A stretch of DNA of 64,000 nt. Source: an uncultured Flavobacteriales bacterium (GTDB lineage Bacteria; Bacteroidota; Bacteroidia; Flavobacteriales_F; PHOS-HE28). A program made the position numbers and the translations under genes. Positions 1-64,000 of the stretch are shown in pieces. Below the pieces are notes generated by a model. That model did not search any database, had not been told where the DNA came from, and saw only the letters and a program-made list of their open reading frames with translations. The stretch is from contig CALMPI010000017.1 of NCBI GenBank assembly GCA_937872175.1, forward strand, positions 124,001 to 188,000. The letters are read 5' to 3'. Numbering within the stretch: the stretch's first letter is position 1; every line of letters begins with the position of its first letter.

Positions 1-587
1 CGGTAGTACACACCCTTCATCACGCGGATGCTCGCTCCTTGCGATGCGCCCTGCAACTCCCTCTTCGTCTTGTCTTCCAGGTAGTGGCACCGAGGGAACA
101 TCCACACGACTTTCTCGCCCTTTTGCAGGTTCACCGGAACCGGTCCGTCTAGAAGGATGCGTTGAGGAACAATGTCGTTCAGCAGGTCGCGGATCACAGC
201 GGCATGCACCACCCGGGTATGCGCACCGTTCACATCGAGGTCCTCCTCGGTGAGCTCGTACGCGGACTTCAGGCGCATCAGCTGCCGCTCTTCGGTAGCA
301 TCCAGGATCCCATCCTCCAGGCAGCGCTCCACGCTGCGGCGCCAACCCTCTGCGATGGCGCCCCGGATGGTGTGTGCATCCAGGTCCCCGGCTCCGGTCT
401 CCTTCTCCACCAGTGCGCGCAACGCCTCGTGTTGGGTCGGATCCACGATCGCGGCCGCCACCTGGCGTTGGAGGTCGACCTTGCGCTGTAGCAGTTCCGC
501 CTGGCGGCGCTGTGCCCGCGCCTCACAGGCATCATGTCTGGACCGGAAGAGGCCGGCCGGCTTGCCGCAGTGGATGCAGGTACCCAT
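1..587 (-). CDS. Zinc-ribbon hypothetical protein, 3' end cut by window edge
   Basis: An open frame begins at an ATG at 587 and runs off the left edge after about 195 codons. The N-terminus reads MGTCIHCGKPAGLF, so one CxxC knuckle is visible. A charged, probably helical stretch follows to about residue 120. The last visible part (VWMFPRCHYLED, then SIRVMKGVYYR) resembles a C-terminal segment I recall from uncharacterised bacterial zinc-ribbon proteins; this is recollection, not a search. No function can be assigned. Reading the plus strand here gives Ser/Arg-rich shadow frames only. The gene is divergent from the lipoprotein gene at 761, with 173 nt between them. Confidence 0.7.
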   Translation of the reverse strand, partial: MGTCIHCGKPAGLFRSRHDACEARAQRRQAELLQRKVDLQRQVAAAIVDPTQHEALRALVEKETGAGDLDAHTIRGAIAEGWRRSVERCLEDGILDATEERQLMRLKSAYELTEEDLDVNGAHTRVVHAAVIRDLLNDIVPQRILLDGPVPVNLQKGEKVVWMFPRCHYLEDKTKRELQGASQGASIRVMKGVYY

Positions 588-748
588 CAGGCTGTCGTGA
601 CCGGCTGAAGGTAATCAGCTCGGAGTTTCAGGCACACGCCGCGCCGCGGGAAGCCCGGACGCGATCCGTTGGTTGGCCACCGTTCATCGTGGAGTACAGA
701 AGTCATCCCCCACATTTGAACACCTGAATTCCGAATGGTCAACAGTTT

Positions 749-756
749 TATTTTCG
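749..756 (+). promoter_or_regulatory. -7 promoter element (TATTTTCG)
   Basis: Matches the Bacteroidota TAnnTTTG consensus at 5 of 6 fixed positions and ends 4 nt before the ATG at 761. No clear -33 TTTG at the expected distance. Confidence 0.45.
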
Positions 757-760
757 TGGC

Positions 761-1273
761 ATGCGCGTGCTGCTCTATCTGTCCTCCGCCGTGGTGCTGT
801 CCTCCTGCGCCTCCACAGTGTCCACCCGCACCACCAAGACCATGGACATCTACGGTCCCGGGGTGATCCATCATCCGGTGCTTGTGGATCTGGATGTGAA
901 GGAGACCAAGGTGACCGGGAGCACGACGGTGATCAACTCGTCATCCGAAGAGAACGGGAAGCGCCTGGCGGTGATCGAGGCCTTGAAGGACTCGGGCGCC
1001 GATGTGCTGGTGCAGCCGGTTTACCAGATCGAGACGAAGGGCTCTCGCACGACCTATACCGTCACCGGTTTCCCGGCCACCTACAAGAACTTCCGACGTA
1101 TGGCCCCTGAGGATATCCCGTTGGTGCAGGCGGGGGTGCTACAGCGGGCGGAGGTCGCCGAACCCAAGGTGGCCAGCAAGCCGAAGGGGCGTGGCGCGGC
1201 CATCTTCTTCTCGGTACTGCTTTCCGTCGGGCTGGCGGTCGCCTTGGTGCTGGCCAGTCAGCCGGGGGGTTAA
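761..1273 (+). CDS. Putative lipoprotein with C-terminal membrane segment, unknown function
   Basis: The 170-residue product starts with a lipoprotein signal: a hydrophobic segment leading to LSSC, with the lipidated cysteine at residue 16. Two Thr/Val-rich stretches follow, and residues about 148-167 form a hydrophobic segment (AAIFFSVLLSVGLAVALVLA). A lipid anchor and a C-terminal membrane helix in one small protein suggest an envelope protein held at both ends, but this is inference. I do not recognise a family. The ATG is supported by the lipobox and by a -7-like octamer 4 nt upstream. The stop overlaps the stop of the convergent gene at 1270. Confidence 0.75.
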   Translation: MRVLLYLSSAVVLSSCASTVSTRTTKTMDIYGPGVIHHPVLVDLDVKETKVTGSTTVINSSSEENGKRLAVIEALKDSGADVLVQPVYQIETKGSRTTYTVTGFPATYKNFRRMAPEDIPLVQAGVLQRAEVAEPKVASKPKGRGAAIFFSVLLSVGLAVALVLASQPGG

Positions 1274-1599
1274 TCCCGGGGCACGAGCGCCTGTGGGTGT
1301 GTGCTTAGCGGTGGTCCCAAGCGAGCATTGCATTGCACTTCCGCTTCATGGAAGATCTGTTCCAGCTTTTCGTGCAAGTGTCCATTGGCCGCACACGGAA
1401 GGACATACGTTGCTTGGCTTGATGAAATGACCCAAGCGCCATCGTCCTTTCGGACCACATCCCAGCCATCGATCACCCCGCCGATGCGGATGTGATCCTT
1501 GGACCCGGTGATGCGATCGTCTGCGAAGACCAAGTCATCACGGTATCGCCAGAAGTGATTCAAATACGTCCCTAGTTCGGTGAGTGTGTGCTGGTGCAT
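1270..1599 (-). CDS. Hypothetical protein, 109 aa
   Basis: The frame encodes a 109-residue soluble protein with no signal peptide, membrane segment or known motif. Its composition is ordinary (MHQHTLTELGTYLNHFWRYR at the start), unlike the low-complexity shadow frames around it. The start is well supported: a perfect TACGTTTG octamer lies at 1604-1611 on the same strand, 4 nt before the ATG. It converges on the lipoprotein gene at 761-1273 and their stop codons overlap. The family is not recognised. Confidence 0.6.
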   Translation of the reverse strand: MHQHTLTELGTYLNHFWRYRDDLVFADDRITGSKDHIRIGGVIDGWDVVRKDDGAWVISSSQATYVLPCAANGHLHEKLEQIFHEAEVQCNARLGPPLSTHPQALVPRD

Positions 1600-1603
1600 C
1601 GGA

Positions 1604-1611
1604 CAAACGTA
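1604..1611 (-). promoter_or_regulatory. -7 promoter element (TACGTTTG), leaderless spacing
   Basis: Perfect 6 of 6 match to TAnnTTTG on the minus strand, ending 4 nt before the start codon at 1599. The predicted transcript would begin at or next to the ATG. Confidence 0.6.
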
Positions 1612-1755
1612 GACCTAGGCGAACGGTGCGCGTTCCCTTAGTTGGTGGCTTTGATACCTACCATTCACGCGGGGGTCCATGTTCGTGCGCTGGGCCGGGC
1701 GCAGGTAGTTGCCACGCGAGTGGTCGCTCGCGCTAAATGGGGGCAGTGCTTGTGC

Positions 1756-2145
1756 TTAGCCGTTGAGCAGCAAATCCTCCAATCCTGTTCGGCTGCTGAT
1801 CTGGCGCACGGGTTCGGCTGCGCGAACTCGCATTGAGCCATCCTGGGTTCGCAACACAGCGTTCAATGTGGCCCGCACCTCTTCGTTGGCATGCTCCACG
1901 GTGCTCAGAACGCCCCTCGCCGACTGGAAGGCCAAGCGCTCTCGCAGCAATTCATCGGCGAAGCCACGCGAGATGAACTCCACCCCTGAGAAATCGAGGA
2001 TCACTTCGCACACCCCGTCCGGCACAGCTGCGAACAACTCTCGGGCGCTGTCCCGGTAGCCCGGGTTGCTGCCAACCAAGGAACGCACGCTGATATGGGC
2101 TGCGGGACAAGTCATTTCAATCCGGTTCCACGCACACAGATGCAC
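1756..2145 (-). CDS. STAS-like domain protein (DUF4325 type)
   Basis: The product of up to 129 residues has the pattern of STAS-like DUF4325 proteins: a beta strand VILDFSGVEFIS around residues 48-59, a helix beginning RGFADELL, and a C-terminal part ending near SSRTGLEDLLLNG. Such folds act by protein-protein contact, as in anti-anti-sigma partners. The frame opens with GTG directly after the TAG of the upstream ATPase gene. An in-frame ATG at 2115 would remove ten residues and may be the true start. Head-to-tail placement behind a STAS-ATPase gene implies the two work together. The target is unknown, as no sigma factor is nearby. Confidence 0.7.
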   Translation of the reverse strand: MHLCAWNRIEMTCPAAHISVRSLVGSNPGYRDSARELFAAVPDGVCEVILDFSGVEFISRGFADELLRERLAFQSARGVLSTVEHANEEVRATLNAVLRTQDGSMRVRAAEPVRQISSRTGLEDLLLNG

Positions 2146-3051
2146 CTACTCATAGTAGTCCATCATGCTGAACGTAGGTGGTGCCATGGTTGGTATCCGT
2201 AGCGCAAAGAAACAACCAGGGAGCGAGGTACCGTCGGTGAGTTCAGCAATGCTTGCTCCCGTTGCGTTGTCAATAAGCATGGAGGCCCCACTCCACAAGA
2301 GGAACTGGCCCCCAAGGCCTTCGACAACCATGCGCCGGGAAGTGCGGATACCGAAACCCCTGTGCTTTTCCGCCTTGGCGGAGTGTCCGTCCAAAGCCAA
2401 TCGCAGGGCCTCCGTGTCATTCTTGGGCATATGCTTGCCGCTCAGTACGTAGGTGCCCCTCAATCCGCGGCCAGTATCCGCGATGGTGATGTCGAGGAAT
2501 CTGTTGTTGTGGTCGAACTGGGCGACGAGAAAGCCCGTGCCATGCCCGGCATGGTAGAAGATGTTCCCTGTGATCTCTGAGAGAAGATACTTCATGGCTG
2601 ACGACATCCTACCATCCAACCTGCACTTGACCACGAGCTCATGTTCAACGCCTTGAAGGAACTCATCACGCTGCATGTTCGGACGGACACTTGCATCAAA
2701 AGAGATGATCGGCACGAAGCGGCGGGCGCTTACCGCCTGCATGGCAGACCTGTTCACGGCATCGCACCAATCCCCTTGAAGGCCATCCGGGAATCGGATC
2801 TCTTGTAGATAGGTCTGCAGCCCTTGATCCCGGCAAGTAGGCTCCGCTTCGCAAGGGATTGCCTGTTCACGATGGTGCCTTACCAATGCAGCGACCCCAC
2901 ATAGAAGCGTGGGGCTGAGATACTTTGCAGCCGAGCAATCGACGACAAAGCCATTGGGGGAGAGCCTGGCGAGAGATGCGGCCTGGTATAGATGAACGAT
3001 GGGATCCCCAAAATTCTCGTAGGTGCGCTCCGGTAGTTTGATCCGATGCAT
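2146..3051 (-). CDS. STAS-like / GHKL ATPase fusion protein
   Basis: The 301-residue protein has two parts. Residues about 1-95 look like a STAS-type fold (NGFVVDCSAAKYLSP). Residues about 150-290 form a histidine-kinase-like ATPase: the N-box is LLSEITGNIFYHAG and the G1 box is ADTGRGL, followed by a GFGI-type glycine loop. There is no phospho-acceptor histidine helix or membrane segment, so this is an anti-sigma-kinase-like or partner-switch ATPase rather than a classical sensor kinase. It is the first gene of a pair with the STAS-like gene at 1756-2145 (0 nt between). A weak -7 element lies at 3059-3066. Confidence 0.75.
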   Translation of the reverse strand: MHRIKLPERTYENFGDPIVHLYQAASLARLSPNGFVVDCSAAKYLSPTLLCGVAALVRHHREQAIPCEAEPTCRDQGLQTYLQEIRFPDGLQGDWCDAVNRSAMQAVSARRFVPIISFDASVRPNMQRDEFLQGVEHELVVKCRLDGRMSSAMKYLLSEITGNIFYHAGHGTGFLVAQFDHNNRFLDITIADTGRGLRGTYVLSGKHMPKNDTEALRLALDGHSAKAEKHRGFGIRTSRRMVVEGLGGQFLLWSGASMLIDNATGASIAELTDGTSLPGCFFALRIPTMAPPTFSMMDYYE

Positions 3052-3058
3052 AGCGTTA

Positions 3059-3066
3059 ACAAGGTA
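3059..3066 (-). promoter_or_regulatory. Weak -7-like element (TACCTTGT)
   Basis: Matches TAnnTTTG at 4 of 6 fixed positions and ends 7 nt before the start at 3051. It sits between that gene and the nrdA terminator hairpin. Confidence 0.3.
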
Positions 3067-3083
3067 TACCGCTGGTGAACCAA

Positions 3084-3109
3084 GAGAGGCGCCCTTTCGA
3101 GCGCCTCTC
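3084..3109 (-). terminator. Hairpin downstream of nrdA, probable terminator
   Basis: GAGAGGCGC and GCGCCTCTC form a perfect 9-bp stem with an 8-nt loop, 24 nt beyond the nrdA stop. The downstream tract on the minus strand (TTGGTT) is only weakly U-rich, so termination is likely but not certain. Confidence 0.5.
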
Positions 3110-3133
3110 CTGATTCAATGGGGTTGGGCGCTC

Positions 3134-5605
3134 CTACCCACTACACATCTCGCAGCTGTCCGGGTTATCCAAACTGCAGGCGATCTCGGCTTGGGCCTGG
3201 CTGAGGGTGCTGGCGCGCTGGGTGGCCAGCTCGCCGGCCACGGGCCCGGTGACGGTGGGTGCGCTGAGCACGGGCTCCACCACGGCCTCGGCCATCGCGG
3301 GCGCGGCCACCTTGGCGGCGCCGTTCGTGGCGGGCTCGGCCAACTTGCTCTTGTCCAGCGTGAACTTGATGGCGTCGGTGGCGGCCTTGGTGCGCAGGTA
3401 GTACATGCCGGTCTTCAGCCCCGCCTTCCAGCTGTAGAAGTGCATGCTGGTGAGCTTGGCGAAGTTGACGTTCTCCATGAAGATGTTGAGGCTCTGGCTC
3501 TGGCAGATGTAGGCGCCCCGGTCGGCGGCCATGTCGATGATCACCTTCTGGCTGATCTCCCAGGCGGTCTTGTACAGCTCCTTGAGGTTCTGGGGGATCT
3601 CCGGGATGTGGGCCACGCTGCCGTTGCTGGCGATGATCTTGTTCTTGAGCTCCTCGCTCCACAGGCCCAGCTTCACCAGGTCGCGCAGCAGGTACTTGTT
3701 CACCACGATGAACTCGCCGCTGAGCACGCGCCGGGTGTAGAGGTTGCTGGTGTAGGGCTCGAAGCACTCGTTGTTGCCCAGGATCTGGGCGGTGCTGGCG
3801 GTGGGCATGGGGGCGAGCAGCAGGCTGTTGCGCACGCCGTACTGCTTGATCTCGGCGCGCAGCACGTCCCACTCCCAGCGGTCGCTGGGCTTCACGCCCC
3901 ATAGGTCGGGCTGCAGGATGCCCTGGCTCACGGGGCTGCCGGCGTAGGTCTCGTAGGGCCCTTCCTCCTTCGCCAGGTCCTTGCTGGCGGTGAGGGCGGC
4001 GTAGTGGATGGTCTCGAAGATCTCGCGGTTGAGCACCTTGGCCTCCACGCTGTCGAAGGGGTAGCGCATGAGGATGAAGGCGTCGGCCAGGCCCTGCACG
4101 CCGATGCCGATGGGGCGGTGGCGCATGTTGCTGCGGCGCGCCTCGGGGATGGGGTAGTAGTTGTTGTCGATGATGCGGTTGAGGTTCCGGGTCAACTGCA
4201 TCGTGACCTCGAAGAGCTTGTCGTGGTCGAAGCGGCCCTTGTGGACGAACTTGGGCAGGGCGATGGAGCCGAGGTTGCACACGGCGACCTCATCGGCACT
4301 GGTGTACTCGATGATCTCGGTGCACAGGTTGCTGCTCTTGATGGTGCCCAGGTTCTGCTGGTTGCTCTTGCGGTTGGCGGCGTCCTTGAACAGGATGTAG
4401 GGGGTGCCGGTCTCGATCTGGCTCTCCAGGATCTTGAACCAGAGGTCCTGCGCCTTGATGGTGCTGCGGCCGCGGCCTTCGGCCTCGTACTTCTCGTAGA
4501 GGGCCTCGAACTGCTCGCTGTGGGTGTCGCTGAGGCCGGGGCATTCGTTGGGGCACATCAGCGTCCAGTCGCCGTTCTGCTCCACGCGCTTCATGAAGAG
4601 GTCGGGGATCCACATGGCGTAGAAGAGGTCGCGGGCGCGCATCTCCTCCTTGCCGTGGTTCTTCTTGAGCTCCAGGAAGTCCTCGATATCGGCGTGCCAG
4701 GGTTCGATGTAGATGGCGAAGCTGCCCTTGCGCTTGCCGCCGCCCTGGTCCACGTAGCGGGCGGTGTCGTTGAACACGCGCAGCATGGGCACGATGCCGT
4801 TGCTGGTGCCGTTGGTGCCCTTGATGTAGCTGCCCTTGGCGCGCAGGTTGTGGATGCTGAGGCCGATGCCGCCGGCGCTCTGGCTGATCTGGGCGCACTG
4901 CTTGAGGGTGTCGTAGATGCCGCTGATGCTGTCCTCGCGGAGCTGCAGCAGGAAGCAGCTGCTCATCTGCGGCTTGGGGGTGCCGGCGTTGAAGAGGGTG
5001 GGGGTGGCGTGGGTGTACCAGCCCTCGCTGAGGTCGTTGTAGGTGGCGATGGCGCTGTCCAGGTCGGCCTTGTGGATGCCCACGGCCACGCGCATCAGCA
5101 GGTGCTGGGGGCGCTCCACCACCTTGCCGTCCAGCTTCAGCAGGTAGCTGCGCTCCAGCGTTTTGAAGCCGAAGAAGTCGTAGGTGAAATCGCGGTCGTA
5201 GATGATGGCGCTGTCCAGCACCTCGGCGTTGTCGCGGATGATGGCCCACACATCGTCGGCGATGAGGCTGGCGCGCTCGCCGGTCTTGGGGTCCACGTAC
5301 TCATAGAGGTCCTTCATGGTCTCGCTGAAGGACTTCTTGGTGTTCTTGTGCAGGTTGCTGACGGCGATGCGGCTGGCGAGCTGGGCGTAGTCGGGGTGGC
5401 GCACCGTCATGGTGGCGGCCACCTCGGCGGTGAGGTTGTCCAGCTGGGTGGTGGAGACGCCATCGTAGATGCCGTCGATGACCTTGAGGGTCACCTGGGT
5501 GGCATCGACCATGGGGTCCAGCCCGTAGCACAGCTTCTTCACCCGGGCGGTGATCTTGTCGAACTTCACCGCCTCCCGGCGGCCATCGCGCTTCACAACG
5601 TACAT
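3134..5605 (-). CDS. nrdA: Class Ia ribonucleoside-diphosphate reductase, alpha subunit
   Basis: NrdA reduces ribonucleoside diphosphates to deoxyribonucleotides with the NrdB radical subunit. The 823-residue protein begins with an N-terminal ATP-cone-like region (about residues 1-90). All catalytic signatures are visible: PQMSSCFLL (first active-site Cys), NLCTEI (Asn, radical Cys and Glu) and VAVCNLGS (second redox Cys). The C-terminal tail after a variable Ala/Val-rich linker ends CEMCSG, the thioredoxin-reducible pair. The ATG at 5605 follows a GAGGAG Shine-Dalgarno-like sequence. nrdB lies upstream on the same strand, separated by a 312-nt gap with low-complexity repeats. A hairpin follows the gene. 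Confidence 0.97.
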
Positions 5606-5839
5606 GCTTCTCCTCGGTTTTTGGTCCCTCCGGCGCGGCTCCCGCCTGGCCTCGGGGGGTTGGGTTATGGTGATCCGGTGCGCCGGGGCGACGGGGTTTC
5701 CGTCACGGTCCGGGATCGGAAAGGTGGTCGGGGTTCAGGGCCTTCCGGCAGGTGCGGGTCGGCGGTTCTTCAACGGTTGAATGTGAGATCGCTTTCGGGT
5801 CGTTCGTTCGGGTCCTGACGGTCGGCTTTTCGGCTCTGG

Positions 5840-5917
5840 CTTCCGGCCTCCAGCCTCCAGCCTCCAGCTTCCGGCCTGCGGCTTGTGGCCTGTGGCTTGC
5901 GGCTTGCGGCTTGCGGC
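5840..5917. repeat. Degenerate short tandem repeats between nrdB and nrdA
   Basis: Copies of CCTCCAG (three in a row) grade into CTTGCGGC-type units (TGTGGCC, TTGCGGC) and end about 1 nt from the nrdB stop. The rest of the 312-nt gap (5606-5839) shows only the GAGGAG ribosome site of nrdA; no gene, strong terminator or -7 element was seen there. Confidence 0.7.
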
Positions 5918-6952
5918 TCAGAAATCGGCGTCCAGGCTGAACTTGTTGGTCTCCTTGTTCTGGGTCATCACCCCGGCCTTCTGGTACTCGCCCACGCGCT
6001 TCTCGAAGAAGTTGGTCTTGCCCTGCAGGCTGATCATGTCCATGAAGTCGAAGGGGTTGGCGGCGTGGTAGATCTTCTCGTTGCCGAGCTCCATCAGCAG
6101 GCGGTCGGCCACGAACTCGATGTACTGCTGCATGAGCTTGGCGTTCATGCCGATGAGGTTCACGGGCAGCGCGTCGGTGACGAACTCCTTCTCGATCTCC
6201 ACCGCATCGCGGATGATGGTCTCCACGGTCTTCTTGGGCAGCTTGTTGACGAGGTGCTTGGTGTAGAGCAGGCAGGCGAAGTCGCAGTGCAGGCCCTCAT
6301 CGCGGCTGATGAGCTCGTTGCTGAAGGAGAGGCCGGGCATGAGGCCGCGCTTCTTGAGCCAGAAGATGCTGCAGAAGCTGCCGCTGAAGAAGATGCCCTC
6401 CACGGCGGCGAAGGCGATGAGGCGCTCGGCGAAGCCGCCCTTGCCGATCCAGCGCAGGGCCCACTCGGCCTTCTTCTTCACGCAGTCCACCGTGTCGATG
6501 GCGTGCAGCAGGCGGTCCTTCTCCAGGGGGTCCTTGATGTAGGTGTCGATCAGCAGGCTGTAGGTCTCGCTGTGGATGTTCTCCATCATCACCTGGAAGC
6601 CGTAGAAGCAGCGGCCCTCGGGGTATTGCACCTCGTTGAGGAAGTTGACCGCGAGGTTCTCGTTGACGATGCCGTCGCTGGCGGCGAAGAAGGCCAGCAC
6701 GTGCTTGATGAAGTAGCGCTCGTCGTCGTTGAGCTTGGTGTTCCAGTCCACCAGGTCGGGGCTCAGGTCGATCTCCTCGGCGGTCCAGAAGCTGGCCTCG
6801 TGTTTCTTGTAGAAGTTCCAGATGTCGTGGTGCTGGATGGGGAAGAGGACGAAGCGGTCCTTGTTCTCCTTCAGCAGGGGTTCGTTGGCCGCGTCGGTGC
6901 GGGCGGGCATCACATCGTCCAGGCTCATCTGGGTCTGCTTGGTGCTGTCCAT
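5918..6952 (-). CDS. nrdB: Class Ia ribonucleotide reductase, beta subunit
   Basis: NrdB carries the diiron centre and tyrosyl radical that NrdA needs. The family signature ENIHSETYS is present: counted from the chosen start it gives Glu124 and His127 as iron ligands and Tyr131 as the radical tyrosine. Further ligand regions are FWTAEEID and the later Glu/His pair near [10 protein letters not shown]. The chosen ATG at 6952 gives 344 residues; a GTG at 6994 would add a Pro-rich, poorly conserved 14-residue leader. The gene precedes nrdA on the same strand. A promoter-like sequence lies at 7075-7106, giving a leader of about 120 nt, long for this window. Confidence 0.96.
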
Positions 6953-7486
6953 CGGTGTCGGTTCGGGGGGTGGGTCAGGGGAAGAGGGGTCCACTGGGTG
7001 CCAGCCCCATTTTTTTCGTTCGCGTGATGTTCAGGGTCCCGGAGGCGGGTCGGTGTCGGCTCGTCCCGGGCTTACAAAAGTGGACCCGCACGCCGCCATG
7101 GACAACGATCGAACGGGGGGATGTTTCCGAAGTTGTTAACACGCTCCGGTTCCCTGCGCCGATCGGGCAAGGGATCGCATGGCGATCCGTGCAAGCCTTT
7201 TCTTTTCACGATCCCTTAACAATGGCGCGCGGCCTTGCGGGGCGCGGGGTTGCGAGGGGTGCCGGGCGGTCTTTCGGCACCCTTGCGGGTGCTGTGCGGC
7301 AGGCTGGCGCAAGGCGGGGCGCGTGGGCATGGCGCTGCGCCATCCCACGTCCACAACCCGCGATCGGTGGGCTGCGCGCAGCGTGCATGCCACGCAACGC
7401 GCGATCGGCGGGGGGTGGTGGCGGCCGGGCGGCCGCTCGCACACAAGGGGCGCTGCAAGCGGGTGGCCGGTGACGGGCGGCCCTTG
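6953..7486. other. Intergenic region between nrdB and the DUF3109 gene
   Basis: No gene is supported here. The first 150 nt hold the nrdB leader and promoter. A short perfect hairpin (GGATCGC, 3-nt loop, GCGATCC, 7172-7188) is followed by a T-rich stretch on the plus strand (CCTTTTCTTTTC), which could end a plus-strand transcript, but no plus-strand gene was found before it. The remainder is GC-rich and its open frames are Arg/Ala/Pro-rich and unconvincing. Confidence 0.5.
7075..7106 (-). promoter_or_regulatory. Promoter of nrdB
   Basis: On the minus strand CACTTTTG (5 of 6 fixed positions of TAnnTTTG) is preceded, after 20 nt, by GTTG in the -33 position. The spacing fits Bacteroidota promoters. 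Confidence 0.5.
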
Positions 7487-8122
7487 TCAGCCGCCGCGTT
7501 CAGGACGCGCGCGCCGGGCGGGGGCCTTGCGGGCCTTCTTCACCGGCCGCTGCATCCAGGCGGTGTACACTTCCTCCAGCCCGTCGTACCAGTCCTGCCC
7601 GTAGGCGCGCACCAGGGCGCTCTTCAGGAAGCGGAACACCGGCACCTCCAGCCGCTCGCCACAGGCGCAGGCCGGCGCGCAGATGTCCCACCGCTCGTAG
7701 TTGAGGCCGTCGGTGTCCTTGAGCTTCACCACGCGGATGGGGTACAGGTGGCAGCTGATGGGCTTGTTGAACGGCACCGTGCCGTCGCGGTAGGCCTGCT
7801 CGATGCCGCACATCCAGATGCCCTTGGCGTTGCGCTTGGCGAAGACGCACTCCTGGTACTCGCCCACCAGCGGGGTCACCAGCTCGCCGTCGCTGTCCAC
7901 CAGGCTGGTGTGGCCCTGGTCCTTCACGGCCTTGCGGCCGCGGGCGGTCATGTAGGGCTGCAGCGCGGTGTAGTGCTTGTCGATCAGCCGCGCCTCCTCG
8001 GGGGTGAGCGGCGCGCCGCTGTCGCCCTGTTCGCAGCAGGCGCCCTTGCAGGCCGCCAGGTCGCACACGAAGCGCTTCTCGAAGAGGTCCTCGCTGAGCA
8101 GGATGCCGCGGTGCTCGATCAT
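7487..8122 (-). CDS. DUF3109 family cysteine-rich protein
   Basis: The 211-residue protein has the cysteine pattern of DUF3109, related to YkgJ-type putative Fe/Zn-binding proteins: CDLAACKGACC near residue 20, ECVFAKRN and WMCGIEQAY in the middle, SCHLYPIRV, then CAPACACGERL. The chelating role is known only by family resemblance. The frame stays open to 8206, but the ATG at 8122 matches the family N-terminus (MIEHRGILLSEDLF), avoids overlap with the next gene, and has a -7-like octamer 8 nt upstream. The C-terminus is rich in Arg/Lys/Ala. It probably has its own promoter. Confidence 0.9.
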   Translation of the reverse strand: MIEHRGILLSEDLFEKRFVCDLAACKGACCEQGDSGAPLTPEEARLIDKHYTALQPYMTARGRKAVKDQGHTSLVDSDGELVTPLVGEYQECVFAKRNAKGIWMCGIEQAYRDGTVPFNKPISCHLYPIRVVKLKDTDGLNYERWDICAPACACGERLEVPVFRFLKSALVRAYGQDWYDGLEEVYTAWMQRPVKKARKAPARRARPERGG

Positions 8123-8130
8123 GGGGGGTG

Positions 8131-8138
8131 CGAAACTA
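8131..8138 (-). promoter_or_regulatory. -7 promoter element (TAGTTTCG)
   Basis: 5 of 6 match to TAnnTTTG, ending 8 nt before the ATG at 8122. It supports the shorter start of the DUF3109 gene. Confidence 0.45.
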
Positions 8139-8145
8139 TCACCGC

Positions 8146-8772
8146 CTAGCGGAGATAGCGGTCCACCGCATCGCGTATGATGCCCTTCACGTCCGGCCAG
8201 GTCCATGGCCTCAAGCTGGCCGGTTCCTCGCTTTCCTCCGCATCGGAGAAATACACCAAGGCGTTGGGGATGCTGATGGCCAGCATCTGGTTCGGGTACT
8301 TCCGGGTGTGCCAGTCCATGATGCGCTCCAGATCGTAGTGCTGGAGCAGTTCGGCCAGGTCCCAGAAGTCCTTTTTCCGTCCTCGACCAAGCACCGCCTG
8401 GACCTTCATGGCCGCGATATCGTCGTCCGCATACATCCGCACCCCGTCCACCGTCGAGATCTCCGCGATCCTCGGATGCGGGTATCGAACGATGTCCACT
8501 TTCACCTCGTCCACGAAGCCGAAGATCCCGATGGACCGGAGCGCGGGTGGCTCGTAGCGGAATGAACTACCGAACTCGGCCTGCATGGCCTTGACGAGCT
8601 CCTCCACATCCAGCTCGGCGGCGAAGAGGTCCAGGTCAACGGATATCCGATGGCCATACCGCAAGGCCAGGGCCGTTCCTCCAACCAGGGCGAATTGGTT
8701 GAGCGCATCCAACTGCATCAGTCGCTCTAGTACGGGAAGAGTCCCGGGGAGGAGCGCCTCAATGTGTAGCAT
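8146..8772 (-). CDS. AbiEii-family nucleotidyltransferase (toxin-like)
   Basis: The 208-residue protein shows the nucleotidyltransferase signature GGTALALRYGH followed by SVDLDLF (residues about 31-51), typical of AbiEii/type IV toxins, which transfer nucleotides to tRNA or other targets. A further acidic residue is in VDIVRYP, and the C-terminal half (KKDFWDLAELLQHYDLERI) is the usual helical part. The start overlaps the end of the upstream DUF6922 gene by 46 nt, so the two are translated as a unit. Family knowledge suggests a toxin-antitoxin or abortive-infection pair; actual toxicity cannot be judged from sequence. Confidence 0.85.
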   Translation of the reverse strand: MLHIEALLPGTLPVLERLMQLDALNQFALVGGTALALRYGHRISVDLDLFAAELDVEELVKAMQAEFGSSFRYEPPALRSIGIFGFVDEVKVDIVRYPHPRIAEISTVDGVRMYADDDIAAMKVQAVLGRGRKKDFWDLAELLQHYDLERIMDWHTRKYPNQMLAISIPNALVYFSDAEESEEPASLRPWTWPDVKGIIRDAVDRYLR

Positions 8773-9029
8773 CGGAACAATTCCAAGGGTTCGTTGACCA
8801 CGGCGCTGGCCAGATGCATTCGCTGCTCGGGCAAGAACTTCGCGTTCAGCACTACCTCACGCACCTTCTCATCCCCATAATACCGCCTGCAATTGCGGAT
8901 GTCCTCCACATCGCCCCGCTCGAACACCCGCTCGATCACGAAGCTGGCCTTCGCATCGTAGTCGATGGCGTCGAAGTCCACATCCCAGAAGATGCGGCGC
9001 GCGAACACGGGCTTGGGCCGGGCGGTCAT
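8727..9029 (-). CDS. DUF6922-type partner (antitoxin-like) of the AbiEii protein
   Basis: The 100-residue product (MTARPKPVFARRIFWDVDFD) contains conserved-looking blocks ASFVIERVFERGD, CRRYYGDEKV and LRRSSPGLFPY, which I recognise as DUF6922, a family usually found directly before AbiEii-like nucleotidyltransferases. It is therefore the likely antitoxin or regulator, by analogy. An earlier in-frame ATG at 9059 would add ten residues and place the start 2 nt from the tRNA; the ATG at 9029 fits the family better. The tRNA-Arg gene lies immediately upstream on the same strand, so the pair may be co-transcribed with it. Confidence 0.8.
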   Translation of the reverse strand: MTARPKPVFARRIFWDVDFDAIDYDAKASFVIERVFERGDVEDIRNCRRYYGDEKVREVVLNAKFLPEQRMHLASAVVNEPLELFRCYTLRRSSPGLFPY

Positions 9030-9060
9030 GCGGTGAAGGTAGCGGCCGGGGCCGGGCATG

Positions 9061-9132
9061 TGACCCCACCAGGAGTCGAACCTGGATCAAGAGTTTAGGA
9101 AACTCCTATTCTATCCATTGAACTATGGGGTC
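9061..9132 (-). tRNA. tRNA-Arg (anticodon CCT)
   Basis: A full cloverleaf can be drawn: acceptor stem GACCCCA/TGGGGTC, a D-arm with GTTCAATGGATAGAAT, anticodon stem GGAGT/ACTCT (one G-U pair) with loop TTCCTAA giving anticodon CCT, and T-loop GGTTCGACTCC. The discriminator base is A and CCA is not encoded. A TACCTTCG octamer lies 18 nt upstream. Confidence 0.96.
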
Positions 9133-9150
9133 GCGCCCGGCGCGGGGCCG

Positions 9151-9158
9151 CGAAGGTA
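9151..9158 (-). promoter_or_regulatory. -7 promoter element for tRNA-Arg (TACCTTCG)
   Basis: 5 of 6 match to TAnnTTTG, 18 nt before the first base of the mature tRNA, a plausible 5' leader length. Confidence 0.45.
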
Positions 9159-9225
9159 ACCCGCCACCGCACGACAGACCAGCGCGCCCCCTGGCACGTT
9201 ATTCGGTGGTAACACGCGCCTGTGG

Positions 9226-11895
9226 ATGAGCCGCGCCCGCGCCGCGTCGGCAGGCCCCTGCACCCCCGGACCTTTGTTGAAGGTGTTCTCCCGCTTCGTC
9301 CGCCGCGCCCTCCTGTGGGGCAGCGCGCTGCTGGTCCTCTGCGCCGGGGCCCTGGCGGTGGTGGCCACCCTGTACGAGGACGAGGTGAAGGCCCGCCTGC
9401 TGGGCCTGCTGAACGCGCAGCTGGCCACCCCGGTGCAGGTGGAGCACATCGACCTCACCCTGCTGCGCCGCTTCCCCAAGGCCAGCCTGCACCTGCACGG
9501 CGTGTTCGTGCGCGAGGTGCGCGCCGACAGCGCCGCGGCCGACAGCCTGCTCTACGCCGAGGACCTCTTCCTGGACTTCAACCTCTCGGAGCTGCTCACC
9601 GGCAGCTACGGCATCCGCCGCATCCACGGCGAGGGGGTGCGCGCCCACATCGCCCACGATGCCCAGGGCCGGCCCAACTACCGCATCTGGCGCAGCGACA
9701 GCACCAGCACCGCACGGTTGCCCCTGGAACGGCTCACCCTGGAGGACCTGTGGGTGCGCTACCGCCACGGGGGCAGCGGCACGGAGGTGATCGGTGCCAG
9801 CGACCGCATCGCCCTGCGCGGCACCCTGGGCGAGGGGCCCAACAGCCTGCGCACCGAGGGCCATGTGCACCTGCTCGACTGGCACCAGGGCCGCACCCGC
9901 ATCCTGGCCGATCGCGAAGCGGAGGTGCTGCTCACCATGACCTTCGGCGAGGCCGACGACGCTTTCCGCATCACCAACGGCGAGGTGAACAGCGGCGGTG
10001 TGCGCCTCACCAGCACGTTGGCGGTGGTGCCCGAGGCCGATGGCCTCTTCCTGGACCTGCGCGCCGCGGGCGACCAGTGCGACCTGGAGCGCCTGCTGGC
10101 GCTGCTTCCGCCGGAGGTCACCCGCCCCCTGCGCCCCTATGGCCTGAAGGGGGAGGCCGATGTGGTGGCCCGCTACGCCGGCACCATCGGAGGGCGCACC
10201 CCTCCCGCCCTGGCCGTGCAGCTGGCCGTGCGCGACGGCCGCTTTCGCGAACAGACCAGCGGCGCCACCTTCGACCAGGTGCACGGCTGGGCCGACCTGG
10301 CCCTCACCGGCGATGGCACCCTGGCCGAGCTGAAGGTGCGCGAACTGCGCGCCCGCTCCGGCGGCGGCTCCCTGGCCGGCCACCTGCACCTGCGCGGCGG
10401 CGCCAAGGCCCGGGTGGACGCCGGGCTGAAGGCGGACCTGGAGCTGGGCGAGCTGCTGCGCTTCGTGCGGCTGGACAGCCTGCAGCACGCCGAGGGCCGC
10501 CTGCGTGCCGACCTCACCGCGAAAGGCCCGCTGCCTCGGCTCGCCGGCCTGAAGGCCCGCGACCTGCAGGGCCTTGCCATCGGCGGCACCGCCAGCCTGC
10601 GCGGCGCCTCCCTCGGCCTGCGCGGCGTAGGCCTGGCCATCACCGCCGTGGATGCCGACCTCGCCCTGGCCGGGCCCGATGCCCGCGTGCAGCGCCTGAC
10701 GGCCACCGTGCAGGGCGACCGCCTCGACCTCAGCGGCACGCTGCACGGCCTGGTGCCCTACCTGTTGCTGGACGGCCAGCGCCTGGCCATCACCGCCTCG
10801 GGATCCGCCGCCCGCATCGACCTGGCCCGCTGGATCACCGGCGGCGGCAGCGGCCCCGCCAACCTCGCCCTGCCCGCGGCCCTGGCGCTGGACCTCGACG
10901 TGCGCGTGGACCAGCTGGTGTACGACGCCTTCACCGCCACCGGCATCACCGGCCGCGTGGTGCTGGCCGACCGCATGCTGCGCGCCGAGCCCGTGCGCTT
11001 CACCACCGCCGGCGGCACCGTGGGCGGCGCCATCACCCTGGACGGACGCACCGCCACCGCGTACCCGCTGGCCGTGCGCGCCTCCCTCAGCGGCATCGAT
11101 GTGCACCACCTGTTCGCCGAGTTCAAGGACTTCGGCCAGGACTTCATCGGCCAGCGCCACCTGCAGGGCACCTGCCGCGCCGAGGTGCGCTTCGACGCCC
11201 CCCTGCGGCCCGACCTGCACTTCGACCTGGACCGGCTGACCTGCACGGCGGACGTGGTGGTGGAGCAGGGCGTGCTGAAGGGCCATGCCCCGCTGATGGA
11301 GGTGGCCACCTACGTGAAGCGCAACAAGCTCGCGGGTCTGGTGCTGGACGCCGACCAGCTGGCGCGCCGCCTGGCCGAGGTGCGCTTCGCCCGCCTGGAG
11401 AACCGGGTGGAGATCCGCGACAAGCAGGTGCGCATCCCCCTCATGGAGGTGAAGAGCAGCGCGCTGGACATCGAGCTCAGCGGTGTGCACGGTTTCGACG
11501 ACCGCATCGACCACCGCCTCAACTTCCGCCTGGGCGACCTGGTGCGCGGGGCCCCGCCGCAGGACGAGTTCGGCCCCGTGGTGGACGACGGCACCGGCCC
11601 GCGGCTCTTCCTGCGCATGCAGGGCCTGGCGAACGACCCCACCTTCAGCACCGATCCGGAGATGGCCGCCGCGCGGCGCGGACGCCAGTGGCAGCAGGAG
11701 AAGCAGGAACTGAAAGCCCTGTTCCGCAAGGACATCGACACCCGGGACGAACGCACCGCCACGGCCGGCACCGTGCGCTTTCAGGTGGAGCATCCGGACG
11801 ATGCCGACACCCCGGAGCAGGAGCCCGCGCCCCGTCCCGAACGCCGCCGACGCGAGGAGGAACCGCCCCCCGTGGTGATCGAGGTGGAGCCCTGA
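9226..11895 (+). CDS. AsmA-like outer-envelope biogenesis protein
   Basis: The 889-residue protein has one N-terminal membrane anchor (about residues 29-49) and then a long periplasmic beta-rich part. The segment after the anchor (VEHIDLTLLRRFPKASLHL) is the usual start of AsmA-like proteins, and residues about 580-790 resemble the AsmA C-terminal domain (TCTADVVVEQGVLKGHAP, FRLGDLVRGAPP). The family is linked to lipid transport and outer-membrane assembly; the exact role in Bacteroidota is not settled. The C-terminal 50 residues are rich in Glu, Pro and Arg. The histidine kinase begins 35 nt downstream. The 906-residue antisense frame here is a composition artefact. Confidence 0.85.
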   Translation: MSRARAASAGPCTPGPLLKVFSRFVRRALLWGSALLVLCAGALAVVATLYEDEVKARLLGLLNAQLATPVQVEHIDLTLLRRFPKASLHLHGVFVREVRADSAAADSLLYAEDLFLDFNLSELLTGSYGIRRIHGEGVRAHIAHDAQGRPNYRIWRSDSTSTARLPLERLTLEDLWVRYRHGGSGTEVIGASDRIALRGTLGEGPNSLRTEGHVHLLDWHQGRTRILADREAEVLLTMTFGEADDAFRITNGEVNSGGVRLTSTLAVVPEADGLFLDLRAAGDQCDLERLLALLPPEVTRPLRPYGLKGEADVVARYAGTIGGRTPPALAVQLAVRDGRFREQTSGATFDQVHGWADLALTGDGTLAELKVRELRARSGGGSLAGHLHLRGGAKARVDAGLKADLELGELLRFVRLDSLQHAEGRLRADLTAKGPLPRLAGLKARDLQGLAIGGTASLRGASLGLRGVGLAITAVDADLALAGPDARVQRLTATVQGDRLDLSGTLHGLVPYLLLDGQRLAITASGSAARIDLARWITGGGSGPANLALPAALALDLDVRVDQLVYDAFTATGITGRVVLADRMLRAEPVRFTTAGGTVGGAITLDGRTATAYPLAVRASLSGIDVHHLFAEFKDFGQDFIGQRHLQGTCRAEVRFDAPLRPDLHFDLDRLTCTADVVVEQGVLKGHAPLMEVATYVKRNKLAGLVLDADQLARRLAEVRFARLENRVEIRDKQVRIPLMEVKSSALDIELSGVHGFDDRIDHRLNFRLGDLVRGAPPQDEFGPVVDDGTGPRLFLRMQGLANDPTFSTDPEMAAARRGRQWQQEKQELKALFRKDIDTRDERTATAGTVRFQVEHPDDADTPEQEPAPRPERRRREEEPPPVVIEVEP

Positions 11896-11930
11896 GCCGC
11901 GCGGAAGCCCCATCTTCACGGACCGATCCC

Positions 11931-13439
11931 GTGGACCTCTACTCCCGCAAACAGCGCTGGAAGCTGGTGCTGGCCCTGGCCGCCCTGCTCATCGTCATCG
12001 CCTCGTTGTGGTACAGCAACCGCATCGTGGACAAGGTGCGCGAGGAGGAGCGCCGCAAGGTGGAGCTCTGGGCCGAGGCCGTGCAGAACCGCGCCCGCCT
12101 GGTGAACCTCACCGACCGCCTCTTCGCCCGCCTGCGCGAGGAGGAGCGCAAGAAGGTGGAGCTCTGGGCCGAGGCCATGCTGCGCCTGGTGGGCGCCGCC
12201 GAACCCGGCGACCTCTCCTTCTTCCTGAAGGTGGTGAGCGACAACACCACCGTGCCCGTGGCGATCACCGACGCCCGTGGAGAGGTGAAGTTCCACCGCA
12301 ACCTGGACAGCCTGGTGAGCGCCGATCCCAAGCGCCTGCGCCAGGCCGTGGCCGACATGGCCGCCCGCCGCAAGCCCGTGGAGATCGCCGTGTACGGCAC
12401 CCAGAAACAATACCTGCACTACCAGGACAGCCGCCTGCTGCGCGAACTGGAGGAGGTGATGGACGGCATCATCCGCTCGTTCATCAGCGAAACGGTGATG
12501 AACACCGCCGCCGTGCCCGTGATCCTCACCGACAGCACCGGAGGCCGCGTGGTGGAGAGCGGCAACGTGGACAGCCTGGTGCTGCGCGACCCCGCCCTGC
12601 TGGCCACCAAGCTCGCCGAGATGGCCGCCCGCAACCGCCCCCTGGAGGTCACCCTCGCCGGGCAGGGCCGCCACTACATCTACTTCGAGGAGTCGCGCGT
12701 CATCACCCAGCTGCGCTACTTCCCCTACGTGCAGCTGGTCATCATCGGCCTCTTCCTGCTGGTGAGCTACGCCCTCTTCAGCATCTTCCGCAACGCCGAG
12801 CAGAACCAGGTGTGGGTGGGCATGGCCAAGGAGACCGCGCACCAGCTGGGCACCCCGCTCAGCTCCCTGATGGCGTGGATGGAACTGCTCAAGGGCCGTG
12901 GCGTGGACCCCGCCGCCCTCACCGAGATGCGCAAGGACGTGGACCGCCTGGAGGTGATCACCGAACGCTTCAGCAAGATCGGCAGCGCTCCGGAGCTGAC
13001 GCCCGAGAAGCTCTACCACACCCTGCGCGCCACCGTGCTCTACCTGCGCCCGCGCCTGCCCAGCAAGGCCCGCATCGACGTGCAGGCCCCGCCCGACCCC
13101 GAGCTGCTGGTGCCCCTCAACCGGCCCCTCTTCAGCTGGGTGATCGAGAACCTCATCCGCAACGCCATCGATGCCATGGAGGGCGAGGGCTCCATCACGC
13201 TCGCCATCGAGCGCGAGGACGACACCGTGCATGTGGACGTCACCGACACCGGCAAGGGCATCCCCGCCGCGCAGCACCGGACGGTGTTCCAGCCCGGCTT
13301 CACCACCAAGAAACGCGGCTGGGGCCTGGGCCTGTCGCTCAGCAAGCGCATCATCGAACAGTACCACGGCGGCCGGATCGTCGTCAAGAAGAGCGCCCCG
13401 GGGAAGGGGACAACGTTCCGGATCACGTTGAACGCGTGA
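11931..13439 (+). CDS. Sensor histidine kinase with duplicated sensor module
   Basis: A GTG at 11931 opens a 502-residue kinase. A membrane segment at residues about 11-28 is followed by a sensory region, a second membrane segment (about 266-284), the phospho-acceptor helix KETAHQLGTPLSS with His304, and an ATPase domain with N-box ENLIRNAIDAM, DTGKGI and GLGLSL. The sensory region is unusual. REEERxKVELWAEA occurs twice 32 residues apart, and a roughly 80-residue module (VPVAITD...NLDSLV...MAAR...YLHYQDSRLL) recurs 87 residues later (VPVILTD...NVDSLV...MAAR...YIYFEESRVI). Related Bacteroidota kinases I know carry one module. No response regulator is adjacent, so the partner is unknown. Confidence 0.9.
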   Translation: MDLYSRKQRWKLVLALAALLIVIASLWYSNRIVDKVREEERRKVELWAEAVQNRARLVNLTDRLFARLREEERKKVELWAEAMLRLVGAAEPGDLSFFLKVVSDNTTVPVAITDARGEVKFHRNLDSLVSADPKRLRQAVADMAARRKPVEIAVYGTQKQYLHYQDSRLLRELEEVMDGIIRSFISETVMNTAAVPVILTDSTGGRVVESGNVDSLVLRDPALLATKLAEMAARNRPLEVTLAGQGRHYIYFEESRVITQLRYFPYVQLVIIGLFLLVSYALFSIFRNAEQNQVWVGMAKETAHQLGTPLSSLMAWMELLKGRGVDPAALTEMRKDVDRLEVITERFSKIGSAPELTPEKLYHTLRATVLYLRPRLPSKARIDVQAPPDPELLVPLNRPLFSWVIENLIRNAIDAMEGEGSITLAIEREDDTVHVDVTDTGKGIPAAQHRTVFQPGFTTKKRGWGLGLSLSKRIIEQYHGGRIVVKKSAPGKGTTFRITLNA

Positions 13440-13447
13440 AGAACAAA

Positions 13448-13466
13448 GGGCAGGAGCAGGGGCAGG
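13448..13466. repeat. GGGCAG hexamer array, left flank of four-helix-bundle gene
   Basis: Three hexamer units (GGGCAG, GAGCAG, GGGCAG) lie just after the kinase stop. They are the reverse complement of the CTGCCC-type units at 13891-13932. Confidence 0.7.
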
Positions 13467-13509
13467 AACACCTGCGGTAGCCAACTGGCTTAGTGGGAAA
13501 TATCAAACC

Positions 13510-13884
13510 ATGGGCGGCTTCCGGGACATGACGGTGTACAAGAAGGCCTTCGAGATGGCACGTATGGTCTTCGTTCTTAGCAAGCGCTTTCCGGCTGAGG
13601 AGAGATACGCATTGACCGATCAAGTAAGGCGCTCATCACGCTCGGTCTCGGCCCAATACGCCGAAGGATACCGGAAGAAGCGCTATCCAGCCCATTTCGT
13701 CTCGAAGATGACCGATGCTGATGGCGAGAACACAGAGACGCAAGTGTGGCTTGAGCACGCCGTGGCCTGTGGGTATGTATCCGATACGGACATTGCACCG
13801 ATACGCGCGATCTCCGAAGAGGTCGGGCGCATGCTCGGCGATATGATCGACCATCCCGGGAAGTACTGCGGCAAGCGTTCGTGA
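13510..13884 (+). CDS. Four-helix-bundle protein (23S rRNA intervening-sequence type)
   Basis: The 124-residue product matches the S23/IVS family: MTVYKKAFEMARMVF at the start, FPAEERYALTDQVRRSSRSV and a DGENTETQVWLEHAVACGY block. These small helical proteins were first found within 23S rRNA insertions but mostly occur, as here, as free genes; their function is not established. The fold is shared with the Avd accessory protein of diversity-generating retroelements, but no reverse transcriptase is present. The gene is bracketed by inverted hexamer arrays (13448-13466 and 13891-13932) and sits between a kinase and hemW, which suggests a mobile or transferred cassette. Confidence 0.9.
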   Translation: MGGFRDMTVYKKAFEMARMVFVLSKRFPAEERYALTDQVRRSSRSVSAQYAEGYRKKRYPAHFVSKMTDADGENTETQVWLEHAVACGYVSDTDIAPIRAISEEVGRMLGDMIDHPGKYCGKRS

Positions 13885-13890
13885 TCAACT

Positions 13891-13932
13891 GCCCCTGCCC
13901 CTGCCCCTGCCCCTGCACCTGCACCTGCACCT
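13891..13932. repeat. GCCCCT/GCACCT hexamer array (7 units)
   Basis: Four GCCCCT units followed by three GCACCT units fill 42 nt, ending 9 nt before the hemW start. Slippage here could alter the hemW leader. Confidence 0.85.
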
Positions 13933-13941
13933 GTATTTCCC

Positions 13942-15060
13942 ATGTCCGGCCTCTACCTGCACATCCCGTTCTGCAAGAAGGCCTGCACGTACTGCGACTT
14001 CCACTTCAGCACCTCGGCACGCGGACGTGAGGCCCTGCTGGATGCGATGGAGCGCGAACTGATCCAGCGTGCGCGGGAGCTCGGCGACGCACCGGTGGAC
14101 ACCATCTACTTCGGCGGCGGCACGCCCAGCCTGCTGGAACCCGCGCGCATCGCCTCGTTCCTGCAGCTGGCGCACGACCTGCTTCGCGTGCGGCCCGATG
14201 CCGAAGTGACCCTGGAGGCGAACCCGGACGACATCACCGCCGAACGGCTCGCCGCGTGGAAGGCGCGGGGCGTCACGCGGCTGAGCCTGGGCACGCAGAG
14301 CTTCCGCGCGGACCGCCTGGCGTGGATGGGCCGCGCGCACGATGCGGAGCAGGCGCTGCGCAGCATCGCCCTCATCGCCCACGCCGGCTTCGTGTCCTGG
14401 ACCATCGACCTCATCTACGGCCTGCCCGGCATGGACCTGGCCGAATGGGACGAGCAGCTCACCATCGCGCTGGACCACGGCATGCCGCACCTCAGCGCCT
14501 ACGCCCTCACCGTGGAGCCGCGCACCGCCCTGGCCCACCAGGTGAAGCGGGGCCGCACGGTGCCTGCGGATGATGAGGCCACCGCCACCCAGTTCGACCA
14601 CCTTATGGTGCGCATGAAGGCCGCCGGACTGGTGCACTACGAGATCAGCAACTTCGGGCGTCCGGGCCACTTCAGCCGCCACAACAGCAGCTACTGGGAG
14701 GGCGTGCCCTACCTGGGCATCGGGCCCGCCGCGCACAGCTTCAGCGGAACCACGCGCCGGTGGAACGTGGCGAACAATGCGCGCTACACCGCCGCCGTCG
14801 AAAAAGGGGAGCCGTTCAGCGAAACGGAAACGCTCACCCCGGTACAGCGCACCAACGAGCTCCTCCTCACCGGGCTCCGCACCCACCGCGGTGTGCAGCT
14901 CGATGCGCTGCCGGTGGACATCCGCCCGCGGAATGAGCAGCGGATCGTGCACTACGTGGCGCAGGGCCTCGCGCAGCTTGTAGGCGGGCGGTTAGTTTTG
15001 ACCGAACGCGGAAGGCACTTCGCGGACCGCATCGCGATGGAGCTCTTCGCCGAGGCATGA
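13942..15060 (+). CDS. hemW: Radical SAM heme chaperone HemW (coproporphyrinogen oxidase-like)
   Basis: The 372-residue protein starts with LYLHIPFCKKACTYCDF; Cys11, Cys15 and Cys18 form the CxxxCxxC site for the radical SAM 4Fe-4S cluster. The family block YFGGGTPSL and the later ISNFGRPGHFSRHN match HemN-type proteins. HemW binds heme and is thought to insert it into respiratory enzymes; the short N-terminus, lacking the HemN oxidase extension, favours this over true coproporphyrinogen dehydrogenase. The last 4 nt overlap the next gene (ATGA), the first of two such couplings (hemW, cyclase, MmcQ-like). Confidence 0.93.
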   Translation: MSGLYLHIPFCKKACTYCDFHFSTSARGREALLDAMERELIQRARELGDAPVDTIYFGGGTPSLLEPARIASFLQLAHDLLRVRPDAEVTLEANPDDITAERLAAWKARGVTRLSLGTQSFRADRLAWMGRAHDAEQALRSIALIAHAGFVSWTIDLIYGLPGMDLAEWDEQLTIALDHGMPHLSAYALTVEPRTALAHQVKRGRTVPADDEATATQFDHLMVRMKAAGLVHYEISNFGRPGHFSRHNSSYWEGVPYLGIGPAAHSFSGTTRRWNVANNARYTAAVEKGEPFSETETLTPVQRTNELLLTGLRTHRGVQLDALPVDIRPRNEQRIVHYVAQGLAQLVGGRLVLTERGRHFADRIAMELFAEA

Positions 15061-15821
15061 TCGCCGAGATCGAACACCACGGACGCCGCTTCCGCGTGGA
15101 CCTGGGCCGGCCCATCGACCTGAGCCTGCCCCTGCATCCCGGCGAAGGCCGACTGCGCGCCTGGTACGTGGACCCCGCGCGCATGGAGCCCGTGGTGATG
15201 GGCGACCGCACCTTCGCGGTGAGCGCCGGCGCTCCGGTGAACTTCCGCAACGTGTTCCTCAATCCCCACGGCCACGGCACCCACACCGAGAGCGTGGGCC
15301 ATCTCGATGCCGCCATCACCCCTGTGGGCGGCCTGCTCGACCGCTTCTTCTTCACCGCCGAGGTGGTGAGCCTGCGCCCCGAACAACGCCGCGCCCCCGA
15401 TGGCCGCACCGACCAGGTGATCACCCTGGAGCAGCTGCGCAACGTGCTGGACGAGCGGCCGCGCGAGGCCCTGGTGTTGCGCACCCTGCCCAACGCCCCC
15501 GGCAAGGACACGCGCGACTGGTGCGGCAGCAACCCCGCCTACCTGCAGAGCACCGCCACCGCCTGGCTGCGCAGCATCGGGGTGAAGCACCTGCTGGTGG
15601 ACCTGCCCAGCGTGGACCGCGAGGAGGACGGCGGTGTGCTGGCCGCGCACCACGCCTTCTGGGACTTCCCCGCCACGGTGGACACCACGCGCACCATCAC
15701 CGAACTGCTGCACGTGCCCGACGCGGTGCCCGACGGCCGCTACCTGCTGGAGCTTCAGCTGGCGCACTGGATGAACGACGCCGCCCCCAGCCGGCCCGTG
15801 CTCTACGCGCTGCTGCCATGA
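15057..15821 (+). CDS. Cyclase-family metal-dependent hydrolase (kynurenine-formamidase-like)
   Basis: The 254-residue protein carries the cyclase-family metal signature HGHGTHTES around residues 72-80 and an N-terminal DLSLPLHPGEG block. Members include arylformamidase/kynurenine formamidase and isatin hydrolase, which hydrolyse amides using zinc or manganese. The substrate cannot be told from sequence, and no tryptophan-degradation genes are nearby. It overlaps hemW and the MmcQ-like gene by 4 nt each (ATGA), so translation is likely coupled. Confidence 0.85.
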   Translation: MIAEIEHHGRRFRVDLGRPIDLSLPLHPGEGRLRAWYVDPARMEPVVMGDRTFAVSAGAPVNFRNVFLNPHGHGTHTESVGHLDAAITPVGGLLDRFFFTAEVVSLRPEQRRAPDGRTDQVITLEQLRNVLDERPREALVLRTLPNAPGKDTRDWCGSNPAYLQSTATAWLRSIGVKHLLVDLPSVDREEDGGVLAAHHAFWDFPATVDTTRTITELLHVPDAVPDGRYLLELQLAHWMNDAAPSRPVLYALLP

Positions 15822-16171
15822 CGCTGGAGGAGTTCCGCGCCCACTGCGCCACCTTCCCCGGCTTCAGCGAGGACCTGCCCTTCGGGCCCGAGGTGCTGGC
15901 CTTCCGCGTGGGCGGCCGCATCTTCGCCCTGATGGACGTGGACACCTTCGAGAGCGTGAACCTCAAGTGCGATCCAGAACGCGCCATCGAGCTGCGTGAG
16001 CATCACCCCGGCATCACCCCGGGCTACCACATGAACAAACGCCACTGGAACACGGTGCGCACCGACGGCAGCGTGCCCCACCGCCTTCTGCTGGAGTTGG
16101 CCCGCCACAGCTACGAGCGGGTGCGCGCCTCGCTGCCGAAGAAGGTGCGGGAGGAGCTCGAGAGGCCTTAG
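15818..16171 (+). CDS. MmcQ/YjbR family protein
   Basis: The 117-residue protein fits the MmcQ/YjbR family throughout: TFPGFSEDLPFGPEVLAF, IFALMDVD, NLKCDPERAIELRE, PGYHMNKRHWNTV and a C-terminal helix ending near LPKKVREEL. The family adopts a double-wing DNA-binding-like fold, but function is unproven. The start codon overlaps the stop of the cyclase gene. The gene ends the three-gene hemW unit and is followed by a palindromic element. Confidence 0.9.
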   Translation: MTLEEFRAHCATFPGFSEDLPFGPEVLAFRVGGRIFALMDVDTFESVNLKCDPERAIELREHHPGITPGYHMNKRHWNTVRTDGSVPHRLLLELARHSYERVRASLPKKVREELERP

Positions 16172-16303
16172 GCCGCAGAGGCGCGGAGAACCAGGGAGGC
16201 GCCTCCGGCCGACCAAGTACTTCCGCTTGGCCGGTATTCGCGTGGCGCTTGCCGCGTCCTGGCGGGCCGGTCATTCCCGCTGCGCCCCTGCGCCTCTGCG
16301 GCT
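16172..16303. repeat. Imperfect palindromic intergenic element
   Basis: GCCGCAGAGGCGC (16172-16184) and GCGCCTCTGCGGC (16291-16303) are perfect inverted repeats. A second inverted pair lies inside (CCAAG with CTTGG, flanked by GGCC). The left arm begins 1 nt after the MmcQ-like stop and the right arm abuts the -7 box of the next gene. Confidence 0.7.
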
Positions 16304-16311
16304 ACCTTTGC
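16304..16311 (+). promoter_or_regulatory. -7 promoter element (TACCTTTG)
   Basis: Perfect TAnnTTTG match, 8 nt before the ATG at 16320. It supports that start over the upstream in-frame ATG at 16227. Confidence 0.6.
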
Positions 16312-16319
16312 CACCACCC

Positions 16320-16898
16320 ATGAGCTCCCGCCGCATCGGCCGCATCCTGCTCAGCTACTTCCTGCGCGGCCTGCTGCTCGTGGTGCCCGTCACCGTGCTC
16401 TTCTGGGGCCTGTGGAAGGCGCTGGCCTTCCTGGACGGCATCATCCCCATCGACATCCCGGGCCTGGGGCTGCTGACGCTGCTGGTGGGCCTCACCCTCT
16501 TCGGCTGGCTGGGCAGCACCATCCTGTATCAACCCGTGGCCGAGTTCGGCGAGGAGGTGCTCAAGCGGATCCCCTTCCTGAAGACCTTCTACGGCGCGAT
16601 CAAGGACCTGGTGGAGGCCGTGGTGGGCAACAAGAAGCGCTTCGACCGGCCCGTGCTGGTGCGCATGGCCTTGGGCAGTGACGTGGAGAAGCTCGGCTTC
16701 ATCACCGAGGATGACCTTGCCCACCTGGGCATCCCCGAAGGCAAGGTGGCCGTGTACCTGCCCCACAGCTTCGCGTGGAGCGGCAACCTGTACATCGTGC
16801 CGGCGCGGAACGTGACGCCGATCAATGCGCGCGCGGCGGATGTGATGAAGTTCGTGGTGAGCGGTGGTGTGGCCAAGGTGGACGACGACGCGCACTGA
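16320..16898 (+). CDS. DUF502 membrane protein
   Basis: The 192-residue protein has two hydrophobic segments (about residues 11-35 and 45-65) and the family features ILYQPVAEFGEEVLKRIPF, a KDLVEAVVGNKKRF stretch, and the motif VAVYLPHSFAWSGNLYIVP. DUF502 proteins are inner-membrane proteins of unknown role (the plant homologue is COV). The family N-terminus and the -7 box pick the ATG at 16320. The next gene begins 6 nt downstream, so the two may form a unit. Confidence 0.9.
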   Translation: MSSRRIGRILLSYFLRGLLLVVPVTVLFWGLWKALAFLDGIIPIDIPGLGLLTLLVGLTLFGWLGSTILYQPVAEFGEEVLKRIPFLKTFYGAIKDLVEAVVGNKKRFDRPVLVRMALGSDVEKLGFITEDDLAHLGIPEGKVAVYLPHSFAWSGNLYIVPARNVTPINARAADVMKFVVSGGVAKVDDDAH

Positions 16899-16904
16899 GC
16901 CGCC

Positions 16905-17819
16905 ATGCCCACCGCCCATCGCAATGCGCTCGTGCTGCTGCACGTCACCGTGTTCGTGTGGGGCTTCACCGGCATCCTGGGCAAGCTGATCCAGCAGCCC
17001 ACCCTGCACCTGGTGTACACGCGCACGGTGATCGGTGCGTTGGGACTTGCCATGGTGGCCCTGGTCACCCGCCGCAGCCTGTCGCCCCGCACCCCGGGCC
17101 TGCTGAACTACCTGCTGGTGGGGCTCATCATCCTGGCGCACTGGATCACCTTCTACGGCGCCATCAAGCTCAGTACCGCCAGCATCGCCGCGGCCTGCCT
17201 CAGCACCAGCACCGTGTTCACCGCGCTCATGGAGCCCTTCTGGTTCAAGCGCCGCATCCGCGCCAGCGAGGTGGTGCTCGGCGTCGTGGTCGTGGCCGCC
17301 CTGCTGCTCATCTTCGGGCTGGAAGTGCAGCACCGCCTGGGCATCGCCGTGGCCACCCTCAGCGCCCTGCTCAGCGCCTGGTTCAACGTGGTCAACGGCG
17401 TGCTCATCAAACGCGACAACGCGCTGCGCATCGGCTTCTACGAGATGGTGAGCGTGGTGGCGGCGCTGGCCCTCTACGGCGTGGTCACCGGCGACCTGGC
17501 GCCGCCGTTGTGGCAGCTGCCGGTGAGCGATATCATCTACCAACTGCTGCTGGGGCTTGTCTGCACCACCTTCGCCTTCGTCGCCGGCATCGCCGTCATG
17601 CGGCAGCTCAGCCCCTTCACCGTGATGCTCACCGTGAACCTCGAGCCGGTGTACACCATCCTCTTCGCGCTGCTCATCTGGGGCGCGGAGGAGAAGCTCA
17701 CCGTCGGCTCCTACCTGGGCTTCGCCCTCATCCTCGGCTGCCTCTTCGTCAACGGCTGGCTGCAGCGCGGCAAGCGCGCGAGCGAGGTCACCGAACCGGA
17801 TCCGCTGTCGCAGGTATGA
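16905..17819 (+). CDS. EamA/DMT family transporter
   Basis: The 304-residue protein has about ten predicted membrane helices in two homologous halves (SASIAAACLSTSTVFTALME in the first, TVMLTVNLEPVYTILFALLI in the second), the pattern of the EamA drug/metabolite transporter superfamily. The substrate is unknown. It follows the DUF502 gene by 6 nt. Its TGA is the first three bases of the 25-bp inverted-repeat arm at 17817, so the repeat supplies the stop codon. Confidence 0.92.
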   Translation: MPTAHRNALVLLHVTVFVWGFTGILGKLIQQPTLHLVYTRTVIGALGLAMVALVTRRSLSPRTPGLLNYLLVGLIILAHWITFYGAIKLSTASIAAACLSTSTVFTALMEPFWFKRRIRASEVVLGVVVVAALLLIFGLEVQHRLGIAVATLSALLSAWFNVVNGVLIKRDNALRIGFYEMVSVVAALALYGVVTGDLAPPLWQLPVSDIIYQLLLGLVCTTFAFVAGIAVMRQLSPFTVMLTVNLEPVYTILFALLIWGAEEKLTVGSYLGFALILGCLFVNGWLQRGKRASEVTEPDPLSQV

Positions 17820-17943
17820 GCGGGGAGGGGCGAGTAGCGAGCGCCCACACACACGCTAACCCACCGAGTGGCGAGTGAATGCCCTTTTGGTGCTTCACTC
17901 GCCACTCACCACTCGGTACTCGCTACTCGCCCCTCCCCGCTCA
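17817..17943. repeat. Long inverted repeat at the junction of two convergent genes
   Basis: Two 25-bp arms (17817-17841 and 17919-17943) are perfect reverse complements. An inner pair based on GAGTGGCGAGTGAA extends the hairpin imperfectly. GAGTAGCGAGTACCGAGTGG-type units give it a low-complexity look. The left arm contains the EamA stop codon, and the right arm encodes the last residues of the minus-strand cytochrome/monooxygenase. It may act as a two-way terminator. Confidence 0.85.
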
Positions 17944-19306
17944 ACTCAACGCTCTCATCCCCCTCCTTCCAGTCCACATAGGTGAGGAAGAACTGGAACA
18001 TCTCGTCGGTGGTGCGCATGAAGCGGCTGTCGCTCCCCCGCACCTCCCGTGGCGGATCGAAGGGCTGGTGCGGGTTCTCCGCGCGGTTGTCGAAGCTGCC
18101 CTCGGCCACGATGATGTCGCCCGGCCCTAGGATCACCGGCTTCCGGAAGGTGTAAGCATACTGCCAGCGGAAGTCCCAGTCCTTGATCCGTACCAAGGGA
18201 ATGGTGTCCGCGCCGCGAAGCGCGTACGCCGTGAACCGCGTGCCCAGCAGGTGCATGTGCGGGTTCACGGACAACACGCTGATCGCCTTCGGCACCGTGA
18301 GCCGCGTGCTGAAGGTGCCCACCTCGCCGGGCGCCAGATGCAGCGGAGGCACCACGGGCGTGTGCGTGCTGCCCAGGGCCAGTTCCTGCAGCGGCCGTTC
18401 CGGCGCGCGCGGCGCGAACCAGAGGTGGAAGGCGCTGCGGTCCACCGCTTCGCGATCGCTGGGGCCATAGTGCACCGTGTTGAGCAGAAAGGCGCCCTTG
18501 CGCGCCAGGTGCAGACCGCCGAGCCCGTCGGGCAATACCAAGGGGGCAAGGCCGGGCAGGTAGTTCACGGCGCTGGGCACCAACGGCGGCCAGCTGCCAT
18601 CGTCGTTGGCCAGTCCGAGCCGTGCGAAGGCCGCCGGACCACCCTGCTGTTCGGCATCCAGGAAGGCGCTGCCGGCGAACACGTCGGCCTTGGCGCCCTC
18701 CGGGTAGTTGATCAGCGCGCCGTTCATGTGGTGCACCAGGCGGCGATCACCCGGCACGAAGGCCAAGGCCCGCAGGAAGGTGTCGCGCGGCAGCTCGAAG
18801 GGCGCTTTGGTGATGATGAAGCGGTCGCGGCCATCCCCCGGCACGGTGAAGGCCCCGGGCACCGGCACCACCAGGTCCGGCGGACCAAGCGCGGCGAACT
18901 CCAGCACCGGGGGGATGGCCGGAAGCCCGGCCGTATCGCCCGGCGACATGCCCTGTTCCACCCACTTTCCGAGGAGGGCGATCTGTGCGGCGGTGAGCAC
19001 GCGTTCACCCAGAAAGCGGCTGTACGCGGTGTCCGCCGGCCATGGGGGCATGAACCGTTCGCGCGTGACCTGTACTATGGTGCGGGCCTTGCGCCGCACT
19101 TCCGCATAGGTGGTGAGCGCGAAGGGCCCGGCATGTCCCGGGCTGTGGCAGGGCATGCAGTGCGCGCCGATCAGCGGAGCGATGTGGTCGGCATAGGTCA
19201 CCGTGTCCGGCAGGCCTTCCACCGCATCCACGGGATCCACAGGGCCACAACCCGGCATGGCCAGCAGCAGCAGGCCCCAGATCCCCACCGCGATCCGCAT
19301 CTTCAT
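17906..19306 (-). CDS. Cytochrome c / copper type II monooxygenase-like fusion lipoprotein
   Basis: The 466-residue protein has a lipobox (LAMPGC, Cys20), a heme c motif CMPCH (residues 50-54) and a C-terminal part like peptidylglycine/dopamine-type copper monooxygenases. All six copper ligands can be matched by pattern: His192-His193 and His279 (TVHYGP) for the first site; His350 and His352 (PHMHLLG) plus Met436 (TDEMF) for the second. Such enzymes hydroxylate C-H bonds; the substrate here is unknown. The ATG overlaps the stop of the thioredoxin-like gene upstream (ATGA). The last residues (SGEGRVASTEW) are encoded by the inverted-repeat arm at 17919 and are probably not native. Confidence 0.85.
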   Translation of the reverse strand: MKMRIAVGIWGLLLLAMPGCGPVDPVDAVEGLPDTVTYADHIAPLIGAHCMPCHSPGHAGPFALTTYAEVRRKARTIVQVTRERFMPPWPADTAYSRFLGERVLTAAQIALLGKWVEQGMSPGDTAGLPAIPPVLEFAALGPPDLVVPVPGAFTVPGDGRDRFIITKAPFELPRDTFLRALAFVPGDRRLVHHMNGALINYPEGAKADVFAGSAFLDAEQQGGPAAFARLGLANDDGSWPPLVPSAVNYLPGLAPLVLPDGLGGLHLARKGAFLLNTVHYGPSDREAVDRSAFHLWFAPRAPERPLQELALGSTHTPVVPPLHLAPGEVGTFSTRLTVPKAISVLSVNPHMHLLGTRFTAYALRGADTIPLVRIKDWDFRWQYAYTFRKPVILGPGDIIVAEGSFDNRAENPHQPFDPPREVRGSDSRFMRTTDEMFQFFLTYVDWKEGDESVELSGEGRVASTEW

Positions 19307-19899
19307 GGGGTCCGCGCTTCGGTGCACTCCAGGAAACAGCCGACCGCACGCACGCTCCGCTCCGCAGGAGGTTCTCCACGTTGCACCGCCGCGAGCGCAT
19401 CGCGCAGATGGTGGCGGGTGGCCTCGGGCTTCTTGCGCCCGGCCCGCTGTGCGCGATCGTCGATGGCGCCACGGTACAGCACCGTGCCGTCCTCCGCCAG
19501 CAGAAACGCCTCGGGGGTGACCAGCGCATCCAACGCCTGCGCGATCGTACACCCCGGGTCCATCACCTGCGGAAAGCGGAACCCGTTCCGTTCGGCGAAG
19601 GCCCGCGCGCTGTCGGGGACGATGTAGGGCGACGCATACAGCCCCACGATGTGCAGCCCATCATCGGGCACCAGCGTGGCCAGCTGGGGCGCGTGCATCA
19701 GGCAGAGCGGGCACTCGGGATCCAGGGTCAGTACCAAGGTGTGGCCCGAACCGAAAAGCGATCGACCCGCCACGACCGCGCCATCCGCTAGCCGATGCTC
19801 CATGGTCCGCAGTGTGTCCAGCTCCACGCGGGGCGTTGATCCGCATCCGGCCAACAGGAGAACCACGACGCACGTGGTGAACAGCCGTCCGTGGCGCAT
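19303..19899 (-). CDS. Thioredoxin-like (redoxin) lipoprotein
   Basis: The 198-residue protein has a lipoprotein signal (LLLAGC, Cys19) and a thioredoxin-like fold with the active site ECPLCLMHAP (Cys63, Cys66). The block GLYASPYIVPDSARAF, the VTPEAFLLAEDGTVLYRGAIDD stretch and the late GCFLE are typical of redoxin-domain proteins found beside cytochromes. It probably acts in the periplasm or on the outer membrane as a thiol-disulfide or electron-transfer partner of the monooxygenase encoded downstream, with which it overlaps by 4 nt. A perfect -7 octamer ends 4 nt before its ATG. Confidence 0.85.
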   Translation of the reverse strand: MRHGRLFTTCVVVLLLAGCGSTPRVELDTLRTMEHRLADGAVVAGRSLFGSGHTLVLTLDPECPLCLMHAPQLATLVPDDGLHIVGLYASPYIVPDSARAFAERNGFRFPQVMDPGCTIAQALDALVTPEAFLLAEDGTVLYRGAIDDRAQRAGRKKPEATRHHLRDALAAVQRGEPPAERSVRAVGCFLECTEARTP

Positions 19900-19903
19900 C
19901 GGC

Positions 19904-19911
19904 CAAAGGTA
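19904..19911 (-). promoter_or_regulatory. -7 promoter element (TACCTTTG), divergent pair, leaderless spacing
   Basis: Perfect TAnnTTTG on the minus strand, 4 nt from the ATG at 19899. It lies 15 nt from the plus-strand element at 19927-19934, so the two promoters share a 45-nt gap. Confidence 0.6.
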
Positions 19912-19926
19912 TCGGCGCCGCCGTGC

Positions 19927-19934
19927 CACCTTTG
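19927..19934 (+). promoter_or_regulatory. -7 promoter element (CACCTTTG), divergent pair
   Basis: 5 of 6 match to TAnnTTTG, ending 10 nt before the ATG at 19945; faces the minus-strand element at 19904-19911. Confidence 0.45.
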
Positions 19935-19944
19935 CCAGCACACC

Positions 19945-20556
19945 ATGGAACGCACCACCGGTCTCCTGCTCCTGCTGGGCGTGGCCCTGCTGGTCTTCTT
20001 CGTCACCCGCGAGCTTTACAGGCCTGCGCCGTCGCAGGAGGAGGTCACGAGCACCGTGCTCTTGGAGCGCATTCGTCCGGTGTTGAAGCTGGTGACGGTG
20101 GAAGGCGACCTCAGCGAGGTGTTCACCTACAGCGACCACAGCGCCGCCTGGTTCGACTGGACCAGGGACCTGGGCTGGAACCGCAAGCAGGCCATCCTGC
20201 TGGTGAAGGCCCGCGCCTCGGTGGGCTATGACCTGGAGGGGATGGGGCTCACCTTCGATGAGGCCACGCGCAGCGTTCGCCTCACCGACCTGGGCACACC
20301 GAAGCTGCTGTCCCTGGAGCACGATGTGAAGTACTTCGACCTGGAGGAGGGCGCCTTCGCCGAGTTCAGTGCGGCCGACCACACGCGCATGCAGGCGCAG
20401 GCCAAGGACCGCATCGAGCAACGCCTGCCGCAGAGCGGTCTGTTCGAGGCCGCTGCCGCACAGAAGAACGAGTTCCTCGTGGTGCTGCGCGCCGTGGTGG
20501 AGAACGGGGGATGGACCTTCGTGGAGGGGGGCGGGGCGAAGCCGATGGCCGACTGA
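19945..20556 (+). CDS. DUF4230 domain protein
   Basis: The 203-residue protein has an N-terminal membrane anchor (about residues 6-22) and a soluble part typical of DUF4230 (LKLVTVEGDLSEVFTYSDH, ARASVGYDLEG, and a helix around MQAQAKDRIEQRL). Function is unknown. The ATG at 19945 is chosen because the anchor follows directly and a -7 box sits upstream; the frame is open for 18 further codons. It is divergent from the redoxin gene. Confidence 0.88.
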   Translation: MERTTGLLLLLGVALLVFFVTRELYRPAPSQEEVTSTVLLERIRPVLKLVTVEGDLSEVFTYSDHSAAWFDWTRDLGWNRKQAILLVKARASVGYDLEGMGLTFDEATRSVRLTDLGTPKLLSLEHDVKYFDLEEGAFAEFSAADHTRMQAQAKDRIEQRLPQSGLFEAAAAQKNEFLVVLRAVVENGGWTFVEGGGAKPMAD

Positions 20557-20627
20557 ACCGCGGTCCTTGCCCCTTCAGCTGCTCCCGCCACCGTCGCTCC
20601 TGAACCTTCCGCCTCACACGGCGTTCC

Positions 20628-20635
20628 TACCTTCG
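20628..20635 (+). promoter_or_regulatory. -7 promoter element of ispG (TACCTTCG), leaderless spacing
   Basis: 5 of 6 match to TAnnTTTG, ending 5 nt before the ispG ATG. Confidence 0.45.
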
Positions 20636-20640
20636 TTCGC

Positions 20641-22587
20641 ATGAGCACGGCCACCCTTTCCGCGCGGCACTACTGCCCCTCGCTCACCCGCTACGAACGC
20701 TGGCGGACACGGGCGGTGCGCATCGGCGACATCGGCATCGGCGGCGACCATCCCATCCGGGTGCAGAGCATGACCACCACGGACACGATGGACACGGCGG
20801 CCACCGTGGCGCAGAGCATCCGAATGATCGAGGCCGGCTGCGAACTGGTGCGCATCACCGCGCCCTCGAAGAAGGAGGCCGAGAACCTCGCCGCGATCCG
20901 CAAGCAGCTGCGCGCCGCCGGCTTCAGCACACCGCTGGTGGCGGACATCCACTTCACGCCCAACGCCGCCGAGATCGCGGCCCGCATCGTGGAGAAGGTG
21001 CGTGTGAACCCCGGAAACTACGCCGACAAGAAGAAGTTCGACGTGCGCGAGTACACCGATACGGAGTACGCCGAGGAGCTCGACCGCATCCGTGACCGCT
21101 TCACCCCGCTGGTGCGCATCTGCAAGGAGCACGGCACGGCCATGCGCATCGGCACCAACCACGGCAGCCTCAGCGACCGCATCCTCAACCGCTACGGCGA
21201 CACGCCGCTGGGCATGGTGGAGAGCGCCATGGAGTTCCTGCGCATCTGCCGCGATGAGGACTTCCACGAGATCGTGCTGAGCATGAAGGCCAGCAACCCG
21301 CAGGTGATGGTGCAGGCCTATCGCCTGCTGGTGAACCACATGCTGCGCGAGGGCATGAACTACCCGCTGCACCTGGGTGTCACCGAGGCCGGTGATGGCG
21401 AGGACGGCCGCGTGAAGAGCGCCGTGGGCATCGGTGCGCTGCTGGAGGACGGGCTGGGCGACACCATCCGCGTGAGCCTCACCGAGGAGCCCGAGGCCGA
21501 GATCCCCGTGGCCAAGGCCCTGGCCGACCGCTACAGCGCACGCCGCGGGCACGACCCCATCCCCGAGGTGCACCATGTGCCCATCGACCCCTTCAGCCAC
21601 ACGCGTCGGCATACGCGCGAGGTGCTCAACATCGGTGCGCGGCACGTGCCCGTGGTCATCGCCGACCTCAGCACGAAGAAGAAGATCAGCCCCGCCACCC
21701 TCTTCCCCTGGGGCTACCACTACAGCGTGCCGCTCGACAAGTGGAACCTCACCGACCAGGCCTGCGACCACCTCTTTCTCGGCGACCACCACCTCGACTT
21801 CGAGCTCCCCGGCACGCTGGGTGTGATCCAGGAGCACGCCACCTGGCTCAAGGACCGCCACAAGCCGCGCCACTACCCGCTGGTGACCGCCGCCGACCTG
21901 CTGGCCAACGTACCCGTGCACCACGACCTCAACTTCGTGTACGCCACGCTGAAGGACCTGACGCCCGAGCTCATTGAGGCGCTGGACGAGGACGACAGTT
22001 GCGTGCTGCTGCTCGACACCCTGAACGAGCATGGCTACGCCGAACAGCGTGCCGCTTTCTTCCGCCTGATGGAGGCCCAGTGCGAGGTGCCCGTGATCAT
22101 CGGACGCGATTACGTGAACCTCGACCCCGAGCACCTGATGCTGCACGCCAGCACGGACATGGGCGCTCTGCTGCTCGACGGCCTGGGCGACGGCGTGATG
22201 ATCTGTCCGGAGAACAGCGGCGGCGACGAGCTGGTGGACCGCACCGCCTTCGGCATCCTGCAGGCCACGCGCACCCGCATCAGCAAGACCGAGTACATCA
22301 GCTGCCCCAGCTGCGGCCGCACCCTCTTCGACCTGCAGGAGACCACGGCGAAGATCCGGGCCCGGACCAGCCATCTGAAAGGTGTCAAGATCGGCATCAT
22401 GGGCTGCATCGTGAACGGCCCGGGCGAGATGGCCGATGCCGACTTCGGCTACGTGGGTACCGGCCCCGGCGTGATCACCCTGTACCGCGAGAAGGAGGTG
22501 GTGAAGCGCAACGTGCCCAGCGAAAAGGCCGTGGACGAACTGATCGCGCTGATCAAGGATCACGGCATGTGGGTGGAGCCCGCCTGA
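20641..22587 (+). CDS. ispG: 4-hydroxy-3-methylbut-2-enyl diphosphate synthase, long type
   Basis: IspG makes HMBPP in the methylerythritol phosphate isoprenoid pathway. The 648-residue length shows the long form known from Bacteroidota, Chlamydiae and plants, with an extra domain between the TIM barrel and the iron-sulfur domain. N-terminal IRVQSMTTTDTMDTAAT is the family signature. The cluster cysteines are in SCPSCGRTLFDLQ and GCIVNGPGEMADADFGYVG. The gene stands alone, with a -7 box 5 nt before the ATG. A 713-residue antisense frame is a shadow. Confidence 0.97.
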   Translation: MSTATLSARHYCPSLTRYERWRTRAVRIGDIGIGGDHPIRVQSMTTTDTMDTAATVAQSIRMIEAGCELVRITAPSKKEAENLAAIRKQLRAAGFSTPLVADIHFTPNAAEIAARIVEKVRVNPGNYADKKKFDVREYTDTEYAEELDRIRDRFTPLVRICKEHGTAMRIGTNHGSLSDRILNRYGDTPLGMVESAMEFLRICRDEDFHEIVLSMKASNPQVMVQAYRLLVNHMLREGMNYPLHLGVTEAGDGEDGRVKSAVGIGALLEDGLGDTIRVSLTEEPEAEIPVAKALADRYSARRGHDPIPEVHHVPIDPFSHTRRHTREVLNIGARHVPVVIADLSTKKKISPATLFPWGYHYSVPLDKWNLTDQACDHLFLGDHHLDFELPGTLGVIQEHATWLKDRHKPRHYPLVTAADLLANVPVHHDLNFVYATLKDLTPELIEALDEDDSCVLLLDTLNEHGYAEQRAAFFRLMEAQCEVPVIIGRDYVNLDPEHLMLHASTDMGALLLDGLGDGVMICPENSGGDELVDRTAFGILQATRTRISKTEYISCPSCGRTLFDLQETTAKIRARTSHLKGVKIGIMGCIVNGPGEMADADFGYVGTGPGVITLYREKEVVKRNVPSEKAVDELIALIKDHGMWVEPA

Positions 22588-22601
22588 GCCGGTCGGCGCT
22601 G

Positions 22602-22609
22602 TAGCTTTC
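22602..22609 (+). promoter_or_regulatory. -7 promoter element (TAGCTTTC)
   Basis: 5 of 6 match to TAnnTTTG, ending 11 nt before the ATG at 22621. Confidence 0.4.
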
Positions 22610-22620
22610 GGCAACACACC

Positions 22621-23238
22621 ATGCGCCTTCTCCCATTCTCCATCGCCTTGGTCGCCGCCGTGGCACAGGTTTCTGCGAACGCCCAGCGCACCCGCGCCCT
22701 GGAACAACTGGCCATGACCATGGCCGGTTCCTACACCAGCGCCGCCCAGGCACAAGCCGACACCAGCTACTTCGAGATCGAGCTGGAGATGCTGCGCATC
22801 TGGCCCAAGCGCAGGGACGGCGCGTGGTTCTACGTGGAGCAGGCCACGGCCAGCAGCAAAGGGAAGCCCTACCGCCAGCGGGTCTACCGGTTGAGCGAGG
22901 TGAACGACAGCACCTTCACCAGCGAGATCTTCAGCATACGCGGCGGAGAGCGCTACTTCGGAGCCTATGCCGACGCGGCCAGGCTCGCCCTGCTCTCACC
23001 GGATTCCCTGGATCGGCTGGAGGGTTGCGCCATCACCCTGCATCGCCGGGGTGGCACCTACATCGGCAGCACGCACGAACGCGACTGCCCCAACCAGCGC
23101 AGCGGCGCCGCCTACGCCACCAGCGAGGTCACCCTACTGCCCGACCGCATGATCAGTTGGGACCGCGGCTACAACGCCGCTGGTGCGCAGGTGTGGGGCG
23201 CGGAGAAGGGCGGCTACGTCTTCATCAAGCGGCGCTAG
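22621..23238 (+). CDS. CpcT/CpeT-like secreted protein
   Basis: The 205-residue product has a signal peptide (about residues 1-21, ending near ANAQ). The rest resembles the CpcT/CpeT family: LEQLAMTMAGSYTSAAQAQADTSYF, RRDGAWFYVEQATASSKGKPYRQRVYRL-type strands and DRGYNAAGAQVWG near the end. The family is named for phycobilin lyases, but no phycobilisome genes are expected here; in Bacteroidota its role is unknown, perhaps binding a small hydrophobic ligand. Its stop overlaps that of the convergent porP-like gene. Confidence 0.8.
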   Translation: MRLLPFSIALVAAVAQVSANAQRTRALEQLAMTMAGSYTSAAQAQADTSYFEIELEMLRIWPKRRDGAWFYVEQATASSKGKPYRQRVYRLSEVNDSTFTSEIFSIRGGERYFGAYADAARLALLSPDSLDRLEGCAITLHRRGGTYIGSTHERDCPNQRSGAAYATSEVTLLPDRMISWDRGYNAAGAQVWGAEKGGYVFIKRR

Positions 23239-24272
23239 TTCGCCCTCCCCTTGGGCAGCACCCGCCGCTGGTCGCTGAACGCACCCACCCACTGCAGGCT
23301 GATCTCCATGCCCCCGCGCAGGTGCGTGCTGCTGCGCAACCGGCTCACGTTGATGTCGTAGCTGAGCCCGATGGCGAGCTTGCGGCGATGCTCGAAGCGC
23401 AGCATCGGCACCACCGCGTCGTTCCAGCGGTAGAACAGCCCGAGGTGGAAGGCGCTGGATGTCTTGTCGGTGGTGTAGCGCGAGTCCTGGCCGATGCGGC
23501 GGTGCATCAAGGTGCCGAAGATGACCTCGCGCGCAGCGCCTTGTTGCGATACGTACACCTTGGGCATCCAGGTCCAGCGGTCACCGCTGATGCGGAGTTC
23601 CGCGTGCGCCGTGTAGCGCCGCAACAAGCGGTCCTCGGCCGAACCAAAGAGGGAGATGCCGGGCTGGTTGAGGTGCATCACCGCCAGACCCGAGCTCCAC
23701 TGCAACCCGCCAACGGTCTCACCCCGGCAGAGCAGACCCGCCCCCAGGTCGATGAACGCGCTGGTGCTCGAGGCCGCCGTTTCGCCGCTGGGCAGCGAGG
23801 GGTCGTAGCCCGCCCCGTTGTACTGGCTGTCCCAGCGCATGCCGTTCAGCACGGCGCTCCGTTGTCCGTAGCCGCCCTGCAGCCCCAGCGCGATCAAGGT
23901 GCGCTCACCGCTGCGCAAGGCATAGGATACGCTGAGGTTGCCCTGCGTGTCGCCGAACCGGGTGCTGCCCGCGCGGTCGCTGAAGGCATGCACGCCCACA
24001 CCGAGATAACGTCCTCGCATGCGCCCACGGAACACAGGCACATCATAGCTCAGCGCATGCGTGCGGAAGGGGCTGCCCACGCTCTGCCATTGCGTGCGGT
24101 GGAACAGCGCCACCCGTTGGTCGCCCTCGATGTCACCCGCCACGGCCGGGTTCAGCACCAACGGGGCATCGAAGAACTGACTGAAATGCACGTCCTGCGC
24201 ATCACCGCGCAGCGTACCCAGCAGCAGCGCACCCAGGGCCGCGAAGATCTTCTGAATGCGCATGCTGCTCAT
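23235..24272 (-). CDS. PorP/SprF family type IX secretion membrane protein
   Basis: The 345-residue protein begins with a signal peptide and the family hallmark VHFSQFFDAPLVLNPAVAG, followed by an outer-membrane beta-barrel pattern. PorP/SprF proteins attach particular T9SS cargo, especially those with gliding-type (type B) C-termini, to the cell surface. Its ATG overlaps the stop of the 1155-residue type B cargo gene (24269) by 4 nt, the usual genomic pairing. It is the last gene of the eight-gene cluster starting at 32069. Confidence 0.92.
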   Translation of the reverse strand: MSSMRIQKIFAALGALLLGTLRGDAQDVHFSQFFDAPLVLNPAVAGDIEGDQRVALFHRTQWQSVGSPFRTHALSYDVPVFRGRMRGRYLGVGVHAFSDRAGSTRFGDTQGNLSVSYALRSGERTLIALGLQGGYGQRSAVLNGMRWDSQYNGAGYDPSLPSGETAASSTSAFIDLGAGLLCRGETVGGLQWSSGLAVMHLNQPGISLFGSAEDRLLRRYTAHAELRISGDRWTWMPKVYVSQQGAAREVIFGTLMHRRIGQDSRYTTDKTSSAFHLGLFYRWNDAVVPMLRFEHRRKLAIGLSYDINVSRLRSSTHLRGGMEISLQWVGAFSDQRRVLPKGRAN

Positions 24273-27200
24273 CGGACCAGGGTGATGTTACCGGTGCGCT
24301 CCTCCATCGCCCCATCGTCCAGTCGGGCGCGCAGCGTGTAGAGGTACACCCCGCTGGGACTGAGCGCACCGTCGGCCGAACCGTCCCAGCCATGATCGGT
24401 GGTGGTGCTGCGGAACACCTGTGCGCCCCAGCGGTCATACACGGCGAACTCCAGCTCCAGTGCGGCGGGGGCGCGGGCGAAGAGGACGTCGTTCACCCCA
24501 TCACCGTTGGGGCTGAAGGCATCGGGTACGAAGACCGCCTCGCTGTCGCGGATGCAGATGTCCATGGTGAGGCTGTCGGTGCAACCGCCGTCGTTCCACA
24601 CCACGAGCCGCACGTTGTATGTCCCCGCCACACCGTGTTCGTACTGCGGGTCGGCGCCCCAGGTGTAGGGGATCGTATCCCCCGCGATCACCCAATAGCC
24701 GCCGGTGGCGTTGAGGCTGAGGTCGATGAAGGTGACCTCGCGCTGATCCCACGGCACACAGGGCTCATCCGGATTCGGGCTGAACAGGGCGGTGACCGCA
24801 GGCCAGCTGGGGATCTGAATGAGCGTGTCATGCGCACAGCCGGTCTGGTCGTTCGTCACCTCCACGCCCACCACCGTGCCGGCAGGCAGCGCGATGCTGT
24901 CACCCGTCTGCGGCGGAACGGTGGCCCAGGAGAAGGTGTAGGTGCCATCGCCGGACACGGTCCCTGCCACGTGGCCCGCCTCTCCGTAGCACTGCAGCGC
25001 ACTGAACGTGAAGGCCTCCTGGAACGGCGGATGCACCGTGATGGTGATGCTGTCCACCACGGGATCACTGCAGCCATCGGTGGTGGCCACCACGTAGGTG
25101 GTGGTGGCATCGGGCTGCACGTTCTGTGCGGGCACCGGGAACAGGCCATTGCTCCATTGGTGGGTGATGAAGCCGCCCGGCAGCCCGCCGCTGGTGTTCA
25201 CGGTGATGCTGCTGCCCCCGTCCTCGCAGATCGTGCTGTTGCTCACGTCCACCTGCGTGGCGAGCGCGGGATGGTCGGTGAAGGTGAAGCTGGCGCTGCT
25301 CTGGCAGTTCCCGTTGCCCACCGTGTACACGATGGTGTAGGTGCCGTCCGCCAGCTGGGCGGGGTTGAAGAGCGTATCCATCAGGCCGGTGAGCACGCCA
25401 CCGGGCGGCGCAAGAGCCACATCGACAAGCACATCGTTGGAACAGTAGGTGTCCTCCACCCCGGTGATGGAAGCCTGTTGGAAGAGCAGCACCGTGACCG
25501 TGATGCTGTCCGTGCAGCCCGCCGGCGTGCTGTAGTGCACCACGTGCATGCCCTCGCCGGCCGCGGCCGGATCGAAGATCCCGCTGGACGAGGTCGCGGT
25601 CCCCTGCCATTGTGCGCCCGGAGGCACGGCGGCCAGCAGGAAGGGCGCGTCCGCACTGCATGCCGTGAACTGATCGGGCAGCAGCTGCGCAGGGTGCACG
25701 ATGGCCAGCATCGTGTCACCGCAGGTGTTGGCCTCGTAGTGGAGCACATGCACGCCGATCCCCGCGGTGTTCGGATCGAAGACCGGATCGCCATCGGAGT
25801 TGGCGCCGATGCCTGTGCCGGACCAGGTACCGTCCCATGGGGTGCGGCCGGTGCTCTGCTCGTTCAGCACCAGCGCATCATCCCCGGCGCAGAAGAACAA
25901 GGTGTCGTCGTTCACCTCGGTCCAGCCCACCAGGATGCCGATGGTGTCCACGCACCCGTTCGGTGCCGCATACGTGAGCTCGCCCCATCCGTTGCCCGCC
26001 TGCACGGGATCGTACGTGCCGGCGACCGGGTCCACGATGCCATCACCGCTCCACAGGCCACCCGGCGGAACGGGGGCGGGTGAAAGTGTGAACAGACCCT
26101 GGGACGGACATGCGCTGCGGCCATCTCCGATGTCCACCGGCTTCACATGGATGGTGAACTGCGCATCACAGCCGTGAAGCACGTAGTCGATCACGTGGTC
26201 GCCGTCACCGGCCTCATCGGGATCGAAGACACCCTGGATGCTGTCCACGATGCCGGGGCCGCACCATCGCCCACCGAAGGGCTGCGCGGCGATCGCGAAG
26301 GGCCAGGTGCTCTGGCACACGGTGTCCAGCTGGGTCTGCGCCACGATGTCGCCCACGTTCACCGTCACCGTATCGCTGCACGCGCCGGTCGTGTAGGTGA
26401 GCAGGTAGGCACCTGCGACGGCCGGATCGAAGAGGCCGTTCGGCTGCACGTACGGCCCGCTCCAGGTGCCGCCCATCGGCGTGGCCTCAGGCAGCTGGAA
26501 CGGCGCGCTGCCCGGGCAGGCGGCATGGGTGAAGCTGGCATCCATGCTGTCCACCACCACGGTGATGGCATCGGCGCAACCACCGGGAAGCGTGTAGGTG
26601 AGCACGTGGGTGCCGGGGCCGGCGGTGTCCGGTTCGAATGTGCCCAGCAGGCTGTCCAGCACACCGGCACCGCTCCACCATCCGCCCGGCGGCATGGCCT
26701 GCAGGTTGACGGGAGCGGCCGACTGGCACACGGTCGCCGGCAGCGCCGCGATCTGCGGATCGTCCACCAGCACCGTCACCGAGCCCATCGCCGTTTGTCC
26801 GGTGCCATTTTCTGTGACCTGCACGGTATAGGTCGTGGTGCTGGTGGGGCAGATCGTATGGGGCCCCGTACCACCGGTGATCCCCTGGTCCCAGCTGAAC
26901 GTGTACGTGAGGCAGCCCTGCACATCGGCGAACAGGGTGGTGCAGGTGCCTGCGCACAGCGTATCGTCCGCCACCTCCAGCAACACCCCGAGCGGACAGG
27001 TGGTGACCTGCGTGTTCGCGGTCAGGGTGAAGTACCAAAGCGAGTCGCAGCGGTCCTTCAGCCCCAGCGTAAAGGCCACCGTATACGGGCAGTTGCGGTC
27101 GAAGGGCGGATCGGTGCCGAGCAGCACCGAGGAGGTCTCACCTCCGGTGCAGGTGAGGGGCGTGGCCCCGGTGACCACCGGATCTCCGGCCCCGGTGACC

Positions 27201-27736
27201 ACGAAGGCGCCCGGATCGATGGAGTCGCACGGGATCGGGTAACTGAACTGCAGGGTGATGCCTGCGGCGGCACAGAGCGGTGCCACCGGCACGCTCATCA
27301 CCGGCGGCACGGGCGGCTCGGCCACGCTGGTCCATTGCGCTTCGAACCCGCAGTAGGCCACGTTCTCGTCGCTGACGAAGTGGATGGTGAGCTGGCCGCT
27401 GGTGGCGATGATCGGCGGCGGGGCCACGATGCCGGAATACGCCGGCCCGATCTGCGGGCTGGTGATCGAGGGACCATCGTGGAAGGTGAGCAGGTCCAGC
27501 CCCTGTTCCAGGCAGAAGGTGGGCTCGAACACCAGAGTGATGGTGCTGCCCGCATCGATGGTGAAGACCAGGTCCTCGTTGTTGCCGTAGATGTTGCCGC
27601 CCGGGCCCTCCTCACTGTCCAACAGGATGCCCTTGCACAGGGTCACCGTGGTGTCCGTCATGTTGAACTCCGGCAGCAGCTGCGCGTGGAGCGGCAACAG
27701 GCCCGGGACGGCGATCGCGGCGAGCAGGCGACGCAT
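24269..27736 (-). CDS. Giant T9SS type B cargo: CUB-like domain plus repeats, gliding-type C-terminus
   Basis: The 1155-residue protein has a signal peptide (residues 1-18), a CUB-like domain (about 25-135: DLLTFHDGPSITSP, TIHFVSDENVAYCGFEAQW) and then about seven tandem units of 70-85 residues of the form PPGG.WSG.G....G.FDP..AG.G.H.L.Y....C.D. Two further Ig/PKD-like units follow. The C-terminal 90 residues (FVPDAFSPNGDGVND ... YDRWGAQVF ... GVYLYTLRA) are the gliding-motility-associated type B sorting domain. It should be exported by the T9SS and attached through the PorP/SprF protein encoded next. Role is probably adhesion or binding. Confidence 0.93.
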   Translation of the reverse strand: MRRLLAAIAVPGLLPLHAQLLPEFNMTDTTVTLCKGILLDSEEGPGGNIYGNNEDLVFTIDAGSTITLVFEPTFCLEQGLDLLTFHDGPSITSPQIGPAYSGIVAPPPIIATSGQLTIHFVSDENVAYCGFEAQWTSVAEPPVPPVMSVPVAPLCAAAGITLQFSYPIPCDSIDPGAFVVTGAGDPVVTGATPLTCTGGETSSVLLGTDPPFDRNCPYTVAFTLGLKDRCDSLWYFTLTANTQVTTCPLGVLLEVADDTLCAGTCTTLFADVQGCLTYTFSWDQGITGGTGPHTICPTSTTTYTVQVTENGTGQTAMGSVTVLVDDPQIAALPATVCQSAAPVNLQAMPPGGWWSGAGVLDSLLGTFEPDTAGPGTHVLTYTLPGGCADAITVVVDSMDASFTHAACPGSAPFQLPEATPMGGTWSGPYVQPNGLFDPAVAGAYLLTYTTGACSDTVTVNVGDIVAQTQLDTVCQSTWPFAIAAQPFGGRWCGPGIVDSIQGVFDPDEAGDGDHVIDYVLHGCDAQFTIHVKPVDIGDGRSACPSQGLFTLSPAPVPPGGLWSGDGIVDPVAGTYDPVQAGNGWGELTYAAPNGCVDTIGILVGWTEVNDDTLFFCAGDDALVLNEQSTGRTPWDGTWSGTGIGANSDGDPVFDPNTAGIGVHVLHYEANTCGDTMLAIVHPAQLLPDQFTACSADAPFLLAAVPPGAQWQGTATSSSGIFDPAAAGEGMHVVHYSTPAGCTDSITVTVLLFQQASITGVEDTYCSNDVLVDVALAPPGGVLTGLMDTLFNPAQLADGTYTIVYTVGNGNCQSSASFTFTDHPALATQVDVSNSTICEDGGSSITVNTSGGLPGGFITHQWSNGLFPVPAQNVQPDATTTYVVATTDGCSDPVVDSITITVHPPFQEAFTFSALQCYGEAGHVAGTVSGDGTYTFSWATVPPQTGDSIALPAGTVVGVEVTNDQTGCAHDTLIQIPSWPAVTALFSPNPDEPCVPWDQREVTFIDLSLNATGGYWVIAGDTIPYTWGADPQYEHGVAGTYNVRLVVWNDGGCTDSLTMDICIRDSEAVFVPDAFSPNGDGVNDVLFARAPAALELEFAVYDRWGAQVFRSTTTDHGWDGSADGALSPSGVYLYTLRARLDDGAMEERTGNITLVR

Positions 27737-27739
27737 GGC

Positions 27740-28189
27740 TCACGGTGCGTGTGTGGTGTCCGCCACGATGGTGATGGCGGAGGTGGTGAGCTCGTTGCTG
27801 CGGTTGCCTGCGCGGTCGGTGACGAAGAAGCTGTAGGTCATCACCTCCTGGCCGCTGTTGCCCAGCAGGAAGAGCGGGGTCAGTTCCACCTCCAGTTCTC
27901 CCTGGATCGCGACCTGCGCATCCGGGGGGGCCAGTGGAGGGATGTGGTAACCGTCAGCTGTCGCCAACCGGCTGTCCTTGACCCACAAGGTGTACGCATC
28001 CGGATCGTCGGTGCCCAGATCACCATCGCCGTCGGCGTAGGTGAACCGCACCCGCACCGGCTCATCGAACGCCATGACCTGCTGCGGGCCGACGCTCACC
28101 AGCTCGATCGCCGGCACCGGGTCCAGCGCGGCCTCCTTGCGGCAGGCTGCAAGGGTCAGGACCAGCCCAAGAGCGATCGCGGACCTCAT
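27740..28189 (-). CDS. Putative lipoprotein with one Ig-like domain
   Basis: The 149-residue protein has a lipobox (LTLAAC, Cys16) and one beta-rich domain resembling those of PKD/cadherin-like proteins: VRFTYADGDGDLGTDDPDAY has the acidic loop of a calcium-binding strand turn, and SFFVTDRAGNRSNEL is an edge strand. It lies 3 nt before the giant cargo gene and overlaps the gene upstream by 4 nt, placing it inside the surface operon. Function unknown; a partner of the giant protein is plausible. Confidence 0.8.
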   Translation of the reverse strand: MRSAIALGLVLTLAACRKEAALDPVPAIELVSVGPQQVMAFDEPVRVRFTYADGDGDLGTDDPDAYTLWVKDSRLATADGYHIPPLAPPDAQVAIQGELEVELTPLFLLGNSGQEVMTYSFFVTDRAGNRSNELTTSAITIVADTTHAP

Positions 28190-29121
28190 GGGATGCGGAG
28201 GGTGAATAGGGTGACCACTTCGGTGCTGCTGCCGTCGTTGGGCACCTCCGTCACCGTGTCATGGTCGCCATCATCCACATAGGCCCGCACGAACACCGTG
28301 CTGCCGGAATTCATGCCGGTGAGGTCGAGCGCAGCGCGGTGCGTGAAGGTGACCGTGGCCCCGCTGAAGTCGGTTCCCGCACAGGTGGAGCCGGTGTGCA
28401 GCGGCTGCTCCGGCACCGTGGGAAAAGCCGCGAGCGATGGTGCGGCGCGGAAGGTGTTGTGTGCGAACGCGGCGGGCGCCGTGGCATCATCCACGAAGGC
28501 GAACCACAGGTCGATCGGCGCGGCAGGGACCTCGATGGGCTGGAGCCCCACACCCGAAGCCCGTGGATAGGCCGGGCCCGTGGTGCCGGCAGGCACCGCC
28601 CTCAGACCCACGGCCTGCGGCCGCTGGTTGCCCACGGAGGGCGGTTGGCCATACATGTCCAGGGCGCCACCCGCGATCCATGCGGTGATGGCCGCGATGT
28701 ACGCCTGCTCGTTCGCCGGCCAGTCGCTGTCCTGCAGCAGGTCCAGCGGCATGATGCCGCTGGTGTTCGGGACGAAGGCGGTGAGGCGCTCGTGCAGAAA
28801 GGAGCCCTGGGCATCGCCCGGCACCACGCGGTAGGTGAAGCTCTGCTGCGGGTCGTTCGCCGTCACTGGGTGCAGCACGAGCGAGTTGTACGCACCGGCG
28901 ATGGAGCGGAACTCCGGCTCGAAGGTGCCGTCATGGCAGCCGCTCACCGCGCAGGTGGGCCGGAAGATGCGCTGGTGCAGCCCGGCGAAGTTGCTCAGCG
29001 GAAGCAGCTGCGTCACCGGCTCCTCCGCTGGACGCTCGATCGCATCGAAGGGGTTCTCCTCCTTCTTGCAGGCGACCAGCGCGAGCGCCGTGCTCAGGTT
29101 GATGAGGATGAGGACGCGCAT
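28186..29121 (-). CDS. Lipoprotein with a heme-c-like CX4CH motif
   Basis: The 311-residue protein has a lipobox (LALVAC, Cys18) and a cytochrome-like segment FRPTCAVSGCHDG (Cys57, Cys62, His63). The spacing is CX4CH rather than CX2CH; cytochrome-like domains with wider spacing occur in secreted bacterial proteins, but heme binding here is unproven. The motif is followed by VVPGDAQGSFLHERL and IMPLD, as in planctomycete-type cytochrome domains. The C-terminal third is beta-rich, including TVFVRAYVDDGDHDT. It is 3 nt downstream of the DUF1501-like gene. Confidence 0.8.
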   Translation of the reverse strand: MRVLILINLSTALALVACKKEENPFDAIERPAEEPVTQLLPLSNFAGLHQRIFRPTCAVSGCHDGTFEPEFRSIAGAYNSLVLHPVTANDPQQSFTYRVVPGDAQGSFLHERLTAFVPNTSGIMPLDLLQDSDWPANEQAYIAAITAWIAGGALDMYGQPPSVGNQRPQAVGLRAVPAGTTGPAYPRASGVGLQPIEVPAAPIDLWFAFVDDATAPAAFAHNTFRAAPSLAAFPTVPEQPLHTGSTCAGTDFSGATVTFTHRAALDLTGMNSGSTVFVRAYVDDGDHDTVTEVPNDGSSTEVVTLFTLRIP

Positions 29122-29124
29122 GGT

Positions 29125-30456
29125 TCAGATGCGGTCGAAGAGGCTCATGCTCTGGGGGTCGATCAACCCGGCCGAGAGCACTTCGTTCTTGATGCCCAGC
29201 AGCTCGGCCACCGTGGGCACCACGTCGGTGACGAGCCCCACGGGCGAGCCCTCGGAACCCACCTGCAGCCCGGCCTGCACCCCGGCACCGGCCATCAGGC
29301 CGAAGACCCGGTGCGCGTTGGCGTCGCTGTGGTCGTAGCTGAACCAGTCGTTCTGGTCCTTGATGGCGTTGGGGTCGTCGTTGCGCCCGCACTCGGGCAC
29401 CGCGATCAAGGTGGTGTTGCCCGCCATGCCCGGCACCTGGGTCTGGATGAAGTTCCACAGGTGGCCCACCGCATGGTCGGCACGGTGCAGGCTGGCCAGG
29501 TAGCCGGTGAAGTTGCTGTGACACCCGTCCACTCCGCTGAGGTTCACCACCGTGAGCGTGGGCTGGAACCACCGGATCACCTCGCAGGCATAGCCCACGG
29601 TGGTGAGGTCGCCGTTGTCGTGCACCGGCGGGTGGGCGATGGCGCCGTTCTGCGTGCGCTGGAACATCTCGGCCATGAAGGCCTTGATGTCCGCCTTCTC
29701 GGCCGCCGTGTTCCCGATGCCCGTGGGCGCATCCACCACATGTTCGAAGCTGTTGTCGAGAAAGGCCTTCATGGCGTACACCGGACCGAGCTGCTCCTCG
29801 GGGTGGTAGACCTTGGCATCGCCGAGGTACTGCTGCCCCAGGGGACCGAACGTGACGTTCGGTGCGAAGAAGTTGGCCCCGTAGCGCGCGCCATAGGTGG
29901 GGTGCTCGCTGTAGTTGAGGAGCGGTACACTGCCCCCGATGCTGTTGCCCACGAACCAGCACTTGCTGGCCGGCACGCCCGCATGGCGGCGCAGGTACTC
30001 GAAGATGGTGGGGTTGAGCGGCTTCTGCTGCAGTCCCTGCGTGGCGGCCGTATTGCCCTGAAGCAGCGAGTTCAGCCCGCCGAAATGGCCGGTGCTCACC
30101 GCACGCATCTCCCGGAACAGGGTGCCCTGCTGCTGCAGCGATTGCCCCAGCACTGACGGGATGGGGTTGATGCCACCCAGCCCGGTGCCGTACACGATCT
30201 TCATCTCCGGCGGCGCGCCCGACAGCATGTTGTAGAGCACATTGCCCTCATACGGTTCGCCCTGGCTGTCCGCCAGGTAGCGCTGCAGTACGCTCTCCTG
30301 CTGGCGCACGCCGCCGGCGAAGAGCACCAGCACCACGTGCTGGGCCATGCCGCCTCCGCTGGCCGCGAACAACCGGCCGCTGGGCAGGATGTAGGGCGCG
30401 GCGAACGCGGCGGCGGCGGCGGCCCCGGCCTTACGGATGAATCGGCGACGGTCCAT
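29125..30456 (-). CDS. Tat-exported DUF1501-like protein
   Basis: The 443-residue protein opens with a twin-arginine signal (RRRFIRKAG then an Ala-rich segment) and fits the DUF1501 group of alkaline-phosphatase/sulfatase-like fold proteins: VVLVLFAGGVRQQES, MRAVSTGHFGGLNSLLQG, and AVPECGRNDDPN are blocks with the usual metal-site positions. In other phyla such proteins occur with DUF1800 or cytochrome-bearing lipoproteins; the substrate is unknown. Tat export implies folding, often with a cofactor, before crossing the inner membrane. Neighbours lie 3 nt on each side. Confidence 0.8.
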   Translation of the reverse strand: MDRRRFIRKAGAAAAAAFAAPYILPSGRLFAASGGGMAQHVVLVLFAGGVRQQESVLQRYLADSQGEPYEGNVLYNMLSGAPPEMKIVYGTGLGGINPIPSVLGQSLQQQGTLFREMRAVSTGHFGGLNSLLQGNTAATQGLQQKPLNPTIFEYLRRHAGVPASKCWFVGNSIGGSVPLLNYSEHPTYGARYGANFFAPNVTFGPLGQQYLGDAKVYHPEEQLGPVYAMKAFLDNSFEHVVDAPTGIGNTAAEKADIKAFMAEMFQRTQNGAIAHPPVHDNGDLTTVGYACEVIRWFQPTLTVVNLSGVDGCHSNFTGYLASLHRADHAVGHLWNFIQTQVPGMAGNTTLIAVPECGRNDDPNAIKDQNDWFSYDHSDANAHRVFGLMAGAGVQAGLQVGSEGSPVGLVTDVVPTVAELLGIKNEVLSAGLIDPQSMSLFDRI

Positions 30457-30459
30457 GGC

Positions 30460-30939
30460 TCAGTAGTAGAGGTGTTCGTTGCTCAGCGCGAACGCGTAGT
30501 AGACCAGCTCGGACGTGATGTTGGGGTCCGCGGCGATCATGTTGCGGAACCAGGTGCGTTCCGCCTCGGACGGATCGCGCACCAGGAAGCGCCGGTAGGT
30601 ATCGGTGATGAACGCGTCCAGGTCGGCGCGCATCGCCGTGTCCGAGGGCAGGATCACCCCCGGCTTGTTCATGAAGTTGCTGATCAGCACTTCGCGCGCC
30701 AGCTCCTTGTCGCCGATGCTCTCGATGCACTGCCCCAGTTCGAAGAGCGCATTGGCCGAGAGGCCGGTCTGGAACAGGTTGGCGTGCAGGATGGCCGCAT
30801 ACTCCTCGTTGGTCTTCAGTTGGTCCTTGTCCGGGCTGGGTGGACGCAGGTCCACCTGGTCCAACTCGTAGATCGGCTCCTTGCGGCAGCTCGTGGCCAC
30901 CAGCAGCAGCATCAGGGCGAGGAGAAGGGGGTTGCGCAT
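30460..30939 (-). CDS. Small lipoprotein, DUF4214-like helical part
   Basis: The 159-residue protein has a lipobox (LLVATSC, Cys18) and a helical remainder. FITDTYRRFLVRDPSEAERTW and the final ALSNEHLYY resemble the repeating LGR-type helices in DUF4214/DUF1800-like surface proteins, as does the larger lipoprotein at 31095-32069. That resemblance is weak and mine. It sits between the 43-residue membrane peptide and the DUF1501-like gene (3 nt). Confidence 0.75.
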   Translation of the reverse strand: MRNPLLLALMLLLVATSCRKEPIYELDQVDLRPPSPDKDQLKTNEEYAAILHANLFQTGLSANALFELGQCIESIGDKELAREVLISNFMNKPGVILPSDTAMRADLDAFITDTYRRFLVRDPSEAERTWFRNMIAADPNITSELVYYAFALSNEHLYY

Positions 30940-30950
30940 GGCGCTGCGGT

Positions 30951-31082
30951 TCAGCGGGTCATCGCGGTGGCCTGGAGGTCATCTGTGGCCGGACGGCTAT
31001 CAGGGCGGCGGGCGACGACGATGGCGGCGACGATCACAATGATCAGCGCGGCTTGTACGATGGTGCGGATCTTCGGTTCCAT
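30951..31082 (-). CDS. 43-residue single-pass membrane peptide
   Basis: This short frame lies between two operon genes with 12 nt on each side. It encodes MEPKIRTIVQAALIIVIVAA at the start: one hydrophobic helix (about residues 7-25) with positive charges before and after (KIR, VARR), followed by a polar tail rich in Asp/Thr. The ATG is near a purine-poor region with no obvious ribosome site, so it may depend on coupling. The steady spacing and helix make chance unlikely. Function unknown. Confidence 0.6.
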   Translation of the reverse strand: MEPKIRTIVQAALIIVIVAAIVVARRPDSRPATDDLQATAMTR

Positions 31083-31094
31083 GGTGTTGATGGT

Positions 31095-32069
31095 TCAGTT
31101 GAGGTTGGCGTATTCATCGGTGATGAGGATCCGCAGCAGCAGGTCCTCGATATCGGTGGAGGGCCCCAGCGCGTCCATGGCCGACACGGTCTCGCCCGTG
31201 TCGGGGAGGCGGCCCATGAAGGTCACATAGCTCCAGCGCACCAGCCCTTCGCGCGCTTCGGTGCTGGCGCTCACCAGTGCGGCGTACTCGCCCTTGTTCT
31301 GGCCGCTTTGCCCGAACAGCACGCCTGCCGTGTTCTGCTCCACCATGGCGTAGGCGATGTCGAACTCCGCATCGGTGGGGTAGCGCAGCAGCAGGTTGTC
31401 GAAGGTGGCGTTCACGTAGTTGAAGCTGTTCATGTGGATCTCGTCGTACACCGCGTTCAGCACCATGCGGCGCATCATCTCGGTGATGCCGATGAGACCG
31501 TCGCGGAGGTCGGTGCGGCTGCGTTTGAGCGCGAGCAGGCGACCCAACGTGGTGTTGGCGGCGTTGAGGCCGCTGGTATTGCCCCCCAGCGAATCGGCCA
31601 AGGCCTGCTGTTGGGCGTTGCCGATGAAGCCATCGATGACCTCGTCGCTCACCCCCTCCAGGAAGCGGGCCTTGCTCAGCTCGTAGAGGCGCGTGCAGAA
31701 CTTGTTGCGGTAGCTGCTGTCGTCCGCGAGGAAGGCCGTGCTCGTCATCACCTTCTGCACCAGCGCGGATCGTGCGCTCATCGACAGGCCGGCGGCCTCC
31801 AGCGCGCCCACCTCTGCGCTCATCTCCGCGTCGAGCGGCTCGCGCCCCAGCAGATCGATGAACAGGCGGTTCACGTAGTTCTCCACCAGCACGGTGGGCA
31901 CCCCTTCATAGTTCGGGGCCTGGTTGCCGCCGATCACCTCGGGCTCCTTGCGGCAGGCCGTCAGCGCCAGCACGCACAGCATCAGCAACCACCATCCGGT
32001 GGCGCGCAGGGTGGCGCAGCGTTCCCAGTGCTCCGTGCGGCAGAACATGGCCGGTTGAACGGTGGCCAT
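31095..32069 (-). CDS. Lipoprotein with DUF4214/DUF1800-like helical repeats; first gene of the surface operon
   Basis: The protein (324 residues from the ATG at 32069; 317 from the ATG at 32048) has a hydrophobic segment WWLLMLCVLALTAC with a lipidated cysteine. The mature part is helical: ENYVNRLFIDLLGREPLDAE, RNKFCTRLYELSKARF, YVTFMGRLPDTGE and ILITDEYANLN. The YVNRLF..LLGREP string recalls DUF4214/DUF1800 units, which occur with DUF1501 proteins elsewhere. An AGGAGG-like sequence lies about 14 nt before the 32069 ATG. It starts the minus-strand cluster ending at 23235. Confidence 0.8.
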   Translation of the reverse strand: MATVQPAMFCRTEHWERCATLRATGWWLLMLCVLALTACRKEPEVIGGNQAPNYEGVPTVLVENYVNRLFIDLLGREPLDAEMSAEVGALEAAGLSMSARSALVQKVMTSTAFLADDSSYRNKFCTRLYELSKARFLEGVSDEVIDGFIGNAQQQALADSLGGNTSGLNAANTTLGRLLALKRSRTDLRDGLIGITEMMRRMVLNAVYDEIHMNSFNYVNATFDNLLLRYPTDAEFDIAYAMVEQNTAGVLFGQSGQNKGEYAALVSASTEAREGLVRWSYVTFMGRLPDTGETVSAMDALGPSTDIEDLLLRILITDEYANLN

Positions 32070-32124
32070 CCGCCCGGGATGCCCTCCTTCGACGAACAGG
32101 GTGTGCCCGTCGACGACCCGGCGG

Positions 32125-32622
32125 TCACTCGGGCCGTACGTTCTGGACCTCGGCGCTCCACCGGCGGACGAGGCGGTTCTGGAACAGGGCGCCGAGGAGG
32201 ATGGTGGTTGCGGTGGCGATCGACACCAGCACCATGAACGTGGCATTGATGCGCACCCGCACCATCACCTCGGAGAAGAAGGCCGCATACAGCCCGAGCA
32301 CGGACCAGTACATGAAGACGAGGTGCAACTCCACCTGGCGCACGGTGCGCGGCCGCAAGCGGATGGCGCGCATGCCGGCGAACACGGTGAGCGCGCTCAC
32401 CACGGCGGCCACGTGGAACGGGCCGAAGGTCCCGAACAACCGGTACATGCCGAACGCGGTCGCGTTCAACACCGCCATGCTGGCGACGTACACATGGCCG
32501 GTCCGCCGGTGACCCCGGGTGCCCTTGCGGCGCAGCAGCACCAGCGCGCCGAACACCATCGCCAGCAGGGCCGCACCAATGTGCGCCCAGCTGAGGAACG
32601 TGTATGAGCCGATCTCCTTCAT
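32125..32622 (-). CDS. DUF2306-like membrane protein
   Basis: The 165-residue protein has about four membrane helices (SWAHIGAALLAMVFGALVLL; ATTILLGALF near the end) and a loop with GHRRTGHVY that fits DUF2306, a family of heme- or quinone-linked-looking membrane proteins without proven function. The ATG at 32622 overlaps the stop of the small regulator gene by 4 nt (ATGA); the frame is open for 25 more codons but these lie inside the regulator gene. It ends a three-gene unit from 33477. Confidence 0.75.
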   Translation of the reverse strand: MKEIGSYTFLSWAHIGAALLAMVFGALVLLRRKGTRGHRRTGHVYVASMAVLNATAFGMYRLFGTFGPFHVAAVVSALTVFAGMRAIRLRPRTVRQVELHLVFMYWSVLGLYAAFFSEVMVRVRINATFMVLVSIATATTILLGALFQNRLVRRWSAEVQNVRPE

Positions 32623-32909
32623 GGTCGACCCAGATATCCTTTGATCGCCTTCACATACGCCTCGAACGCACGCACCCCTTCCGGCGTCAGCCGGCACATG
32701 GTGTTGGGATAGTTGTCGCGCATGCCCTTGGTCACCTGGATGTAACCGGCCTCCTTCAGCTTGCTGATCTGCACACTGAGGTTGCCGCGCGTGGCACCGG
32801 TCTTCTCCAGCAGGAAGTTGAAGTCCGCGCGTTCCACGGAAACGAGCAAGCTCACCACCGCCAGCCGCAGCTGGTTGTGCAGCACGGGATCAAGCGGTGC
32901 GAAGGGCAT
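32619..32909 (-). CDS. Winged-helix transcriptional regulator, 96 aa
   Basis: The small protein is a single winged helix: LRLAVVSLLVSVERADFNFLLEKTG, recognition helix region TRGNLSVQISKLKEAG and a wing YIQVTKGMRDNYPNTMCRLT. It matches the 90-100-residue regulators that in many bacteria precede or follow genes for small membrane proteins. The ATG directly follows AGGAGG, an unusually short spacing. It overlaps the upstream membrane-protein gene by 20 nt and the DUF2306-like gene by 4 nt, so it likely regulates its own operon. Confidence 0.88.
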   Translation of the reverse strand: MPFAPLDPVLHNQLRLAVVSLLVSVERADFNFLLEKTGATRGNLSVQISKLKEAGYIQVTKGMRDNYPNTMCRLTPEGVRAFEAYVKAIKGYLGRP

Positions 32910-33477
32910 CCTCCTGGCGTTTGAGCATCAGGCCCGGGATGATGTAGCCGAACACCATGGCCCCGCAATAGAGCAGGGTGAGCGTGAGGGGGTCGTCGCT
33001 GAAATGCATGGCGATCCCGGCGGCCCAGAAGAGGATGCCTCCGAGGACGAGCGGGCGGAACCGCATGATCTGGCCTGTCATGAACGTGGGGATGCCCGTG
33101 AGCAGCGTGACCATGGCCCCGGGATCACGTCGATCCAGCACGCTGACCACGATCATGATCATCATGGTGATGACGAACGAGGCCCACAGCCAGCCGATCA
33201 GGCCGTCCATGGGATTGTTCACGGGCTCGCGGCGGCCTTGCCGTGCACCGTGAACGGAGCTCACGATGCCGCCGAGGATCCCGGCGATGCCCCAGGGAGC
33301 CCCTTGACCCCAGGCATCGGGCTGGTCGCGCAACACGTAGGTGGCGAACATGGCCAGGGTCAACAGCACCCCCCACATCAGGAAGTAGAAGCTCAGTTTG
33401 CTGAAGCTCTTCTTGGCCTGGCCGATCATGCTCTCGATCAGCCGCAGGCTCTGTTCAGGGGTCATCGGGGTCTCCAT
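32890..33477 (-). CDS. Membrane protein, about 195 aa, of a regulator-linked operon
   Basis: The protein has an N-terminal amphipathic part (EQSLRLIESMIGQAKKSFSK) and about five membrane helices (FLMWGVLLTLAMFATYVL; GILGGIVSSV; SFVITMMIMIVVSVL; GGILFWAAGIAM; YCGAMVFGYIIPGLML). I know it as the membrane partner of the small winged-helix regulators seen in Bacteroidota, without function. Its promoter is the best in the window: TTTG, 19 nt, TATGTTTG (33498-33528). Confidence 0.8.
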   Translation of the reverse strand: METPMTPEQSLRLIESMIGQAKKSFSKLSFYFLMWGVLLTLAMFATYVLRDQPDAWGQGAPWGIAGILGGIVSSVHGARQGRREPVNNPMDGLIGWLWASFVITMMIMIVVSVLDRRDPGAMVTLLTGIPTFMTGQIMRFRPLVLGGILFWAAGIAMHFSDDPLTLTLLYCGAMVFGYIIPGLMLKRQEDALRTA

Positions 33478-33497
33478 CGTCGATCTTGTTTATTGTG

Positions 33498-33528
33498 CAA
33501 ACATAATTGTGTTTACGGAACAAACAAA
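33498..33528 (-). promoter_or_regulatory. Complete Bacteroidota promoter: TTTG-N19-TATGTTTG
   Basis: On the minus strand TTTG (33525-33528) is followed after exactly 19 nt by TATGTTTG (33498-33505), a full match to the -33/-7 consensus. The -7 box ends 20 nt before the ATG at 33477. The region is locally AT-rich. Confidence 0.8.
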
Positions 33529-33537
33529 ATACCGCGC

Positions 33538-33545
33538 TCTCTTTG
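33538..33545 (+). promoter_or_regulatory. -7-like element (TCTCTTTG), leaderless spacing
   Basis: 5 of 6 match to TAnnTTTG, ending 4 nt before the ATG at 33550; divergent from the strong promoter at 33498-33528. Confidence 0.4.
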
Positions 33546-33549
33546 TACC

Positions 33550-34209
33550 ATGCCTTCCCTGTTGATCGCCGGCGCGACAGGCCTCGTGGGCCGGTCCGCC
33601 TTGGAGCAGGCCTTGGCCGACCCCGGGTGGGACCGCGTGGTGGCCTTGGTGCGCAAACCGCTGGCCCCCCACCCCCGGCTCGAGGTCTGGATGGGCGACC
33701 CGGACCTGCTCAGCGGTCTGCGTCCACAGTACGTGGATGCGGTGCTCATCGCCCTCGGCACCACCATGCGACAGGTGGGCGGTGACCGCGCGCGCTTCCG
33801 TCATGTGGACCATGATCTGGTGCTCGGCATCGGCCGATGGGCGCGTGCGCTCGGCGTGCCGATGTGCGGGGTGGTGAGCGCCGTGGGTGCCGATGCACGC
33901 TCGGCCTTCTTCTACAACCGGGTGAAGGGCGAGATGGAAGCGGGCCTGCGTGCGTTGGACCTCCCCGCGCTCCACGTGTTCCATCCCTCCATCCTCACGG
34001 GACCAAGAACGGAGCTGCGCCTGGGTGAGCGGATCGGCATCGGCCTTATGGGCGGCCTGGCCCCGCTGCTTCCCGATCGCTACAAGCCCATGCCGCATGA
34101 TGTGCTGGCCTCGGCGCTGCTGCACGCCGCCCGGCATCCCGGCACGGGCGTGCACGTGCATCACCACGCGGCCATCCGCCGCATGGCCGGTCAGAACACC
34201 ACGGACTGA
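33550..34209 (+). CDS. NAD(P)-binding Rossmann-fold protein (atypical SDR, HTATIP2-like)
   Basis: The 219-residue protein starts directly with a dinucleotide-binding loop (LLIAGATGLVGR), shows LIALGTTMRQVGG and VVSAVGADARSAFFYNRVKGEME (the last with the Tyr-x3-Lys pair), and ends FHPSILTGPRTE..., the pattern of atypical short-chain dehydrogenases like HTATIP2/TIP30 and YbjT-type proteins. Substrate unknown. The frame is open far upstream, but the glycine loop and the -7-like octamer 4 nt before fix the ATG at 33550. The last 19 nt overlap the convergent M23 gene. Confidence 0.88.
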   Translation: MPSLLIAGATGLVGRSALEQALADPGWDRVVALVRKPLAPHPRLEVWMGDPDLLSGLRPQYVDAVLIALGTTMRQVGGDRARFRHVDHDLVLGIGRWARALGVPMCGVVSAVGADARSAFFYNRVKGEMEAGLRALDLPALHVFHPSILTGPRTELRLGERIGIGLMGGLAPLLPDRYKPMPHDVLASALLHAARHPGTGVHVHHHAAIRRMAGQNTTD

Positions 34210-35462
34210 ACCTCCTTGCCGCCGGCCTGGGCCAGGGCGCTCATCAGGCGGTCGCGCTCACGCGTGAACGCTTCGCGGTGAGCGGACGCCACCGGCTCGG
34301 CGCTGGGGAAGTCCTCTCTGCGGTGATCCACCTGATGCCCGTTCTTCCAGAACCTGAAACACACATGCGGGCCCGTGGCCAGGCCCGTACTGCCCACCTC
34401 GCCGATGGTCTCGCCCTGCCGCACCCGCTGACCCGTTCGCACGAGGATCTTCCGCATGTGCAGGTATTGGGTGCTGTACGTGCCGTTGTGGCGCAGCTTC
34501 ACATAGTTGCCGTTTCCGGCGGTGTAGCCCGCCTTTTCCACCACGCCATCACCCACCGCCTGGATGGGTGTACCATAAGGCGCGGCGTAGTCGGTGCCCA
34601 GGTGGGCCTTGAACCTCTTCTGCACCGGGTGGAATCGCCGTTTGCTGAAGCCCGAACTGATCCGGCTGTACTTCAGGGGCGCCTGGAGGAAGGCCTTGCG
34701 CAGGCTGTGGCCTTCCGCGTCGAAGTAGCCGCCCTTCGCACTGTCCGGTGCGAAATGGAAGGCCTCGCGTTCCAGGCCACCACTGCTGTAGCGTGCCGCC
34801 AGCACCTGTGGATCGCCGTACGGCGTTCCGTCCACACTTCGCTCCAGGAAGACCACCGTGAAGCGGTCGCCCTTCTGGATGCGGTAGAAGTCCACCGTCC
34901 AGGCGAAGACCTCGGCCAGCTGCAGGCTCAGCAACGGATCCACGCCGGCGCGTGCCAGGTCGTTGTACAGCGCACCGGTCACCACCACCTCCACGGCACG
35001 CTCGGCGCTGGACACCGGACGGCGGTGCACGTGAACGCCCAATGGCAGCGTGGTGGTGAAGACCACCTGCTCCACGGCATCGGCTTCGTACACGAAGTAG
35101 CGGAGCTGGCGGTGCGCATCATCGGTGAAGATGAAGGCGATGGGATGCCCGGCCCGCATGCGCCGCACGTCGAAGGTGCCCTCGGCCATCCGCACCAGGC
35201 TGTCCACCAGGGGGTAGGGCACGCCGTGCGCGGCCAGCAGGTCGCCGAAGGTGCTGCCGCTGCGCACCTTGCTCCGTTCCACGACGAAACCGTCCAGCGG
35301 TATTCCGTAGGCGCTCGGCGGGTCGGGCACGGTGTCCGCGGCCAGCACCGCCACTGGCTCGGGCACATACTCCACCGGCGGTGTGAGGTCGACCGTCAAC
35401 ACGATGCCGAGCACCAACAGCAGCATGCCGGCCAATGAGCCCCAAAGACGGATCCTCCTCAT
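34191..35462 (-). CDS. M23 family metallopeptidase (LytM-type)
   Basis: The 423-residue protein has an N-terminal membrane anchor (about residues 7-25), a LysM/OapA-like middle (TFGDLLAAHGVPYPLVDSL; FYRIQKGDRFTVVF) and a C-terminal M23 domain. Zinc ligands are visible in HLGTDYAAPYGTP (His and Asp) and GPHVCFRFW (His), the form usual in Bacteroidota, where LytM domains cut peptide bonds in peptidoglycan. It is 83 nt downstream of the DUF3108 gene on the same strand and may share its promoter. Confidence 0.92.
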   Translation of the reverse strand: MRRIRLWGSLAGMLLLVLGIVLTVDLTPPVEYVPEPVAVLAADTVPDPPSAYGIPLDGFVVERSKVRSGSTFGDLLAAHGVPYPLVDSLVRMAEGTFDVRRMRAGHPIAFIFTDDAHRQLRYFVYEADAVEQVVFTTTLPLGVHVHRRPVSSAERAVEVVVTGALYNDLARAGVDPLLSLQLAEVFAWTVDFYRIQKGDRFTVVFLERSVDGTPYGDPQVLAARYSSGGLEREAFHFAPDSAKGGYFDAEGHSLRKAFLQAPLKYSRISSGFSKRRFHPVQKRFKAHLGTDYAAPYGTPIQAVGDGVVEKAGYTAGNGNYVKLRHNGTYSTQYLHMRKILVRTGQRVRQGETIGEVGSTGLATGPHVCFRFWKNGHQVDHRREDFPSAEPVASAHREAFTRERDRLMSALAQAGGKEVQSVVF

Positions 35463-35545
35463 GGATGGGCAAGAAACAGCACCTGCACGAGCGGGAACGC
35501 TTGTGGCGCCCGGATCATTTCAACGTCGCGTTGGGGATAGCGCAC

Positions 35546-36361
35546 CTACTTCACCTTGGCGATCGGGTGCACCAGCCCCTCATGGCCGCTGAGCTCCATC
35601 TTGATGGAGCCTACCAGCACCTTGGCCTGGGCCAGCACCGGGATCCGATTGCCGTCGTCCGTGATCCATACGTTGAGGTCGTCGTTGGTGGCGAAGATGC
35701 GGCCCTCCTGCACCACCGGTTGGAACTTGAGGCAGCGATAGCGGCCATTGCGGATCTTGATCGTCTCGCGGCCGATGAAGCGCATGCGCAACGGCCACAG
35801 TTCATCGTCCAGGAAGCAGGGGATGGTGAACTCCTGGCCCGGGGTCACGCTCGAGAGGTCGAGCGTACGGGCGTAGTAGAAGGCGCTGAGCATGTCCTGA
35901 ACGTGAAGCGGCACGGCATGGGTGCGCTGCTTCTGGGTGGTCACCACCTGCTTGTGCTGCAGGTACACGTAGTCCTGCGAGAACGCGTAGCCCCCCTCGC
36001 TCACGCTGCGTTTGAAGATCCAGGGGAACACGCCATCGCGGTCGAACCAGGTGTCGTAACGGTCGTCCACCTTGTAGAAGAGGTTGAAGGCGCCCAAGCT
36101 GCGACCCACGCCCTTGGCGTGCAGCAGTGGCCGTCCCTCCATGCGCAGCTCGCTCTCCTGCAGCTCCAGCACAGCCTCGCCGGCATCCATCAGGCCATAG
36201 TGCACCACATATGTGAGGCGTTCACCGGGCTTGAACGCATCGTGCGACAGGCTGCGCAACGTGCGTTCGCCGGCCACCGGCACCACGGGCATGGGCGCCT
36301 GCGCGCGGCCCGGACCGAAGCCCAGGACCAGCAGGGCGGACAATAGACCGCGTTGGAACAT
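35546..36361 (-). CDS. DUF3108 family secreted protein
   Basis: The 271-residue protein has a signal peptide (LLSALLVLGFGPGRAQA) and the DUF3108 pattern: AFKPGERLTYVVHYGLMDAG near residue 45, DDRYDTWFDRDG, an RNGRYRCLKFQPVVQEGRIF block and WITDDGNRIPVLAQAKVLVG. In Bacteroidota these are periplasmic or outer-membrane-associated proteins of unknown role. The ATG at 36361 is preferred over an upstream frame extension because the signal peptide starts there; a CACCTTTG element lies 13 nt upstream. The M23 peptidase gene follows. Confidence 0.88.
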   Translation of the reverse strand: MFQRGLLSALLVLGFGPGRAQAPMPVVPVAGERTLRSLSHDAFKPGERLTYVVHYGLMDAGEAVLELQESELRMEGRPLLHAKGVGRSLGAFNLFYKVDDRYDTWFDRDGVFPWIFKRSVSEGGYAFSQDYVYLQHKQVVTTQKQRTHAVPLHVQDMLSAFYYARTLDLSSVTPGQEFTIPCFLDDELWPLRMRFIGRETIKIRNGRYRCLKFQPVVQEGRIFATNDDLNVWITDDGNRIPVLAQAKVLVGSIKMELSGHEGLVHPIAKVK

Positions 36362-36374
36362 GGCCTTCTCCACG

Positions 36375-36382
36375 CAAAGGTG
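36375..36382 (-). promoter_or_regulatory. -7 promoter element (CACCTTTG)
   Basis: 5 of 6 match to TAnnTTTG, ending 13 nt before the ATG at 36361. Confidence 0.4.
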
Positions 36383-36641
36383 ATGCCGATCGCTGCGGTC
36401 GATCCTCCGCAGGCGATCGCGCACGCTGGCGCGTGGCATGCTGTCACCTCAGCCCGGCTTGCGCCGGCACGGAGCAGGGAACGGCACGACACGCATCGAC
36501 CGGAGGCACCTCCTGGATGACACCGCAGCCAGGCAAGAGCGCTCCGGACCCGTTGTGCATCCTGAGGGTCGGGAGGTCGTGGTCTCCCACGGTACTCTGG
36601 ATCTCAGCCACGACGAGGAAGTCCGGCCGGCCCCGCACGAC

Positions 36642-38960
36642 CTACGGCAGTTGCGCGTTCCGCACCGCCGTGGGCACGGTGCCGCCGATGTTCTGCAACA
36701 GGATGTCGCGGTCGTTGTTGCCACCGGTGTACTTCACCTGTGCGTCCAGGTTCACGTCCTCGGCGCGGTACTGGCCGTTGAGGGTGGTGGTGGGCACGGT
36801 GCCGCCGATGGCCGTGAGGATGGGATCGCGGTCGTTGCCGCCGCCGGTGTACTTCACCTGTGCATTGAAGGTGACGTCGCCGGCCCACAGGGCGAGGGTG
36901 GGGAAGGCACCGGTGATGGACTTGCGCGCGTCGGTGCCCAGGATGCCGAAGAGGGTGCCGGTGAACTCCATCCAGGCGGTGGACACGGGGGTGAGGTTCC
37001 ACAGGTCGCTGGTGCAGATGGCCAGGTGGTTGCGGTGGCGGAAGCTCACCACATAGAGGTCCGCCGGTACATCGAGCCGCACGGGGCTGGATCCGTCCAC
37101 ATCGACCACGTCACCGTCGCGTTGGAGCAGGGCGGCGCGCGAGTAGACCACCACATCGGGGTCGGCATCGTCCCGCAGCTCCATCAGCACCCAGTCCACG
37201 ATGGCGTTGTTGCCGGTGACGGCCAGCACGGCCGGGGCCACGGTCTCGCCGCCCCCGCCGATGTACGCATAGCCCAGGGCGGTGTAGGGTTCGGTGGCGG
37301 GGATCAGGCCTTGAGCGCGGAGCGCGTCGTTCATCAGGCCGGTGCTGCTGTTGTACGGTCCTTCCAGGAAGAGGCGGGGGGTGGCCAGGGGCCGCAGCAC
37401 GCTGGACACCGCGGCGAAGGCGTTCACCAGGCCGTGGCCGTACTGGATGTCGAAGCCGGTGGTGCCGAGGTCGGTGGCGGTGGTCTGCAGCACCTGTTCC
37501 ACTTCAGCGGCGGTGAGGGAGGGGTCGGCGCTCAGCACCAGGGCCGCCACGCCGGCGGCGTAGGGCGAGGCGAAGGAGGTGCCCTGCACCACCGCATAGT
37601 CGCCGCTGCTGTATCCGGCGCTGCCGGTGCGGTCCGTGCTGTTGATGGAGCTTCCCGGGGCGGAGAAGGACAGGTTCGCGTTGAAGTTGCTGAAGGAGGA
37701 CAGGGCTCCGGTGCGCGTGATGGAGCTGACGGCATTGACGGTGGACAGGCTGCTGGGATAGCTCAGCGCGTTGCTGGCATCGTTGCCGGCGCTGGCGAAG
37801 TGCACCATGCCGCCGTTGCGCGTGTTGGTGTACGCCGTTTCGATGGTGGCGCTGGTGAAGCCGTAGTAGTTGCTGTTGTTGGTGACGCGCGCGCCGATGG
37901 TGACCGCCCAGTCGAGGGAGGCCACCGTCCAGCTGGCCTGGCTGCTCCAGTTGCCGTTGCTGGTGGTGCCGATCATGGTGCGTGCGCTGGCGCTCCGTGT
38001 CCCCGGGGCCACGCCCACGGTGCCGAGGCTGTTGTTGATGGTGGCGCTGACGCAGCCGGCCACGGCGGTGCCATGGTTGTCGAAGCTGTTGGCGGGTCCG
38101 CCGCCCACCGAGCCGTCGTTCGTGGTGTTGGTGCCCGGCACCTGCATGATGTCCGGGTGGGTCTGCTCCACGCCGGTGTCGATGATCACCGTGATGATGA
38201 AGGCGCTTCCCTGCGTGAGGTCCCAGGCCTGGGAGGCCTTCATGTCGATGCCTGCCGTGCCGCCGCTCTGCCCGGTGTTCAGCAGGCCCCAGCAGCTGGT
38301 GAACTGCGGGTCGTTCGGCACCAGGTCGCCGCGTCCGCTGAAGACCATGTCGGGTTCGGCCTCCAGCAGTTCAGCGCGCAGGGCCAGCGCATTGGCGGCG
38401 GCGATCACCGCGGCGCCGGTGCGCAGCTGTGGGCTGCGCAGCACGGTGACCCCGGTGGCGGGGAACTCCTGGTGCACCGTGAGCCCCACCTGCCGCGCGA
38501 GCGCTTCGCGGCCTTCGGCATCGATGCCGAAGGCAAAGGCCGCCAGCACCTGTGGCGTCGGGAACATCAGGCCGCCCAGATCGTCGACGTACGCCGCAGC
38601 GGCGAAGGTGACGCCGGGCATGTGGGCGATGGTGTTCACCAGGTCCTGTTGCGCCTCCGGCGTCAAGGCACCGGTGTTCAGCACCACCCAACCGTGCACC
38701 GCATGCGGTTCGACGCGACCGGATCCCAGCCCCAGCTCCGGCAGGCCCTCGCGCAGGATCGTGGCGTACCGCTGGGGATCGGGATGCACGGCGATCCGGG
38801 TGGGGTCCGGGCGAAGGGCGACGTGCGCCTTGTGGCGGACCACGGTCGGTGGCTGTGCCGCGTGGACCGGTCGGGGAGCGAGAAGCAGGAGGAGCGCACC
38901 GAGGAACAGGGTCAGGGTGGTGCGGGGCTGCCATCGGGCAGCTGCGGATGTGCAGCGCAT
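36642..38960 (-). CDS. Secreted S8 (subtilisin-like) peptidase with a duplicated dockerin-like tail
   Basis: The 772-residue protein has a signal peptide (LFLGALLLLLAPRPVHA) and a propeptide-like region to about residue 230. The S8 catalytic residues are all present: Asp in IIDTGVEQTHPD, His in NHGTAVAGCV, the oxyanion Asn in HFASAGNDAS and Ser in GTSFASPYAAG. A beta-rich part follows, and the tail contains two copies of a 40-residue unit (WAGDVTFNAQVKYTGGGNDRD and EDVNLDAQVKYTGGNNDRD, each ending IGGTVPT). These look like degenerate dockerin/EF-hand loops and replace the usual T9SS tail. The ATG at 38960 is preferred since the signal follows. Confidence 0.92.
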   Translation of the reverse strand: MRCTSAAARWQPRTTLTLFLGALLLLLAPRPVHAAQPPTVVRHKAHVALRPDPTRIAVHPDPQRYATILREGLPELGLGSGRVEPHAVHGWVVLNTGALTPEAQQDLVNTIAHMPGVTFAAAAYVDDLGGLMFPTPQVLAAFAFGIDAEGREALARQVGLTVHQEFPATGVTVLRSPQLRTGAAVIAAANALALRAELLEAEPDMVFSGRGDLVPNDPQFTSCWGLLNTGQSGGTAGIDMKASQAWDLTQGSAFIITVIIDTGVEQTHPDIMQVPGTNTTNDGSVGGGPANSFDNHGTAVAGCVSATINNSLGTVGVAPGTRSASARTMIGTTSNGNWSSQASWTVASLDWAVTIGARVTNNSNYYGFTSATIETAYTNTRNGGMVHFASAGNDASNALSYPSSLSTVNAVSSITRTGALSSFSNFNANLSFSAPGSSINSTDRTGSAGYSSGDYAVVQGTSFASPYAAGVAALVLSADPSLTAAEVEQVLQTTATDLGTTGFDIQYGHGLVNAFAAVSSVLRPLATPRLFLEGPYNSSTGLMNDALRAQGLIPATEPYTALGYAYIGGGGETVAPAVLAVTGNNAIVDWVLMELRDDADPDVVVYSRAALLQRDGDVVDVDGSSPVRLDVPADLYVVSFRHRNHLAICTSDLWNLTPVSTAWMEFTGTLFGILGTDARKSITGAFPTLALWAGDVTFNAQVKYTGGGNDRDPILTAIGGTVPTTTLNGQYRAEDVNLDAQVKYTGGNNDRDILLQNIGGTVPTAVRNAQLP

Positions 38961-38976
38961 GTGGGGTGGGTTGCGG

Positions 38977-38984
38977 TGAAGGTA
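38977..38984 (-). promoter_or_regulatory. -7-like element (TACCTTCA)
   Basis: 4 of 6 match to TAnnTTTG, ending 16 nt before the S8 peptidase ATG. Confidence 0.3.
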
Positions 38985-39165
38985 GGGGACACGGCCGACT
39001 CGGAATGGCGCGAGCGGAACGGGGCCCGCATCAAGGTCCCAGGCCGTCACATCAGGATGCTGCGCGTGTCCGCACGCCACCACGTCATCGGGCTTCCATG
39101 CCGCATGCGAAGGAAGGTCAGATCAGGCTCCCGGCCCGATCAGGGCGACCACGAACGATCGCGAT

Positions 39166-39173
39166 TAGCTTCG
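39166..39173 (+). promoter_or_regulatory. -7 promoter element (TAGCTTCG), leaderless spacing
   Basis: 5 of 6 match to TAnnTTTG, ending 5 nt before the ATG at 39179. Confidence 0.45.
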
Positions 39174-39178
39174 TGAAC

Positions 39179-41656
39179 ATGAACCCACGACGCCTGCCTG
39201 CGGCCACAAGCCGGCCGCTGTTCCTCCTCGTCGCACTCCCTGCGCTCTGCCAGGCCCAGTTCGGTCCTCCGCAGCTTGTGCACGAGGCACCGATCCGTTC
39301 CTTGCAGCGCAGCGCGGTGGGGGATGTGGACGGCGACGGCCTGAACGACATCGTGCTGGGTGCGGACTTCCGCGCGGACCTGGGGTGGATGAAGGGGCTG
39401 GGGCCCGATGCGTTCGGACCGGTGCGCGTACTGGAGCCCCAGAGCACGGGCATCACCGAACTTCGGCTGGCCGACCTGGATGCGGACGGCGACATGGACA
39501 TCCTGGCGAGCACCGATGACGGGAGCATCTTTTGGAAGGCCAACGACGGAGGGGCCAACTTCGGCGCACGGCAGATGCTGCTCACCGGTGGGGCCAACCA
39601 GTTCGCCTTCTTCGACCTGGCCGATCTGGACGGCGACACCGATGCGGACCTGAGCTACGCGGTGGCCGAGACCGGGGTGGCCGCCTGGTGCGAGAACCTG
39701 GGTGGCGGCGCATTCAGCCCGGCGACGGCATTGACCCCGAGCACCTTCGGTGCGGGGCTGGTGCAGGCCGGTGATCTGGACGGGGATGGCGATACGGACC
39801 TGTTGATCGGTGGGGCCACCCTCGTGCGCTGGTACGAGAACGACGGCACGGGCCTCTTCACGGCCACGCACGACGTGTACACCGGCAGCAGCAACCATGC
39901 CCAGTTGGTGCTGGGTGATGTGGATGGCGATGCGGATCCGGACATCGTGGGGGCCACGGGATCATCCGGAGCGAACGACTTCGAGCTGCGCCTGTATACG
40001 AACAACGGGGCCGGCGCCTTCTCCGCGGCCACGGTGGTGCAGACCTATGTGCATGTGAACAACGGCTTGGAGCTGGTGGATGTGGACGGCGATGGGGACC
40101 GCGACATCCTGGCCCGGGCGACCGCACCGAACGACGGCCTCTTCCGCATCCGGAAGTACGTCAACAGCGGCACCGGCACCTTCGCCACACCGGTCGTGGT
40201 CGATCAGCTGCACATGAACCACTTCCGCAGTGGCGATGTGGACGCGGATGGTGATCGTGACCTGGTGGTGCTCTACGAGGGAGGACACATGGTGGAGGTG
40301 CGGGACAATGCCGGTGACGGCCTGTTCGCCGTGCCCATCACGCACCACGCGGACTACGCCGGCTGCACGCGGACCCAGGCGGTGGACATGGACCAGGATG
40401 GGGACCTGGACATCGCCACATCGCAGTCCAACGTGGGCGGCATCATTTGGTACGAGGATGTCGGTGGCCTCGATTTCGATGTTCCGCACGTCGTGGTGGC
40501 CGATCGGTCTTACGCCGCTGTGGTGATGGAGGTGAAGGACATGGATGCCGATGGGGTGGTGGACATCGTGGCCTCTGAAGGGACCACGGGGTTCGTGTAC
40601 TGGATGCGCGGGCTCGGCGCAGGGGCCTTCGGGCCCCGTGTCAACCTGTATGCCTTGGCCGACGGATCGAGCAGCTTCGCGCTGGTCGACCTGGATGGGG
40701 ATGGCGACGAGGACATCGTGGTCCCATGTCCCCAACAAGGGCGGGTCATCTGGATCCGCAACGAAGGCAACGGCACGTTCGCCCTGCCGGCGTTCCCCAA
40801 CATCGGCACCGGCCTGCAGGGTCCGGTGCGGGCGGTGCCCATGGATGTGGATGGCGATGGGGATACGGATGTGATCAGCTCCGCATCCACCAACGGCAAC
40901 ATCCAATGGCACCGCAACGATGGCTACAACGGTCCCGGGACACCCGTGAGCACCACGATCACCGCCAGCGGCGCGGACGCTGGCACCCTCTGCCTGTTGG
41001 ACGTGGATGCGGACGGCGAGGAGGACATCGTGTACGAGCGGATCTCGGACCATGCCCTGGTCTGGCGTCAACGCACAGGGCCCTCCACCTTCGCAGCGGC
41101 AGCGGTGCTCACCACGGTCATCGGGAACGCAGAGAGCATGGTGGTGCACGATGTGGACCAGGACGGTGACGGCGACCTCTTGTTCCGGATCGGTTTCGGC
41201 GGCGATCAGTTCTGGTCCCGGAACGACGGAGCGGGTGTGTTCGCGGCAACGGCGGTGCTCCTCGCCGGTGCAAGCGCCCTGGGCTTCGCCGACCTGGATG
41301 GTGATGGCAGCGATGACGTCATTTACCACCTCGGGGTGCAGGAGCAGTTGGTGTGGTCGGGCAACCAGTTCAACATCAACACAGGCCTGTCCGCGTCCGA
41401 GCCCGTGCACCCGGGCACTGTCCGTGTCCATCCCAACCCCGCCACGGAGGCCTTCACCGTCAGCTGGTCGATGCCGGATGAGCCCACGCACCTCGAGCTG
41501 TTCGACGCCACGGGCCGTTGTGTGCTGGTTCAACGGATCAGTGGAGGGCAGCAGGCCGTTGTGCCCGGTGCGGGGCTGGAGCCGGGCCGCTACGTCTTGC
41601 GCGTGCGACGGGACGGGACGGTACTGGGCCGGAGCGCGGTGGTGCTTATGCGCTAG
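39179..41656 (+). CDS. FG-GAP/VCBS repeat protein with T9SS type A sorting domain
   Basis: The 825-residue protein has a signal peptide (LFLLVALPALCQAQ) and at least fourteen FG-GAP/VCBS-type units, each marked by a calcium-loop string such as DVDGDGLNDIVLG, DLDADGDMDILAS or DVDGDGDTDVISS; they should form one or two seven-bladed beta-propellers. The C-terminal 80 residues (VHPNPATEAFTVSW, LELFDATGRCVL, GLEPGRYVLRV) form a T9SS type A domain. It is a secreted or surface-attached protein; the ligand is unknown. The ATG at 39179 fits the signal and the -7 box 5 nt upstream. The frame is open much earlier but without a plausible start. Confidence 0.93.
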   Translation: MNPRRLPAATSRPLFLLVALPALCQAQFGPPQLVHEAPIRSLQRSAVGDVDGDGLNDIVLGADFRADLGWMKGLGPDAFGPVRVLEPQSTGITELRLADLDADGDMDILASTDDGSIFWKANDGGANFGARQMLLTGGANQFAFFDLADLDGDTDADLSYAVAETGVAAWCENLGGGAFSPATALTPSTFGAGLVQAGDLDGDGDTDLLIGGATLVRWYENDGTGLFTATHDVYTGSSNHAQLVLGDVDGDADPDIVGATGSSGANDFELRLYTNNGAGAFSAATVVQTYVHVNNGLELVDVDGDGDRDILARATAPNDGLFRIRKYVNSGTGTFATPVVVDQLHMNHFRSGDVDADGDRDLVVLYEGGHMVEVRDNAGDGLFAVPITHHADYAGCTRTQAVDMDQDGDLDIATSQSNVGGIIWYEDVGGLDFDVPHVVVADRSYAAVVMEVKDMDADGVVDIVASEGTTGFVYWMRGLGAGAFGPRVNLYALADGSSSFALVDLDGDGDEDIVVPCPQQGRVIWIRNEGNGTFALPAFPNIGTGLQGPVRAVPMDVDGDGDTDVISSASTNGNIQWHRNDGYNGPGTPVSTTITASGADAGTLCLLDVDADGEEDIVYERISDHALVWRQRTGPSTFAAAAVLTTVIGNAESMVVHDVDQDGDGDLLFRIGFGGDQFWSRNDGAGVFAATAVLLAGASALGFADLDGDGSDDVIYHLGVQEQLVWSGNQFNINTGLSASEPVHPGTVRVHPNPATEAFTVSWSMPDEPTHLELFDATGRCVLVQRISGGQQAVVPGAGLEPGRYVLRVRRDGTVLGRSAVVLMR

Positions 41657-41688
41657 GCGCGCCCGTGGCGCAGCCTTCGGCGACGGAC

Positions 41689-41829
41689 CTATGGTGCGTT
41701 CGTGTGCAGCAACTCCACGACCTGCGCACCGTCATCGCCGACGATGAACAGGTGGTAGGGCCCGGGCGCCAGGACGGCCACTTCGAGCGCCAATGGGGCT
41801 GAAGGTGTGAGCGTGGCACGGTGTTCCGG
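41689..41829 (-). pseudogene. Orphan C-terminal fragment of a possible T9SS cargo
   Basis: On the minus strand the string LALEVAVLAPGPYHLFIVG followed by DDGAQVVELL and a TAG at 41689 looks like the last strands of a T9SS sorting domain, but no upstream gene body exists: the plus-strand gene at 41971 takes its place. It may be the remnant of a cargo gene cut by rearrangement, or chance. The rest of the 314-nt gap (41657-41970) shows no clear promoter or gene. Confidence 0.3.
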
Positions 41830-41970
41830 TGGGTTCGCTGCCGCTGCTGGTGGCGCGGGATCGGTCGATCCACCAGTGTCCACACCTACGCAACACATCG
41901 GCAACCGTTGCTGCAACGCCCCGTCTTGCAGGGCGTGGCCCCGGGCACCAACGCTTGGCGCTTCAGATCC

Positions 41971-43563
41971 ATGCGTCGACCCGTCCTTGTGGCCGCTCTG
42001 CTGGCCGCTTCCTGCTCCCAGGCCCAGACCCTGCTGCCCAACATGCCCGACCCGAACCTCGATGTGTACGCCATCGAGAAGATCGGCGGCACGGTGTACA
42101 TCGGCGGCGGCTTCACCACGGTGAACGGCCAGCCGTACACGCGCCTGGCCCGCTTCAACGCGGCCACCGGTGCACTGGACAGCTGGGCCCCGCAGGTGGA
42201 CAACAACTACGTGAACACCATCACGCGTGCGGGCGACAAGCTGATCGCCGGCGGCTCCTTCAGCGCGGTGAACGGCCAGTCGCGGCTGGGCATCGCCATG
42301 TTCGATCTGGCCACGGGTGCGCTCGAGCCGTGGAACGATGTGGCCAACTTCGTCAGTTGGCGCCAGGGCGTGGCGGCGCAGGGCAGCACCTTCTACTACT
42401 GCCCGTTCAGCCCCTGCCGCATCGTGGCGGTGGATGCCACCACCAGCCTGCCCACCGGCTGGGAGAGCACGCCGAATTTCGAGGAGCAGGGCTACATCAA
42501 TGCGCTGCTGGTGGCCGATGGCTTCGTGTACGCGGGGGGCGATTTCCGCTTCGCATCCGGATCGAGCGTGTATGATGACCTGTGCCGCTTCCACCTGTCC
42601 ACGGGTGAACTGGACAGCACCTGGCACCCGCAGCCGGCGGTGAACAACTTCGGGGTGACGGCCATCGTGCGCACCAACGACCACGTGGTGGTGGGCGGCG
42701 ACTACGACATGATCGCCGGGCAGAGCCGCAAGGGCGTGGCAGCGTTCGATCCGGGCGGCGCGCTGGCGCCCTTCAACCCGAACAACAGCAGCTACGAGGT
42801 GCTGAGCCTGTTCCCGGGCGGCGACCGCATTTGGGTGGGTGGCAACTCGTACCTGATGGGCGGCCAGACGCGCTACCGGATCGCCCAGCTCGATCTGGCC
42901 ACGGGGGCAGCCACCTGCTGGAACGCTGCCCCGATCAGCAACGGCTGGAGCACGGTGCAGGCCATCCTTGTGGCGGGTGACACGGTGTACGCGGGCTCCT
43001 TCGGTGGACCTGAGCTGGCCGTGCTCGTGGGTGGTCCCCTGCCACCGGCCCCGGCGGCCATCACCGGCCCGACCGCAGTGGCACCGGGTTCGGTCATGAC
43101 CTACACCGTGCCCTTCATCGCCGGCCACACGTGGACGTGGACCATCAGCGGCGGCACCGGAAGCTCCACCACCAACAGCATCGACGTCACCTGGGGTTCC
43201 GGCCCGGTGGGCGTGGTGTCCGTGGTGACCAACAACACCGGACAATCCAACTGTTCCAGCGATCCCACGGAACTGCAGGTGTCCATCTCGGGCACCAATG
43301 GTCTGGGTGCGAGGGGGGTGGAGGGAACAGGGATCGTGCTGTTCCCGAACCCGACCACGGGCCGGCTCACGATCCGGCGGGAGAATGACGCACCAGCGGA
43401 GATGGACGTTCGCGTGGTGGATGCGCTCGGTCGTGAACTGCGATCGGCCCAGCTGCGGGGATCAGCCGTGCAGCTGGATCTGGGCGGCCTGCCGGGCGGC
43501 TGCTACGGCGTGTTGGTGAGCACAGCCGATGGCGTGTGGTCCGGTCGCGTGATGAAGGAGTAG
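41971..43563 (+). CDS. Delta-60-like repeat protein with T9SS type A sorting domain
   Basis: The 530-residue protein has a signal peptide (VLVAALLAASCSQAQ) and a run of units such as VYIGGGFTTVNGQPYTRLAR and LIAGGSFSAVNGQSRLGIAM with ATGALDSW-type ends, the pattern of delta-60/kelch-like propeller repeats. A PKD-like segment (TWTWTISGGTGSSTTNS) follows at about residues 385-435. The C-terminus (VLFPNPTTGRLTI, VDALGRELRS, GLPGGCYGVLV) is a T9SS type A domain. The start is chosen from the signal peptide; no -7 box stands out. It converges on the YHYH gene with 6 nt between stops. Confidence 0.9.
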   Translation: MRRPVLVAALLAASCSQAQTLLPNMPDPNLDVYAIEKIGGTVYIGGGFTTVNGQPYTRLARFNAATGALDSWAPQVDNNYVNTITRAGDKLIAGGSFSAVNGQSRLGIAMFDLATGALEPWNDVANFVSWRQGVAAQGSTFYYCPFSPCRIVAVDATTSLPTGWESTPNFEEQGYINALLVADGFVYAGGDFRFASGSSVYDDLCRFHLSTGELDSTWHPQPAVNNFGVTAIVRTNDHVVVGGDYDMIAGQSRKGVAAFDPGGALAPFNPNNSSYEVLSLFPGGDRIWVGGNSYLMGGQTRYRIAQLDLATGAATCWNAAPISNGWSTVQAILVAGDTVYAGSFGGPELAVLVGGPLPPAPAAITGPTAVAPGSVMTYTVPFIAGHTWTWTISGGTGSSTTNSIDVTWGSGPVGVVSVVTNNTGQSNCSSDPTELQVSISGTNGLGARGVEGTGIVLFPNPTTGRLTIRRENDAPAEMDVRVVDALGRELRSAQLRGSAVQLDLGGLPGGCYGVLVSTADGVWSGRVMKE

Positions 43564-43569
43564 GTCGCC

Positions 43570-44790
43570 CTACGCCCGCACCACGCGTATGCGCACCACG
43601 GAGCCATCCGCACCGCGCAGCACCGCGCAATAGGCCCCACTGGGCAACGGGGACAGGTCCAGCACCACCTCCAAGGCGCGGGGCGCGGTCACCAGCACGG
43701 CGCGCCCGTGTGCGTCGAACAGTTCCACCGAGTCGAGGCGATCACCGGTTGATCGCAGCAGCACCACGCCATCGGTAGGCACCGGCTGCGCCGTCACCTC
43801 CAGCGCCCGTTGCTCGAGGATGGCCGTGGTTCCGGGGTCGTAGAGCACGGCACCACCGGGTACCGTGTTGTGGCCACTGCCGGGACCCGTGTTGCCCGGC
43901 GCCACCGTGCCGTAGTAGGTGGGGCCGATGACGTACGGATAGGCCGGCTCCAGCTGATCGTTCAGGGTGACGAAGTAGGCGTAGATACCGCCCGGGTATT
44001 CGGGCGTTACGCCGTAGCGACCGTTGTGTTCGTCCAGCTCGCCGCTGCCGGCCACGTACTCATGGTCCTCGATGAAGGCGCCGAGCGGATATTGGGCGTT
44101 GACGGTGGGTCCGTACTGGTTGGCGGGCAGGGCGGTGCCATCGGGCAGGGTGGTGCGGGCGGTGATGCCGCGGTGCTGGTAGCTGCTGCGCATGCGCACG
44201 ATGCCCCCGGTACCATCGGGGTTGGCGAAGCCGTAGGCGCCGTACACGGGATACCCGTCGAACGCGTAGCCGATGAGATCGCTGTGCTGCTGGTCGTTCA
44301 AATGGTCGTAGAGGCAGTTGGGCGACACGTGGTGGTGGTACTCGCCGTTGGGCGCGGGATGGCCCAGGCAGAGGTCGAAGCTGCTGCCCTCCCAGAACAG
44401 CGCATCGCGGTTCCACACGCCCTGGTTGTTGTAGCTCATGCCGTCAAGTGCGTTGAAGATGCTGACGCCGTTGCGCCACACGCCGATGTGTCCGAGTTGG
44501 GTGGCCACCGCCGTTCCGGTGTTGGGCTGCGGTGTGCGGGTGAGGCGGAAGCAGAAGTCCTGATTGGCGGGGCTGTTGGGGTTGCCGGCCCACGGGCCGA
44601 TGTCGTAGCCCGGGATGCAGGTGCTGGTGACGTACACGTCCGCTGCGGTGTAGTGCACGCTGAGGACGTTGGTGGCGATGCCGCCGTAGCCGGTCTCGTT
44701 GCCGGGGTTGATGATCCAGGAAGTGACCTCCGGGCCTTGGGCGAAGGTGGTGGTGGTGGCCAGCAGGAGGGGGAGGTGGAGCGTGCGCAT
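43570..44790 (-). CDS. YHYH domain protein with T9SS type A sorting domain
   Basis: The 406-residue protein has a signal peptide (LHLPLLLATTTTFAQ) and a YHYH-type domain: GEYHHHVSPNCLYDH, IGYAFDGYPVYGAYG and GRYGVTPEYPGGIYAYFVT are the family blocks. Its function is unknown, though the His-rich core suggests metal binding. The C-terminus (PVPTDGVVLLRS, ELFDAHGRAVLV, LPSGAYCAVLR) is a T9SS type A domain, so the protein is probably surface-exposed or released. A weak AACCTTTG element lies at 44826-44833, 35 nt upstream. Confidence 0.92.
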   Translation of the reverse strand: MRTLHLPLLLATTTTFAQGPEVTSWIINPGNETGYGGIATNVLSVHYTAADVYVTSTCIPGYDIGPWAGNPNSPANQDFCFRLTRTPQPNTGTAVATQLGHIGVWRNGVSIFNALDGMSYNNQGVWNRDALFWEGSSFDLCLGHPAPNGEYHHHVSPNCLYDHLNDQQHSDLIGYAFDGYPVYGAYGFANPDGTGGIVRMRSSYQHRGITARTTLPDGTALPANQYGPTVNAQYPLGAFIEDHEYVAGSGELDEHNGRYGVTPEYPGGIYAYFVTLNDQLEPAYPYVIGPTYYGTVAPGNTGPGSGHNTVPGGAVLYDPGTTAILEQRALEVTAQPVPTDGVVLLRSTGDRLDSVELFDAHGRAVLVTAPRALEVVLDLSPLPSGAYCAVLRGADGSVVRIRVVRA

Positions 44791-45154
44791 CGGGTCGGAG
44801 CTGGGCTTTGGACCGCAAGGTCGCCCAAAGGTTCAAGGACCACCTCGCGCGAATGGTCCATGTCGCTGGCGCGGACCGGTGATCCGTGCCAACGACCAGC
44901 TGGTGTCCAGGTCCGGAGATCGCGGTGAACGGGTCGGGCTCACCATCCGCCGCAAGCCGGCCGAGCGGCAGGTCGGCCGCGCATCGGTGGAGCGCGAGCG
45001 CGGGAAGGCGAGCACGTTCCCGGTGAGGATCCCGTACTTCACGGTATGAAGGCCGCTGGAGACCGATTGACACAGGTCAGCGGTCGCGGACCCGGCGAGG
45101 AACCAATTTTGATCCGGCCCGTATACGCGGCTTTTGCACGAACCCCGCCCACCG
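44791..45154. other. Intergenic region between YHYH and ppsA genes
   Basis: No gene is supported in these 364 nt. They contain a weak -7-like element for the minus-strand gene (44826-44833) and, near 45107-45135, TTTTG and CTTTTGC strings that may be parts of the ppsA promoter, with shorter spacing (about 17 nt) than usual. A 116-codon plus-strand frame is Arg-rich and unconvincing. Confidence 0.45.
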
Positions 45155-47605
45155 ATGAGCACCACCCCCCACCTCCGATGGCTCCATGAGGTCGAACTGA
45201 AGGACATCTCCTCCGTGGGCGGCAAGAACGCCAGCCTTGGCGAGATGATCCAGCACCTGGGCAAGCTGGGGGTGAACGTACCTGGTGGCTTCGTGGTCAC
45301 CGTCGCGAGCTACGAGGCCTTCATCGCACACAACGAACTGGACCAGAAGATCCGCGACATCGTGTCCGGCCTCGATGCGGATGATGTGGAGAACATCCGC
45401 CGCACCGGCCTTGCAGTGCGCACCCTGATCAAGAACGGCAAGTTCCCCGAGCCGATCTGGAAGGGGATCATGGCCCACTACGATGAGCTCAGTGGCAAGT
45501 ATGGCCAGGAGGCCACCGATGTGGCCGTGCGTTCTTCCGCCACGGCCGAGGACCTGCCGGATGCGTCGTTCGCCGGGCAGCAGGAGACCTACCTCAACAT
45601 CCGCGGACATCAGGACCTGATCGCCGCGGTGCGCAACTGCTTCGCCTCGCTGTGGACCGACCGTGCGATCGTATACCGTCAGACCCGCGGCTATGACCAC
45701 TTCGACATCGGCCTCAGCGTGGGCGTGCAGAAGATGGTGCGCTCCGACCTGGGCGCCAGCGGCGTGGCCTTCAGCCTCGACACCGAGAGCGGGTTCAAGG
45801 ACGTGGTGCTGATCAACGGCAGCTATGGATTGGGCGAGATGGTGGTACAGGGCGCGGTGAGCCCCGACGAGTTCATCGTATTCAAACCCACGCTGGCCAA
45901 GGGCTACAGCGCCATCATCGAGAAGAAGATCGGCAACAAGGACCGCAAGATGATCTATGGTGTGGAGCCCGGGAAGCCCACTTCCGTGATCCCCACCGAA
46001 CGCGCCCAGCGCAACCGCTTCTGCGTCACCGACGAGCAGGCCTTGGAGATCGCGCGCAGTGTCGTGGCCATCGAGACGTACTACAGCGACAAGAAGGGCA
46101 CCTGGTGTCCCATGGACGTGGAGTGGGCGGTGGACGGGCTCACCGGCGGCCTCTTCATCGTGCAGGCCCGGCCGGAGACCATCCACAGCCGCAAGGCCGA
46201 CGACCGCGTGGTGGAGTACAAGCTTGACCATCCCGAAGGGGTCGCGCAGCCGAAGGTGATCACCAAGGGCATCGCCATCGGCGATCGCGTCGGCGCCGGC
46301 ACGGTGCGCATCCTCTACAGCCTCGATGGCCGTGGGGGCGGCATGGACGGCAAGGACTTCAAGCAGGGCGATGTGCTGGTGACCGACATGACGGACCCCG
46401 ACTGGGAGCCGATCATGAAGAAGGCCAGCGCCATCATCACCAACAAAGGCGGCCGCACCTGCCATGCCGCCATCGTGGCGCGCGAGATGGGCGTGCCCGC
46501 CATCGTGGGCTGTGGCAATGCCACCGACCTGCTGGACACCGGGATGCAGGTCACCGCCAGTTGCTGCGAGGGCGACAACGGCGTCATCTACGAGGGCATC
46601 ATCCCCTTCCGCAAGGAGGAGACGATGCTCACCGACCTGCCCGAGGTGCGCACGCCCATCATGCTCAACGTGGCCAGTCCCGACCTCGCGTTCAAGTTCG
46701 CCGCACTACCCAATGCTGGTGTGGGCCTGGCGCGCGAGGAGTTCATCATCAACAACTACATCCAGGCGCACCCGCTGGCCCTGCTGCAGCACAAGGAGCT
46801 CGGCGATGTCACCCTCAGCGGCAAGATCAGCTACCTCATCCACGGCTACGAGGACGAGGAGACCTACTTCGTGAAGCGCCTGAGCTACGGCATCGCCAAG
46901 ATCGCCGCGGCCTTCCACCCCAACAAGGTGATCGTGCGCTTCAGCGACTTCAAGAGCAACGAGTACCGCAACCTGCTCGGGGGCGAGCACTACGAGCCGC
47001 ACGAGGAGAACCCGATGATCGGCTGGCGCGGCGCCTCACGCTACTACAGCGACACGTACAAGGAGGCCTTTGGCCTGGAGTGCAAGGCCATCCGGCGGGT
47101 GCGCGAGAAGATGGGCCTGAAGAACGTGGTGGTGATGATCCCCTTCTGCCGCACGGTGGAGGAACTGCTCGCGGTGAAGAAGGTGATGAAGGAGTACGGG
47201 CTCGAACGCGGCAAGGAGGGCCTGGAGCTCTACCTGATGGCCGAGATCCCCAGCAACATCCTCATGGCCGAGGAGTTCGCGCAGCACATCGATGGCTTCT
47301 CCATCGGCAGCAACGACCTCACGCAGCTCACCCTCGGGCTGGACCGCGACAGCGCGCTGGTCTCGCACCTCTACGACGAGCGCAACCCCGCCGTGAAGCG
47401 CATGCTGGAGCAGCTCATCCGCACGGCCAAGCGCACGGGCACCAAGGTGGGCATCTGCGGGCAGGGCCCCAGCGATCACCCCGATTTCGCACAATTCCTC
47501 GTGGAGCTCGGCATCGACTCCATCAGCGTGACGCCGGACAGCCTGTTGAAGACCCGTCGGGCCATCGCCGAAGTGGAGCAGGCTGTGGTGATGAAGGGCG
47601 CGTGA
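45155..47605 (+). CDS. ppsA: Phosphoenolpyruvate synthase
   Basis: The enzyme makes PEP from pyruvate with ATP, a key gluconeogenic step. The 816-residue protein starts with the ATP-grasp-like domain (SVGGKNASLGEMIQ; AVRSSATAEDLPDASFAGQQETYL), has the swivelling phosphohistidine domain with GGRTCHAAIVARE and a C-terminal PEP-binding barrel (AEIPSNILMAEEF; GFSIGSNDLTQLTLGLDRDS; GICGQGPSDHPDF with the catalytic Cys). The start at the ATG 45155 fits the family; seven codons of open frame lie before it. It stands alone and converges on the M56-TonB gene. Confidence 0.97.
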   Translation: MSTTPHLRWLHEVELKDISSVGGKNASLGEMIQHLGKLGVNVPGGFVVTVASYEAFIAHNELDQKIRDIVSGLDADDVENIRRTGLAVRTLIKNGKFPEPIWKGIMAHYDELSGKYGQEATDVAVRSSATAEDLPDASFAGQQETYLNIRGHQDLIAAVRNCFASLWTDRAIVYRQTRGYDHFDIGLSVGVQKMVRSDLGASGVAFSLDTESGFKDVVLINGSYGLGEMVVQGAVSPDEFIVFKPTLAKGYSAIIEKKIGNKDRKMIYGVEPGKPTSVIPTERAQRNRFCVTDEQALEIARSVVAIETYYSDKKGTWCPMDVEWAVDGLTGGLFIVQARPETIHSRKADDRVVEYKLDHPEGVAQPKVITKGIAIGDRVGAGTVRILYSLDGRGGGMDGKDFKQGDVLVTDMTDPDWEPIMKKASAIITNKGGRTCHAAIVAREMGVPAIVGCGNATDLLDTGMQVTASCCEGDNGVIYEGIIPFRKEETMLTDLPEVRTPIMLNVASPDLAFKFAALPNAGVGLAREEFIINNYIQAHPLALLQHKELGDVTLSGKISYLIHGYEDEETYFVKRLSYGIAKIAAAFHPNKVIVRFSDFKSNEYRNLLGGEHYEPHEENPMIGWRGASRYYSDTYKEAFGLECKAIRRVREKMGLKNVVVMIPFCRTVEELLAVKKVMKEYGLERGKEGLELYLMAEIPSNILMAEEFAQHIDGFSIGSNDLTQLTLGLDRDSALVSHLYDERNPAVKRMLEQLIRTAKRTGTKVGICGQGPSDHPDFAQFLVELGIDSISVTPDSLLKTRRAIAEVEQAVVMKGA

Positions 47606-47643
47606 GCCCCTTCATTCGTGGATGATCCGGATGCCGCGGTTCT

Positions 47644-48765
47644 TTATTGGCCGCCCAGCTTGAAGTCGATCGGCAACGTCATCTGCGAGGCCACCGGCTT
47701 GCCGTCCTTCGCCGCGGGTGTCCAGGCGGGCATGGCGCTCACCACGCGCAGGGCCTCCTGATCGAGGTCACTGCGCACGCCGCGCTTCAGGGATGCATCC
47801 GTCACGCGGCCATCGGCCTGCACGGTGAAGGCGATGTACACGGTGCCTTCCACGCCGTCGGCACGCGCCCCGGCCGGATAGGTGACGGCCTTGCCGAGGT
47901 AGGCGGCCAGTGCAGGCATGCCGCCGGGGTATTCCGCGCCGCGGTCGGATCCCGGGAGCACCACGGCATCGGCATCAGGAGCGGAAAGGGGTGTTGCAGC
48001 GATCCAGGCCAGGCCGAGCATGGCGAAGGCGAGGGTGGGCAGTGCGCGGGCCAGGGCCCGGCGCGGGGAAGGGGAGGTGGTCAACATGAGCATGCGGGTG
48101 TTCAGGAATGAGCGGTTGAAGGGATGGAGCAGGTGTCGCGGGTCCGTGCCCAGGGCATGGGCGAGCAGGTTGAGGGCGTAGTCCGGAGCGGTCCGCGCCG
48201 CGGCGCGGTCGGCCTGCAGCTCGTGCACCAGGCGCAGTTCGCGCAGCGCCATCCACCACAGCGGGTTCGTCCAGCACAGCGCGGCCAGCAGCTCGAAGGC
48301 GATGACGTCGTAGGAATGGCCAAGGCGCACATGCGCCAGTTCGTGCTGCCGAACGGCCTCCCGTTCCGCTCCGGCCAGATGCACCGGCAGATGCACGCGG
48401 CCCAGAAAGGCCATGGCCGTGGGTCCGCCCTGACGCACCGCCTGTCCTGCGGAGGCGATGCGCCACAGGAGACGGACGATCAGCACGAGGCTCACACCGC
48501 AATGCACGGCGATCACGCTCGCCGCCGGTTCGAGCGGTGCGCCGGCATCCGGGCGCACGGTGATGAGGGGCAGGGCGACCGGGGCCAGGGCCGCCGACAC
48601 GGCCGTGCGGGGAAGCAGCGGAAGGGCGACCGCCCAAACGGGGATCAGCAACAGGAAGGCGCGGCGGGCGCCGAGCAGCGGGCTGTTGCGCAGGCCCACG
48701 ACATAGGCGATAAGGAGGACCGCGAAGGCGATGTTGGCCTGCAGGTAGAAGGGGAGGAGGTCCAT
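47644..48765 (-). CDS. M56 (BlaR1-like) peptidase fused to a TonB C-terminal domain
   Basis: The 373-residue protein has three or four N-terminal membrane helices and the M56 zinc site HELAH (His141, Glu142, His145), then FELLAALCWTNPLWW as in BlaR1/MecR1. The last 100 residues (YPAGARADGVEGTVYIAFTVQADGRVTDASL-type) are a TonB C-terminal fold, not a penicillin-binding sensor. In Bacteroidota such fusions may link signals or force from the outer membrane to a protease that inactivates BlaI; this is inference. The BlaI-type gene is 1 nt upstream on the same strand. Confidence 0.92.
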   Translation of the reverse strand: MDLLPFYLQANIAFAVLLIAYVVGLRNSPLLGARRAFLLLIPVWAVALPLLPRTAVSAALAPVALPLITVRPDAGAPLEPAASVIAVHCGVSLVLIVRLLWRIASAGQAVRQGGPTAMAFLGRVHLPVHLAGAEREAVRQHELAHVRLGHSYDVIAFELLAALCWTNPLWWMALRELRLVHELQADRAAARTAPDYALNLLAHALGTDPRHLLHPFNRSFLNTRMLMLTTSPSPRRALARALPTLAFAMLGLAWIAATPLSAPDADAVVLPGSDRGAEYPGGMPALAAYLGKAVTYPAGARADGVEGTVYIAFTVQADGRVTDASLKRGVRSDLDQEALRVVSAMPAWTPAAKDGKPVASQMTLPIDFKLGGQ

Positions 48766-48766
48766 G

Positions 48767-49132
48767 TCAGCGCTTGCGTTGTTGCTTCAACAGGGCGATG
48801 AGCGCTTCCAGCTCGCGTGCATCGATGTCGGCCCGTTCGATGAAGCTGGACACCAGGGCCTGCGGCGAACCGGCGAAGTAGTCCTTCAGCAGGCGGCGCG
48901 CGCTGCGGTGGCCGTATTCGGCCTTCAGGACCCGGGCGCTGTAGCGGTGGCTGCGGCCCATCACCTCATGGTCCACGAAGCCCTTGGCCTCCAGGATGCG
49001 CACGATGGTGCTTACTGTGGTGATGGCCGGCCGCGGCTTCGGCATCGCCTGTCGAATGTCCTTCACAAAGGCGGGTCCGATGCGCCACAGCACCTGCATC
49101 ACTTCCTCCTCGGCACGGGTCAAACGTTCCAT
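48767..49132 (-). CDS. BlaI/MecI/CopY-family repressor
   Basis: The 121-residue protein has the family winged helix (LTRAEEEVMQVLWRIGPAFVKDI; recognition helix TTVSTIVRILEAKGF; wing RSHRYSARV) and a C-terminal dimer helix ending with Arg/Lys. It should repress its operon until cleaved by the M56 protein. Two adjacent 20-bp repeats at 49146-49185 just upstream of the -7 box are the likely operator. The ATG lies 5 nt after the box, so the mRNA is probably leaderless. Confidence 0.93.
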   Translation of the reverse strand: MERLTRAEEEVMQVLWRIGPAFVKDIRQAMPKPRPAITTVSTIVRILEAKGFVDHEVMGRSHRYSARVLKAEYGHRSARRLLKDYFAGSPQALVSSFIERADIDARELEALIALLKQQRKR

Positions 49133-49137
49133 CGCCG

Positions 49138-49145
49138 CAAGAATA
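49138..49145 (-). promoter_or_regulatory. -7 promoter element of the blaI-like operon (TATTCTTG)
   Basis: 5 of 6 match to TAnnTTTG, ending 5 nt before the start at 49132. A TTCG (49167-49170) lies 21 nt upstream in the -33 position, inside the operator. Confidence 0.5.
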
Positions 49146-49185
49146 ACGAAGGAATTAGTCGAAGGACGAAGAAATTAGTTGAACG
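49146..49185. promoter_or_regulatory. Tandem 20-bp repeats, probable BlaI-type operator
   Basis: ACGAAGGAATTAGTCGAAGG and ACGAAGAAATTAGTTGAACG lie back to back (17 of 20 identical). A 20-bp period places them two helical turns apart on one DNA face. They cover the stretch directly upstream of the -7 box of the repressor gene. Assignment to BlaI is inference. Confidence 0.6.
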
Positions 49186-49258
49186 GTTGGGTCATGGGCA
49201 GGACCGGGGTCGTTCCGGCGGGGAATGGACCGATCCGGATGTATGGAGGACCGTGGTG

Positions 49259-49266
49259 TAGATTTC
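49259..49266 (+). promoter_or_regulatory. -7 promoter element (TAGATTTC), leaderless spacing
   Basis: 5 of 6 match to TAnnTTTG, ending 4 nt before the ATG at 49271. Confidence 0.4.
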
Positions 49267-49270
49267 GGCC

Positions 49271-49657
49271 ATGCGCTGGGATGCACTTCGCACCGTGGTG
49301 GCCGTGCTGGCGATCACCATCTGGGTCTCGATCAACGAGTTCGTGCGCAACCAGGTCGTGCTGGCCGAGCACTGGACCGTACACTACGCCGGGCTGGGCC
49401 TCACCTTCCCGGCCGCTCCGCTCAATGGGGCCGTGTGGGGTCTCTGGGCCCTGCTCCTCGCCGTGGCGGTGGTGTGGCTGGCGCAGCGCTGCACGCTCTG
49501 GGCCGTGGGGCTCACCGCGTGGTGGGTGGGCTTCCTGCTCATGTGGGTGGTGATCGGCAACCTGGGCGTGCTGCCGATGGGCATCCTGCCGGTGGCCGTG
49601 CCGTGGAGCCTGCTGGAAGCCTTCGGTGCGGCGTGGATCGCGCGGCGGTTGAAGTGA
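49271..49657 (+). CDS. Small membrane protein, unknown function
   Basis: The 128-residue protein has about four membrane helices (TVVAVLAITIWVSI; AVWGLWALLLAVAVVWLAQ; TAWWVGFLLMWVVIGNLGV; LPVAVPWSLLEAFGAAW). The VSINEFVRNQ segment after the first helix and a well-spaced -7 box support the start. No family is recognised. It is divergent from the BlaI-type operon and could respond to the same operator, but this is only positional. Confidence 0.75.
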   Translation: MRWDALRTVVAVLAITIWVSINEFVRNQVVLAEHWTVHYAGLGLTFPAAPLNGAVWGLWALLLAVAVVWLAQRCTLWAVGLTAWWVGFLLMWVVIGNLGVLPMGILPVAVPWSLLEAFGAAWIARRLK

Positions 49658-49668
49658 TGCGGGGTGCC

Positions 49669-50217
49669 TCAGGCTGGGATCGAGCTCAGGTAGCCTTGGT
49701 GCGCGAGCCGTTCACCCATGCCCATGTACGCCTCCTTGGGTTCGGGGCGCCAGGTGGCCAGGCCGTCCACGTACCGGTTGTACATGCAGAAGGCGGCGGC
49801 GATCAGCACCGTGTCGTGGATCTCCACATCCGTGGCCCCGGCGGTGCGAGCCGCAGCGATGTCGGCCTCCGTCACCTTCAGTCCGCCCTCCTGCACGTGC
49901 CTGGCGATGGCCAGCAGGGCGCGCATCTTGGGGCTCAGCGGCTCGTCGGGCAGGCCGGCCTTGATGGCGTCGATGAACTCGGGCCCGCGCTGCAGGTGCG
50001 CGGCGGCGGCCGCTCCATGGCAGTGGTGGCAGAAGTGACAGTTGTTCCACCAGCTCACCGAGGAGGCGATGAGCTCGCGCTCGCCACTGGTCAGGGTGGA
50101 GGGGCCCCGCAGCAGCACCTCCACCAGGGCGTTCAAGGGCTCGGCGGTCTCGGGCCGGAAGTGCATGAGCCCGACGATGCCGGGCAGTTCCTCGTTGCGC
50201 AGGGTGATGTGGGCCAT
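49669..50217 (-). CDS. Carboxymuconolactone decarboxylase / AhpD-like peroxidase-family protein
   Basis: The 182-residue protein has the all-helical AhpD/CMD pattern. The redox motif lies in NNCHFCHHCHGAA, giving a CxxC pair, a third Cys and several His. LTSGERELIASSVSWW before it and the helix RALLAIARHVQEGG after it are typical. AhpD-like proteins reduce peroxides through the CxxC pair, though many CMD-like proteins have unknown substrates. The ATG at 50217 fits the family; the frame remains open for 39 more codons. Confidence 0.85.
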   Translation of the reverse strand: MAHITLRNEELPGIVGLMHFRPETAEPLNALVEVLLRGPSTLTSGERELIASSVSWWNNCHFCHHCHGAAAAAHLQRGPEFIDAIKAGLPDEPLSPKMRALLAIARHVQEGGLKVTEADIAAARTAGATDVEIHDTVLIAAAFCMYNRYVDGLATWRPEPKEAYMGMGERLAHQGYLSSIPA

Positions 50218-50423
50218 GGGGATGCGGTGGATGTGCTCCGAAGGTCCTGCGCACGCGAAAGGGATGAGCACGTTGCTGGACCAAGCTCGGCGCAAAAGGG
50301 GCGGATCACCCTCCTTGTGATGCGGACCGGCCAAGGCGATGGGGTGGCCGGTGGTTCATTGGTTCCAATGACACGCCGAATGTCCGGTTCCCGGAGCTTC
50401 GCTGGACCAAAACCCTACCGGAC

Positions 50424-51104
50424 ATGCGGACCTCGATCCATCTCTGTGCTGTCGCCCTGCTGGCCGCAGCCCCCACCTCGGCACAACAGTTCATCACGCC
50501 CATGGATGCCTCGGGCATCATGATGTCCAAGGAGGTCCATGTCTTCACCCTGGACGGCAAGGATATCTCGGGTACCGTGCCCTCCTGCATGCTGAACATG
50601 GGCCAGTTGCAGTCCATCACCATCAAGACCGCTTCCGGTGAGAAGCTCAAGTTCAAGGCGGAGGAGCTCTCCGAGGTGCGCGTGAAGCCCTCGAAGTTCA
50701 TGAACGTGACCACGATGCTCTCGCAGCCCAACATGAGCAAGTTCCTCAAGCAGGACTTCGGCGAGGTGCTCAACCGCGAGTGGGTGTTCTACGTGCAGAC
50801 CTCGCCGCCCGGCAAGGACAAGAAGGTGATGATGCAGCTGCTCAATCCGGGCTTCGACAAGAAGATGAAGGTGTTCCAGGACCCGATGGCCGAACAGACC
50901 GGAGGCGGGGATGACAAGTCCTATTTCGTGGTGAAGGCCGGCAGCGGGGAGGCCATCAAGGTGAAGAAGAACATGTACAAGAAGGAGGCGCTCACCACCG
51001 TGTTCGGCGACTGCAAGGTGATGGTGGAGTTCTACAGCGGCGACAAGTTGCGTCTGGAGGACTTCGCCGAGCACGTCTTCATCCACGACCAGCTCTGCGA
51101 GTGA
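50424..51104 (+). CDS. Secreted hypothetical protein, 226 aa
   Basis: The protein has a clear signal peptide (HLCAVALLAAAPTSAQ) followed by a beta-rich part with many Lys (MLNMGQLQSITIKTASGEKLKFK; KVMMQLLNPGFDKKMKVFQD; KKEALTTVFGDCKVMVEFY). It ends IHDQLCE, and three cysteines remain in the mature part. No domain is recognised. Codon use is ordinary for this window. It stands alone, convergent with the polysaccharide O-acetylation cluster. Confidence 0.8.
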   Translation: MRTSIHLCAVALLAAAPTSAQQFITPMDASGIMMSKEVHVFTLDGKDISGTVPSCMLNMGQLQSITIKTASGEKLKFKAEELSEVRVKPSKFMNVTTMLSQPNMSKFLKQDFGEVLNREWVFYVQTSPPGKDKKVMMQLLNPGFDKKMKVFQDPMAEQTGGGDDKSYFVVKAGSGEAIKVKKNMYKKEALTTVFGDCKVMVEFYSGDKLRLEDFAEHVFIHDQLCE

Positions 51105-51129
51105 ACGGAGTGGGTCCGGTGGGGCGCGA

Positions 51130-52047
51130 TCAGTGCGCCGCCCCGCCCCACACCGTATCGATCACCGCACGCTGCGCCTCCGTGGTGAGGTGCAGGGGGT
51201 CGCGCCACAGGGCCTTGTCCGTCGGGAAGAGGCCCGGACGGTCCAGGTCGATCACCGGCGCCAGTTCGCGGAGGCGCTCCAGATAGCGCGCGCGCAGCGG
51301 CTCAAGGCCGGCCTCGGTATAGATGCGCTGCACCTCCGGATGGGTGGGGTACTCCACGAACCGGAGGGAGCAGCCCAGCGCGGTGCAGCGTGCGGCGATC
51401 CGTTCCAAGCGCCCGAACGCGGCGCTGTCCAGCGAGAAGTCGTTCGCGTTCGTGCGCTCCATCTCCAGCACGCGCTGCCAATGGTCGGGCGGCAGCGCAT
51501 CGTACTGTACGGTGGAGGGCAGCACGGCACTGCGCAGGTTCAGCAGGGTGGCCTCCAGCACGCGGCGGTTGCTCAGGTACAGGAAGGGCTGGTCCAGCAG
51601 CAGCCGGGGTTCGCTGTAGAGGTCCCAGTCCATGCCCCGGTTCATGCCGCGGAACGAGACCTGCACCACCACCTCCTTCAGCGGGGCCTGTGCGGCGAAG
51701 GTGAACAGGTCGGCCAGGGTGCGCGTGTTGCCGCCGGGCACGCCGAGGTTGTAGTAGCGGTGGCCGCAGACCGCCTGCAGGTGGTCCAGGTCGAAGTGCG
51801 AGAGGCGTGAATCGCCCAGCAGGATGCGGTCCTGAGGGGCGCGCCGCAGCTCGATCAGCTTCCACAGCAGGTTGCTGAAGGGCATGGTGCGCCCGTCGTG
51901 GTACAGGTTCTTCCGCTTGAGCGCCTCGGGGATGAGGTGCGAACGATCGAAGTAGGTGTAGGGGTCCACCACCAGCACGGTGCCGAAGACCAGCGCGAAG
52001 GGCAGGGCCAGCGCGGCGATCCAGCGGAAGAGGCGGCGGGTGCTCAT
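51130..52047 (-). CDS. SGNH-like protein, second copy in the MBOAT cluster
   Basis: The 305-residue protein has an N-terminal membrane anchor (about residues 8-27) and an SGNH-hydrolase-like part: LLGDSRLSHFDLDHLQ carries the GDS serine and GLFPTDKALWRDPLHLT the late Asp-x-x-His. Such AlgX/DltD-like proteins accept or transfer acetyl groups outside the membrane. The MBOAT gene lies immediately upstream (its stop is next to this ATG). It is the last gene of the four-gene unit from 55897. Confidence 0.8.
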   Translation of the reverse strand: MSTRRLFRWIAALALPFALVFGTVLVVDPYTYFDRSHLIPEALKRKNLYHDGRTMPFSNLLWKLIELRRAPQDRILLGDSRLSHFDLDHLQAVCGHRYYNLGVPGGNTRTLADLFTFAAQAPLKEVVVQVSFRGMNRGMDWDLYSEPRLLLDQPFLYLSNRRVLEATLLNLRSAVLPSTVQYDALPPDHWQRVLEMERTNANDFSLDSAAFGRLERIAARCTALGCSLRFVEYPTHPEVQRIYTEAGLEPLRARYLERLRELAPVIDLDRPGLFPTDKALWRDPLHLTTEAQRAVIDTVWGGAAH

Positions 52048-53517
52048 CTAGAACTGGAAGTAGATGAAGGGCGAGGTGTGGTAGTAGCTGCCCAGAAAGA
52101 TGATGCTGCCGATGAGGCCGGTGTACAGGGCCCAGCGCTGCCAGGCGCTGCGTTCGGCCAGCCAGGTGGTGGCGCCCTTGCGGCGGTCCAGCCATTGCAC
52201 ACCTTCCATGGCGGCGATGCCGGCCACGGCGAGCACCATCTCACCGCGCCCGGCGCCCACGAGCGGTGCCCACAGGCTGAAGGCATCGGCGGTGAGGAAG
52301 CCGTCCAGGCCGGTGAAGAGGTTGCCCACGATGTGGAAGGCGTCCTGCACGCTGTTGGCGCGGAAGAAGATCCAGGCCAGGTCCACCAGCAGGAAGGTGG
52401 TGATCACCTGCTGGGCCATGTGCAACCGGGGCCAGCGGTGCAGGCCGATCAGCTGCCCCAGGCGCGTCCTTCCGCCTTCGGTGACGATGGCGCCGATGAG
52501 GAACAGGCCGTGCAGGCCGCCCCAGATGATGTAGGTCCAGGCCGCGCCGTGCCACAGGCCGCTCAGCAGGAAAGTGATGAGCAGGTTGTAGTAGCGGCGC
52601 CAGGTCAGCACGCGGTTGCCGCCCAGCGGGATGTACACGTAGTCGCGGAACCAGGTGCTGAGGCTGATGTGCCAGCGGCGCCAGAACTCGCTGATGTTCG
52701 TGCTGGCGTATGGCGTGCGGAAGTTGCGCATCAGGTCGATGCCCAGGCAGCGCGCGGCGCCGAGGGCGATGTCGCTGTAACCGCTGAAGTCGCAGTAGAT
52801 CTGCACCGCGAAGAGCAGCGAGGCCAGGATGAGCGCCGGGCCGTCGTGGGTGTACGGCGCGTCGTACACATGGTCCACCATGGCGCCCACGCGGTCGGCG
52901 ATCATGATCTTCTTGAAGAAGCCCCAGGCCATGAGGCGCAGGCCGCTGGCCAGCAGGCCGGGGTCGAAGGCCATGGGCAGGTGCAGCTGCCGCAGCAGGT
53001 TGCCGGGGCGCTCGATGGGGCCGGCCACGAGCTGGGGATAGAACATCACGTACAGGCTGAAGATCCCCAGATGGCGCTCGGCGCGTTGCCGGCCGTAGTA
53101 CACCTCGATGGTGTAGCTCAGGCTTTGGAAGGTGTGGAAGCTGAGGCCGATGGGCAGGATGATGCCCAGGTCGGGGATGGTGTAGCCGGTCCAGCCCGCG
53201 GCCCGCACCATCGCCTCGATGTTCTCGGTGAGGAAGCCGTAGTACTTGAAGATGGCCAGCACGCCCACGTTGGCCACGATGCTGGCGATGAGCCAGCGCC
53301 TGCGCACCACACCCTCGCTGCGTTCGATCAGCAGCCCGGCCCCGTAGTCCACCGCGATGGTGAAGGCCAGGATGAGGATGTACACCGGCACGAAGGCCAT
53401 GTAGAACCAGCAGCTGGCGGCCAGCAGCATCGGCCAGCGCCAGCGGTGCGGCAGCAGATGGTACGTGGTGGTCACCACCACGAAGAAGACCAGGAAGGCG
53501 ATCGAGTTGAAGATCAT
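52048..53517 (-). CDS. MBOAT O-acyltransferase (AlgI-like), second copy
   Basis: The 489-residue polytopic membrane protein has the AlgI-like N-terminus IFNSIAFLVFFVVVT, the block YCDFSGYSDIALGAARCLG, STWFRDYVYIPLGGNR and the catalytic His in LWHGAAWTYIIWG. MBOAT enzymes move acetyl groups across the membrane for polysaccharide O-acetylation. The ATG at 53517 overlaps the stop of the upstream SGNH-like gene by 4 nt. The C-terminus FIYFQF is shared with the first MBOAT copy at 54449-55897, pointing to duplication. Confidence 0.95.
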   Translation of the reverse strand: MIFNSIAFLVFFVVVTTTYHLLPHRWRWPMLLAASCWFYMAFVPVYILILAFTIAVDYGAGLLIERSEGVVRRRWLIASIVANVGVLAIFKYYGFLTENIEAMVRAAGWTGYTIPDLGIILPIGLSFHTFQSLSYTIEVYYGRQRAERHLGIFSLYVMFYPQLVAGPIERPGNLLRQLHLPMAFDPGLLASGLRLMAWGFFKKIMIADRVGAMVDHVYDAPYTHDGPALILASLLFAVQIYCDFSGYSDIALGAARCLGIDLMRNFRTPYASTNISEFWRRWHISLSTWFRDYVYIPLGGNRVLTWRRYYNLLITFLLSGLWHGAAWTYIIWGGLHGLFLIGAIVTEGGRTRLGQLIGLHRWPRLHMAQQVITTFLLVDLAWIFFRANSVQDAFHIVGNLFTGLDGFLTADAFSLWAPLVGAGRGEMVLAVAGIAAMEGVQWLDRRKGATTWLAERSAWQRWALYTGLIGSIIFLGSYYHTSPFIYFQF

Positions 53518-54449
53518 CGGCCCCCCGCGCCGCGCGGCGGGAGGCAAATGTCGGTGAACTGCGCCGCACCGGCACGGCCCAGGTGGCTGCCGTCCACGTA
53601 CAGGGCATCCGGCCAGCGGTGGTCGTTGCCGTCGATCACCGTGTGCCCAAGGGGTTCCAGCATGGTGCGCAGGCGGCCGACATGGGTCTGTTGAAGGGCA
53701 TCGAGCGCCGGGGTGCGCAGGCCGTCACGGTAGGCGCATTGCACCACCACCAGCTTCACGCCGCGTTGCTTCAGCCAGCCGGCGAAGTGGGCGAGGGCCG
53801 CATAGCGCGCGTCATCCAGCTGGCCGGCGTCAGGAGGTGTTTCGTTGAAGCGGCTTTGGTCGATGCGGTCGGCAGGCACGTCAAGGGTGGCGCCGCCATG
53901 GGCGTCGAAGCCCAGGTATTCGTAGTTGCCGGGGTCGTGGAAACGGATCCGGTTGGCCTCGGCCTGGCGCAGGAGATACGGCGCGTCCCAGTGGCGCAAG
54001 TAGCTCAGGACGAGCGGCTCTCCATCCATGAAACGTGCCATGGCCGCACTGTCGGTACCCAGCTGGCGCCCGGCGCTCCGGAAGTCCATCAGGTTGGTGG
54101 CCACGAGCACGGTGTGCGGGCGCAGGTGGTCGGTGAGCAGGGTGCCCAGCACCGGGAGCTCGGCCGCGCCAAGGCCCCAGGCCGCCGCGTTCACATAGCG
54201 TTCCGTGCCGAAATGGGCCACCACGCCGGCGCTCGCCAGGTTGTTCAGCGTCATGGAGGAGCCCACCGCAAGGACGTCCACCCCGTCGGAGAAGTGCGCG
54301 CGTACGAAGGCGAGCTTCTCGTTCAGGGCGATGTTGTTGGTGATGCGGGGCGCCGGCACGGTGTCGCGCAGCAGCAGCAGGTAGGCGAGGGGGATCGCCA
54401 GGGCGGGCAGGCCCAGCAGCGCGCAGCGGAGGATGAAGCGCCCCACCAT
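53514..54449 (-). CDS. SGNH-like protein, first copy in the MBOAT cluster
   Basis: The 311-residue protein has a membrane anchor (about residues 7-26) and an SGNH-like fold: DVLAVGSSMTLNN holds the nucleophile Ser and YVDGSHLGRAGAA the Asp-x-x-His. An Asn in VLVATNLMDF may be the oxyanion residue. It is probably the periplasmic partner of the MBOAT encoded upstream, as with DltD or AlgJ/X. Start and stop overlap its neighbours by 1 and 4 nt. Confidence 0.8.
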   Translation of the reverse strand: MVGRFILRCALLGLPALAIPLAYLLLLRDTVPAPRITNNIALNEKLAFVRAHFSDGVDVLAVGSSMTLNNLASAGVVAHFGTERYVNAAAWGLGAAELPVLGTLLTDHLRPHTVLVATNLMDFRSAGRQLGTDSAAMARFMDGEPLVLSYLRHWDAPYLLRQAEANRIRFHDPGNYEYLGFDAHGGATLDVPADRIDQSRFNETPPDAGQLDDARYAALAHFAGWLKQRGVKLVVVQCAYRDGLRTPALDALQQTHVGRLRTMLEPLGHTVIDGNDHRWPDALYVDGSHLGRAGAAQFTDICLPPRGAGGR

Positions 54450-55897
54450 CAGAACTGGAAGTAGATGAACTCACCGCCGCCGAGCGGAGCGGTGAGGGTG
54501 AGCACGGCGATGACGCCATAGTACACCAGCCGGCGCACGGGCATGGGCAGCAGCCCGTCGAGCTGCAATCCGTACTGCCGTTCACGGGCCAGCCACTCGA
54601 TCACCAGGGTGATGCCGATGCCCAGCAGGGCGAAGGCCAGGACCTTCTTGTCCGCGATGAACGGTGCGTGCAGCAGCGTGGGCGAGGCGATGGCGCCCAG
54701 GATGTCGAAGGCCTGCGCCATGCTCTCGGCACGGAAGAAGGTCCAGGCGAAGCAGGCCAGCAGGAAGGTGGTGAGCAGTTGCAGCGCTTCGCGGGCGCTG
54801 GGAAGCAGGCGGCCGGCGGCCACCGTATCGCTCATGGCGTGGTGCGTGTCGCGCAACAGCAGGGGCAGGAAGAGCAGGCCGTTCACCGCGCCCCAGGCCA
54901 CGAAGGTCCAGTTGGCACCGTGCCAGAAGCCGCTCACCAGGAAGATGATGAGCACGTTGCGCACGGTGCGTGCCTTGCCGCCGCGGCTTCCGCCCAGGGG
55001 GATGTAGAGATAGTCGCGGAACCAGGTGCTGAGGCTGATGTGCCAGCGGCGCCAGAACTCGGCGATGTCGCGGCTGAAGTAGGGGTAGGCGAAGTTGCGC
55101 ATCAGCTCGAAGCCGAACAGCCGCGCGCAGCCGATGGCGATGTCGCTGTAGCCGCTGAAGTCGCCGTAGATCTGGAAGGCGAAGAGCAGCACGGCCAGCG
55201 CCAGGGTGCTGCCATCGTGCGCCTCGTGCGCGCTGAACACGGGGTTCACAAAGGCGGCGCAATTGTCCGCCACCACCACTTTCTTGAAGAGGCCCCAGAG
55301 CATCTGGCGCACACCGTCGTATGCGGCCGCCTCGTTGAAGCGCCGCTCGGTGCCGAACTGCGGCAGCATGTGCCGGGCGCGCTCGATGGGACCGGCCAGC
55401 AGCTGGGGGAAGAAGCTCACGAAGGCGAAGAAGGTGGAGGCCTCGCGCACAGCGGGCAGCTGCCTGCGGTACACGTCGAAGGTGTAGCTCAGGCTCTGGA
55501 AGGTGTAGAAGCTGATGCCCACGGGCAGCACCAGCCCGAGCGGTCGTGCATCGATGGGCCGCCCCAGCAGCGTGAACGCGTCCACAAAGCTCTGCAGGAA
55601 GAAGTCGTAGTACTTGAAGAAGCCCAGGAGCCCCAGGTTGGCCGTCAGGCTCAGCCCCATCAGGAGCGTGCGGCGCGAGGGAGCCTCGGTGCGTGCCAGG
55701 GCCAGGGCCACCAGGTAGTCCACCCCGGCGGTGAAGAGCCACAGCCCCAGGAATCGCCAGTCCCACCACCCGTAGAACACGCATCCGGCCAGGATGAGGA
55801 AGGCGTTGCGCCAGGGCACCGAACGCCTGAACACACCCCAGTACAGGAGGAACACGATCGGGAGGAAGACCGCGAAGTCGATCGAGTTGAAGAGCAT
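54449..55897 (-). CDS. MBOAT O-acyltransferase (AlgI-like), first copy
   Basis: The 482-residue protein begins MLFNSIDFAVFLPIVFLLYW, the typical AlgI-like start, which fixes the ATG at 55897 although the frame opens at 55978. It has YGDFSGYSDIAIGCARLFG, STWFRDYLYIPLGGSR and FWHGANWTFVAWG with the catalytic His. It starts the four-gene O-acetylation unit. A perfect TAGCTTTG -7 box lies at 55976-55983, giving a leader of about 75 nt. Confidence 0.95.
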   Translation of the reverse strand: MLFNSIDFAVFLPIVFLLYWGVFRRSVPWRNAFLILAGCVFYGWWDWRFLGLWLFTAGVDYLVALALARTEAPSRRTLLMGLSLTANLGLLGFFKYYDFFLQSFVDAFTLLGRPIDARPLGLVLPVGISFYTFQSLSYTFDVYRRQLPAVREASTFFAFVSFFPQLLAGPIERARHMLPQFGTERRFNEAAAYDGVRQMLWGLFKKVVVADNCAAFVNPVFSAHEAHDGSTLALAVLLFAFQIYGDFSGYSDIAIGCARLFGFELMRNFAYPYFSRDIAEFWRRWHISLSTWFRDYLYIPLGGSRGGKARTVRNVLIIFLVSGFWHGANWTFVAWGAVNGLLFLPLLLRDTHHAMSDTVAAGRLLPSAREALQLLTTFLLACFAWTFFRAESMAQAFDILGAIASPTLLHAPFIADKKVLAFALLGIGITLVIEWLARERQYGLQLDGLLPMPVRRLVYYGVIAVLTLTAPLGGGEFIYFQF

Positions 55898-55975
55898 GCG
55901 GGAGGCGCGGGGAACGGCTTGTACGGCCCGGTGGGGTGGCGGGTTCCGGGGGAAGCGGACGACCGGACGCAGTGC

Positions 55976-55983
55976 CAAAGCTA
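55976..55983 (-). promoter_or_regulatory. -7 promoter element of the MBOAT cluster (TAGCTTTG)
   Basis: Perfect TAnnTTTG on the minus strand, 78 nt before the ATG at 55897; divergent from the plus-strand element at 56011. Confidence 0.55.
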
Positions 55984-56010
55984 CCTGTCGATGCCCGGGT
56001 ACGTGAGCGC

Positions 56011-56018
56011 TATCTTGG
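56011..56018 (+). promoter_or_regulatory. -7-like element (TATCTTGG)
   Basis: 5 of 6 match to TAnnTTTG, ending 7 nt before the ATG at 56026. The same octamer recurs before the next gene. Confidence 0.4.
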
Positions 56019-56025
56019 CAGGGCC

Positions 56026-56448
56026 ATGCGCTTCGAACCGCGCATCATCGAGACACGCATCGCCACCATCACCCTGGTGCGCCCGGGCTTCATCGAGCAG
56101 CGCTACCGCCCGGGTGAACGGATCGACCTGCCCGGCTTCGCGGAGAACAAGCGCGCACGGCTCGAGCTGGCGCAGGGGAAGCCGTGCGTGATGCTGAGCA
56201 TCATCCCCCGGGACATGGACTTCGACATGGAGGTCACCGGGGTGGACCATTTCGGTCCGGAGCGTGGGCAGGACACCCTGTGCGCCCTCGCGGTGGTGGT
56301 GCACGACAGCATGGCGGAAATGGTCACCAAGCTGTTCTTCACCTACTTCCCCACGGTGTTCCGCACGCAGGTGTTCAATGAGGAGTCCGAAGCGCGCCGG
56401 TGGTTGCAGCTGCAGTTGGCGGAGGTGATCCAGGAGGAGGAGCGGTAG
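56026..56448 (+). CDS. STAS/SEC14-like small protein
   Basis: The 140-residue protein (MRFEPRIIETRIATITLVRP at the start) resembles the small Bacteroidota STAS/SEC14-like proteins: ALAVVVHDSMAEMVTKLFFTYF and TQVFNEESEARRWL are the usual last strand and helix. Their role is unknown. The ATG at 56026 is favoured by the -7-like box and by similarity; the frame is open 30 codons further upstream. Confidence 0.7.
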   Translation: MRFEPRIIETRIATITLVRPGFIEQRYRPGERIDLPGFAENKRARLELAQGKPCVMLSIIPRDMDFDMEVTGVDHFGPERGQDTLCALAVVVHDSMAEMVTKLFFTYFPTVFRTQVFNEESEARRWLQLQLAEVIQEEER

Positions 56449-56535
56449 CCGCCGCCACGGCGGATTACCAGTTGCTGTCCTGCGCGTGGACCGCTCGATG
56501 GCCGGTCCGCTGCGCCGGTGCAGGGCGTTCGGCGG

Positions 56536-56543
56536 TATCTTGG
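56536..56543 (+). promoter_or_regulatory. -7-like element (TATCTTGG)
   Basis: 5 of 6 match to TAnnTTTG, ending 21 nt before the ATG at 56565. Confidence 0.35.
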
Positions 56544-56564
56544 CGCTTGCCTACACCCCACACC

Positions 56565-56996
56565 ATGGACACGGATCTCTCCGAACCGCACGGATCCCAG
56601 CAGATCACCTACGAGGACCGCTACTCAAGCTTGGGTATTCTGTTCTACAGCATCGCGGCCAGCGACCGATCGGTGGTGCAGGTCGAGCTCAAGGCGTTCC
56701 AGGACATGATGATGCAGCACTGGATGGCGACCGACCCCACGTTGGACGAAGCCGGTGTGGCCAGCGTGCGCTACATGGACATCGCCTTCGATGAAGCGCA
56801 TCGCAGCGGCATGGACGCGGAGGAGGCCTTCGCCACCTTCGAGGCCGACCTGTTGCGCGAACCCGACCGCTATGATGCGTGGAGCAGGGACCTCATCCTG
56901 CGCACCGCCGACGCCATTGCCCAAGCCTCCGCCGGTGTGAACGCCAGCGAAGCGAAGTTCATCGGGCGGCTGCAGAAGTTGCTGGGCCGCTCCTGA
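56565..56996 (+). CDS. Helical hypothetical protein, possibly TerB-like
   Basis: The 143-residue protein has no signal or membrane segment and is mostly helical (YSSLGILFYSIAASDRSV; VELKAFQDMMMQHW; DAEEAFATFEADLL; INASEAKFIG-like end). The acidic helices and the ASDRSV turn recall TerB-like proteins, but I cannot confirm it. The frame is open upstream to 56400; the ATG at 56565 gives the natural start and a -7-like box precedes it. Confidence 0.65.
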   Translation: MDTDLSEPHGSQQITYEDRYSSLGILFYSIAASDRSVVQVELKAFQDMMMQHWMATDPTLDEAGVASVRYMDIAFDEAHRSGMDAEEAFATFEADLLREPDRYDAWSRDLILRTADAIAQASAGVNASEAKFIGRLQKLLGRS

Positions 56997-57061
56997 TCGG
57001 AACGGGTCGTCGAACACTGCTCCGGACCTGGTGGAGGCATGCCGGCCAACGGTACTTCAGG

Positions 57062-57679
57062 TCACTCGATCGCGAACTTGTGGGTGCTCATGCGCCCGTG
57101 CTCATCCCGGAGCAACAGCAGGTAGGCGCCCGCAGGGATGCCGCTCAGGTCAAGCTCCGCCTGACCATCGTGCACGGTGACCTGCAAGAGCGACAGCCCG
57201 GCAAGGTCGAGCACCTGAACGAACAGCGGTCCGCTCCGAGTGGTGTGGAGCTGAAGTGTGGGCGAGCTTGCTGGGACAGGGTTCGGGCCGATGGAGAGGT
57301 CGCTTCCCGGATCCGCATCAGCGACGGTCGTGGGAATGAGCGGCCCGCAGATGCATACCATGCACAATCCCGTGTCCGCGTAGAAGAGAAAGTCGCACGG
57401 CTGCGAGCAGAGGTCCATGAGGATGGTGTCTCCGACCACGTTCAATGGAATGGGCTGTCCCCATTGCGAGCCATCCACACAACCGGGCGGATCGAAGAAC
57501 CATGTATAAGGACCTGGGCAGGCGCTCCACAAGGCCGAGTATGGTCCGAAGGCCCACACGCCATCGCATCCGTTGATGGGTGGGGTCACATAGTAGGTGT
57601 TAAGCGTGATCTGTGCCGAAGCACCGCTCGTGCACACGACGAGGGCCAGGAGCGCCGCCAGGCTTCGGAACCGCTTCAT
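57062..57679 (-). CDS. Small secreted protein with T9SS type A sorting domain
   Basis: The 205-residue protein has a signal peptide (SLAALLALVVCTSGASAQ), a short Cys-rich middle with WSACPGPYTWFFDPPGC, LCSQPCDFLFYADTGLCMVC, and a C-terminal T9SS type A domain (IGPNPVPASSPTLQL, VLDLAGLSLLQV, GIPAGAYLLLLRD). The middle has eight cysteines in about 85 residues and may be a disulfide-stabilised or binding module; it is not recognised. A weak -7-like octamer ends 4 nt before the ATG. Confidence 0.85.
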   Translation of the reverse strand: MKRFRSLAALLALVVCTSGASAQITLNTYYVTPPINGCDGVWAFGPYSALWSACPGPYTWFFDPPGCVDGSQWGQPIPLNVVGDTILMDLCSQPCDFLFYADTGLCMVCICGPLIPTTVADADPGSDLSIGPNPVPASSPTLQLHTTRSGPLFVQVLDLAGLSLLQVTVHDGQAELDLSGIPAGAYLLLLRDEHGRMSTHKFAIE

Positions 57680-57683
57680 TCGG

Positions 57684-57691
57684 TGAAGCTA
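57684..57691 (-). promoter_or_regulatory. Weak -7-like element (TAGCTTCA), leaderless spacing
   Basis: 4 of 6 match to TAnnTTTG, ending 4 nt before the ATG at 57679. Confidence 0.3.
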
Positions 57692-57805
57692 GCCCGGCCA
57701 CTGAACAAGGGAGGCGGCCGTCCCATGCGTTCGTGAACAGGTCGATGTGCGGTCCGAAATGCCGCAGGGCCTCCGGTGGGAGACCCTGCGAGCGTGTGTC
57801 GTATG

Positions 57806-57826
57806 GCACAGGCAGGATGCCTGTGC
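57806..57826. repeat. Short perfect hairpin, REP-like
   Basis: GCACAGGCA, a 3-nt loop (GGA) and TGCCTGTGC form a 9-bp stem 4 nt beyond the acyl-CoA dehydrogenase stop on the minus strand. There is no T-tract, so it is more a repeated palindrome than a classical terminator. Confidence 0.65.
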
Positions 57827-57830
57827 GACC

Positions 57831-59051
57831 TTACTTGAACGCCGGGATGCCGGTCACCTCGGCTCCGGTGATCAGCAGGTGGATGTCGTGGGTGCCTTCG
57901 TAGGTCACCACGCTCTCCAGGTTCATCATGTGGCGCATGATGGGGTATTCGTTGGTGATGCCCATGCCGCCGAGGATCTGGCGGGCCTCACGGGCCACGG
58001 TGAGCGCGAGGTGCACGTTGTTGCGCTTGGCCATGCTGATCTGCTGCGTGGTGGCGCGGCCTTCGCTGCGCAGCACGCCCAGGCGCCAGGTGAGCAGCTG
58101 GGCCTTGGTGATCTCGGTGATCATCTCGGCCAGCTTCTTCTGGGTGAGCTGGAAGGCCCCGATGGGCTTGCCGAACTGGATGCGCTGTTTGCTGTAGCGG
58201 AGCGCCACATCATAGCACTCCATGGCCACGCCCAGCGTGCCCCAGGCGATGCCGTAGCGCGCGCTGTCCAGGCAGCCCATGGGGGCGCCCAGGCCGCTCT
58301 TGTTGGGCAGCAGGTTGCCCTTGGGCACCTTCACGTTGTCGAACACCAGCTCGCCGGTGGGGCTGGCGCGCAGGCTCAGCTTGCCGTGCGTGGTGGGGGT
58401 GGTGAAGCCCTCCATGCCGCGCTCCACGATGAGGCCGTGGATGCGGCCCTCGGTGTTCTCGGCCTTGGCCCACACGATGGCCAGGTCGGCGAAGGGCGCG
58501 TTGCTGATCCACATCTTGGCGCCGTTCAGCAGGTAGTGGTCGCCCATGTCCTTGAAGGTGGTGACCATGCCGCCGGGGTTGCTGCCGAAGTCGGGCTCGG
58601 TGAGGCCGAAGCAGCCGATCTTCTTCCCCTGCACCATGTCCGGCAGCCACTTCTTCTTCTGCTCCTCGCTGCCGTACTTCCAGATGGGATACATGGCCAG
58701 CGAGCCCTGCACGCTGCACAGGCTGCGCAGGCCGCTGTCGCAGCGCTCGATCTCCTGCATGATGAGGCCGTAGCTGATCTGGTCCAGTCCGGGGCCGCCG
58801 TATTCGGCCGGAACGAACGGGCCGAACGCGCCGATGTCGGCCAGGCCGGGGATGATGTCCTTGCTGAAGGTGGCCCGTTCGAAGCGCTCCTCGATGATCG
58901 GCTTGAGGTGCTTGCTCACGTGCTTGCGCGCGGTGTCGCGGATCAGCTTCTGCTCCTCGGTGAGCAGCTCGTCCACCAGGTAGTGGTCGTGGCTCTGGAA
59001 CAGGTCGGTGGCGGCCTTGGCCGTGGTGCCGTTGGCGGAAGTGGTGGACAT
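57831..59051 (-). CDS. gcdH: Acyl-CoA dehydrogenase, glutaryl-CoA dehydrogenase type
   Basis: The 406-residue FAD enzyme has the GcdH-like blocks LRSLCSVQGSLAMYPI, CFGLTEPDFGSNPGGM (flavin region), MWISNAPFADLAIVWA and the late VTYEGTHDIHLL with the catalytic Glu. GcdH oxidises and decarboxylates glutaryl-CoA to crotonyl-CoA in lysine and tryptophan breakdown. The N-terminal 15 residues are Thr/Ala-rich and poorly conserved. The gene stands alone with a perfect TACTTTTG -7 box at 59096, 44 nt upstream. Confidence 0.92.
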   Translation of the reverse strand: MSTTSANGTTAKAATDLFQSHDHYLVDELLTEEQKLIRDTARKHVSKHLKPIIEERFERATFSKDIIPGLADIGAFGPFVPAEYGGPGLDQISYGLIMQEIERCDSGLRSLCSVQGSLAMYPIWKYGSEEQKKKWLPDMVQGKKIGCFGLTEPDFGSNPGGMVTTFKDMGDHYLLNGAKMWISNAPFADLAIVWAKAENTEGRIHGLIVERGMEGFTTPTTHGKLSLRASPTGELVFDNVKVPKGNLLPNKSGLGAPMGCLDSARYGIAWGTLGVAMECYDVALRYSKQRIQFGKPIGAFQLTQKKLAEMITEITKAQLLTWRLGVLRSEGRATTQQISMAKRNNVHLALTVAREARQILGGMGITNEYPIMRHMMNLESVVTYEGTHDIHLLITGAEVTGIPAFK

Positions 59052-59095
59052 GCGAAGGGGGGTTCACGGTGGCGGGGAGGCCGCGCACCGGGCTG

Positions 59096-59103
59096 CAAAA
59101 GTA
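59096..59103 (-). promoter_or_regulatory. -7 promoter element (TACTTTTG)
   Basis: Perfect TAnnTTTG on the minus strand, 44 nt before the ATG at 59051; divergent from the element at 59129. Confidence 0.6.
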
Positions 59104-59128
59104 GCACGCCCACCCCCGCGCCGCCGGA

Positions 59129-59136
59129 TACCTTTG
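59129..59136 (+). promoter_or_regulatory. -7 promoter element (TACCTTTG)
   Basis: Perfect TAnnTTTG, 10 nt before the ATG at 59147. Confidence 0.6.
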
Positions 59137-59146
59137 CCCGCCGGCC

Positions 59147-59827
59147 ATGGGCGAACCGCGGATACACGACCCCTTGAGCGCCGATTGGGTGGTGCTGGTC
59201 CTGCTGGCCGTGGCCGTTCAGCTGGCTTGGACGAACGTCGTTTCCCCCCGGAAATGGGGCCTCATCCTGGACGGAGCGTTCCGTGCACGGATCAGTCGGC
59301 GCAGCCTGAGGGAGGACATCGATCTGCAGGACCGCTCGATGCTGGGGCTGTTGGCGGCGCTGCTGGCCGGGCTCGCGTTGTTCGTTCAGCAGGCCCTGGT
59401 GATGCGCGGCATCGTGGGCGCGGGGCCGCTGGGCTATGGCGGGGTGGTGGCCCTGCTGATCGTGCTGGTGTTCGCGCAGGTGTTCGTCCTCCGGGCCTTG
59501 AGCTGGCTCTTCCAAGGGGATGGGGGCCTGGAGGAATACACCCATGCCATGGTGCTCAACCACCTGGTGCTGGGGGCGGCCCTGCTGCCCGTGGCGGTGC
59601 TGGTGGCCTTTCGGCCGGAGATGAGGGCCGTGCTCCTGCCTGTGGGTGGGGTGGTCGCTTCGGTGATCGTGCTGCTCCGATGGGGCCGTGCCGTGCTCAT
59701 CGGGAGATCCGCAGGGGTCCCGCTCAGGCACATTTTCCTGTACCTTTGCGCCGCCGAGATCCTGCCTGTGCTCCTCGTTCTCCAGACCCTTCAGCGTTCC
59801 GGCCCATCCGCGTTCCAACTCCCCTAA
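59147..59827 (+). CDS. DUF4271 membrane protein
   Basis: The 226-residue protein has about six membrane helices and a DUF4271 end (HIFLYLCAAEILPVLLVLQTL). DUF4271 is a Bacteroidota family typically directly upstream of uroporphyrinogen-III synthase, as here; function unknown. Near its end, within the coding region, lies TACCTTTG (59741), the likely promoter of hemD. The stop is followed by 10 nt before the hemD TTG. Confidence 0.9.
   Translation: MGEPRIHDPLSADWVVLVLLAVAVQLAWTNVVSPRKWGLILDGAFRARISRRSLREDIDLQDRSMLGLLAALLAGLALFVQQALVMRGIVGAGPLGYGGVVALLIVLVFAQVFVLRALSWLFQGDGGLEEYTHAMVLNHLVLGAALLPVAVLVAFRPEMRAVLLPVGGVVASVIVLLRWGRAVLIGRSAGVPLRHIFLYLCAAEILPVLLVLQTLQRSGPSAFQLP
59741..59748 (+). promoter_or_regulatory. 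-7 promoter element inside DUF4271 (TACCTTTG)
   Basis: Perfect TAnnTTTG within the coding sequence, 89 nt before the hemD start; may give hemD and the genes after it their own transcript. Confidence 0.4.
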
Positions 59828-59837
59828 CCGAGCGGCC

Positions 59838-60587
59838 TTGAAGATCAAGACCATCCTCGTTTCGCAGCCGGAACCCACGGACGTCAAGTCCCCGTACCAC
59901 GAGCTCGGCAGGAAGTTCGGCCTGAAGATCGACTTCAAGCCGTTCATCAAGGTGGAGGCCGTTCCGGCGCAGGACTTCCGCCAGGAGCGCATCAACATCC
60001 TGGACCACACCGCCATCGTGCTCACCAGCCGCAACGCGGTGGACCACTTCTTCCGCATGTGCAAGGAGCTCCGGCTCAACGTACCGGAGAGTATGAAGTA
60101 CTTCTGCGTCAGTGAGAGCGTCGCATACTACGTGCAGAAGTACATCGTCTACCGCAAGCGGAAGGTCTTCATCGGCAAGAACACCTTCCAGGACCTGCTG
60201 GACGTGATCCGGAAGCACAAGGACGAGGTGTACCTGGTGCCGTGCAGCGACATCCAGAAGCAGGAGATCCCCGCGCTGCTCGACAAGGCGGGGGTGAAGT
60301 ACACCAACGCGGTGTTCTACCGTACGGTGGCGAGCGACCTCAGCGACCTGAAGAACCTGAAATACGACATGCTGGTGTTCTTCAGCCCGGCGGGGATCGA
60401 AAGCCTGTTCAAGAACTTCCCGAAGTTCGATCAGAACGGGACCATCATCGCGGCGTTCGGCCCCACGACCAGCAAGGCGGTGCGCGATGCCGGTCTGCGG
60501 CTCGACATCGAGGCCCCGCTGCCCGAGGCCCCGAGCATGACCGGCGCCATCGAGCTGTACATCAAGCGGCTCGGGAAGAAGAAATAG
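59838..60587 (+). CDS. hemD: Uroporphyrinogen-III synthase
   Basis: HemD closes hydroxymethylbilane to uroporphyrinogen III in heme synthesis. The 249-residue protein has the Bacteroidota form: IKTILVSQPEPTDVKSPYHE at the start, RKVFIGKNTFQDLLD, and VFFSPAGIESLFKN followed by IAAFGPTTSKAV. A TTG start at 59838 matches the conserved N-terminus; no ATG or GTG fits, so hemD is probably started with TTG. An internal -7 box lies in DUF4271. Confidence 0.9.
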   Translation: MKIKTILVSQPEPTDVKSPYHELGRKFGLKIDFKPFIKVEAVPAQDFRQERINILDHTAIVLTSRNAVDHFFRMCKELRLNVPESMKYFCVSESVAYYVQKYIVYRKRKVFIGKNTFQDLLDVIRKHKDEVYLVPCSDIQKQEIPALLDKAGVKYTNAVFYRTVASDLSDLKNLKYDMLVFFSPAGIESLFKNFPKFDQNGTIIAAFGPTTSKAVRDAGLRLDIEAPLPEAPSMTGAIELYIKRLGKKK

Positions 60588-60640
60588 GCCCCGGACGTCA
60601 CGGGGCCAACGTCCCGGCCTTTCGGGCCGATCCGTCCGGC

Positions 60641-61024
60641 ATGGAGCGTCATACCTTCCCCAAGCAGGAGCGCCTTCGTGGCCGTCCCCGCCTCCAGCGG
60701 CTGATCGCCGAGGGGCGCTCGGTGCACGTGCCGCCCTTCCGCCTCACCGGCCTGTTCATGGAGCTCGACGCCCCCGTTCCCGCCCAGGTGGCCTTCGCCG
60801 TGCCCAAGCGCAACCTCCCGCGCGCCGTGGACCGCAACAAGGCGCGCCGCCGCATGCGCGAAGCCTACCGGCTGCACAAGCAGGCCTACCACGACCGGTT
60901 GCAGCAGCTCGGCCGGTCGTGCGCCTGGCTCTTCGTACTTCAGGGGCGCACCGTGCCCGCCTATGCCGAGGTGGAGGGCAAAATGATCCGGGCGCTGGAC
61001 CGTTGGTTCAAGGAACATGCGTAG
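60641..61024 (+). CDS. rnpA: Ribonuclease P protein component
   Basis: The 127-residue basic protein carries the family signature [15 protein letters not shown] and an N-terminal [20 protein letters not shown]. It binds the RNase P RNA and helps process tRNA 5' ends. The ATG at 60641 follows a short spacer with two GC-rich hairpins after hemD. It overlaps yidD by 8 nt, the usual coupling. No rpmH gene is adjacent, unlike many bacteria, but this order is normal in Bacteroidota. Confidence 0.95.
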
Positions 61025-61238
61025 GCTCCTCACCGCCGCCATGATCGGCCTCATCCGGTTCTACCAGTCCGCCCTTTCGCCGCTGCTGCCCGGCGCCTGC
61101 CGGTACACGCCCACCTGCAGCGCATATGGCGTGGAGGCCTTGCGCCGCCATGGCCCCTTCCATGGTGGCTGGCTCACCCTCAAGCGCTTCCTATCTTGTC
61201 ATCCCTGGGGCGGCCATGGCCACGACCCCGTCCCCTGA
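61017..61238 (+). CDS. yidD: Membrane protein insertion efficiency factor YidD
   Basis: The 73-residue protein shows the YidD signature: [20 protein letters not shown] followed by [13 protein letters not shown] and the end [14 protein letters not shown]. It is thought to help YidC insert membrane proteins. It overlaps rnpA by 8 nt; the S41 protease gene starts 15 nt downstream. Confidence 0.95.
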
Positions 61239-61253
61239 AGCTTCATCCCTTCC

Positions 61254-62921
61254 ATGAACGCACCCCGCACCCCCCGCCTACGCACGTGGATCATCGGCGG
61301 CGCCCTGGCCGCCTCGGGCGCCCTCACCATCGCCGCGGGCGACAACTACTTCGAGATCTCCAAGAACCTGGAGATCTTCACCGAGCTCTACAAGGAGCTG
61401 AACGTCTACTATGTGGAGGACACCAAGCCGGGCACCCTGATGAAGACGGGCATCGACGCGATGCTCTCCTCGCTGGACCCGTACACGCAGTATATCCCGG
61501 AGAGCGATATCGAGGAGTACCGGTTCCAGACGACAGGCCAGTACGGGGGTATCGGCGCGCTCATCAAACGCCTGGGCGATGGCATGGTGATCAGCGAACC
61601 CTATGAGGGCTTCCCCGCGGCCAAGGCGGGCATCTGGGCCGGTGATGAGATCGTGGAGGTGGACGGTCGCAAGGTGCGTGGGCTGGATACCGAGGACGTC
61701 AGCAAGTTGTTGAAGGGCCAGGCCGGTACCCCGGTGCGCGTGGTGCTCAAGCGCGGTGATGCTGAACCGGTCGAGAAGATCCTCACCCGCGAGGAGATCA
61801 AGATCCCCGACGTGCCCTACAAGGGCATCGTGGATGCCACCCACATGGTGGGCTACATCAAGCTCAACAGCTTCACACAGACCGCCAGCGCCGATGTGCG
61901 CAGCGCCATGAAACAGCTCAAGCAGGACGGTGCACGCCACCTCATCCTCGACCTGCGTGGCAACGGTGGCGGCCTGCTGCGCGAGGCGGTGAACATCGTC
62001 AACCTCTTCGTGCCCAAGAACGAACCCGTGGTGGAGACCAAGGGGCGCATCGCCGAGTGGGACAAGAGCTACCGCACGCTGAGTGAGCCGGAGGACGCGA
62101 CCGTTCCGCTGGTGGTGCTGGTGGACGGTGGTTCGGCGAGCGCCAGTGAGATCGTCAGCGGGGCCCTTCAGGACCTCGACCGCGCGGTGGTGGTCGGTGA
62201 GCGCACCTTCGGCAAAGGCCTCGTGCAGCAGACGCGCGACCTGTTCTACAACAGCAAGCTGAAGGTCACCGTGGCCAAGTACTACATCCCCAGCGGCCGC
62301 TGCATCCAGAAGTTGGACTACGCCCACCGGGACAGCAGCGGGAAGGCCACCGTGCGCACGGATACGAACCTGGTCGCCTTCCAGACCCGGAACGGTCGCA
62401 CGGTGTACGATGGACGGGGCATCCTGCCCGATGTGGCCGTCACTGAACCCGAACTGGCCAAGGTGGTGGGTGGTCTCTATGCCGAGGACATCCTGTTCGA
62501 TTTCGCCACCGACCACCGACGGACGCATGACAGCATCGGTCCGCCCGAGCGGTTCACGATCGACGATGAGCTGTACCACCGCTTCACGGAGTTCGCCCGG
62601 TCACGCGGCTTCACCTATGACACGGAGAGCATGCAGGCCTATGCCAAGCTGGAGGAGGTGGCGCGCAAGGAGCGGTACTACGGCCATGCCCAGAAGGCCT
62701 TTGAGGAACTGAAGAAGGAGCTGGCGCCCGATCCGGCCGAAGAGCTCGACCTGTTCCGCACGGACGTCGAGGAGATGCTGCGGAACGAGATCGTATCGCG
62801 GTACGATCTGCAGACCGGCCGGGCCAAGGCGGCGCTCGTCACCGATCCCTATGTGCAGGCCGCCGTGAAGGTCCTCACCGACGGTGGATACACCGGCATC
62901 CTGGCCGGCACCAAGCCCTGA
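61254..62921 (+). CDS. ctpA: S41 carboxyl-terminal processing protease (CtpA-type)
   Basis: The 555-residue protein has an N-terminal anchor (about residues 12-28), a PDZ domain (about 95-165: GMVISEPYEGFPAAKAGIWAG), then the S41 core with catalytic Ser296 in GGSASASEIV and Lys321 in ERTFGKGLVQQ. Such proteases trim or degrade periplasmic proteins. In Bacteroidota this gene follows rnpA and yidD, as here. The C-terminal 120 residues are a helical extension. Confidence 0.95.
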   Translation: MNAPRTPRLRTWIIGGALAASGALTIAAGDNYFEISKNLEIFTELYKELNVYYVEDTKPGTLMKTGIDAMLSSLDPYTQYIPESDIEEYRFQTTGQYGGIGALIKRLGDGMVISEPYEGFPAAKAGIWAGDEIVEVDGRKVRGLDTEDVSKLLKGQAGTPVRVVLKRGDAEPVEKILTREEIKIPDVPYKGIVDATHMVGYIKLNSFTQTASADVRSAMKQLKQDGARHLILDLRGNGGGLLREAVNIVNLFVPKNEPVVETKGRIAEWDKSYRTLSEPEDATVPLVVLVDGGSASASEIVSGALQDLDRAVVVGERTFGKGLVQQTRDLFYNSKLKVTVAKYYIPSGRCIQKLDYAHRDSSGKATVRTDTNLVAFQTRNGRTVYDGRGILPDVAVTEPELAKVVGGLYAEDILFDFATDHRRTHDSIGPPERFTIDDELYHRFTEFARSRGFTYDTESMQAYAKLEEVARKERYYGHAQKAFEELKKELAPDPAEELDLFRTDVEEMLRNEIVSRYDLQTGRAKAALVTDPYVQAAVKVLTDGGYTGILAGTKP

Positions 62922-62925
62922 GCGG

Positions 62926-64000
62926 ATGCGGATGGCCGCGGGCGTTCCTGCGGGACCCTGGGTGCGGCGCGTCGGCCTGGTGCGCATGGCCGGCCTGTTC
63001 ATCGCAGCGGCCGCCCTGCCGTGGAACAATGTGCTGCTCAGCAATGCGCAGATCCTGATGGTGCTGGGCTGGCTGGGCGAGGGCCTGGCCTCCGGCGATC
63101 TGGGCCGACGGTTCAGGCAGGCCTTCACCGACCGGTGGTCATTGGCGTTCATCGCCCCCTTTCTGCTTCATGCGGCGGGCATCCTGTGGTCCGATGACCG
63201 CGCATGGGCGATGGACCTCACGCGGATCCTGCTTCCGGTGCTCGTGTTCGGGGTGGTGCTGTCCACCTCGCCGCCCATGGGCGGGCGGGCCATCCGCGAT
63301 GTGCTGCGCACCGGAGCCTGGAGCGTGGTGGCCAGCACGGTGGTCTGTCTGATCGTGGCCGGCGGGCATCTCCAGAGCGGCGATCATCGTGCGGTCAGCA
63401 TCTTCATCAGCCACGTCCGGTTGGGACTGCTCCTCGCGCTCGCGGTCTGTGTGTTCATTCTGGACCGACCGGCCCAGCGGTGGATGCGGGCGCTGCACGT
63501 GGCTGCCGCGTTGTGGGCCGTGGGGTTCCTTACGGGCATCGGCAGCCTCAGCGGGCTGGGCGCCTTGTCCGCCGCGCTGGTGGTGTTGGCCTGGCGTCGT
63601 GTGGAAGGTGCGCGACCGCTGGTGCGCAGGTCGGTCCGGGCCCTTCTTGTGCTGCTCCCCACAGCGGCGCTGCCGGCCCTGCTCGGTCTGCTGTGGCCGC
63701 GACCACAACCCACCCTTCATCTGCAGGACCTGGAGGTCCGGAGCGCCGGCGGTGAAGTGTATTACCACGACGTGGCCGACCCGCAGTGGGAGAACGGGCA
63801 CCCCGTGTGGGTGCATGTGGCCAAGGAAGAGCTTGAACGGGGGTGGGCGCGCCGCAGCCGCATCGGTCTGTATGACCATGACGAGCGAGGCCAGCTGCTG
63901 CGCGGCACGCTGGTGCGCTACCTCGCCAGCATGGGGCTGCGCAAGGATTCCGTGGCCATGCTCGCCCTGAGCGATGAGGACGTGCGACGGATCGAGCAGG
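62926..64000 (+). CDS. O-antigen ligase-like membrane protein, cut by window edge
   Basis: An ATG at 62926, 4 nt after the S41 stop, opens a frame that runs off the right edge after 358 codons. It has about eight membrane helices (LFIAAAALPW; LLLALAVCVFIL), then a soluble part with YYHDVADPQWENGHPVW and LVRYLASMGLRKDS. These blocks match the large periplasmic loop of O-antigen ligase/WaaL-like proteins of Bacteroidota. It may add surface polysaccharide to lipid A core. The end of the gene lies outside the window. Confidence 0.8.
   Translation, partial: MRMAAGVPAGPWVRRVGLVRMAGLFIAAAALPWNNVLLSNAQILMVLGWLGEGLASGDLGRRFRQAFTDRWSLAFIAPFLLHAAGILWSDDRAWAMDLTRILLPVLVFGVVLSTSPPMGGRAIRDVLRTGAWSVVASTVVCLIVAGGHLQSGDHRAVSIFISHVRLGLLLALAVCVFILDRPAQRWMRALHVAAALWAVGFLTGIGSLSGLGALSAALVVLAWRRVEGARPLVRRSVRALLVLLPTAALPALLGLLWPRPQPTLHLQDLEVRSAGGEVYYHDVADPQWENGHPVWVHVAKEELERGWARRSRIGLYDHDERGQLLRGTLVRYLASMGLRKDSVAMLALSDEDVRRIEQ

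Follow-up and report, generated by a model that had tools for sequence, protein, structure and literature searches.

Proteins of the DUF1501, DUF1800 and PSCyt/PSD families are widespread, sometimes with dozens of copies per genome, and their function is not known. In Planctomycetota and Verrucomicrobiota, DUF1501 is known to accompany a PSCyt1 domain and a helical partner, a combination still uncharacterised, as is that of DUF1501 with DUF1800 in others (PMC5615132, PMC5122149, PMC4452313), which bears out an earlier note on this DNA that had described DUF1501 with DUF1800 or cytochrome-like proteins as an uncharacterised set in other phyla. The function of the PSCyt1-PSCyt2-PSD1 plus DUF1501 sets is unknown (PMC5615132, PMC4452313), and the DUF1800-DUF1501 pair also occurs with bacterial chitin synthases (PMC5122149). 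Each T9SS type B protein relies on, and binds, a PorP/SprF protein of its own (PMC9143113, PMC12618676).

The gene block described here shares features with each of these systems. As in the PSCyt1-PSCyt2-PSD1 (DUF1549/DUF1553) sets with adjacent DUF1501 of Planctomycetota and Verrucomicrobiota, an exported DUF1501-type protein is encoded beside a PSCyt1-type domain; however, the cytochrome and helical domains of those sets are fused in one large protein, whereas the block has separate lipoproteins with divergent helical partners and adds a small lipoprotein and T9SS parts. In the DUF1800-DUF1501 pair, too, an operon encodes a helical protein beside a Tat DUF1501 protein, but by score the proteins of the block belong to neither Pfam family, and they are joined by a cytochrome and T9SS parts. 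As in T9SS type B adhesins of the SprB-SprF type, a protein with a type B C-terminal domain is followed by a PorP/SprF gene, but here the secreted protein keeps one length and cysteine pattern across orders and stands behind a fixed five-gene core. Finally, PafA, sulfatases and lipoteichoic acid (LTA) synthases share a fold and metal-site-like acidic and histidine motifs with the DUF1501-like protein, which differs from these alkaline phosphatase superfamily enzymes in having no Ser/Thr/Cys conserved where the nucleophile would be expected from sequence. Judged by sequence, the block is a Bacteroidota-specific, T9SS-tied form of the known uncharacterised DUF1501 sets. No description of it was found among the open-licence papers searched, and those on DUF1501, DUF1800 or PSD1 provided context and gave no function.

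Gene content and layout of the block

The window is a 64,000-nucleotide stretch from an uncultured Flavobacteriales bacterium. Eight minus-strand genes lie head to tail at 23235-32069, listed here in transcriptional order with their main domains:

31095..32069, minus strand: P0008 (D4214L), predicted helical lipoprotein (CRKEPE) with a DUF4214/phycobilisome-linker-like fold; core gene 1
30951..31082, minus strand: P0007, 43-aa single-helix membrane peptide, MEPKxRT(L/I)VQAALI, between the two DUF4214-like genes
30460..30939, minus strand: P0006 (D4214s), small predicted helical lipoprotein (CRKEPI), weakly DUF4214-like; core gene 2
29125..30456, minus strand: P0005 (D1501), DUF1501-like protein of the alkaline phosphatase superfamily with a Tat-type leader (MDRRRFIRK); core gene 3
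28186..29121, minus strand: P0004 (Cyt), predicted lipoprotein (CKKEEN) with a PSCyt1-type cytochrome c-like N-terminal domain and a C-terminal domain of unknown fold; core gene 4
28933..28953, minus strand: CX4CH heme-type motif of P0004 (CAVSGCH), kept in 111/112 locus entries
27740..28189, minus strand: P0003 (LpIg), predicted lipoprotein of about 150 aa (CRKEAA) with a DGDGDLG motif; core gene 5
24269..27736, minus strand: P0002 (T9), 1155-aa T9SS type B cargo with CUB and Cys-rich repeats; type 1 blocks only
27335..27595, minus strand: CUB domain of P0002 (PF00431, E 1.4e-6)
24281..24532, minus strand: T9SS type B C-terminal domain of P0002 (CHU_C, E 2.5e-15, 56.8 bits versus 27; TIGR04131, E 7.6e-12, 45.2 bits versus 35)
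23235..24272, minus strand: P0001, outer-membrane barrel of the PorP/SprF family (PF11751, E 5.6e-43; TIGR03519, E 4.1e-51, 174.2 bits versus 90.55)

Neighbouring genes overlap by 4 nt at 24269-24272 and 28186-28189, and the remaining gaps are 3, 3, 3, 11 and 12 nt. The longest open reading frame of the first gene, P0008, extends to 32246, and its plausible start is the ATG at 32069. The coordinates and spacing confirm the earlier note, which had reported eight minus-strand genes with gaps of 12 nt or less or 4-nt overlaps; the export signals that it listed (four lipoproteins, a Tat-type protein, a T9SS type B cargo and PorP/SprF) are all present, as is the CX4CH site in one lipoprotein, P0004. 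Its eight-gene unit holds in that all genes are there, but the core comprises five (in the order D4214L, D4214s, D1501, Cyt and LpIg), the T9SS cargo and PorP belong to one of two paralogous types, and the 43-aa peptide is confined to the genus. The core thus consists of four predicted lipoproteins and one Tat-type protein.

Small genes upstream (32125-33477, minus strand), one of them MarR-like in looks, stay beside the block inside the genus and were not found adjoining it outside the genus; the block transcript might start within them. On the other side, a CpeT/CpcT-family gene (22621-23238, plus strand; PF06206, E 8.9e-46), of a family that takes its name from bilin lyases, is convergent with the PorP/SprF gene, their ends overlapping by 4 nt, and occupies the same position in several genus relatives. 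A phage or defence origin of the block was considered and rejected, with no matches in PHROGs or PADLOC.

Conservation of the block and its two types

P0005 orthologues were present in 36 of the 98 relatives' genomes in which they were sought. The five-gene core was complete and in order, mostly with short gaps, at 35 of the 37 loci read; the exceptions are L050, without the large DUF4214-like gene, and L068, which consists of fragments only. A scan of named genomes gave 80 loci of the type found in the window (type 1), mostly from metagenome-assembled genomes and single cells, with hosts, nearly all of them uncultured, mostly in the Flavobacteriales, Sphingobacteriales, Chitinophagales and Saprospirales. 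Nearly all carry the full core in order; at L115, L134 and L144 the DUF1501-like gene alone is visible, the T9SS protein is missing from L114, and contig edges truncate most of the remaining incomplete type 1 loci. The 37-locus and 80-locus sets share some contigs. An independent co-occurrence sample of 99 genomes drawn from the class contained full-length P0005-type genes in 38 places and the large DUF4214-like gene in 36 full-length and two partial places. The block occurs in about 3 in 10 genomes drawn from the class. All but two of the full-length DUF1501-like genes (36/38) have the large DUF4214-like gene just upstream, within ~2 kb; the unpaired ones lie on G085 contig C11 and G135 contig C296.

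Because the five-gene order recurs at nearly all loci of the relatives and the pairing is near-constant in the 99 genomes, the association of these genes exceeds chance. The search for conserved co-occurrence that had been proposed earlier found the DUF1501-like and large DUF4214-like genes almost never apart, and the scattering in relatives that had been named as contrary evidence was not seen, with order kept at 35/37 loci and pairing at 36/38. Within the genus, the block is flanked by GcpE and an M23 peptidase gene. The distance between these flanks is 11.6 kb in the window genome; in G023 and G009, which lack the P0005 gene, it shrinks to 1.3 and 2.5 kb, respectively, an empty site in the same genus. 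The gene set is inherited as one block across Bacteroidota and, since it passes down in this way, very probably encodes one cell-envelope machine not described before. The DUF1501 question becomes testable in a compact, low-copy block whose gene set is fixed, which includes a secreted partner and which some members of one genus naturally have and others lack.

Outside the genus, two kinds of block occur, type 1 and type 2, and several genomes carry both. Identity to P0005 is 60-68% in type 1, with one outlier near 49%, and about 40% in type 2. Each of the five core protein trees separates the two types at 100% bootstrap, and this shared split indicates that the block duplicated or diverged as a unit. 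In type 1 the core is followed by the T9SS protein of about 1150 aa (68/80 named loci, about half of which also show PorP/SprF), whereas type 2 blocks are without P0002. Type 2 blocks have no conserved T9SS neighbour, other T9SS type B giants lying near 3/12 blocks only; those found beside type 2 blocks are divergent and carry PKD domains (L059:1310-5611, L061:407-6208 and L067:2149-6603). In several type 2 blocks the core is directly preceded by an M20 peptidase family gene (family c84, found at eight loci; for example, L055:11830-13197 and L059:5597-7087). Many type 2 CX4CH lipoproteins contain an extra adjacent cysteine pair (TNCCFVN) before Met-Pro, which type 1 proteins lack (for example, L055:8010-8963 and L061:10590-11549).

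Features of the encoded proteins

No window protein matched DUF1501, DUF1800 or a cytochrome family above cut-off in Pfam or NCBIfam. P0005 itself matched no Pfam family at E <= 1, scoring below the DUF1501 (PF07394) gathering cut-off, and only 1/25 orthologues matched DUF1501 (E 0.0032). Profile-profile comparison with DUF1501 gave a probability of 95.6% when the leader was included, 40% when it was left out and 6% for a larger set; because the result swings so widely with the choice of alignment, kinship to DUF1501 rests on predicted fold and motifs. The motifs GG.R..(E/D), D..H, PE.GR and DH.D are present in 117/117 locus entries and GH(F/Y) in 115/117, and the ordered motifs GG..Q.(D/E), H, D..H, E.GR and DH follow the same order in canonical DUF1501 proteins and P0005 orthologues. 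The label 'DUF1501-like' given earlier is thus upheld by motif order, fold and relatives, but not by a Pfam match of P0005 itself or by the alignment-dependent profile result.

An alkaline phosphatase superfamily fold is predicted for P0005. Its AF2 model (pLDDT 75.9) aligns with PafA (5tj3) with a VIA Z of 24.8 and an rmsd of 3.8 over 293 aligned residues; Foldseek returned 285 matches at E <= 0.001, the best being sulfatases, alkaline phosphatases and LTA synthases, and global hhalign against sulfatase-type proteins gave E 2e-10. In Pfam, the window protein matched neither Sulfatase nor Phosphodiest, and some orthologues do. The nucleophile would be expected where the helix following the second strand begins; at that point, as located from sequence, no Ser/Thr/Cys is conserved and G-H-F/Y is found instead, so P0005 may not be a canonical hydrolase. 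Hand alignment of the L-L-x-G helix end with sulfatase C-x-P-S-R...L-T-G places His124 at this position, which global hhalign does not fix.

P0004 has a predicted PSCyt1-type N-terminal domain with a heme-type motif. Hhalign against PSCyt1 segments gave E 5.5e-16 and 98.6% probability, the other module proteins, used as controls, being negative, and the distal Met region MP..WI..GA is present in 110/112 locus entries. A single-sequence Pfam search returned no PSCyt1 (PF07635) match. Among PSCyt1 proteins of this class that Pfam does match, CX4CH is likewise seen in place of CX2CH, and the only PDB sequence match is the diheme cytochrome FoxE (E 0.0024).

The DUF4214/DUF1800-like helices noted earlier are present in two lipoproteins, but the DUF4214 matches (E 0.001 and 0.05) are both under the Pfam cut-off and the DUF1800 similarity of P0008 is distant only. 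P0008 scores 20.7 bits against DUF4214 (PF13946; cut-off 23.2), and its orthologues match DUF4214 in 21/23 cases at E <= 1 (best 3.1e-7) and PBS_linker in 11/23. The AF2 model (pLDDT 90.3) aligns with a PBS linker domain over 117 residues (rmsd 2.3) with a Z of 9.6, modest for a helical protein. P0008 had no Pfam match to DUF1800 (PF08811), one orthologue matching at E 0.041; hhalign gave E 8.1e-6 and 84% probability over 77 columns. Membership of PSD1/PSCyt2 was rejected for D4214L, with weak matches in few orthologues (best E 0.0028) and an hhalign E of 0.0009 at 23% probability. P0007 was ruled out as a core member; related peptides occur at eight genus loci (L032-L038 and L043) and are absent elsewhere.

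P0003 had no Pfam match and probably adopts an Ig-like beta-sandwich; C16, D53, D57, D125 and G128 are invariant in an alignment of 37 sequences. Full-length P0002 orthologues (75 loci, 979-1297 aa) are evenly conserved with many near-invariant cysteines, a sequence pattern unlike that of a freely varying adhesin, and P0001 is the probable shuttle or anchor of P0002. The optimal lipoprotein surface signal (LES) of C. canimorsus is C-X-K-(D/E)2-X (PMC5080379). Only P0004 (CKKEEN) satisfies it, P0003, P0006 and P0008 having CRKE plus a non-acidic residue, although this C. canimorsus consensus may differ in the present lineage; the strict LES gives no support for surface display of three of the four lipoproteins.

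Possible functions

The explanation we tentatively prefer is an envelope module evolving as one unit, in which a metal-enzyme complex builds or modifies a P0002-bearing structure. P0005 would be a periplasmic, metal-dependent hydrolase or transferase of phospho- or sulfo-esters, its active site being unusual. Both helical DUF4214-like lipoproteins would tether it to the outer membrane along with P0004, the PSCyt1-type cytochrome lipoprotein, which would carry out electron transfer. The complex would assemble or modify a structure linked to the envelope, with the Cys-rich, rod-like P0002 as its exposed portion; P0002 would leave through the T9SS and be held by its own PorP/SprF protein, P0001, as in SprB-SprF (PMC9143113, PMC12618676). 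Three points count against this reading: type 2 blocks are without P0002, so the rod is not needed for core function, and few have another T9SS type B giant nearby; P0005 may not be a canonical hydrolase; and the strict LES does not back surface display of most of the lipoproteins. Identity of P0005 between genus members is mostly 76-78%, versus 74-80% for IspG/GcpE, and P0005 is usually single-copy per type per genome. Such housekeeping-level conservation accords with an endogenous role in the envelope no less than with uptake, and with low copy number and no uptake or CAZyme genes noticed as recurring neighbours it makes the cell's own envelope or the rod itself the more likely target, rather than a nutrient; the retained length and cysteine pattern of P0002 were also counted toward an endogenous role.

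A surface polymer-processing or uptake complex, in which a polysaccharide or particle from outside would be bound by P0002 and stripped of phosphate or sulfate by P0005 while the cytochrome passes electrons, is somewhat unlikely, yet nearly as likely as the endogenous envelope view, because PSCyt genes of Verrucomicrobia are found close to sulfatases and some PSCyt genes have carbohydrate-binding modules (PMC5615132). It is the usual guess for PSCyt/PSD/DUF1501 sets, and the CUB domain of P0002 and the nearness of the P0005 fold to alkaline phosphatases and sulfatases accord with it. However, the core contains no transporter, SusCD or glycoside hydrolase gene, none was noticed recurring beside it at the loci read, and P0005 is usually present as one highly conserved copy per type, not as many diverging copies. 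The earlier reading of a surface enzyme or uptake complex survives as one conserved unit, kin to DUF1501/DUF1800/cytochrome sets, tied to a T9SS protein and without description in the papers searched, but the enzyme or uptake role stays putative, and the core has no TonB/SusCD or CAZyme genes.

To return to the endogenous envelope role, a more specific wording is rather unlikely: that the Bacteroidota branch of a widespread DUF1501 machinery is an envelope machine in which a Tat-exported enzyme of alkaline-phosphatase fold, whose nucleophile position holds His, works with a PSCyt1-type cytochrome lipoprotein to assemble, modify or power a Cys-rich surface rod secreted by the T9SS. Less probable again is a structural or adhesive assembly without catalysis, with P0005 as a pseudoenzyme and the cytochrome-like domain as a disulfide- or metal-stabilised scaffold presenting P0002. 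His124 in place of a conserved Ser/Thr/Cys and the scaffold-like helical lipoproteins, with their PBS-linker-type fold, are consistent with this, but a scaffold would need less than the conservation seen, with the acidic and histidine metal-site motifs in 117/117 entries and almost every cytochrome keeping both Met-Pro and CX4CH. That the genes are accidental neighbours, unrelated exported proteins sharing an operon, is highly improbable: tight spacing in the window alone fits an operon of convenience as well as a complex, but order is kept across many families, the block has duplicated, single genes are nearly absent and relatives show an empty site.

The module forms a third, separate line beside the two canonical systems, since both coexist apart from it: a DUF1800-DUF1501 pair elsewhere in the window genome (G000 contig C23, L155:8148-11404) and PSCyt1-PSD1-DUF1501 sets in a few genomes of the class. 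The DUF1501 protein of the L155 pair has a Tat-like leader and ends in a tail similar to T9SS sorting domains of type A, a sequence arrangement that suggests Tat and then T9SS export.
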